A stretch of DNA of 25,636 nt from a virus. Position numbers and translations under genes: made by a program. Under the pieces are notes generated by a model. The model did no database searches and was not told where the DNA came from. It saw only the letters and a program-made list of their open reading frames with translations. The stretch is from positions 1 through 25,636 of the IMG/VR virus record IMGVR_UViG_3300034104_002424. One strand, 5' to 3'. Below, in pieces: positions 1-25,636 of the stretch (its first letter is position 1; each line of letters starts with the position of its first letter).

Positions 1-3000
1 TATAAAATAGAATTGGATGTTCTGGCGGATGCAGTTACTTCCAGAGTAAATACATTGGATAGAGAGAGATTACAATCTTTAGAGTCTGTAACATCTTCGT
101 TTGAAACTAAAGGTAGAAGTGTTGTAAGTTCTTCTACACAAATAACTGGATTAGGATTTATATCAACATCTGTGGATATAACACCACTTAACTCATTTAC
201 ATCTTCACAACAAATATTAAATACTGCATTTCAAAATGGTATAAGTAGTAGATTAACAACATCTTCTTTTGACTCATTTAGTTCATCTGTTCATAGTGAA
301 ATAATTGCAGCAACCAATGAACAAAATTTATCTAATTTATCAACAACCGGGTCAAACACATTTATAGGAAATCAAAATATAACAGGTTCTTTAATTGTTA
401 GTGGTTCGAATATTCAATTTAGTGGTTCAAATATAGAATTTACAAGAGAATGGCCTGCAGTTGGTAGTGAATCTCATTTTTTAAGATTGGTTCCATTCAC
501 ATCATCAACCGGTAGATATTATGATGGTTTGGGAATTGGTGTTGAACATTGGGATGATGGAACGGGTACATATGAACATTCTATACAAATCCACTCTTGG
601 GATAATCATACTAGTCCAAATTATGGTGCAGAACTTAATGTTGGCCCATACAGAACTCATATGAGAGTTTATCCATCTAGTTCAAGTGGTAATTTATCAA
701 ATGTATCCGTACAAGAATTATCAAACGGAAAAACCCAAGCATTGGTATATGGTGATTATGTTCATATTGGTGCATATTCTGGTCAAGAAATTTTAATAGG
801 TAATAATAGTGCATCAATAGTAGTTAGTGGAAGTAATATGTTATTTGATACTCCATTAACATCTTCAAATTCAATAACTGCAACATCATTCAATGGTATA
901 ATAAATGCAACGAATGGTGTAATAAGTGGTTCATCACAATTAACTTCTTCATTTGATACAAGATATACATTGAGTGGTAGTGTTCAACCATTACCTTCAA
1001 ATTTAGTAAGTTCATCTGCACAAATAACTGCATTTGGTTTTGTTAGTTCTTCAACAACAATAAATACGGGTTCATTTGCAACTACTGGTTCAAACTCATT
1101 TAATGGAAACCAAACTATTACTGGTTCATTATTTGTAACCGGATTAACATCTATAAGTACATCATTCTCTTTACCAACGGGTTCTTCTTTGTTGATATTG
1201 AGTGGTAGTACCATTTATGTAGATTCAAGTGGTTCAATTACGGGTTCACTATCAGGTTCCATTTTTGGAATTGGTGATGTAGTTGCATTTAGTTCTTCGG
1301 TAAATAGTAGAATAAATAATATTATTTCCGCACCAGCTGGAACTATAAGTGGTTCATCCCAATTGACATCATCATTTGATACAAGATATACATTAAGTGG
1401 TAGTATTAGTTCAGTTCCATCTGGAACTATTAGTGGTTCATCTCAATTAACATCTTCGTATGATAGTAGATACTCTTTGAGTGGTAGCATTTTAACTTCA
1501 TTTTCTTCATCAGTAGATAATAGATTAGATACATTAGAAACATCAATCATAAGTGGGAGTATAAATTATACACAAGTATTAGGAAATAAAAGAACCGGAA
1601 TTACATCAACAGGCACATCCATAATAAGTGGAAGTATTACTACAACCGGCAATCCCGTTCAAATTATGGTGACCGGTGATGCAAATCCAATAGGAGGTGC
1701 GGGTTGGTGTAGATTACAAATTTTTAGAGATGGAAACGGAATTGGAAACATCATTCAGGTTGAAAATAGTTCCAATCTAAATGTTCCGTATTGTTTAAAT
1801 GTAATAGATACACCATCTGCAGGAACTTACACATATAGTATGAGAACTGTTGATTCGATGTCGGGTACATTTGATTTTGGTGAATTTTCCGGCCCTCTTT
1901 TAACGGTAGTAGAATTAAAAAGTAATACACAATTGCCATCTGGTTTAATAAGTGGTAGTTCTCAATTAACCTCTTCATATGATACACGATATACATTAAG
2001 TGGTAGTGTTCAACCATTACCATCTGGTTTAATAAGTGGTTCTTCACAACTTACTGCATCATACGATACTCGTTATACATTGAGTGGTAGTGTAGTAAGT
2101 GGAACAACTCCTGCTGGAACTATTAGTGGTTCTTCACAATTGACAAGTTCATTTGATAGTAGATATGTTTTAGAAACTGAAACGGGTTCATTACAAACTT
2201 CAATCACATCATTAAATACACTTACATCATCGTTAGCAACAACTGGTTCAAACTCATTTAACGGAAACCAAACTATTACAGGTTCATTGAATGTGAGTTC
2301 AATAGCAGTAGTTAGTTCATCATTTACGGCAAATAGTTCATCTTTAACTTTAAATAGTGGTAGTAATTTATATGTTCAAAATAATGGAATCGTAGAAATC
2401 ACTGGTTCATTAAAAGTTAGTGGTTCTACAAATTTAATTGTTAATAATTTACAAATTGGAACAGGTAGTGGTGACGAAGGTGGTGAAATTCAATTAGCAA
2501 AGGCAGTAACAAACACAACTTTAACTGGTAGTGCAGTGACTGTTGATGTATATAGAGATAGAGTAAGAATATTTGAACAAGGCGGTGATGCAAGAGGTGT
2601 TCATATAGATTTAAGTAAAGCACCTGGTGGTGTTGCTGGTGAATTGATGTGGAAATCAAGTGGTATTGTAAATGCGGGAACATTTGTAACTTTGGATAAT
2701 ATCAAAGCAACTCTAACATCAAGTAGTAATAGAGGATTGAGTGTTGCCGCAGTATCAACAAATTTTAGTGCAAACATATCCGCTTATCACGCATATTCTG
2801 GTGGTATTGCGGGTATTAGCGCAAATAACCAATCAATAACAACCACCCCAACAACTTCTTTATTTGGTTGGAACTTCCCAGCGGAAGCAGATGGTTCGTA
2901 TTATAATATATTAGATAAAACAAACAATAGATTTTATCGTATTACATTAATGATAGGTGCAACATTCGACAATAACTTTATTTCAATAGAAAGATTATAT

Positions 3001-3003
3001 TAA
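1..3003 (+). CDS. Large modular tail fibre protein, 5' end missing
   Basis: The frame is open from base 1, so the gene begins upstream; the TTG at 13 is just an internal codon. About 1000 residues are visible, very rich in Ser/Thr/Gly/Asn. Modules by visible residue: 115-294 is a knob-like domain duplicated in the fibre at 9475; from about 307 there are six copies of a 21-residue unit with core SGSSQLTSSFDTRYTLSGS; about 518-640 is a beta-rich domain (GWCRLQIFRDGNGIG, AGTYTYSMR); about 815-1000 is a C-terminal domain with GDEGGEIQLAKAV, DVYRDRVRIFEQGGDARG and ILDKTNNRFYRITLMIG, a type I associate with fibres of marine myoviruses. By inference it forms a trimeric receptor-binding fibre on the tail. 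Its stop overlaps the next start (TAATG), so the lectin gene downstream is probably translationally coupled. Fibre identity is fairly secure; the receptor is unknown. Confidence 0.85.
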   Translation, partial: YKIELDVLADAVTSRVNTLDRERLQSLESVTSSFETKGRSVVSSSTQITGLGFISTSVDITPLNSFTSSQQILNTAFQNGISSRLTTSSFDSFSSSVHSEIIAATNEQNLSNLSTTGSNTFIGNQNITGSLIVSGSNIQFSGSNIEFTREWPAVGSESHFLRLVPFTSSTGRYYDGLGIGVEHWDDGTGTYEHSIQIHSWDNHTSPNYGAELNVGPYRTHMRVYPSSSSGNLSNVSVQELSNGKTQALVYGDYVHIGAYSGQEILIGNNSASIVVSGSNMLFDTPLTSSNSITATSFNGIINATNGVISGSSQLTSSFDTRYTLSGSVQPLPSNLVSSSAQITAFGFVSSSTTINTGSFATTGSNSFNGNQTITGSLFVTGLTSISTSFSLPTGSSLLILSGSTIYVDSSGSITGSLSGSIFGIGDVVAFSSSVNSRINNIISAPAGTISGSSQLTSSFDTRYTLSGSISSVPSGTISGSSQLTSSYDSRYSLSGSILTSFSSSVDNRLDTLETSIISGSINYTQVLGNKRTGITSTGTSIISGSITTTGNPVQIMVTGDANPIGGAGWCRLQIFRDGNGIGNIIQVENSSNLNVPYCLNVIDTPSAGTYTYSMRTVDSMSGTFDFGEFSGPLLTVVELKSNTQLPSGLISGSSQLTSSYDTRYTLSGSVQPLPSGLISGSSQLTASYDTRYTLSGSVVSGTTPAGTISGSSQLTSSFDSRYVLETETGSLQTSITSLNTLTSSLATTGSNSFNGNQTITGSLNVSSIAVVSSSFTANSSSLTLNSGSNLYVQNNGIVEITGSLKVSGSTNLIVNNLQIGTGSGDEGGEIQLAKAVTNTTLTGSAVTVDVYRDRVRIFEQGGDARGVHIDLSKAPGGVAGELMWKSSGIVNAGTFVTLDNIKATLTSSSNRGLSVAAVSTNFSANISAYHAYSGGIAGISANNQSITTTPTTSLFGWNFPAEADGSYYNILDKTNNRFYRITLMIGATFDNNFISIERLY
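343..882 (+). repeat. Fibre knob cassette A, copy 1
   Basis: First copy of the 180-codon knob cassette, in the truncated large fibre; its partner is at 9934-10473. Flanking sequence on both sides is unlike that of the partner apart from generic SGS-rich linkers. Confidence 0.85.
919..2172 (+). repeat. Six interspersed 63-bp fibre repeats
   Basis: Copies start at about 919, 1342, 1426, 1945, 2029 and 2119 and encode variants of x-ISGSSQLTSS(F/Y)D(T/S)RY(T/S)LSGS; the last degenerates after RY. Several are separated by PLPSG or VPSG linkers. They are dispersed around a globular insertion at about 1555-1920. The protein motif is conserved better than the DNA, so these are old repeats rather than fresh duplications. 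Confidence 0.75.
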
Positions 3004-3737
3004 TGAGTATAGTATTTACACAAGGAATAAATTTAATACCACTAACTCCACCTACAATTGTAAATAGTGGGTTGGTACTATATTACGACCCGTCAAATGT
3101 GGTATCATATCCCGGAAGTGGAACAACTATTACGGATTTGAGTGGAAATGGTAGAAATGGAACAATGTCAAATATATCTTTCACATCACCATACTTTATA
3201 TACAATGGTTCTTCATCACAAATTTCAATAACAGATAATGCACTATTAGAACCGGGAAGTGGTGATTGGACGGTAGAAGTTTGGGTAAATCAGGCAGTAG
3301 CTGGTAATGATGTGGTACTTGGTAAATTCAACAATGGTGGACTTTCGGCAAATGTGGGATATAGTATTAGAACAACATCTTCAACATTTTATGCACAATA
3401 TGGTTCGGGTGCAGGTTCTGGTGCAACTTTAATTCAAAATAGTACAAACTATACCGTATCACTTAATACATGGTATCAAATAGTTTATGTGTTTACCAAT
3501 GTTGCAGCAAATACATTCCAAACATTTGTCAATGGTAGTAGTATCGGTAGTGTAGGACATAGTTTAGCAAGTATATTAAACACTTCTACAAACTTATACA
3601 TAGGTTCATACAATGGTGGTGAATATCCGCAATGGTTTGATGGTAAAATTGGAATAACTAGATTATATAATAGAGCATTAACTGCATCGGAAGTTTTGAA
3701 TAATTATAATGTAGATAAATCTAAATATGGATTATAA
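3003..3737 (+). CDS. LamG / concanavalin A-like lectin-domain protein
   Basis: This 244-residue protein is almost entirely one LamG-type (Laminin_G_3) beta-sandwich. It opens with SGLVLYYDPSN and TITDLSGNGRNGT, continues with GDWTVEVWVNQ and NTWYQIVYVF, and closes with NLYIGSYNGG, FDGKIGITRLYNRALTASEV. That order of motifs is characteristic of carbohydrate-binding LamG domains in phage and bacterial surface proteins. No signal peptide or transmembrane segment is visible, as expected of a virion component. The start ATG overlaps the stop of the upstream fibre by one base and its own stop overlaps the next start in the same way, so the three genes look like one translationally coupled set. By inference it is a virion-displayed glycan-binding adhesin. 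A second LamG domain of nearly the same size occurs at the end of the protein at 16363. Confidence 0.8.
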   Translation: MSIVFTQGINLIPLTPPTIVNSGLVLYYDPSNVVSYPGSGTTITDLSGNGRNGTMSNISFTSPYFIYNGSSSQISITDNALLEPGSGDWTVEVWVNQAVAGNDVVLGKFNNGGLSANVGYSIRTTSSTFYAQYGSGAGSGATLIQNSTNYTVSLNTWYQIVYVFTNVAANTFQTFVNGSSIGSVGHSLASILNTSTNLYIGSYNGGEYPQWFDGKIGITRLYNRALTASEVLNNYNVDKSKYGL

Positions 3738-4501
3738 TGGCAATAATATTTGAAAACGGATTTAGAATTGGTAATACATTGGGAACAATTGGTAATCCTG
3801 CCATTTCTGCAACTCAATTGTATAATGCCGGTATTCAAACAAATGGTTGGTATTATATTCAAACTGGTATGATGACAAGTTCTGTACAAGTTTATTGTAA
3901 TCAAACTGATAATGGTGGTGGTTGGATGTTGGTATCATATAACCCATCAGGTTCAACACAATTGGGTTATCCATATCCAAACGCAGATAGTGGTAGTTTA
4001 CAAACACCATCATTTATAAAACATTTTAGAAACGCAGAAAATCTTTGGTATAGAGTGAGTGGAAGTGCACAATGTAATTCAGTAATGAGAATGGCATCAA
4101 CTGCATCCGTTCAACCACATTTAACAAATTGTAGTATTGCACATTCGGTAACATATACGAATCCAAATGTATTGGATATTTCAACAACTGCTTCCCCAAA
4201 TACATTAAAATTATCAACACCATTAACAGGAAGTTGGTCACCAATCAAAGGATATACTTTAATGACGGGTTCATTAAACACACAAGCTCCACCCGATTGG
4301 TTATTTGATACTGCAAACTGGTGGAATGTAACAACCCCAACTACCGATTTATCAACTGCATATGGTAGAAGTGGAAACGCATTAGGGAATGGTGGTTGGA
4401 CAAATAGATTGAATAATACTGTCTATGGTTTGGCAAATGTTGCAACAGGGTCAAATGGTATTACATCTAACTTCAACACATTAGCAGTTTATATAAAATA
4501 A
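3737..4501 (+). CDS. Fibrinogen-related-domain (FReD-like) adhesin
   Basis: This 254-residue protein carries the opening signature of fibrinogen-related domains at residues 36-65: NGWYYIQ, then VQVYCNQTDNGGGWMLV, with C54 and the GGGW tryptophan W63. In animal ficolins, intelectins and their bacterial relatives the matching segment reads roughly G-Y-x-I followed by V-Y-C-D-M-T-x-x-G-G-W-T. The rest is Trp- and Gly-rich (SGSWSP, DTANWWNVTTP, NALGNGGWTNR) and fits a compact sugar-binding fold, though detailed conservation of the FReD C-terminal half cannot be judged by eye. The short start AIIFENGFRIG resembles SIVFTQGINLI of the LamG protein upstream and may be a shared docking tag. It starts on the stop codon of the LamG gene (TAATG). 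Likely a receptor-binding tip or accessory adhesin; no enzymatic motif is seen. Confidence 0.65.
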   Translation: MAIIFENGFRIGNTLGTIGNPAISATQLYNAGIQTNGWYYIQTGMMTSSVQVYCNQTDNGGGWMLVSYNPSGSTQLGYPYPNADSGSLQTPSFIKHFRNAENLWYRVSGSAQCNSVMRMASTASVQPHLTNCSIAHSVTYTNPNVLDISTTASPNTLKLSTPLTGSWSPIKGYTLMTGSLNTQAPPDWLFDTANWWNVTTPTTDLSTAYGRSGNALGNGGWTNRLNNTVYGLANVATGSNGITSNFNTLAVYIK

Positions 4502-4502
4502 G

Positions 4503-4511
4503 ATATTTATA
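4503..4511 (+). promoter_or_regulatory. ATATTTATA motif upstream of 4516 gene
   Basis: Exact 9-mer ATATTTATA on the coding strand, directly after the stop of the FReD gene and only 4 nt before the next ATG. If it were a -10 element the transcript would be nearly leaderless. It is one of eight exact copies, all within 41 nt of a start codon. Confidence 0.4.
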
Positions 4512-4515
4512 GGAT

Positions 4516-4977
4516 ATGGCAAGTTTAATAAGATTAAAACAAATAGAGAGTGGTTCATCATTAGAACAAGCAGCAAGTGTGGGTTCTGATTTTAGTTCGT
4601 CTGTGTATGAAATTATAGATGGAGCAGGTTTAATATCATCATCTGCACAAGTTATACTTCAACAAACAACTGGACAATTATCCGGTTCAAAAATTGTTGG
4701 AGATATACAAGCAACATCGGTTGACTATACTAATGTTTTAAATAAACCTACATTAGTATCAGGTTCTTCACAAATTGATGCAACTTCAACTACAAATTGG
4801 ACAACAGGTATTAAATCTCAATTAAATTCTAATACAGTTGTATCTGGTTCTACACAAGTTATTGGTATACTAAGTTCATTAAATCAATTTACTGCATCAT
4901 TGGATAATACATTTGCAACTGATGCTGAATTGGCAGTTACGACTTCTAATTTGAGTATTGATATGGGTGAGTTTTAA
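4516..4977 (+). CDS. Short fibre-like structural protein
   Basis: This 153-residue Ser/Thr/Gln-rich protein starts MASLIRLKQIESGS and contains fibre-type linker motifs (GLISSSAQV, DYTNVLNKPTLVSGSSQID, NTVVSGSTQV). The segment around residues 80-115 closely matches the fibre at 13264 (SQIDAT-TTNW-TGIK-QL-SNTVVSGS), so the two share a cassette. It lacks the RRG-type head of its neighbours and any recognisable tip domain. It ends IDMGEF, a D-x-G-x-F terminus shared with the 899-aa and 209-aa fibres. It may be a short fibre, an adaptor between baseplate and fibres, or a remnant of a longer fibre; the sequence does not decide. The start ATG is supported by the upstream motif and by lack of an earlier in-frame alternative in the 14-nt gap. 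Confidence 0.65.
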   Translation: MASLIRLKQIESGSSLEQAASVGSDFSSSVYEIIDGAGLISSSAQVILQQTTGQLSGSKIVGDIQATSVDYTNVLNKPTLVSGSSQIDATSTTNWTTGIKSQLNSNTVVSGSTQVIGILSSLNQFTASLDNTFATDAELAVTTSNLSIDMGEF

Positions 4978-5025
4978 AAAAAAATAATATAATTTATTTA
5001 GATAATACGATTCGATAAAAAAAAT

Positions 5026-5034
5026 ATATTTATA
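5026..5034 (+). promoter_or_regulatory. ATATTTATA motif upstream of 5076 gene
   Basis: Exact copy of the recurrent 9-mer in a 98-nt, very AT-rich gap, 41 nt before the ATG of the 899-aa fibre. The remainder of the gap is A/T runs with no Shine-Dalgarno sequence near the start. Confidence 0.45.
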
Positions 5035-5075
5035 GAGAGTAAAGACAAAATTTCTTAAAAAGAGAATAACAAAAT

Positions 5076-7775
5076 ATGGCACAAATCATTAAACACAGAC
5101 GTGGTTCGTTGGAAGCCCTTTCGGCAGTAACCTCATCATTAGTAAAAGGTGAAATCGTAATCGCATCGGGTTCATCAAATTTAACCGTAACCAATGGTAG
5201 TTCTTTGGTATTTGCAGTTCCTGAAAATGGACAAGTGCAAGCAACCAACAGATTCCTTATGGGTAATTCAGCACCTAACTCATTTGCTGGCTCTACTTAT
5301 AATGGAATGGTAAATGGTGTTCCTTTCTACGATAGTGGTAGTGGAACATTATATTTACTTGGTAGTGATACAAACACTGCAATTAATTTAGTTGGTAACA
5401 TTCAACCATTCAGTTCTTCAGTTGCAGCTTCAATCAATGCATTAAGTGCTTCGATTGGTAGTGGAACAATTGGTAATTCAGTAACTTTGTTGAATTCATT
5501 TACTGCATCACAAGAAACTAAAGATTCAACTTTAGCTACTTATACTGGTTCAGTAGATAGTAAGTTTTCAACATTAGCTACTTATACTGGTTCAGTAGAT
5601 AGTAAGTTTTCAACATTAGCTACATACACTTCAAGTGTTGATGGTAGATTAACTTCATTAGAAACATTTAGTAGCTCACAAGAAACTAAAGATTCAACTT
5701 TAGCTACATACACATCAAGTGTTGATAGTAGATTAGGCCAATTGGAAACAAATAGTGGTTCTCAAGATAGTAGATTAACTTCTTTGGAATCATTTAGTGG
5801 TTCACAAGAAACTAAAGATTCTACTTTAGCTGCATACACTGCAAGTGTTGATGGTAGATTGAATAATTTGGAATCTACATCTGCAAGTGTTAATGGCCAT
5901 ATTGCTGATATAAATGCATATACTCAATCTAATGATACAACTAATACTGCACAAAATAACAGATTAACTTCATTAGAAAATGTAACTGGTTCATACGCAA
6001 CAACCGGTTCAAATGTATTTTACGGAACTCAAACAATTACTGGTTCATTATATATCACAAACAATTTAGTAGTACAAGGTTCATCATCTTTAGAAAATAT
6101 TACAGCAAGTGCAGTAAGTATTGGAACAAACATAGTAATATTAAACAACGATACCCCTTCGGTTAGATTTGGTGGTATAGCTGTACAAGATAGTGGAAGT
6201 GGAGCTGGAGTTAGTGGTTCATTATTGTGGGATTCATTAAATAATAACTGGATTTATCAACACCCTAATAGTGGTCCTGAAGCAGGAAACACAGCAATAT
6301 TAATTTCTGGTCCTAGAAACTCCGGTTCAATGGGTGATGAAGCTCATCTTACTCCAGGAAGAATAATGGTTGCACATGGTGATGACCATATTGGTGATTC
6401 AATAATGGCTGAAACTGCAGGTAAGATTACTTTAACAGGTAATTTTGATGCAACCGGTGAAATTAGTTCATCTACAATCAATGGTATAGGTAATGTAACA
6501 GCTTTTTCTCAATCGGTAGATAGTAGATTAGATTCAGTAGAAGCTTCATTAGGTGGTGGTGGTTCAATTGGAACTAGAGTTGCTTTATTAGAAACTTTTA
6601 CAGGTTCACAAGAAACTAAAAATTCTACATTAGCTACTTATACAGGAAGTATTGATTCTAAATTTACAACTTTAGAAACTTACACTGCAAGTGTTGATAG
6701 TAGATTGGGTCAATTAGAAACAAATAGTGGTTCACAAGCATCACAACTTTCTAATTTACAATCATTCACAGGTTCTCAAGAAACTAAAAATTCTACATTA
6801 GCTACATACACTGCAAGTGTTGATTCTCACATTTCAAATGTAAACTCATACACTGCATCTAATGATACAACTAATACTGCACAAAATAACAGATTAACAT
6901 CATTAGAATCGTTTAGTGGTTCACAAGAAAGTAAAGATTCTACATTAGCTACTTATACTGCAAGTGTTGATAGTAGATTGGGTCAATTAGAAACTAATAG
7001 TGGTTCTCACGCTAGTAGATTGACATCATTGGAATCATTTAGTGGTTCTCAAGAAACTAAAAATTCTACTTTAGCTACATACACTGCAAGTGTTGATAGT
7101 CAATTATCTCAATTAAATGCAGATAGTGCTTCTCAAGCTGGTAGATTAACTAATATAGAATCATTCACTGGTTCACAAAATACAAAAAATTCAACATTAG
7201 CTACATACACTGCAAGCGTTGATGGTAGATTGAGTTCTATTGAAACATTTACTTCTTCTTTTGGAACTACATTTAGTTCTTCAGTTGATAGTAGATTGGA
7301 TACATTAGAGGGAACCGGTACAATACAAGGAGTAGGAACTGGAAACAATGTAACATTTGCAAAAGTAACAACTTCTGGTGATGTAGTAGTTGGTGGTGAC
7401 TTAGTAGTACAAGGTAATACGGTATCATTAAATACTTCAACTCTAACAATTGAAGATAAATTAATTACATTAGCAAGTGGTTCAACTACATCGGCAACTG
7501 CAGATGGTGCAGGATTTGAAGTAGAAGGAGCAGGTGCAAACTTTGTATACCAACATTCAACAACGGCATTTACTTCTTCAGTATCATTAATTGCACCTTC
7601 AGTAACATCATCTATTAATTTAGGTACATCTGCAGGAAGTACTAAGAGAATTGCATTTAGAAATACAAATGGTAATTTAGACTTAGTTCCAACAGCAAGT
7701 GTGGCAGGTGATTTACTTCAATGGAATGGTTCTGATTTTGTAATGAGTAACACAATAGATGGTGGTTCATTCTAA
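5076..7775 (+). CDS. Tail fibre with coiled-coil shaft and RRG-type N-terminus
   Basis: This 899-residue protein has four parts. Residues 1 to about 60 (IKHRRGSLEAL, LVKGEIVIASG) resemble the Mtd_N-type head found at the start of phage receptor-binding proteins. Residues about 140-305 and 480-740 are long runs of 14- and 35-residue repeats (TLATYTGSVDSKFS; SVDSRLGQLETNSGSQ; SLESFSGSQETK) with hydrophobics at 3-4-4-3 spacing, consistent with a trimeric coiled-coil shaft. Residues 309-442 are a globular cassette also present in the fibre at 9475. Residues about 769-840 are a module (SLNTSTLTIEDKLITLASGS, DGAGFEVEGAG) common in T4-like cyanophage fibres. The C-terminus ends IDGGSF. By inference it is a trimeric, host-recognising fibre. 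A perfect 42-bp tandem duplication at 5532-5615 suggests repeat-driven length change. Confidence 0.85.
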   Translation: MAQIIKHRRGSLEALSAVTSSLVKGEIVIASGSSNLTVTNGSSLVFAVPENGQVQATNRFLMGNSAPNSFAGSTYNGMVNGVPFYDSGSGTLYLLGSDTNTAINLVGNIQPFSSSVAASINALSASIGSGTIGNSVTLLNSFTASQETKDSTLATYTGSVDSKFSTLATYTGSVDSKFSTLATYTSSVDGRLTSLETFSSSQETKDSTLATYTSSVDSRLGQLETNSGSQDSRLTSLESFSGSQETKDSTLAAYTASVDGRLNNLESTSASVNGHIADINAYTQSNDTTNTAQNNRLTSLENVTGSYATTGSNVFYGTQTITGSLYITNNLVVQGSSSLENITASAVSIGTNIVILNNDTPSVRFGGIAVQDSGSGAGVSGSLLWDSLNNNWIYQHPNSGPEAGNTAILISGPRNSGSMGDEAHLTPGRIMVAHGDDHIGDSIMAETAGKITLTGNFDATGEISSSTINGIGNVTAFSQSVDSRLDSVEASLGGGGSIGTRVALLETFTGSQETKNSTLATYTGSIDSKFTTLETYTASVDSRLGQLETNSGSQASQLSNLQSFTGSQETKNSTLATYTASVDSHISNVNSYTASNDTTNTAQNNRLTSLESFSGSQESKDSTLATYTASVDSRLGQLETNSGSHASRLTSLESFSGSQETKNSTLATYTASVDSQLSQLNADSASQAGRLTNIESFTGSQNTKNSTLATYTASVDGRLSSIETFTSSFGTTFSSSVDSRLDTLEGTGTIQGVGTGNNVTFAKVTTSGDVVVGGDLVVQGNTVSLNTSTLTIEDKLITLASGSTTSATADGAGFEVEGAGANFVYQHSTTAFTSSVSLIAPSVTSSINLGTSAGSTKRIAFRNTNGNLDLVPTASVAGDLLQWNGSDFVMSNTIDGGSF
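5532..5615 (+). repeat. Perfect 42-bp tandem repeat, two copies
   Basis: Bases 5532-5573 and 5574-5615 are identical by eye and each encodes the 14 residues TLATYTGSVDSKFS. The copy beginning at 5616 keeps the protein pattern but diverges in DNA. The unit equals two heptads, so gain or loss would lengthen or shorten the coiled-coil shaft without breaking frame. Confidence 0.85.
6000..6401 (+). repeat. Globular fibre cassette B, copy 1
   Basis: Aligns without gaps to 11647-12048 (constant offset 5647). Encodes TGS-x-x-F-x-G-TQTI, GSSSL-x-N-x-TASAVSIGTN, NNDTPSVRFGG, NNNWIYQHP and GDDHIGDS in both copies. A diverged third version lies in the fibre at 13264 (about 14380-14720). Confidence 0.8.
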
Positions 7776-7785
7776 GAAATAATTT

Positions 7786-7812
7786 ATCCCCCTGAAATAT
7801 GGGGGATTTAAC
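7786..7812 (+). terminator. Weak hairpin terminator candidate
   Basis: Stem ATCCCCC (7786-7792) pairs with GGGGGAT (7801-7807) around an 8-nt loop, 11 nt after the stop of the 899-aa fibre. It is followed only by a short TTT and then TTTT further on, so termination may be partial and the downstream 209-aa gene, which has no ATATTTATA motif, could be expressed by read-through. Confidence 0.5.
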
Positions 7813-7848
7813 AATCCTTTTAATGAATTACTAAAAAATAGATAAATA

Positions 7849-8478
7849 ATGGCTCAAAATATATTACAAAGACGCTCGGCAATACAAGGTAAAGTTCCAG
7901 ATACCTCATCCTTACAGGTTGGAGAAATTGCAATAAATACCTATGATGGTAAAGCCTTCATACATAAATCAGGTTCTACTGAGTCTATTGAATCTTTTGT
8001 TATTACCAATTCAACTACAACTGGTTCAATCATAATAACTGGTACAGGTTCGTTTGGTGAAGCAAGCATTACATTTGACGCAAATATTGGACAAGACTTA
8101 TATGTTACAAGAGATATAGTTGGTAATGGTGACATAGATATTGCAGGTGCAGTTAGTGCATCAATAGTATCTGCATCGATGTTCTATGGTGATGGTAGTG
8201 GATTGACTGGAATTACTGCATCAATGAGACCAGATGATTTCGACTTTAATTCTGACCCATTTGCTGGAACAATAGGATATATACAGGCAAGTGGTTCTCT
8301 TTACAAAGTTGCAACTACCCCTTCTGCAGTTGAATTTAGATATAATGATACACCATTTGCAACTTTTCAAACTGGAAGTACAAGTTTGTATGGTATCGGT
8401 GATATTATGACATTTAGTTCTTCGGTAGCAAGTAGACTATTGGAATTAGAAGCTGGACCTGATGCTGGACAATTCTAA
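7849..8478 (+). CDS. Short fibre-type protein, paralogue of the next gene
   Basis: This 209-residue protein begins MAQNILQRRSAIQGKVPDTS, then LQVGEIAINTYDGKAFI, an Mtd_N-like head nearly the same as that of the 279-aa protein at 8605. A beta-rich middle follows (TTGSIIITGTGSFGEASI, DLYVTRDIVGNGDIDIAGAV), then a fibre linker, GIGDIMTFSSSVASRLLELE, also found in the much longer fibres, where it introduces coiled-coil shafts. Here it stops almost at once, ending PDAGQF. The protein therefore looks like a fibre base without a shaft: either a short fibre or collar component, or a truncated fibre. It is the only gene in the array whose upstream gap lacks the ATATTTATA motif; a hairpin at 7786 lies upstream and a strong terminator at 8505 downstream. 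Confidence 0.7.
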   Translation: MAQNILQRRSAIQGKVPDTSSLQVGEIAINTYDGKAFIHKSGSTESIESFVITNSTTTGSIIITGTGSFGEASITFDANIGQDLYVTRDIVGNGDIDIAGAVSASIVSASMFYGDGSGLTGITASMRPDDFDFNSDPFAGTIGYIQASGSLYKVATTPSAVEFRYNDTPFATFQTGSTSLYGIGDIMTFSSSVASRLLELEAGPDAGQF

Positions 8479-8504
8479 AATAAATTAAACAAAATTATAA
8501 TAAG

Positions 8505-8536
8505 ACCCTTACCAAAAAGTAAGGGTTTTTTGTTTT
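8505..8536 (+). terminator. Rho-independent terminator
   Basis: Stem ACCCTTAC (8505-8512) pairs perfectly with GTAAGGGT (8519-8526) around loop CAAAAA, followed by a run of T residues and GTTTT. It ends the unit containing the 209-aa fibre gene and precedes a new promoter-like motif at 8542. Confidence 0.85.
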
Positions 8537-8541
8537 ATGGT

Positions 8542-8550
8542 ATATTTATG
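8542..8550 (+). promoter_or_regulatory. ATATTTATG motif (one mismatch) after terminator
   Basis: Variant ATATTTATG of the recurrent 9-mer, placed just after the terminator at 8505 and 54 nt before the ATG at 8605. It is followed 2 nt later by a perfect palindrome, which would fall at or near a transcription start if this is a -10 element. Confidence 0.4.
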
Positions 8551-8552
8551 TT

Positions 8553-8568
8553 CGTAGTATATACTACG
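8553..8568. promoter_or_regulatory. Perfect 16-bp palindrome, possible operator
   Basis: CGTAGTATATACTACG is its own reverse complement over all 16 bases, with no loop, so it reads more like a binding site for a dimeric protein than an RNA hairpin. It lies between the promoter-like motif at 8542 and the 8605 start. No other copy was noticed in the window. Confidence 0.4.
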
Positions 8569-8604
8569 CTTTTGTTATATAACACTTAAACATAGTCCAT
8601 AGAT

Positions 8605-9444
8605 ATGGCCCAAAACATTATACTCAAGCGTTCTGCGCTTCCGGGTAAGGTACCCGACACAGGATCACTCAATGTAGGTGAAATTGCAGTAAATACTTAT
8701 GATGGTAAATTATTTATAAAGCGTTCTGGGAATACGGACTCTATTCAAAGTGTTTTAACAACCGACTCAATTACAACGGGTTCGATAACATTAACTCAAA
8801 CTGGTTCATTTGGTGAATTATTTGTAACTCAAGATGCAAATGTTCAAAGAGATTTATTTGTAATTAGAGATATTATTACAAATAACGATATTGATGCTGG
8901 TGGAGATATTAGTGGTAGTGGATTACAAGTCAATGACACATTAAACATTATACATGGTAATTTCAGTTTATCAGCTAGCACATCAATAACTGGTGCAGTT
9001 GGTATAGATGGTGATTTGACTATTTTAGGTGCAGTTAATGCGAGACAATTCAATATTAATGTAATTTCATCTTCAGTAATATATCAAAGTGGTTCAACTA
9101 AATTTGGTGATACAATAGATGATACACATGAATTTACTGGTTCCGTTTCACTTACAGGATCATTGACAGTAAATGGTGAAGCCGTTGGAGTTGCACCTGG
9201 TCCAAATACATTTGATTTTAACTTAGACCCAAATGCAGCTGGAACTGTAAATTTTATAGAAGATAGTACAAGTAATACTAGAGCAATAGCAAGAACCGAT
9301 TCATTTGATGTTTTAATTGGTAATACTACACATTTATCAATTAGTTCATCTGCTATAAATGTAACAACGGGTAGTATAACGGCAAACTATATGCATTTGG
9401 CAAAATATATATCAACGGCAGGAGATTTGGATTTTAATATTTAA
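8605..9444 (+). CDS. Short fibre-type protein, paralogue of the previous gene
   Basis: This 279-residue protein shares its first 50 or so residues with the 209-aa protein upstream: MAQNIILKRSALPGKVPDTG, then LNVGEIAVNTYDGKLFIKRSG, an Mtd_N-like head. The middle has repeated short beta units (TGSITLTQTGSFGELFVTQ, DLFVIRDIITNNDIDAGGDI, TGSVSLTGSLTVNGEAV) typical of fibre base regions. The distal part (NTFDFNLDPNAAGTVNFIE) parallels DDFDFNSDPFAGTIGYIQ of its neighbour, so the pair arose by duplication and then diverged at the C-terminus. There is no coiled-coil shaft, S74 domain or recognised lectin fold. Start choice is supported by the match of the two N-termini. It has its own terminator-insulated upstream region with a promoter-like motif and palindrome, suggesting separate control. 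Confidence 0.7.
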   Translation: MAQNIILKRSALPGKVPDTGSLNVGEIAVNTYDGKLFIKRSGNTDSIQSVLTTDSITTGSITLTQTGSFGELFVTQDANVQRDLFVIRDIITNNDIDAGGDISGSGLQVNDTLNIIHGNFSLSASTSITGAVGIDGDLTILGAVNARQFNINVISSSVIYQSGSTKFGDTIDDTHEFTGSVSLTGSLTVNGEAVGVAPGPNTFDFNLDPNAAGTVNFIEDSTSNTRAIARTDSFDVLIGNTTHLSISSSAINVTTGSITANYMHLAKYISTAGDLDFNI

Positions 9445-9446
9445 TC

Positions 9447-9455
9447 ATATTTATA
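9447..9455 (+). promoter_or_regulatory. ATATTTATA motif upstream of 9475 gene
   Basis: Exact 9-mer in the 30-nt gap between fibre genes, 19 nt before the ATG of the 1247-aa fibre. Confidence 0.45.
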
Positions 9456-9474
9456 AGAAACATAAAAGAATTAG

Positions 9475-12400
9475 ATGGCAGCTATATTTCAACTAAGAAG
9501 AGGAACATCAGATGTAATACTTGTAGATGGTGAATTGTATTTACATAATGGTAGTGGTTCTATTCAATTTGGTAGTGGTTCAAACAACTACACCTTACTA
9601 CCTTTAAATGCACCGGCATATGGTGATATTAATTTAAGTGGTAGCATATCCGCATCTGGAGATGTTAGAATTGGTGGAAACATTTATTTAGGAGATAATT
9701 TAGCAAATGATAGTGTAAATGTAAACTCACCATTTAGTGGGTCAATTATACCATCTGGTTCAAACACATTCGACTTAGGTAGTTCAACAACTGTTTATAG
9801 AAATATTTATTCAAACAGAGTATCGGCTTCATTTTTTACAGGTTCTTTGAATGGAACTGTTAATGGAATTGATGTTACAAATTTCTCAACATCAGTAGAT
9901 GGTAGATTAGATGTAATTGAAAGTAAATATGCAACAACTGGTTCAAATATTTTTGTAGGAAATCAAACTATTAGTGGTTCTTTAATCGTTAGTGGTTCAA
10001 ATATTCAATTTAGTGGTTCAAATATAGAATTTACAAGAGATTGGCCTGAGGTTGGTAGTGAATCTCATTTTTTGAGACTTGAACCATTTACATCATCAAC
10101 TGGTAGATACTATCAAGGATTAGGAATTGGTGTTGAACATTGGGATGATGGAACGGGTACATATGAACATTCATTATTGATTCATTCTTTTGATGATGAT
10201 ACTCTTCAAAACTATGGTGCAGAATTAAATGTTGGGCCATATAGAACTCATATGAGAGTTTACCCATCTGGTTCAAACGGCAGTTTATCAAATATATCGG
10301 TACAAGAATTATCAAATGGAAAAAGTCAAGCATTGGTATATGGTGATTATGTACACATTGGGGCATTTACAGGACAAGAAATTTTAATAGGTAATACTGG
10401 TTCATTGATTACAATTACTGGAAGTAATATGTTATTTGATACCCCATTAACATCTTCTCATCCAATAGTTGCAACATTATTTAGTGGTTCAATTAGTGGT
10501 ATTGGTAATGTAACCGAATTTAGTTCATCGATATCCGATAAATTTGTAACAATATCAAATGTTACAAGTTCATTTGATAGTAGATTAGACAGATTAGAAG
10601 AAAGCACTCAATCTTTAAACGATTATACACAATCTTTAAAAAGTGCAATAGATGTAACTGGCGGTGACACTAGAATTTTAGGAAACTTAATAGTTGATGG
10701 AACACAAACTTCATTAAATACAACAAATACATTTATTGAAGATAAGTCAATCACATTAGCAAGTGGTTCAACTAATTCAAGTATTGCAGATGGTGCTGGT
10801 TTTAACATTGCAGGTGCAAATGTTTCAATGAGTTGGGAAGATGGAAATCAAAGATTATATTTTAATACAAATTTAGGTATACAAGGTTCAATAAGTTCAT
10901 CTACAATAGTTGGTTTAAATGGAGTAAGTGTAAATGTATACTCTGCATCGGTTGATAGTAGATTAACTAATTCCGAAATTCTTTCTGCATCTATTTTAGG
11001 ACATATTTATGATATAAATTTAAAAACTGGTTCTTTTGAAACTAAGTTTACTACAATACAAAGTTTGACTGCATCTTATGATATTCATACTGCATCATTA
11101 AACATATATACACAAAGTGTTAATGGACATATTTTGGATTTGAATAGTTGGACTGCATCTCAAAATGAAAAAGATATTGTTATTTCAAATATAACTTCTT
11201 CTTATAATTCATTTACTGGTTCGGCAACTGCGAGTATAGTAGAATTATTTTGGACTGCATCAAATCACGAAGTTAGAATTGATAGTTTAGAAACTAAAGC
11301 AACTACAATTGAATCTTATACTGCATCAATTGATTCAAAATTTGTAAAAATTGAAAGTATAACGGCATCTTACAATAGTGTAACTGCATCATTTAATCAG
11401 TTTACTTCTTCAACCTATACAACTTTCAGTACATCAGTTGATTTGAGATTGGATGAATTGGAATATACCGCTTCAATTTTGACTCCAGAAGGACAAGCTG
11501 AAACATTTAATGCATATAATTCATTTACAGCATCTGCAAATAGTAGATTGAGTAATTTAGAAATTAAATCTGCAAGTGTAGATGTATCAATAACTTCATT
11601 AAATGCATTTACAACATCTCAAGAAAACTTAAATCTAACATTTGCAACTACTGGTTCAAATACATTTATAGGAACACAAACTATAAGTGGTTCTACATAT
11701 ATAACTGGTGATTTGATAGTTTTTGGTTCATCATCTTTACAAAATGTAACTGCATCTGCAGTTTCAATCGGAACAAATACGGTAATATTAAATAACGATA
11801 CTCCGTCTGTAAGATTTGGTGGAATTTCGGTAGCAGATAGTGGTTCAGGAGCAGGAGCAAGTGGTTCATTATTTTGGGATTCTGTAAATAATAACTGGAT
11901 TTATCAACATCCATCGGGTGGTGTTGAATCTGCAATGAGTGCAATATTAATTTCAGGACCATTAAATACGGGTTCTTTGGGTGATGAAGCACATATTACA
12001 CCGGGAAGAATAATGGTTGCAACCGGTGATGACCACATTGGTGATTCGAATATTTATCACAATGAAACGATTACTGCATTTGCAGGTAATGTAGAAGTAA
12101 CTGGTTCAACAACATTAGGAACTGCAAACATCACAACATTAAACGCTGGAAACGGAGTAGTATCGGGTTCATCACAAATAACATTATCATCTACAACTGG
12201 ATATTCTACATTTAGTTCGTCTTTAAATAATAGATTTACTGAAATAGAAAATTATACATCATCATTAAAAAGTGCATTATCTGTCAATGGAAATGATTTG
12301 GTGGTTGCTGGTAATTTAACTGTATTGGGTGATGCGGTAACTCTAAATGTGGGTAATTTATCAGTCGAAGATAAAACAATTACTTTAGCAAGTGGTTCAC

Positions 12401-13218
12401 CTGATTCAATTTCATCGGATGGTGCAGGTTTATATATAAGTGGTGCAGATGCAAGTATTTTATGGAACCATTCAAACACAAGATTAGATATTAATAAATC
12501 AATATATGTATCGGGTGATATAAATACATTAGGTAGTATAACAGGTTCAATTGCAGCAACAAATGGTGTAGTTTCTGGTTCATCACAAGTATCTTATGTA
12601 GGATTGAGTAATATACCATCAGGAATTATTTCATCATCTGCACAAATTGATGCATTATTTGATATTGATGGTTTGGTTAGTGGTTCATCTCAAATATCAT
12701 ATGTAGATTTATCTAACATACCTGCAGGAATTATTTCATCATCTGCACAAATTGATGCATTATTTAATATAGATGGGTTGGTATCCGGTTCATCTCAAAT
12801 TACTTTATCATCTACAACAGGTGGTTCTACAACTTCCGATGTTCAATTTGGTTCATTAGGAATTGGAACTGCTGCAAGTGGTGTAAGTGGTGAGATTAGA
12901 GCAACTGGTGATATCGTAGCATTCTATTCATCTGACGAAAGATTAAAAGAAAATATACAACCAATTCAAAATGCATTATCAAAAGTTGAATCAATTAGTG
13001 GTAATACATATGATTGGAAAGAAGGATTTGAAAAAATACATTCACATAAAGGAAATGATTTAGGAGTAATAGCACAAGAAGTTCAATCAGTATTACCTGA
13101 AGTAGTAACTGAGAGAGAAACTGGATATTTGGCAGTTGATTATGTGAAGTTGGTTCCTGTCTTAATTGAAGCGATAAAAGAATTATCTGCAAAAGTTAAG
13201 GAATTGGAAAATAAATAG
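9475..13218 (+). CDS. Giant tail fibre with C-terminal S74 chaperone domain
   Basis: This 1247-residue protein is the largest in the window. Residues 1-45 are an RRGT-type head (FQLRRGTSDVILVDGELYLH). Residues about 85-110 hold a DLGSSTTVYRNIY motif common in phage fibres. Residues 154-333 are cassette A, shared with the fibre at 1-3003. Two EDK-ITLASGS modules lie near residues 422 and 965; residues about 490-720 are coiled-coil shaft repeats; 725-858 is cassette B, shared with the 899-aa fibre; and 1033-1102 are two 35-residue tandem repeats. The C-terminus (1153-1247) is a Peptidase_S74 intramolecular chaperone: S1153-D-E-R-L-K1158, then YDWKEGF, LGVIAQEVQSVLPEVV, YLAVDYVKLVPVLIEAIKEL. In this family the chaperone aids trimer folding and is cut off just before the serine, with the Ser-Lys pair catalytic; both are present. 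Probably a main receptor-binding fibre. Confidence 0.88.
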   Translation: MAAIFQLRRGTSDVILVDGELYLHNGSGSIQFGSGSNNYTLLPLNAPAYGDINLSGSISASGDVRIGGNIYLGDNLANDSVNVNSPFSGSIIPSGSNTFDLGSSTTVYRNIYSNRVSASFFTGSLNGTVNGIDVTNFSTSVDGRLDVIESKYATTGSNIFVGNQTISGSLIVSGSNIQFSGSNIEFTRDWPEVGSESHFLRLEPFTSSTGRYYQGLGIGVEHWDDGTGTYEHSLLIHSFDDDTLQNYGAELNVGPYRTHMRVYPSGSNGSLSNISVQELSNGKSQALVYGDYVHIGAFTGQEILIGNTGSLITITGSNMLFDTPLTSSHPIVATLFSGSISGIGNVTEFSSSISDKFVTISNVTSSFDSRLDRLEESTQSLNDYTQSLKSAIDVTGGDTRILGNLIVDGTQTSLNTTNTFIEDKSITLASGSTNSSIADGAGFNIAGANVSMSWEDGNQRLYFNTNLGIQGSISSSTIVGLNGVSVNVYSASVDSRLTNSEILSASILGHIYDINLKTGSFETKFTTIQSLTASYDIHTASLNIYTQSVNGHILDLNSWTASQNEKDIVISNITSSYNSFTGSATASIVELFWTASNHEVRIDSLETKATTIESYTASIDSKFVKIESITASYNSVTASFNQFTSSTYTTFSTSVDLRLDELEYTASILTPEGQAETFNAYNSFTASANSRLSNLEIKSASVDVSITSLNAFTTSQENLNLTFATTGSNTFIGTQTISGSTYITGDLIVFGSSSLQNVTASAVSIGTNTVILNNDTPSVRFGGISVADSGSGAGASGSLFWDSVNNNWIYQHPSGGVESAMSAILISGPLNTGSLGDEAHITPGRIMVATGDDHIGDSNIYHNETITAFAGNVEVTGSTTLGTANITTLNAGNGVVSGSSQITLSSTTGYSTFSSSLNNRFTEIENYTSSLKSALSVNGNDLVVAGNLTVLGDAVTLNVGNLSVEDKTITLASGSPDSISSDGAGLYISGADASILWNHSNTRLDINKSIYVSGDINTLGSITGSIAATNGVVSGSSQVSYVGLSNIPSGIISSSAQIDALFDIDGLVSGSSQISYVDLSNIPAGIISSSAQIDALFNIDGLVSGSSQITLSSTTGGSTTSDVQFGSLGIGTAASGVSGEIRATGDIVAFYSSDERLKENIQPIQNALSKVESISGNTYDWKEGFEKIHSHKGNDLGVIAQEVQSVLPEVVTERETGYLAVDYVKLVPVLIEAIKELSAKVKELENK
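9934..10473 (+). repeat. Fibre knob cassette A, copy 2
   Basis: Aligns without any gap to 343-882, with a constant offset of 9591 bases over 180 codons. About four fifths of residues agree by eye, and stretches such as the one encoding GIGVEHWDDGTGTYEHS and ELNVGPYRTHMRVYPS are essentially unchanged. Confidence 0.85.
11647..12048 (+). repeat. Globular fibre cassette B, copy 2
   Basis: Second copy of the 134-codon cassette whose first copy is 6000-6401, aligned without gaps (offset 5647). It lies in the 1247-aa fibre directly after a coiled-coil region, the same architectural position as in the 899-aa fibre. Confidence 0.8.
12571..12780 (+). repeat. 105-bp tandem repeat, two copies plus a partial third
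   Basis: 12571-12675 and 12676-12780 each encode 35 residues of the pattern VSGSSQ-x-SYV-x-LSNIP, then x-GIISSSAQIDALF-x-IDGL. A third copy starts at 12781 with VSGSSQI and then changes to the linker that leads into the S74 domain. Confidence 0.8.
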
Positions 13219-13227
13219 ATATTTATA
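13219..13227 (+). promoter_or_regulatory. ATATTTATA motif upstream of 13264 gene
   Basis: Exact 9-mer starting on the base after the stop codon of the 1247-aa fibre and ending 36 nt before the next ATG. Confidence 0.45.
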
Positions 13228-13263
13228 GATATTATTAACCGTACTAAAAAAAAGGTAAACTAA

Positions 13264-15351
13264 ATGGCACTTAAATTTAGACGTGGGACAACCGCACAAA
13301 AATCAGGTTCGTTAGCATTCGGAGAACCATATGTGAACACCACATTGGGAACATTACAAATCGGACTTGAAAGTGGGGATGTAACTCTTTCATCAACAGG
13401 TACGGGTAGTAATTTAATAGTTGGTGGAATCTCGGGTTCTTCATTAGACATTACTGGAAACGCAAAAATTGATGGTAATTTATCATTGGGTGGACAACTT
13501 ACAATTGGTGACAATACATCTGATACTGTAAATGTAGTTGCATCTTTGAGTTCATCTCTTATCCCATCCGTGGATAATGCATTTGATTTGGGTTCTCAAA
13601 CTAAAATTTGGAGAGACCTTTATATTTCAACGGGTTCAATTAGAGTTGTTGCAGATGGTGCAATATTATCATCTATTACAACAAATGCGGATGGTTCTCA
13701 AACTTTCCCTAATGGTTTATACTCTCAAGCAAATATAACAATTGGTAGTGGTTCTTATGTTAATATAGGTAAATTCGAAATTGGTAGAAGAGGAGATACT
13801 CCTGATAATAATACTGTTTTGGGTATTGATGTAATGCCTGATTTAACAACTGGTGAATTTAATACTGGTATTGGTAGAGGTACTTTATATAATTTAACAA
13901 CAGGTACTAATAATATTTCAGTTGGTGACCAAGCTGGTTACACAATGACAAATGGTTCGGGAAACATTACAATTGGTGCATCCGCAGCATTTACTTTAGC
14001 AGACCCAGGTGGTATGAACGGCCAACCTGTATCAAATACATTCATAGGTAATACTGCAGGAACATATGTAAATAGTGGATTTTATACAACTGCAATTGGT
14101 GGTAATGCATTATTAGGTCAAAATGGTGTAACTGATAGATTTATTAAAAATACAGCAATTGGATATGGTGCAGGTAGTTATCTAACTGGTATCGCGACGA
14201 ATAACTTATATTTGGGTGCAAATGCAGGCCCTTCTTCATATACGAATGAAAGTTATAAATTTTATGTTTCAAATGGTGAAGTAGGTGAACAATCGTTTAT
14301 GTATGGTGATATGGCAAATGGTAGTAGAGCTTTGGATATCAATGCATCCACAACTATATCTGGTTCATTAAGAATAAAGAAAGATTTGATAGTGGAAGGT
14401 TCATCTTCTATTGAAAATATTAGTTCTTCAAATTTAGTAATTGGAACCGCTTATGTAAGTTTAAATACATCAACTCCAACATCTAGATATGCAGGATTAT
14501 TAATTTCTGATAGTGGTTCAGCTGGTGGTTCTGGTTCATTCTTATATGATGCTGTTCAAGATGAGTTCATTTTTGTACATAGAGGAAATGGTACAAATGT
14601 AACATCATCTCACTTTGTATTAGGACCTGAAACATATGATAGTTTGGGTAATGAAACTTATTTAACTAATGATAGATTGCCAAAAGGAACGGGTAAAGAA
14701 CATTTAGTTGATTCAAATATTACCGATACTGGTACATTAATTACTTTAGGTTCAAATACCGTTGTAAACGGAACATTGGTTGCAACCGGCACAACATTAG
14801 TTTCTGGTTCATCTCAAATAGACGCAACTGCAACTACAAACTGGTCAACTGGAATTAAAACACAATTAGATAGTAATACAGTAGTTTCGGGTTCATCACA
14901 AATTACTTTATCATCTACAACTGGTGGTTCTACGACTTCCGATGTAAGATTTGGTTCATTGGGAATTGGTATGGCAGCAAGTGGAACTGCTGGTAGAATT
15001 GACGCAAGTGGTGATATCGTTGCATACTCAACTTCAGATAGAAACTTTAAAGAAAACATTACTCCAATTCCAAACGCATTAGAAAAGATTTCTAAAATTA
15101 GTGGTAACACTTACGATTGGAAAGAAGATATGAAAGATTTCCACGGATTTGAAGGAAATGATGTCGGTGTAATTGCACAAGAAATTGAAGAAGTATTACC
15201 ACAATTGGTAACTACAAGAGAAACAGGATATAAAGCAGTTAAATACGACAAATTGGTTGCATTATTAATTGAAGGTATTAAAGAACAACAAACACAAATA
15301 CACAATTTAACTTTAGAAGTTGAAAATCTAAAGAAACAAAAAGGGTTATAA
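13264..15351 (+). CDS. Tail fibre with YadA-like head repeats and S74 chaperone
   Basis: This 695-residue protein starts with an RRGT head (LKFRRGTTAQKSGSLAFGE, VNTTLGTLQIG), the clearest Mtd_N-like start in the array. Residues about 100-120 hold LIPSVDNAFDLGSQTKIWRD, a common fibre motif. Residues about 183-335 contain repeated units NTVLGIDV, NTGIGRGTL, NISVGDQAG, NTFIGNTAG, TTAIGGNALLG, NTAIGYGAGSY and NLYLGANAG, the pattern of the YadA/Hep_Hag left-handed beta-roll of trimeric adhesins. A diverged cassette B follows (about 370-490). The C-terminus (591-695) is an S74 chaperone: S591-D-R-N-F-K596, YDWKEDM, VGVIAQEIEEVLPQLV, VKYDKLVALLIEGIKE, then a coiled-coil tail. By family knowledge it trimerises, folds, then cuts itself before S591. 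The next gene, a glycosyltransferase, starts 3 nt after the stop. Confidence 0.88.
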   Translation: MALKFRRGTTAQKSGSLAFGEPYVNTTLGTLQIGLESGDVTLSSTGTGSNLIVGGISGSSLDITGNAKIDGNLSLGGQLTIGDNTSDTVNVVASLSSSLIPSVDNAFDLGSQTKIWRDLYISTGSIRVVADGAILSSITTNADGSQTFPNGLYSQANITIGSGSYVNIGKFEIGRRGDTPDNNTVLGIDVMPDLTTGEFNTGIGRGTLYNLTTGTNNISVGDQAGYTMTNGSGNITIGASAAFTLADPGGMNGQPVSNTFIGNTAGTYVNSGFYTTAIGGNALLGQNGVTDRFIKNTAIGYGAGSYLTGIATNNLYLGANAGPSSYTNESYKFYVSNGEVGEQSFMYGDMANGSRALDINASTTISGSLRIKKDLIVEGSSSIENISSSNLVIGTAYVSLNTSTPTSRYAGLLISDSGSAGGSGSFLYDAVQDEFIFVHRGNGTNVTSSHFVLGPETYDSLGNETYLTNDRLPKGTGKEHLVDSNITDTGTLITLGSNTVVNGTLVATGTTLVSGSSQIDATATTNWSTGIKTQLDSNTVVSGSSQITLSSTTGGSTTSDVRFGSLGIGMAASGTAGRIDASGDIVAYSTSDRNFKENITPIPNALEKISKISGNTYDWKEDMKDFHGFEGNDVGVIAQEIEEVLPQLVTTRETGYKAVKYDKLVALLIEGIKEQQTQIHNLTLEVENLKKQKGL

Positions 15352-15354
15352 TTA

Positions 15355-16359
15355 ATGTATGACATTTATTACACCACCGCTGGAGGACCTTGGTTTAACA
15401 GCGGTGCTGATATATGGGTAACTAATTGGATAAAGAAAGTGGCACCTAATTTAGAAGTTAAGCCACTTCTTTTATTTCATAGAAAGAGGCCAAACAATTA
15501 CGAAGAATTTCCAATTGATATAGACCATGTTTGGGAAACGGATGAATTAAAAATAGATGAGTTATTAAAGGGTGCAAGAAAGATTCACATATTACATGGT
15601 CATTACACTCCAACAACTGCAATATACAATAATATAGATAAAATTGATTCAATTGTATTTCATAATTTGACTAAAGTATCATTGGTTGGTCAAATGAATA
15701 AAGATGAATATTTACATTGGTATGGTAATTGGGAATGGGAAAGTGAGTTAATAAACAAAGTTAAAAATAAAATTTGGATAGGATTGTATAATTTTCCATA
15801 TAAAACGGACAATTTGCATAATATTCCAAATTATTATGAATTTACAGAAGAAAAAGAATTGTCTAAATCTACCAAGGTAGGATTTGCAGCAAGAGTTGAA
15901 GGTAGAAAAAATGTGGAATATATAGATAACATCGATTCGGTATTGTTTACAAATTCAGAAACATTAGACAAATATTATATAAAAAAATATGGATACAAAT
16001 TTCAAAAAAGTAGAATTTATAAATTTAAACACAAATATAAAGAAAACTTTTACAAACTTGATTGGGGAATATCTCACTCTTGCTTTGAATATGAACCATT
16101 TGGATATGGAATATTTGAAGCAGTCGATTGGGGTAAATTACCAATATTACATGAAAACTGGCATGTTCCACTTGATTACAAATACAAGGCAAAAAGTAAA
16201 GAAACATTTGATAAAACCTATCAAACCATTTGTGAAGATAGTTGGGAAACGAAGTATAATGAATTTGAAAAACTTAAAAGTTGGATGAAACAACATTTTT
16301 CGGACAAAGAAAGTTGGAAACAAAAACTTTTAGATATTTATAACGAGAATAATATATAA
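15355..16359 (+). CDS. GT-B (GT4-like) glycosyltransferase
   Basis: This 334-residue protein is compositionally unlike its Ser/Thr-rich neighbours: it is Lys-, Tyr- and Trp-rich and globular. The N-terminal half has GGPWFNSGADIWV and HILHGHYTPTT, resembling the acceptor half of GT-B enzymes. The C-terminal half has VGFAARVEGRKN, with R180 and K185 at the positions GT4 enzymes use to hold the nucleotide-sugar phosphates, and YEPFGYGIFEAVDWGKLPIL, in which E247 and E255 form the E-x7-E motif of that superfamily. It likely transfers a sugar from a nucleotide-activated donor; donor and acceptor cannot be told. Its start 3 nt after an S74 fibre stop suggests co-expression, so the acceptor may be a fibre protein, though host glycan modification is possible. 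It has no membrane segment. Slightly short for GT4 but no truncation is apparent. Confidence 0.72.
   Translation: MYDIYYTTAGGPWFNSGADIWVTNWIKKVAPNLEVKPLLLFHRKRPNNYEEFPIDIDHVWETDELKIDELLKGARKIHILHGHYTPTTAIYNNIDKIDSIVFHNLTKVSLVGQMNKDEYLHWYGNWEWESELINKVKNKIWIGLYNFPYKTDNLHNIPNYYEFTEEKELSKSTKVGFAARVEGRKNVEYIDNIDSVLFTNSETLDKYYIKKYGYKFQKSRIYKFKHKYKENFYKLDWGISHSCFEYEPFGYGIFEAVDWGKLPILHENWHVPLDYKYKAKSKETFDKTYQTICEDSWETKYNEFEKLKSWMKQHFSDKESWKQKLLDIYNENNI
16334..16342 (+). promoter_or_regulatory. ATATTTATA motif inside the end of the glycosyltransferase gene
   Basis: Exact 9-mer within the last codons of the glycosyltransferase (encoding part of LDIYNENN), 20 nt before the ATG at 16363. It is the only exact copy lying in coding sequence, which supports selection for its position relative to the following start. 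Confidence 0.45.
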
Positions 16360-16362
16360 AAT

Positions 16363-18078
16363 ATGCCAAGAACAAATTTATCATTAGGAAATTTATATAG
16401 AGCCGTAAGTGGTTCTGCAAGACCAGGTGCAGTTTCAATGGGTGCATTAAGTGGAAATAGTAACAATAGTTCATTTATTGACTTTGCAACAGATGCAGTT
16501 ACGGTTACACCGCCTACATTTACATATATAGTAGAATCTACAACTGAGAATGCACAATTTACATTCAGTTCAACGGGTTCTTTGTTTTATTCAAAAGTTC
16601 AACAACAATTGAATAACTATACTTGTTCTTTTAATAACTCAAACTTTGCAACTGGTTCAAAAACATTTGGAACAGGTCCTTCGGTTTTCCCAATCACTCC
16701 TGCAGCAATTAACGCATCTAACTATTCTGAAGCTTCTGCAGTTTTGACAATGAAATACGAAGATGGATATAATATTAATGCAACTAACTATAATACAATT
16801 TCTACAAAGACATTATATGCAGTAGATGTTTACAATACAATCAACCAACCTGATTTCTGTTTATTATTTGGAACTAAAATTCAATTAGCAGACGGAACAG
16901 AAATAAATGTTGAAGATTTGAATATTGGTGACGAAATTAAATCTTGGGTTCCTGCAGGATTACCTGATGAAAATCAAGACCCAGAAAGTGACCAAGTTGA
17001 TTGGAGATTTCACTATTCAGATACTTTAGAAGGTAATGCACAAAATGTAACAGTAAGTGACATTACATTTAACTTTGCAGAAGGATATTTTTCTTTAAAT
17101 GATGGTTTAATTAATGCAACCGAAACTCACCCATTATATGTTTGGGATAATGAGATTGGTAAATATAAGTTTAAAAATGTAGGTGATATATTGCCTGGAG
17201 ACAAACTTGTAATGCAAGACGAAACTGAAATTGAAGTTACTAATATTGAAATTGTAACGGCTGATGTAGAAATCGTAACTGTGAATGTGGAAAATGCCGA
17301 TGTGTATATTTCAAATGGTTTAATTTCACACAACAAAGGAACAACAACACAACCATATATTCCATCTTCTGGATTGAGAATGTATTTAGACCCCTCTAAG
17401 GCATCATCAACAAACGGAACAGTAACAACTGACTGGTTAGACCTTTCTGGTTATAATACCGGTGTAAGACCCGCAGGTGTCTCAAATGCGGCTGGTATCA
17501 CTGGTGGTAATCCAGGATATAATAATGGAGCAACTAGAAAAGACAAATACTGGACAGGAAATGGAACAAACCAATTCTGGTATAAAGATACTACATCAAA
17601 CATCAATGCTGGTTTAACACAATTTAATACTAATACTGGTACTATACATGTATGGGTAAGACCTACAACCACATTAGGTGTTGCATCTAGACATATTTTT
17701 GACTATGCAGGATTTTATGGTTTGGCAGTTGAATCTACTGATAACTCTACATTAAATAGAATTCAATTTAGAGCTAGCACATTAGGAAATAGTGGACAAT
17801 TTACAACATCATTGTCATCAAATGTTTGGTATATGATTTCAGTAGCATTCCAACCAAGTGGAACTTGTACAGTTTATGTTGATAAATCATCAATAGGAAC
17901 TTATACATCTTCTGCATTTACTGCACCATCATCTACTAACTTCTTAACAATTGGAGCTAATAGTGCAAGAACAACATTTTGGAATGGGCAAATAGGACCA
18001 GTATTGTTCTATAATACATTACAAAACTCAACTGCGGTAGGACAAGTATATGATTATTTCTCTCCAACATATAAGTAA
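16363..18078 (+). CDS. Virion N-domain, Hint autoprocessing domain and LamG lectin fusion
   Basis: This 571-residue protein has three parts. Residues 1-165 begin SLGNLYRAVSGSARPGAVSM, a structural-protein-like start, followed by a small beta-rich domain. Residues 166-324 are a Hint domain: C166-LLFGTKIQLADGTEI with VEDLNIGDEI, T253-E-T-H256 (block B TxxH), and VNVENADVYISNGLISH323-N324 (blocks F and G). Residues about 335-571 are a LamG domain (SGLRMYLDPSK, WLDLSGYNTG, GTIHVWVRP, WNGQIGPVLFYN). Hint domains rearrange the bond at Cys1 and cyclise the final Asn. Here the next residue is K325, not Cys/Ser/Thr, so ordinary splicing is not expected, and bacterial-intein-like cleavage is more likely. 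No homing endonuclease fits in 159 residues. Cleavage would release a 247-residue lectin, close in size to the free-standing LamG gene at 3003. Domain calls are confident; the processing outcome is inference. Confidence 0.85.
   Translation: MPRTNLSLGNLYRAVSGSARPGAVSMGALSGNSNNSSFIDFATDAVTVTPPTFTYIVESTTENAQFTFSSTGSLFYSKVQQQLNNYTCSFNNSNFATGSKTFGTGPSVFPITPAAINASNYSEASAVLTMKYEDGYNINATNYNTISTKTLYAVDVYNTINQPDFCLLFGTKIQLADGTEINVEDLNIGDEIKSWVPAGLPDENQDPESDQVDWRFHYSDTLEGNAQNVTVSDITFNFAEGYFSLNDGLINATETHPLYVWDNEIGKYKFKNVGDILPGDKLVMQDETEIEVTNIEIVTADVEIVTVNVENADVYISNGLISHNKGTTTQPYIPSSGLRMYLDPSKASSTNGTVTTDWLDLSGYNTGVRPAGVSNAAGITGGNPGYNNGATRKDKYWTGNGTNQFWYKDTTSNINAGLTQFNTNTGTIHVWVRPTTTLGVASRHIFDYAGFYGLAVESTDNSTLNRIQFRASTLGNSGQFTTSLSSNVWYMISVAFQPSGTCTVYVDKSSIGTYTSSAFTAPSSTNFLTIGANSARTTFWNGQIGPVLFYNTLQNSTAVGQVYDYFSPTYK
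16858..17334 (+). other. Hint (intein-like) domain coding segment
   Basis: Encodes C166 to N324 of the protein above. The 159-residue length fits a minimal splicing/cleavage domain with no endonuclease. Key residues seen are C166, T253, H256, H323 and N324; the +1 residue is lysine. Confidence 0.85.
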
Positions 18079-18102
18079 TTTATTGTTTTGGAGTAGAATA
18101 TT

Positions 18103-18111
18103 ATATTTATA
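18103..18111 (+). promoter_or_regulatory. ATATTTATA motif upstream of the tail sheath gene
   Basis: Exact 9-mer in the 68-nt gap before the sheath gene, 35 nt upstream of its ATG. The sheath is a high-abundance late protein, so a strong late promoter is expected here. Confidence 0.5.
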
Positions 18112-18146
18112 TTGAGAATTACTAAATTTAAATTAAAGCATATAAA

Positions 18147-20390
18147 ATGGCAGAAAAAATTGTATCACCAGGCGTATTCACAAGAGAAAACGACCTTTCA
18201 TTTTTACAACAAGGTGTAGCAGAAATAGGTGCAGCATTCATTGGCCCTTTCAAAGAAGGCCCATTAGTTCCAACAATCGTTAATTCACAAGCTGAGTTTG
18301 AAACTCTTTTTGGCAATGTAGATGGAACATATTATACAGAATTAGCTGTTCAAAATTATTTAAGAGAAGCAGGAACTGCAACTATTTGTAGAGTAGGTGG
18401 TGTTGGTGGATATACCGAAACAGCTCCTTTATTATTAACAGTAGCTTCAGGATCAGCAACTGCATCGGTTGGTATTTTATTCAATACTACATCTGGTTCA
18501 AATGCAGGTTTTGCAGGAACAACTGTAGCACCAAACGGATTTGGTGATTTCTTATTATCGGGTTCAAATACTGGTTTATTATCTGCATCTTTGGATTCAC
18601 AAGATACAAATGATATCGAAGCTGTATTTGGAACATCTGCATATGGTAATAAAAAACCTTATGTATATGGTTTCTTCAAAAATCATAGTGTTCCATTTGA
18701 TGCAAACACAACTGCATCTGTAAATGTTTTGGGTGGCCAAGAATTTATGGGTAGAGGTGATGGAGATGCATGTGAGGCTTTAACACCAATGATTCAATCT
18801 CAATTGATTAGTGGACAAAGATTTAACTTATTCCAATTTGAAACATTAGGTGCTGGAAACAGAGCAAACACTAAAATTAAAATTGGTATTACAAATATTA
18901 AAGCAGCTGGTTCAATAAACGGAACAGATTACGGAACATTTACAGTTGTAGTAAGAGAATTTGACGATACTAATAAGAAAAAAGTAGTAGTAGAAACTTT
19001 CTCTAATGTAAACTTAGACCCCAATTCTCCTAACTATATTAGTAGAGTAATCGGTGATAGAAAATTATCAATCGATGCACAAGGTAAAGTAACTGAAACT
19101 GGTGATTGGGTAAACAATTCAAAATATATTAGAATTGTAAACTTAAACGAAAACTCTCCAGTTCAAGCAGTTCCATTCGGACATGCAGCTTATCAATTAC
19201 CAATATCTGCATCAACTCAATTATCTTCTCAAATACCTGCAGTAACTTTCGTAAGTTCTTCTGCAACAGTATATGGTGGTATTGATTTAGATGGTAACAC
19301 AGATAACTCAATCTATTTAAGACCAATTCCAGTAGGTGCAACATCAGGTGTTAATGCAGCATTTGGTTTAGATGCATCAAATGGTGGTTCATTAACAGTT
19401 GGTTCTTCTGAAGCTCAATTCGTTGTAGCATTCCAAGAAGGTTTTGATGGTATGAATCCATCAACTCCAATCTACAAAGGAGCTGACATAATTAATACAA
19501 ACTCACAAGGTTTTGATTTATCAACATCTGCAGCAAGTGGTTCAGTAGCTTATGGTAAATTAATATCTGCATTATCAAACGCTGATGAATTTGATATCAA
19601 TATGATTGTTACTCCAGGTGTTGTAAGAAGATTACACCCTTCAGTAGTAACTGATGTTTTGGATATGGTAGAAGAAAGAAATGATTGTTTCTATATTATG
19701 GATTCAACTTCTCAAAATGATTCTATTACACAAGTAACAACTCAATCTGACGCAGTTGATTCAAATATGGCAGCAACTTACTATCCTTGGGTTAAGACAA
19801 TTGATATCAACACTAATAAGTTGATTTCAGTTCCACCTTCAGTATTATTACCTGGTGTATTTGCAGCAAACGATAGAGTAGCAGCTGAATGGTTCGCACC
19901 AGCAGGTTTGAATAGAGGTGGTTTAACAGGAGCAGTTAGTGTATTGAATAGATTAACTCAATCTGAAAAAGATACATTATACGAAGCAAAAGTTAACCCA
20001 ATCGTTCAATTCCCAGGTCAAGGTATCGTAGTATTTGGTCAAAAGACTTTACAAGATAAACCATCAGCATTAGATAGAATCAATGTAAGAAGATTATTGT
20101 TAACTGTTAGAAAATACATCGCATCTACTTCAAGATTCTTAGTATTCGAACAAAATAGTTCTACAACAAGAAACACATTCTTAAACATTGTTAACCCTTA
20201 TTTAGAATCTATCCAACAAAGACAAGGTTTATACGCTTTCAGAGTAGTAATGGATGAAACAAACAATACTGCTGATGTAATTGATAGAAACATATTAAAA
20301 GGAGCTATCTACTTACAACCAACTAAGACTGCTGAATTCATTCAAATTGATTTCAACATCTTACCAACTGGAGCAAGTTTTAACGGATAA
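18147..20390 (+). CDS. gp18: Contractile tail sheath protein (gp18-like)
   Basis: This 747-residue protein matches the T4-type tail sheath family, slightly longer than T4 gp18 (about 660 residues). The N-terminus has IVSPGVFTRENDLS and GAAFIGPFKEGPLVPTIVNS, the usual sheath opening. The C-terminal domain has KTLQDKPSALDRINVRRLLL (about residues 633-652), TVRKYIASTSRFLVFEQN, IVNPYLESIQQRQGLYAFRV, and ends in ILKGAIYLQPTKTAEFIQID, the highly conserved handshake region of sheath subunits. It polymerises around the tail tube in the host cytoplasm and contracts on infection to drive the tube through the envelope. The variable middle (about residues 100-450) carries the family's surface insertions. 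The tube gene follows at 20438, the standard sheath-tube order. Codon use is more regular than in the fibres, consistent with high expression. Confidence 0.95.
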   Translation: MAEKIVSPGVFTRENDLSFLQQGVAEIGAAFIGPFKEGPLVPTIVNSQAEFETLFGNVDGTYYTELAVQNYLREAGTATICRVGGVGGYTETAPLLLTVASGSATASVGILFNTTSGSNAGFAGTTVAPNGFGDFLLSGSNTGLLSASLDSQDTNDIEAVFGTSAYGNKKPYVYGFFKNHSVPFDANTTASVNVLGGQEFMGRGDGDACEALTPMIQSQLISGQRFNLFQFETLGAGNRANTKIKIGITNIKAAGSINGTDYGTFTVVVREFDDTNKKKVVVETFSNVNLDPNSPNYISRVIGDRKLSIDAQGKVTETGDWVNNSKYIRIVNLNENSPVQAVPFGHAAYQLPISASTQLSSQIPAVTFVSSSATVYGGIDLDGNTDNSIYLRPIPVGATSGVNAAFGLDASNGGSLTVGSSEAQFVVAFQEGFDGMNPSTPIYKGADIINTNSQGFDLSTSAASGSVAYGKLISALSNADEFDINMIVTPGVVRRLHPSVVTDVLDMVEERNDCFYIMDSTSQNDSITQVTTQSDAVDSNMAATYYPWVKTIDINTNKLISVPPSVLLPGVFAANDRVAAEWFAPAGLNRGGLTGAVSVLNRLTQSEKDTLYEAKVNPIVQFPGQGIVVFGQKTLQDKPSALDRINVRRLLLTVRKYIASTSRFLVFEQNSSTTRNTFLNIVNPYLESIQQRQGLYAFRVVMDETNNTADVIDRNILKGAIYLQPTKTAEFIQIDFNILPTGASFNG

Positions 20391-20402
20391 TTTGAAAAAA
20401 GA

Positions 20403-20411
20403 ATATTTATA
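20403..20411 (+). promoter_or_regulatory. ATATTTATA motif upstream of the tail tube gene
   Basis: Exact 9-mer in the 47-nt gap between sheath and tube genes, 26 nt before the tube ATG; it would give the tube gene its own transcript, ending at the terminator at 20950. Confidence 0.5.
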
Positions 20412-20437
20412 TAAAAGAACAATAAAAATAAAGTAAA

Positions 20438-20929
20438 ATGCCAGAAATATTAGAGTTTGATAAGATTTTCTATCGTAATTTTGAGCCTAAATTAGCTAAC
20501 AGATTTATAATGGAAATCAATGGTATCGAATCATACATTATCAAAACAGCACAAAGACCTACTGTTACATCAGAAGTGGTTGAATTAGACCATATCAATG
20601 TTAAGAGAAAGATAAAGGGTAAAACAACTTGGGATGATGTAGAAATTACTCTATACGACCCAATTACTCCATCTGGAGCTCAACAAGTAATGGATTGGAT
20701 TCGTTTATCACATGAGTCATTAACAGGTAGAGATGGATACGCTGCATTCTACAAAAAAGATATCAAATTTTGGGCATTAGGTCCAGTAGGAGATAAAGTT
20801 GAAGAGTGGACATTGAAAGGTGCATTTATCACTCAAGCTAACTTTGGTGAAATGGATTGGTCAAACACAACTGACCCAGTTTCAATCACATTGAACTTAG
20901 CTTACGATTACGCAATCTTAGAATACTAA
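20438..20929 (+). CDS. gp19: Tail tube protein (gp19-like)
   Basis: This 163-residue protein has the same length as T4 gp19 and belongs to the Phage_T4_gp19 tail tube family. Recognisable segments are LANRFIMEINGIESYIIKTA near the start, TTWDDVEITLYDPITPSGAQ and VMDWIRLSHES in the middle, and WTLKGAFITQANFGEMDWSN with DPVSITLNLAYDYAIL at the end. The last segment is the typical strand in which gp19-type proteins hydrogen-bond between rings. It stacks as hexameric rings inside the sheath and forms the DNA conduit. It lies directly after the sheath gene, with its own promoter-like motif and a strong terminator behind it, consistent with a separate, abundant mRNA. The identification is secure. 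Confidence 0.95.
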   Translation: MPEILEFDKIFYRNFEPKLANRFIMEINGIESYIIKTAQRPTVTSEVVELDHINVKRKIKGKTTWDDVEITLYDPITPSGAQQVMDWIRLSHESLTGRDGYAAFYKKDIKFWALGPVGDKVEEWTLKGAFITQANFGEMDWSNTTDPVSITLNLAYDYAILEY

Positions 20930-20949
20930 TCGTATTAAAATTATAAAAG

Positions 20950-20985
20950 AAAGGGATACCCACAAAGTATCCCTTTTTTATTTTT
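20950..20985 (+). terminator. Strong rho-independent terminator after tail tube gene
   Basis: A 10-bp perfect stem AAAGGGATAC (20950-20959) / GTATCCCTTT (20967-20976) with loop CCACAAA is followed by TTT, A and TTTTT. It ends the sheath-tube unit. Confidence 0.9.
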
Positions 20986-20995
20986 GAAAAACATA

Positions 20996-21004
20996 ATATA
21001 TATA
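20996..21004 (+). promoter_or_regulatory. ATATATATA motif (one mismatch) upstream of 21025 gene
   Basis: One-mismatch variant of the recurrent motif, directly behind the terminator and 20 nt before the ATG at 21025. Because the sequence is a simple TA run, chance is a real alternative; position is the main support. Confidence 0.3.
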
Positions 21005-21024
21005 ATAAAGACAAAAGTTATATT

Positions 21025-21837
21025 ATGGAACAAAATATTGAACAACAAGTTACGAGAGGATTGGGTGGATTTACACAACAAACACAAAAATCATTTCCAT
21101 TCCCAACAGAGGTTATCAGTTTACCATCAAAAGGTTTATGTTATCCAGAATCATCTCCACTTTCTAAAGGAGAAATTACAATTAAGTTAATGACTGCAAA
21201 AGAAGAAGACATTTTGACTTCTACTAATTTAATTCGTAAAGGTATTCATTTAGATAAATTATTAGAAAGTATTATAGTTGAACCTGGAGTAAATATTGAT
21301 GATTTATTAGTTGGTGATAAGAATGCAATATTAGTTACAAGTAGAATGTTAGCATTTGGTCCTGATTACAATATAATAGTTAGAGATAATATTACAGGAG
21401 AAGATGTTGATGTAAATGTTGATTTATCTAAAATAAAAATAAAAGAAATAGATGAATCATTATTAAATAGACAAAATGAATATGATTTTGTTTTACCAAT
21501 TTCAAAAACACCAATCAAATTTAAATTATTGACACATGGTGATGAAATTATAATCAACAAAGATATTGAAGCATCTGAAAAAATAACAAAACAATCCAAT
21601 GAGATAACTACTAGATATAGAAGAATCATCGTTGAAGTAAATGGTAATAGAGATTTAGGATATATTAGTAATTTTGTTGCAAATCAATTACTTGCAGGGG
21701 ATAGTAGAGGTTTACGAAAATATATGAAATCTATAACTCCTGATTTGGATTTAACACACGAATTTACTCATTCAGACGGTGAGACGGAGGCTCTCCGTAT
21801 CCCATTCGGGGTTGACTTTTTTTACCCTACCGAATAA
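21025..21837 (+). CDS. Baseplate hub / tail-assembly protein (T4 gp26-like)
   Basis: This 270-residue protein resembles the T4 gp26-type baseplate family: FPTEVISLPSKGLCYPESSP near residue 31, then LSKGEITIKLMTAKEEDILT, GVNIDDLLVGDKNAILVTSR, a central FKLLTHGDE segment and an ending IPFGVDFFYPTE that matches the hydrophobic FFxP terminus of the family. T4 gp26 is somewhat shorter. Members I know of often have Cys pairs near the C-terminus, but here the matching region (EFTHSDGETEALRIP) has none. By context, between tube and candidate tape measure, it may act as a hub-assembly or tail-assembly chaperone rather than a permanent virion part. Its last 59 bases overlap another reading frame that carries a conserved-looking continuation, so the true product may be longer through a frameshift. 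Confidence 0.72.
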   Translation: MEQNIEQQVTRGLGGFTQQTQKSFPFPTEVISLPSKGLCYPESSPLSKGEITIKLMTAKEEDILTSTNLIRKGIHLDKLLESIIVEPGVNIDDLLVGDKNAILVTSRMLAFGPDYNIIVRDNITGEDVDVNVDLSKIKIKEIDESLLNRQNEYDFVLPISKTPIKFKLLTHGDEIIINKDIEASEKITKQSNEITTRYRRIIVEVNGNRDLGYISNFVANQLLAGDSRGLRKYMKSITPDLDLTHEFTHSDGETEALRIPFGVDFFYPTE

Positions 21838-22039
21838 TTATTCATTAGTTTTACATGAGAAGTTATTTCAAATGGTTTACTATGCAAATGGTGGATTCAA
21901 TTGGAATGATTTATATTATATGCCTGTTAAATTGAGAGAATTTTATTATAGAGAATTGTTAAAAGTAAAAGAATCGGAAGCTAAACAATTGGAAAATTCT
22001 CAAAAAAAATCAAATTCATCAAAAACATATAAAAAGTAA
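21779..22039 (+). CDS. Small tail-assembly protein or frameshifted extension of the gp26-like gene
   Basis: This frame is +1 relative to the 21025 gene and would give 86 residues from a GTG at 21779. The first 17 or so residues (RRRLSVSHSG) merely mirror the overlapping gene and look non-native. From about 21830 it encodes NNYSLVLHEKLFQMVYYANG, then GFNWNDLYYMPVKLREFYYR, then a charged helix and a Lys/Ser tail. The NGGFxWxDLYYMPxxLR-type segment recalls small proteins encoded next to gp26 in T4-like phages (gp51-like), but I am unsure. Other starts are TTG 21812 and ATG 21872. Alternatively, it is reached by a +1 shift at the T7 run (21817-21823) or at GAA-TAA (21832-21837), which would join DFFYPTE to NYSLVLHE. 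No Shine-Dalgarno sequence resolves this. Confidence 0.55.
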   Translation: MRRRLSVSHSGLTFFTLPNNYSLVLHEKLFQMVYYANGGFNWNDLYYMPVKLREFYYRELLKVKESEAKQLENSQKKSNSSKTYKK

Positions 22040-22047
22040 TATTTATT
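22039..22047 (+). promoter_or_regulatory. ATATTTATT motif (one mismatch) upstream of 22064 gene
   Basis: One-mismatch variant beginning on the last base of the preceding stop codon and ending 16 nt before the ATG at 22064. Similar 8-of-9 matches also occur inside genes, so this copy is weaker evidence than the exact ones. Confidence 0.3.
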
Positions 22048-22063
22048 AGTAAAATAGTATTAT

Positions 22064-22312
22064 ATGCCAAAACAAAGATTAGTTGAAATAAATCTTTTTG
22101 ATAAATTATTTAAAAACTTTTTAAAATCAAAAGTAGATAATAAAGAAAATGATTTTATTACAAAATTAAGAAAAAAGGATCCAGAATTGGCAAATATTTA
22201 TTCCGATTGGAATGATAAAATGAATGCATCTATAATGAAATCAAAAGCTGTGTTGCAAAAATTAGGAAAAAACACATCACATTTAGACGATTTTATTAAC
22301 AAATATCATTAA
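22064..22312 (+). CDS. Small basic helical protein of unknown function
   Basis: This 82-residue Lys-rich protein contains LFDKLFKNFLKSKVD, ITKLRKKDPELANIYSDWND and AVLQKLGKNTSHLDDFINKY, and is predicted by eye to be mostly amphipathic helix. I do not recognise a family. It has no Cys and no membrane segment. Its stop overlaps the start of the long coiled-coil gene by one base (TAATG), so the two are very probably translationally coupled. Small proteins sitting just before a tape measure are often assembly chaperones that coat it, and that role would fit here, but this rests on position alone. Confidence 0.7.
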   Translation: MPKQRLVEINLFDKLFKNFLKSKVDNKENDFITKLRKKDPELANIYSDWNDKMNASIMKSKAVLQKLGKNTSHLDDFINKYH

Positions 22313-24810
22313 TGGCTAAATCAAATTCAAAAGAACAACAAGAAGATATTGACTTTCTAAAAAAACAAAGAGAGTCATATGAAAATGCTATTAAAGTTAT
22401 AAGAGAATTTAATAAAGCATCACAAGAAAGACGTGGTGCAATGGAAAAAGATTTAATTGCAGCTAGAAAAATAAAAGAATCATTTGACGAACAATTTAAA
22501 TCTATAAAAAATATAAATGAGTTAATAGAGAAATTATCAAATAATCAGGAAAAATTAGAAAAATCTGCTAAAAAATATAAAGAATCACTTGATGATTTAA
22601 TAAACCCATCGGAAGAATTATTGGATTTACAAAATAGTATTTTAAATACTCATGGTAAGCAGTCTGCAGAATATGATATAATAACCAAAAAAGTATTAGG
22701 ACAAAAAGAACAATTACAAAGTATATCAAGTATAATGATGGATTTGGATGATGTATCTGAACATCAAAAAGAAATACTTTTTGAAGCAGTTGAAGCATAT
22801 AAATCACAAGATGCATCAATGGGTAGATTGAGAAAACAAGTTCTTAAAGGTGATATAACACTAAAACAATATAATGATGAAGTTATATCTTTATCGGGAT
22901 ATTGGGAAGATATTATATCTAAAATAGATACTACAAATCCGAAATTGGCAGGATTATATGAAATATTAAAAGGAATGAATTCTGAAGCTGCAACATTTAA
23001 TATAGCTCAAGCAAAAGCTTCTAATGCAAAATCGGATGCATTAAGAAATGTTGGAAATGTTGTTGGTAGTACGGTTGGTGGAAGAACGGGAGGATTAATT
23101 TCATCCGGTACAGATGCTACCGCAGGTGCTATTGGTGGTGATAAATCACTTAAAACTGCTGGTATAATTGGTTTAATTGTAGGTGCATTAGGTATTGTAA
23201 AAGGTTTAAATAATTTTTATCAACAATTAAATAAAGCCAAATACGATGCATTAAGACTCTTACCAGAAATGGAAGAGAATATAAACAATATTAATATTAG
23301 TTTAGGTAGAGCTGCTTCAAATAGTAGAAATTTTGTAAAAGAATTAGCATTATTAGATTTTTCTGGTGAATTAAGACAATCTGCAGCACAATTCCAAGCT
23401 GCATCTAAAACCGCATTCTTTGGTCAACAATTAACTGGTATAAAAGGTAATACAGCACTATTACAATTAGCAGGATTTAGTGCAGAAAAAATAGCTTCTG
23501 CAATGATGACAATTTCTTCAGGTGCAGGATTGAATAATAATAATGATTTGGCTAAAAACTTTGCAATACTATCACAAAATATGGGATTGTCAGAAGATGC
23601 TGCAGCTGGTATAGTATCTTCTTTTAAATTGTTAGATAATGTAGGTGCAAAAGAGGCTACGGATAGAATGTTAAAATTTAGAACTGAAGCACAAAATGCC
23701 GGTATTAACATAGGAAGTGCGAGTCAAAATTTGGCAGATGCTGCAAAAGATGCATTGAGATATCAAATTAGAAGTTCTGCAGAATTAAGTAAACAAGTTA
23801 TGTTTGCAAATAAAATTGGAGTTAGTTTTAAAACGATTGCAGAAGCTGGTAGACAAAGTGTATTGGATTATCAAGGACAAATAGAAGCCGAAAGAGAATT
23901 AGAGACTTTACTACAAACTAGTATAGATTTATCCAGATATAGAAGTTTAATGGCACAACCTGGAGGACAAGATAAGGCAATAAAAGAATTGCAATCAATG
24001 GAATATTTGAATCCGGCAAATATGAATATATTTGAACAAGAAGCATTGGCTAACATGTTGAAACTACCATTGGAAGAAATTCAAAAGATATTTTCAAAAG
24101 GATATGTAGAAAGAACACCATTAGGTACACCCCAAAAAGAATTAAGTTTAACTGATTTAAATAATCAATATTTACAAACATTTAAAGATGCTATGGCTTC
24201 TTTAAAAGTTGCAACAGCAACAATAGATGCAGAACAGGCAATATTGAGAGCACCGGTAGACACGGAATTGAAAGCTATGCAATTAACCGATATATTCAAT
24301 GTTGCAAAAAGAGCTCAAGTTGAAACATTGAACACATTGGAAGATTTGGCTAATGCAGCTGCTATTGCAAAAGATATAGCACTTCCAAATGCAACCGATA
24401 AAGCTTTAGCTGAACAAAGAGTTAAACAATTGGCTTTATATCAAAAAGTAAATCCTGGAGTATCATTACAAGCAGCTGGTATACCAACATTAGATAATCA
24501 AGGGTTTCCAAGTGTTTCACCAAATAGTCAGAAATTTTCATTAAAACCAATTAAAACAATACCAATACAAAAATTAGATGAAGAAAGGTTTTTAAAAGAC
24601 GAATCATTGAAACAATCAATTGATAAATTGGAAAAATCTATAAATCAAATGAATGAAAATGGATTGGGATTACAAGTTGATACTGTTGTAAGAAACGAAT
24701 CAGGAAAAGTTATGTATGAAAAAACTAGAAACTACGCGGAATATCAAAAAAATATGACTAGACAAGGTGGTGGTAAATTAGGTTATACTAATTCTGACTT
24801 TATTAAATAA
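22312..24810 (+). CDS. Candidate tape measure / long coiled-coil tail protein
   Basis: This 832-residue protein starts with a highly charged coiled coil (residues about 1-240; KKQRESYENAIKVIREFNKA, NELIEKLSNNQEKLEKSAKK). A Gly-rich stretch (GNVVGSTVGGRTGGLISSG, about 248-266) follows, then a hydrophobic segment at 284-297 (GIIGLIVGALGIVK). The rest is Ala/Gln-rich helix (ASKTAFFGQQLTGIKGN, AEAGRQSVLDYQGQIEAERE, SIDKLEKSINQMNENG). Length, helix content, a central membrane-like segment and a place downstream of sheath and tube fit a tape measure protein, which sets tail length and may insert into the host membrane on ejection. At about 1.5 angstrom per residue it would match a tail near 125 nm. 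No direct similarity to T4 gp29 is evident, so a hub or neck role is not excluded. Confidence 0.65.
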   Translation: MAKSNSKEQQEDIDFLKKQRESYENAIKVIREFNKASQERRGAMEKDLIAARKIKESFDEQFKSIKNINELIEKLSNNQEKLEKSAKKYKESLDDLINPSEELLDLQNSILNTHGKQSAEYDIITKKVLGQKEQLQSISSIMMDLDDVSEHQKEILFEAVEAYKSQDASMGRLRKQVLKGDITLKQYNDEVISLSGYWEDIISKIDTTNPKLAGLYEILKGMNSEAATFNIAQAKASNAKSDALRNVGNVVGSTVGGRTGGLISSGTDATAGAIGGDKSLKTAGIIGLIVGALGIVKGLNNFYQQLNKAKYDALRLLPEMEENINNINISLGRAASNSRNFVKELALLDFSGELRQSAAQFQAASKTAFFGQQLTGIKGNTALLQLAGFSAEKIASAMMTISSGAGLNNNNDLAKNFAILSQNMGLSEDAAAGIVSSFKLLDNVGAKEATDRMLKFRTEAQNAGINIGSASQNLADAAKDALRYQIRSSAELSKQVMFANKIGVSFKTIAEAGRQSVLDYQGQIEAERELETLLQTSIDLSRYRSLMAQPGGQDKAIKELQSMEYLNPANMNIFEQEALANMLKLPLEEIQKIFSKGYVERTPLGTPQKELSLTDLNNQYLQTFKDAMASLKVATATIDAEQAILRAPVDTELKAMQLTDIFNVAKRAQVETLNTLEDLANAAAIAKDIALPNATDKALAEQRVKQLALYQKVNPGVSLQAAGIPTLDNQGFPSVSPNSQKFSLKPIKTIPIQKLDEERFLKDESLKQSIDKLEKSINQMNENGLGLQVDTVVRNESGKVMYEKTRNYAEYQKNMTRQGGGKLGYTNSDFIK

Positions 24811-24832
24811 TCCCAACAAATTATAATATAAG

Positions 24833-24841
24833 ATATTTATA
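24833..24841 (+). promoter_or_regulatory. ATATTTATA motif upstream of 24858 gene
   Basis: Exact 9-mer in the 47-nt gap after the candidate tape measure, 16 nt before the ATG at 24858. Confidence 0.45.
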
Positions 24842-24857
24842 ATAAATAAAATTATAA

Positions 24858-25636
24858 ATGGCTCAACTTCTTAAAGATTTATTAACAAGTGGATATAATG
24901 GTGTAAAACCAGTAAACGCTATTCCAAGAGGAGATTCCGAATTTCTTAGAGATTTGTTATTGAATGGTGCAAATGGTGTTAAACCAATAGAAACGGTTGA
25001 AAAAAAGAAAGGATTAGGACAAAGAGTTATAGATGTTGCAACAGCCGAATTAGATAAAAATGGCCCAAGAGTTTTATTTTATAAACAATTACCATCATTA
25101 TACGGGTCGGACTTAGCTAGAATATCATCAAAAGGTTCAATAGACCCTGCAAGAACTTTATCTGTTAAAACTAGCAGATATGTTGATTTAGGCAAAAATA
25201 GACCAACATTAGGAAAATTGATAGGCAACTTATTGGGTGGTTCTGCAAATAGACCATCCGACACCATATTTCCTGCAAATGCAGAAGGTAAAGGTATTGC
25301 CACTGCACCACCTGTATCATCCAATGGTCAACCTATAAATGGTGATTGGAACGGATTAAAATATGCAGTTGAAGCTGGAGAAAATTATGCAGTATCACAA
25401 GAACCTGCAGGCAAAAATGCACTCACAGGATTATTAAAAGGAACACCATCAGACTTTGCAAGAAATACAGTAGGTGCTGCAACTGGTGCTTTTAAAAAAG
25501 AAATTGGAAGACTGGCTGTAAATGCATTAACTTCAAAGAGAAGAAAAAATATAAATTCATTAAAAGAAGTTGCAGATGGTAAAAGAAAAGAAAATAAATT
25601 CGTACCAAACACTTATGAACAACGTGGTGGTGAATT
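24858..25636 (+). CDS. Tail/baseplate-region protein of unknown function, 3' end missing
   Basis: The frame is open from ATG 24858 to the window edge: 259 complete codons, so the gene is truncated on the right. The N-terminus carries a 25-residue-spaced repeat: LLKDLLTSGYNGVKP at residues 4-18 and FLRDLLLNGANGVKP at 29-43. Later parts include GLGQRVIDVATAELDKNGPR, FYKQLPSLYGSDLARI, a Gly/Leu-rich GKLIGNLLGGSANRP and a Lys/Arg-rich end (KRRKNINSLKEVADGKRKE). I recognise no enzyme motif or named family. It follows the candidate tape measure with its own promoter-like motif, so a baseplate, hub or injected internal protein is plausible. The start is supported by motif spacing and the A/T-rich leader common to its neighbours. 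Confidence 0.75.
   Translation, partial: MAQLLKDLLTSGYNGVKPVNAIPRGDSEFLRDLLLNGANGVKPIETVEKKKGLGQRVIDVATAELDKNGPRVLFYKQLPSLYGSDLARISSKGSIDPARTLSVKTSRYVDLGKNRPTLGKLIGNLLGGSANRPSDTIFPANAEGKGIATAPPVSSNGQPINGDWNGLKYAVEAGENYAVSQEPAGKNALTGLLKGTPSDFARNTVGAATGAFKKEIGRLAVNALTSKRRKNINSLKEVADGKRKENKFVPNTYEQRGGE

Follow-up and report, generated by a model that had tools for sequence, protein, structure and literature searches.

Introduction

The role of bacterial intein-like (BIL) domains is poorly understood. Type-A BILs, such as 2lwy from C. thermocellum and BIL2 of Tetrahymena BUBL1 (6y75, 6tmm), have the Hint fold, a cysteine at the first position (Cys1) and a His-Asn end, carry neither Cys/Ser/Thr at +1 nor an endonuclease, and lie within hypervariable proteins, where the residues flanking them vary. 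Without the +1 nucleophile these domains form the thioester and cyclise the asparagine, which results mostly in cleavage (PMC4031507, PMC7664689); ligation is also possible, when a freed amine attacks the thioester by aminolysis (PMC4031507, PMC7664689). For BIL2 a lysine isopeptide bond has been reported, switched on by zinc (PMC8616854), and in Hedgehog and BIL2 there is precedent for a nucleophile attacking from outside (PMC8616854, PMC7664689). Hint domains of phage tail proteins are already annotated, as 'intein domain' or 'Hint domain containing protein'; the literature searched, in which few subscription journals were represented, contained no paper devoted to Hints of phage adhesins.

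The domain described here has in common with type-A BILs the Hint fold, Cys1, the His-Asn end and the absence of both a +1 Cys/Ser/Thr and an endonuclease. Unlike them, it lies in a phage lectin protein, its +1 residue is always lysine and its block F histidine is replaced by aspartate. Its immediate flanks are invariant or nearly so, but the lectin module is exchanged. With class 1 inteins it shares the fold and catalytic blocks A, B and G, but it differs from these in having no +1 nucleophile, no endonuclease and, among the matches listed, no intein-free alleles. What is new is the combination of a BIL-like Hint with a constant anchor before it, a swappable lectin behind it and a lysine that never varies at +1.

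Results

Architecture of the protein

The window, that is, the whole stretch of 25,636 nucleotides analysed (virus record IMGVR_UViG_3300034104_002424), contains at 16363-18078 (+) an open reading frame of 571 aa, whose parts are given in Table 1. An earlier note, made from the letters alone, had placed a Hint between an N-domain and a LamG lectin and had picked out C166, TETH, HN and K325; reading of the frame, profile, fold and the Pfam LamG match all bear this out. The C-terminal domain passes the curated cut-off of Laminin_G_3 (PF13385; residues 410-553, E 2.4e-13, 50.9 bits vs 27.6) and is ordinary save for its swapping between phages. Residues 1-165 gave no Pfam or PHROG family match and no convincing match to a solved structure, so that the label 'virion-type' given to the N-domain is supported only by the tail-operon position; the protein is a putative part of the virion. 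A scan of bacterial genomes for clues to the host found no relative.

Table 1. Features of the Hint-lectin protein and its flanking genes (window positions)
Feature	Position	Strand	Evidence or count
Glycosyltransferase-like gene, 334 aa, 3 bases upstream of the ORF	15355..16359	+	
N-domain (N-extein), residues 1-165	16363..16857	+	
Hint domain, C166 to N324, 159 aa, without homing endonuclease	16858..17334	+	profile, fold, conservation
C166, expected nucleophile of the N-S acyl shift	16858..16860	+	131/131
Block B T253-x-T255-H256 (TETH 253-256)	17119..17130	+	130/130
D313, aligned at the block F His position of BILs/inteins	17299..17301	+	invariant in the window family
H323-N324, C-terminal His-Asn	17329..17334	+	126/126
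K325, +1 lysine	17335..17337	+	126/126, invariant
Linker KGTTTQPYIPSSGLRMY..., residues 325-409	17335..17589	+	
LamG/ConA-like lectin (residues 410-553), swapped among phages	17590..18021	+	
Tail sheath (context)	18147..20390	+	downstream in 366/366 testable loci

Assignment of the middle domain

Against Pfam and NCBIfam the window sequence alone left the Hint below every cut-off (Hint_2 17.5 bits vs 28.4), with a weak intein-model match in NCBIfam over residues 165-193 (E=0.002, single sequence); PT-HINT and Intein_splicing matched only other phage Hints in the compared set. A profile built from eight phage Hints of diverse origin (those of the window, one relative, and Erwinia, Yersinia, NCTB, Alcaligenes and LR756508 phages) found 2lwy at 1.2e-11 and 6tmm at 2.3e-11, with inteins next. 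We regard the missed curated cut-off as a matter of detection threshold rather than as a biological feature. An AlphaFold model of the Hint alone, built with 57 relatives (pLDDT 84, pTM 0.82), had 6y75 as its top Foldseek match (E=2e-10, prob 1.00, TM 0.79 on target); the top ranks were taken by 6y75/6tmm and 2lwy (E 2e-10 to 5e-9, TM 0.73-0.80 on target), and inteins and Hedgehog came after. The model of the whole protein was poor (pLDDT 54) and gave the same top matches, and the viral fold matches were headed by phage Hint proteins, some of them annotated as Hint domain proteins. Botulinum receptor-binding domains appeared in a first Foldseek list; a toxin reading was rejected, the match being to a jelly-roll, from a low-confidence model that also covered LamG. 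On profile and fold, C166-N324 is a genuine Hint.

Within the window family Cys1, TxxH and His-Asn are present, the +1 nucleophile is lacking as in type-A BILs, and the block F histidine is absent, its position being occupied by Asp in all family sequences and in 7/8 of the diverse phage Hints. As read from the alignments, the type-A BIL toolkit is complete apart from this histidine, which we treat as a variable, non-defining position; hence we call the domain BIL-like and not BIL.

Conservation of the catalytic residues and junctions

Scans of aquatic viral contigs yielded at least some 390 overlapping loci, several contigs being present in more than one locus. In a full-length alignment of 102 distinct proteins, whose Hints are as little as 57% identical to that of the window, C166, T253, T255, H256, H323, N324 and K325 are unchanged. 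An HMM-based census that required no motif collected 131 distinct Hint sequences, and Cys1, TxTH, His-Asn and Lys+1 were kept in all that could be scored (counts in Table 1), the remainder being gaps or truncated ends. The earlier note had named loss of the Cys, TxxH and HN residues among homologues as grounds for refutation; they are kept in every homologue examined. Only 36 of the 161 columns are invariant in the 131 Hints and all six catalytic columns are among them, which by chance would occur with a probability of ~9e-5, so the conservation goes far beyond chance; part of it is owed to shared ancestry, since all 131 belong to a single group of large aquatic phages in which synteny is fixed. 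With a dN/dS of ~0.14 the Hint is, at the level of its coding sequence, under purifying selection.

Conservation is highest at the junctions, reaching 0.991 over residues 154-165 and 0.927 over 325-334, against ~0.78 in the N-domain (residues 1-153), the Hint interior and the linker, and 83% in LamG. Both junctions, being conserved above their surroundings, are under special constraint. In three loci HNKIGG stands in place of HNKG, with the lysine kept. The absence of Cys, Ser or Thr at +1, on which the earlier note had relied, is confirmed by Lys in every scored sequence. The conclusion it had drawn, that cleavage without splicing is to be expected, goes too far: ligation is open to type-A BILs that have no +1 nucleophile, and BIL2 is reported to make a lysine isopeptide bond. 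Such a restriction is not readable from sequence, and the invariant +1 residue is itself an amine.

Exchange of the lectin

Over 5050 pairs, identity in the N-domain and Hint is uncorrelated with identity in LamG (r=0.08). Loci L118 and L172 agree at 92% over N-domain and Hint and at 34% over LamG, whereas L021 and L095 agree at 61% and 98%, respectively. In L118/L172, the pair of largest contrast, identity drops at residues 390-420, at the linker or lectin edge and not at N324/K325. Clustering the C-terminal parts of 91 full-length proteins at 60% identity gives five groups, every one starting with Lys. By these comparisons the N-Hint unit stays constant and the lectin behind it is exchangeable, an arrangement to be expected in receptor binding, and we infer such a function.

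Synteny and neighbouring genes

In each of the loci where this could be tested (298/298), the upstream neighbour is the glycosyltransferase-like gene. Its product in the window gave no convincing Pfam, PHROG or PDB match; an EX7E motif, typical of GT-B glycosyltransferases, is present in 117/118 relatives. A relative with 37% identity adjoins a virion-type protein with an HNKH* Hint in phage LR756508, where the second Glu is Gln. The enzyme might glycosylate the adhesin. Among named phages, the sheaths closest to that of the window belong to Microcystis phage Mel-JY01 (48%), LR756508 (43%) and Flavobacterium phage immuto (43%). In the annotated lists for the sheath region of Mel-JY01 and immuto no gene is named as Hint, and the whole Mel-JY01 genome gave no match to a Hint profile. 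The window also encodes, at 9475-13218 and 13264-15351, two tail-fibre proteins with C-terminal S74 endosialidase chaperone domains. Such a domain is a known self-cleaving module, so that, with the Hint-lectin protein, three products of this tail cluster may process themselves.

For a mobile intein, empty sites would be expected. An N-terminal pattern scan found no Hint-less orthologue among the 126 distinct N-domain ORFs of the matches listed. Those without HNK are all cut by a contig end, except that of L231, where an in-frame TGA at ~9304 stands just ahead of the His-Asn motif in an otherwise open frame, through mutation or assembly error. A Hint that has no endonuclease and was not found as a mobile insertion fits domestication.

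Hint domains of other phages

In Erwinia, Dickeya and Yersinia jumbo phages, a virion structural protein (phrog_38766) has a related Hint at its C-terminus, with ~10 residues past HN; this family was matched by two relatives of the window Hint, those in L175 (5e-7) and in LR756508 (2e-10). The tail cluster of NCTB, with its 'intein domain' tail proteins, contains three Hints; NCTB gp135 ends in HNKVD*, and one protein of LR756508 ends in HNKH*. Like the window Hint, the phrog_38766 and NCTB Hints belong to tail-cluster proteins and have Asp in block F; unlike it, they end the protein, with a short tail (HNT/HNV/HNA...) and no lectin, and their identity to it is ~25%. The +1 residue is Lys in ~5/14 phage Hints compared, and Ala, Thr, Val, Met, Phe, Leu or Cys in the others. 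Lysine at +1 is thus, as far as the alignments go, a feature of the window family that recurs elsewhere and is not universal. The portal-like Hints of LR756508 look like ordinary inteins; a scan with the LR756508 Hint protein as query returned no relatives.

A second protein in the same phage group, of 735-765 aa, has three tandem Hints (L419:124-2388, L416:142-2349, L418:1039-3336; contigs of 245, 145 and 202 kb), for which Pfam Hint families are over cut-off. In L419 the first Hint is without Cys1 and ends in VTHN flush against Cys1 of the second, the last ends in HNK*, and a 2OG-Fe(II) oxygenase-like gene follows. In L416 and L418 the last Hint resembles Vint and has no HN end.

Discussion

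Proposed mechanism

We propose that the protein is the precursor of a phage adhesin with a domesticated type-A BIL-like Hint that, judging from conservation and from the modelled fold, is quite probably catalytically active. After folding, C166 would take over the F165-C166 bond as a thioester, assisted by T253-x-T255-H256. N324 would cyclise with the help of H323, breaking the N324-K325 bond, and the Hint would be freed from a 165-residue N-domain and a 247-residue lectin starting at Lys325. The thioester would then be hydrolysed, giving cleavage, the usual main BIL outcome, or be taken by an amine, the most evident candidate being Lys325, which is invariant. The lectin is thus probably cut loose or re-joined after synthesis, and we consider it likely that processing is active and consists mostly of cleavage. 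Hint chemistry is normally spontaneous after folding, and the suggestion in the earlier note that receptor contact triggers processing found no support. That the chemistry occurs, that it is spontaneous and which product is final are inferences.

An active BIL-like Hint is favoured by fold and profile, which point first to BIL domains, by the invariant catalytic set and conserved junctions, and by the finding of no Hint-less orthologues among the matches listed. Against it stand the aspartate in place of the block F histidine, which could slow Asn cyclisation, and the failure of the window sequence alone to pass any curated Hint cut-off. These same two points are what speaks for an inactive Hint serving as a structural spacer, which we nevertheless think improbable, as the best-conserved parts are the catalytic residues and the junctions while the interior of the domain diverges; the invariant catalytic set disfavours an inactive relic. 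An ordinary mobile intein, one that splices itself out, would have the same fold and would likewise be inserted within a host protein, but the +1 residue is never Cys/Ser/Thr, there is no endonuclease, no counterpart occupies a conserved enzyme site, and more than 100 distinct N-domain ORFs gave no intein-free allele among the matches listed. On the missing nucleophile and the absence of such an allele from the matches listed, this reading was rejected as very improbable.

The active BIL-like Hint could also release its thioester otherwise than to water. As a sub-case, the amine of Lys325 would attack the C166 thioester, through its alpha-amine after Asn cyclisation or its epsilon-amine before, joining the N-domain to the lectin, possibly by an isopeptide, while the Hint leaves. 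The lysine is invariant in all 126 sequences, HN-Lys recurs in distant phage Hints (HNKH* of LR756508, HNKVD* of NCTB gp135, two of the tandem Hints), type-A BILs ligate by aminolysis (PMC4031507) and BIL2 makes a lysine isopeptide (PMC8616854). On the other side, Lys stands at +1 in a minority of the phage Hints compared, residues 325-334 are conserved as a whole stretch and not for Lys alone, BILs mainly give cleavage, and the +1 residue in the solved chain of BIL2 is Met, so that its isopeptide lysine lies elsewhere. Moreover, were the product an ordinary fusion, Hint-less alleles should arise. We hold this ligation to be rather unlikely. Alternatively, the 165-residue N-domain would pass from the thioester to a different protein of the virion, through a lysine or another amine there, the lectin being released or held non-covalently and the Hint acting as an ATP-free attachment device. 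The external-nucleophile precedents of Hedgehog and BIL2 (PMC8616854, PMC7664689) are in keeping with this, and the Hint at the tail-protein C-terminus in Erwinia/Yersinia jumbo phages, with its short extension past HN, suits transfer over splicing; no partner protein was identified, and we consider such a transfer distinctly unlikely.

Implications

A BIL-like Hint fixed in a large environmental phage group, beside the tail sheath, offers a concrete system for the study of type-A BIL chemistry in vivo. It is conceivable, if rather unlikely, that the fixed +1 lysine and the BIL-type Hint together join an exchangeable lectin to a constant anchor by a lysine, possibly isopeptide, bond. If the Lys+1 ligation is real it would provide a new ligation tool, and in the phage the joining of anchor and lectin would be the work of a natural amine-directed ligase in virion assembly, acting without ATP or a partner enzyme.
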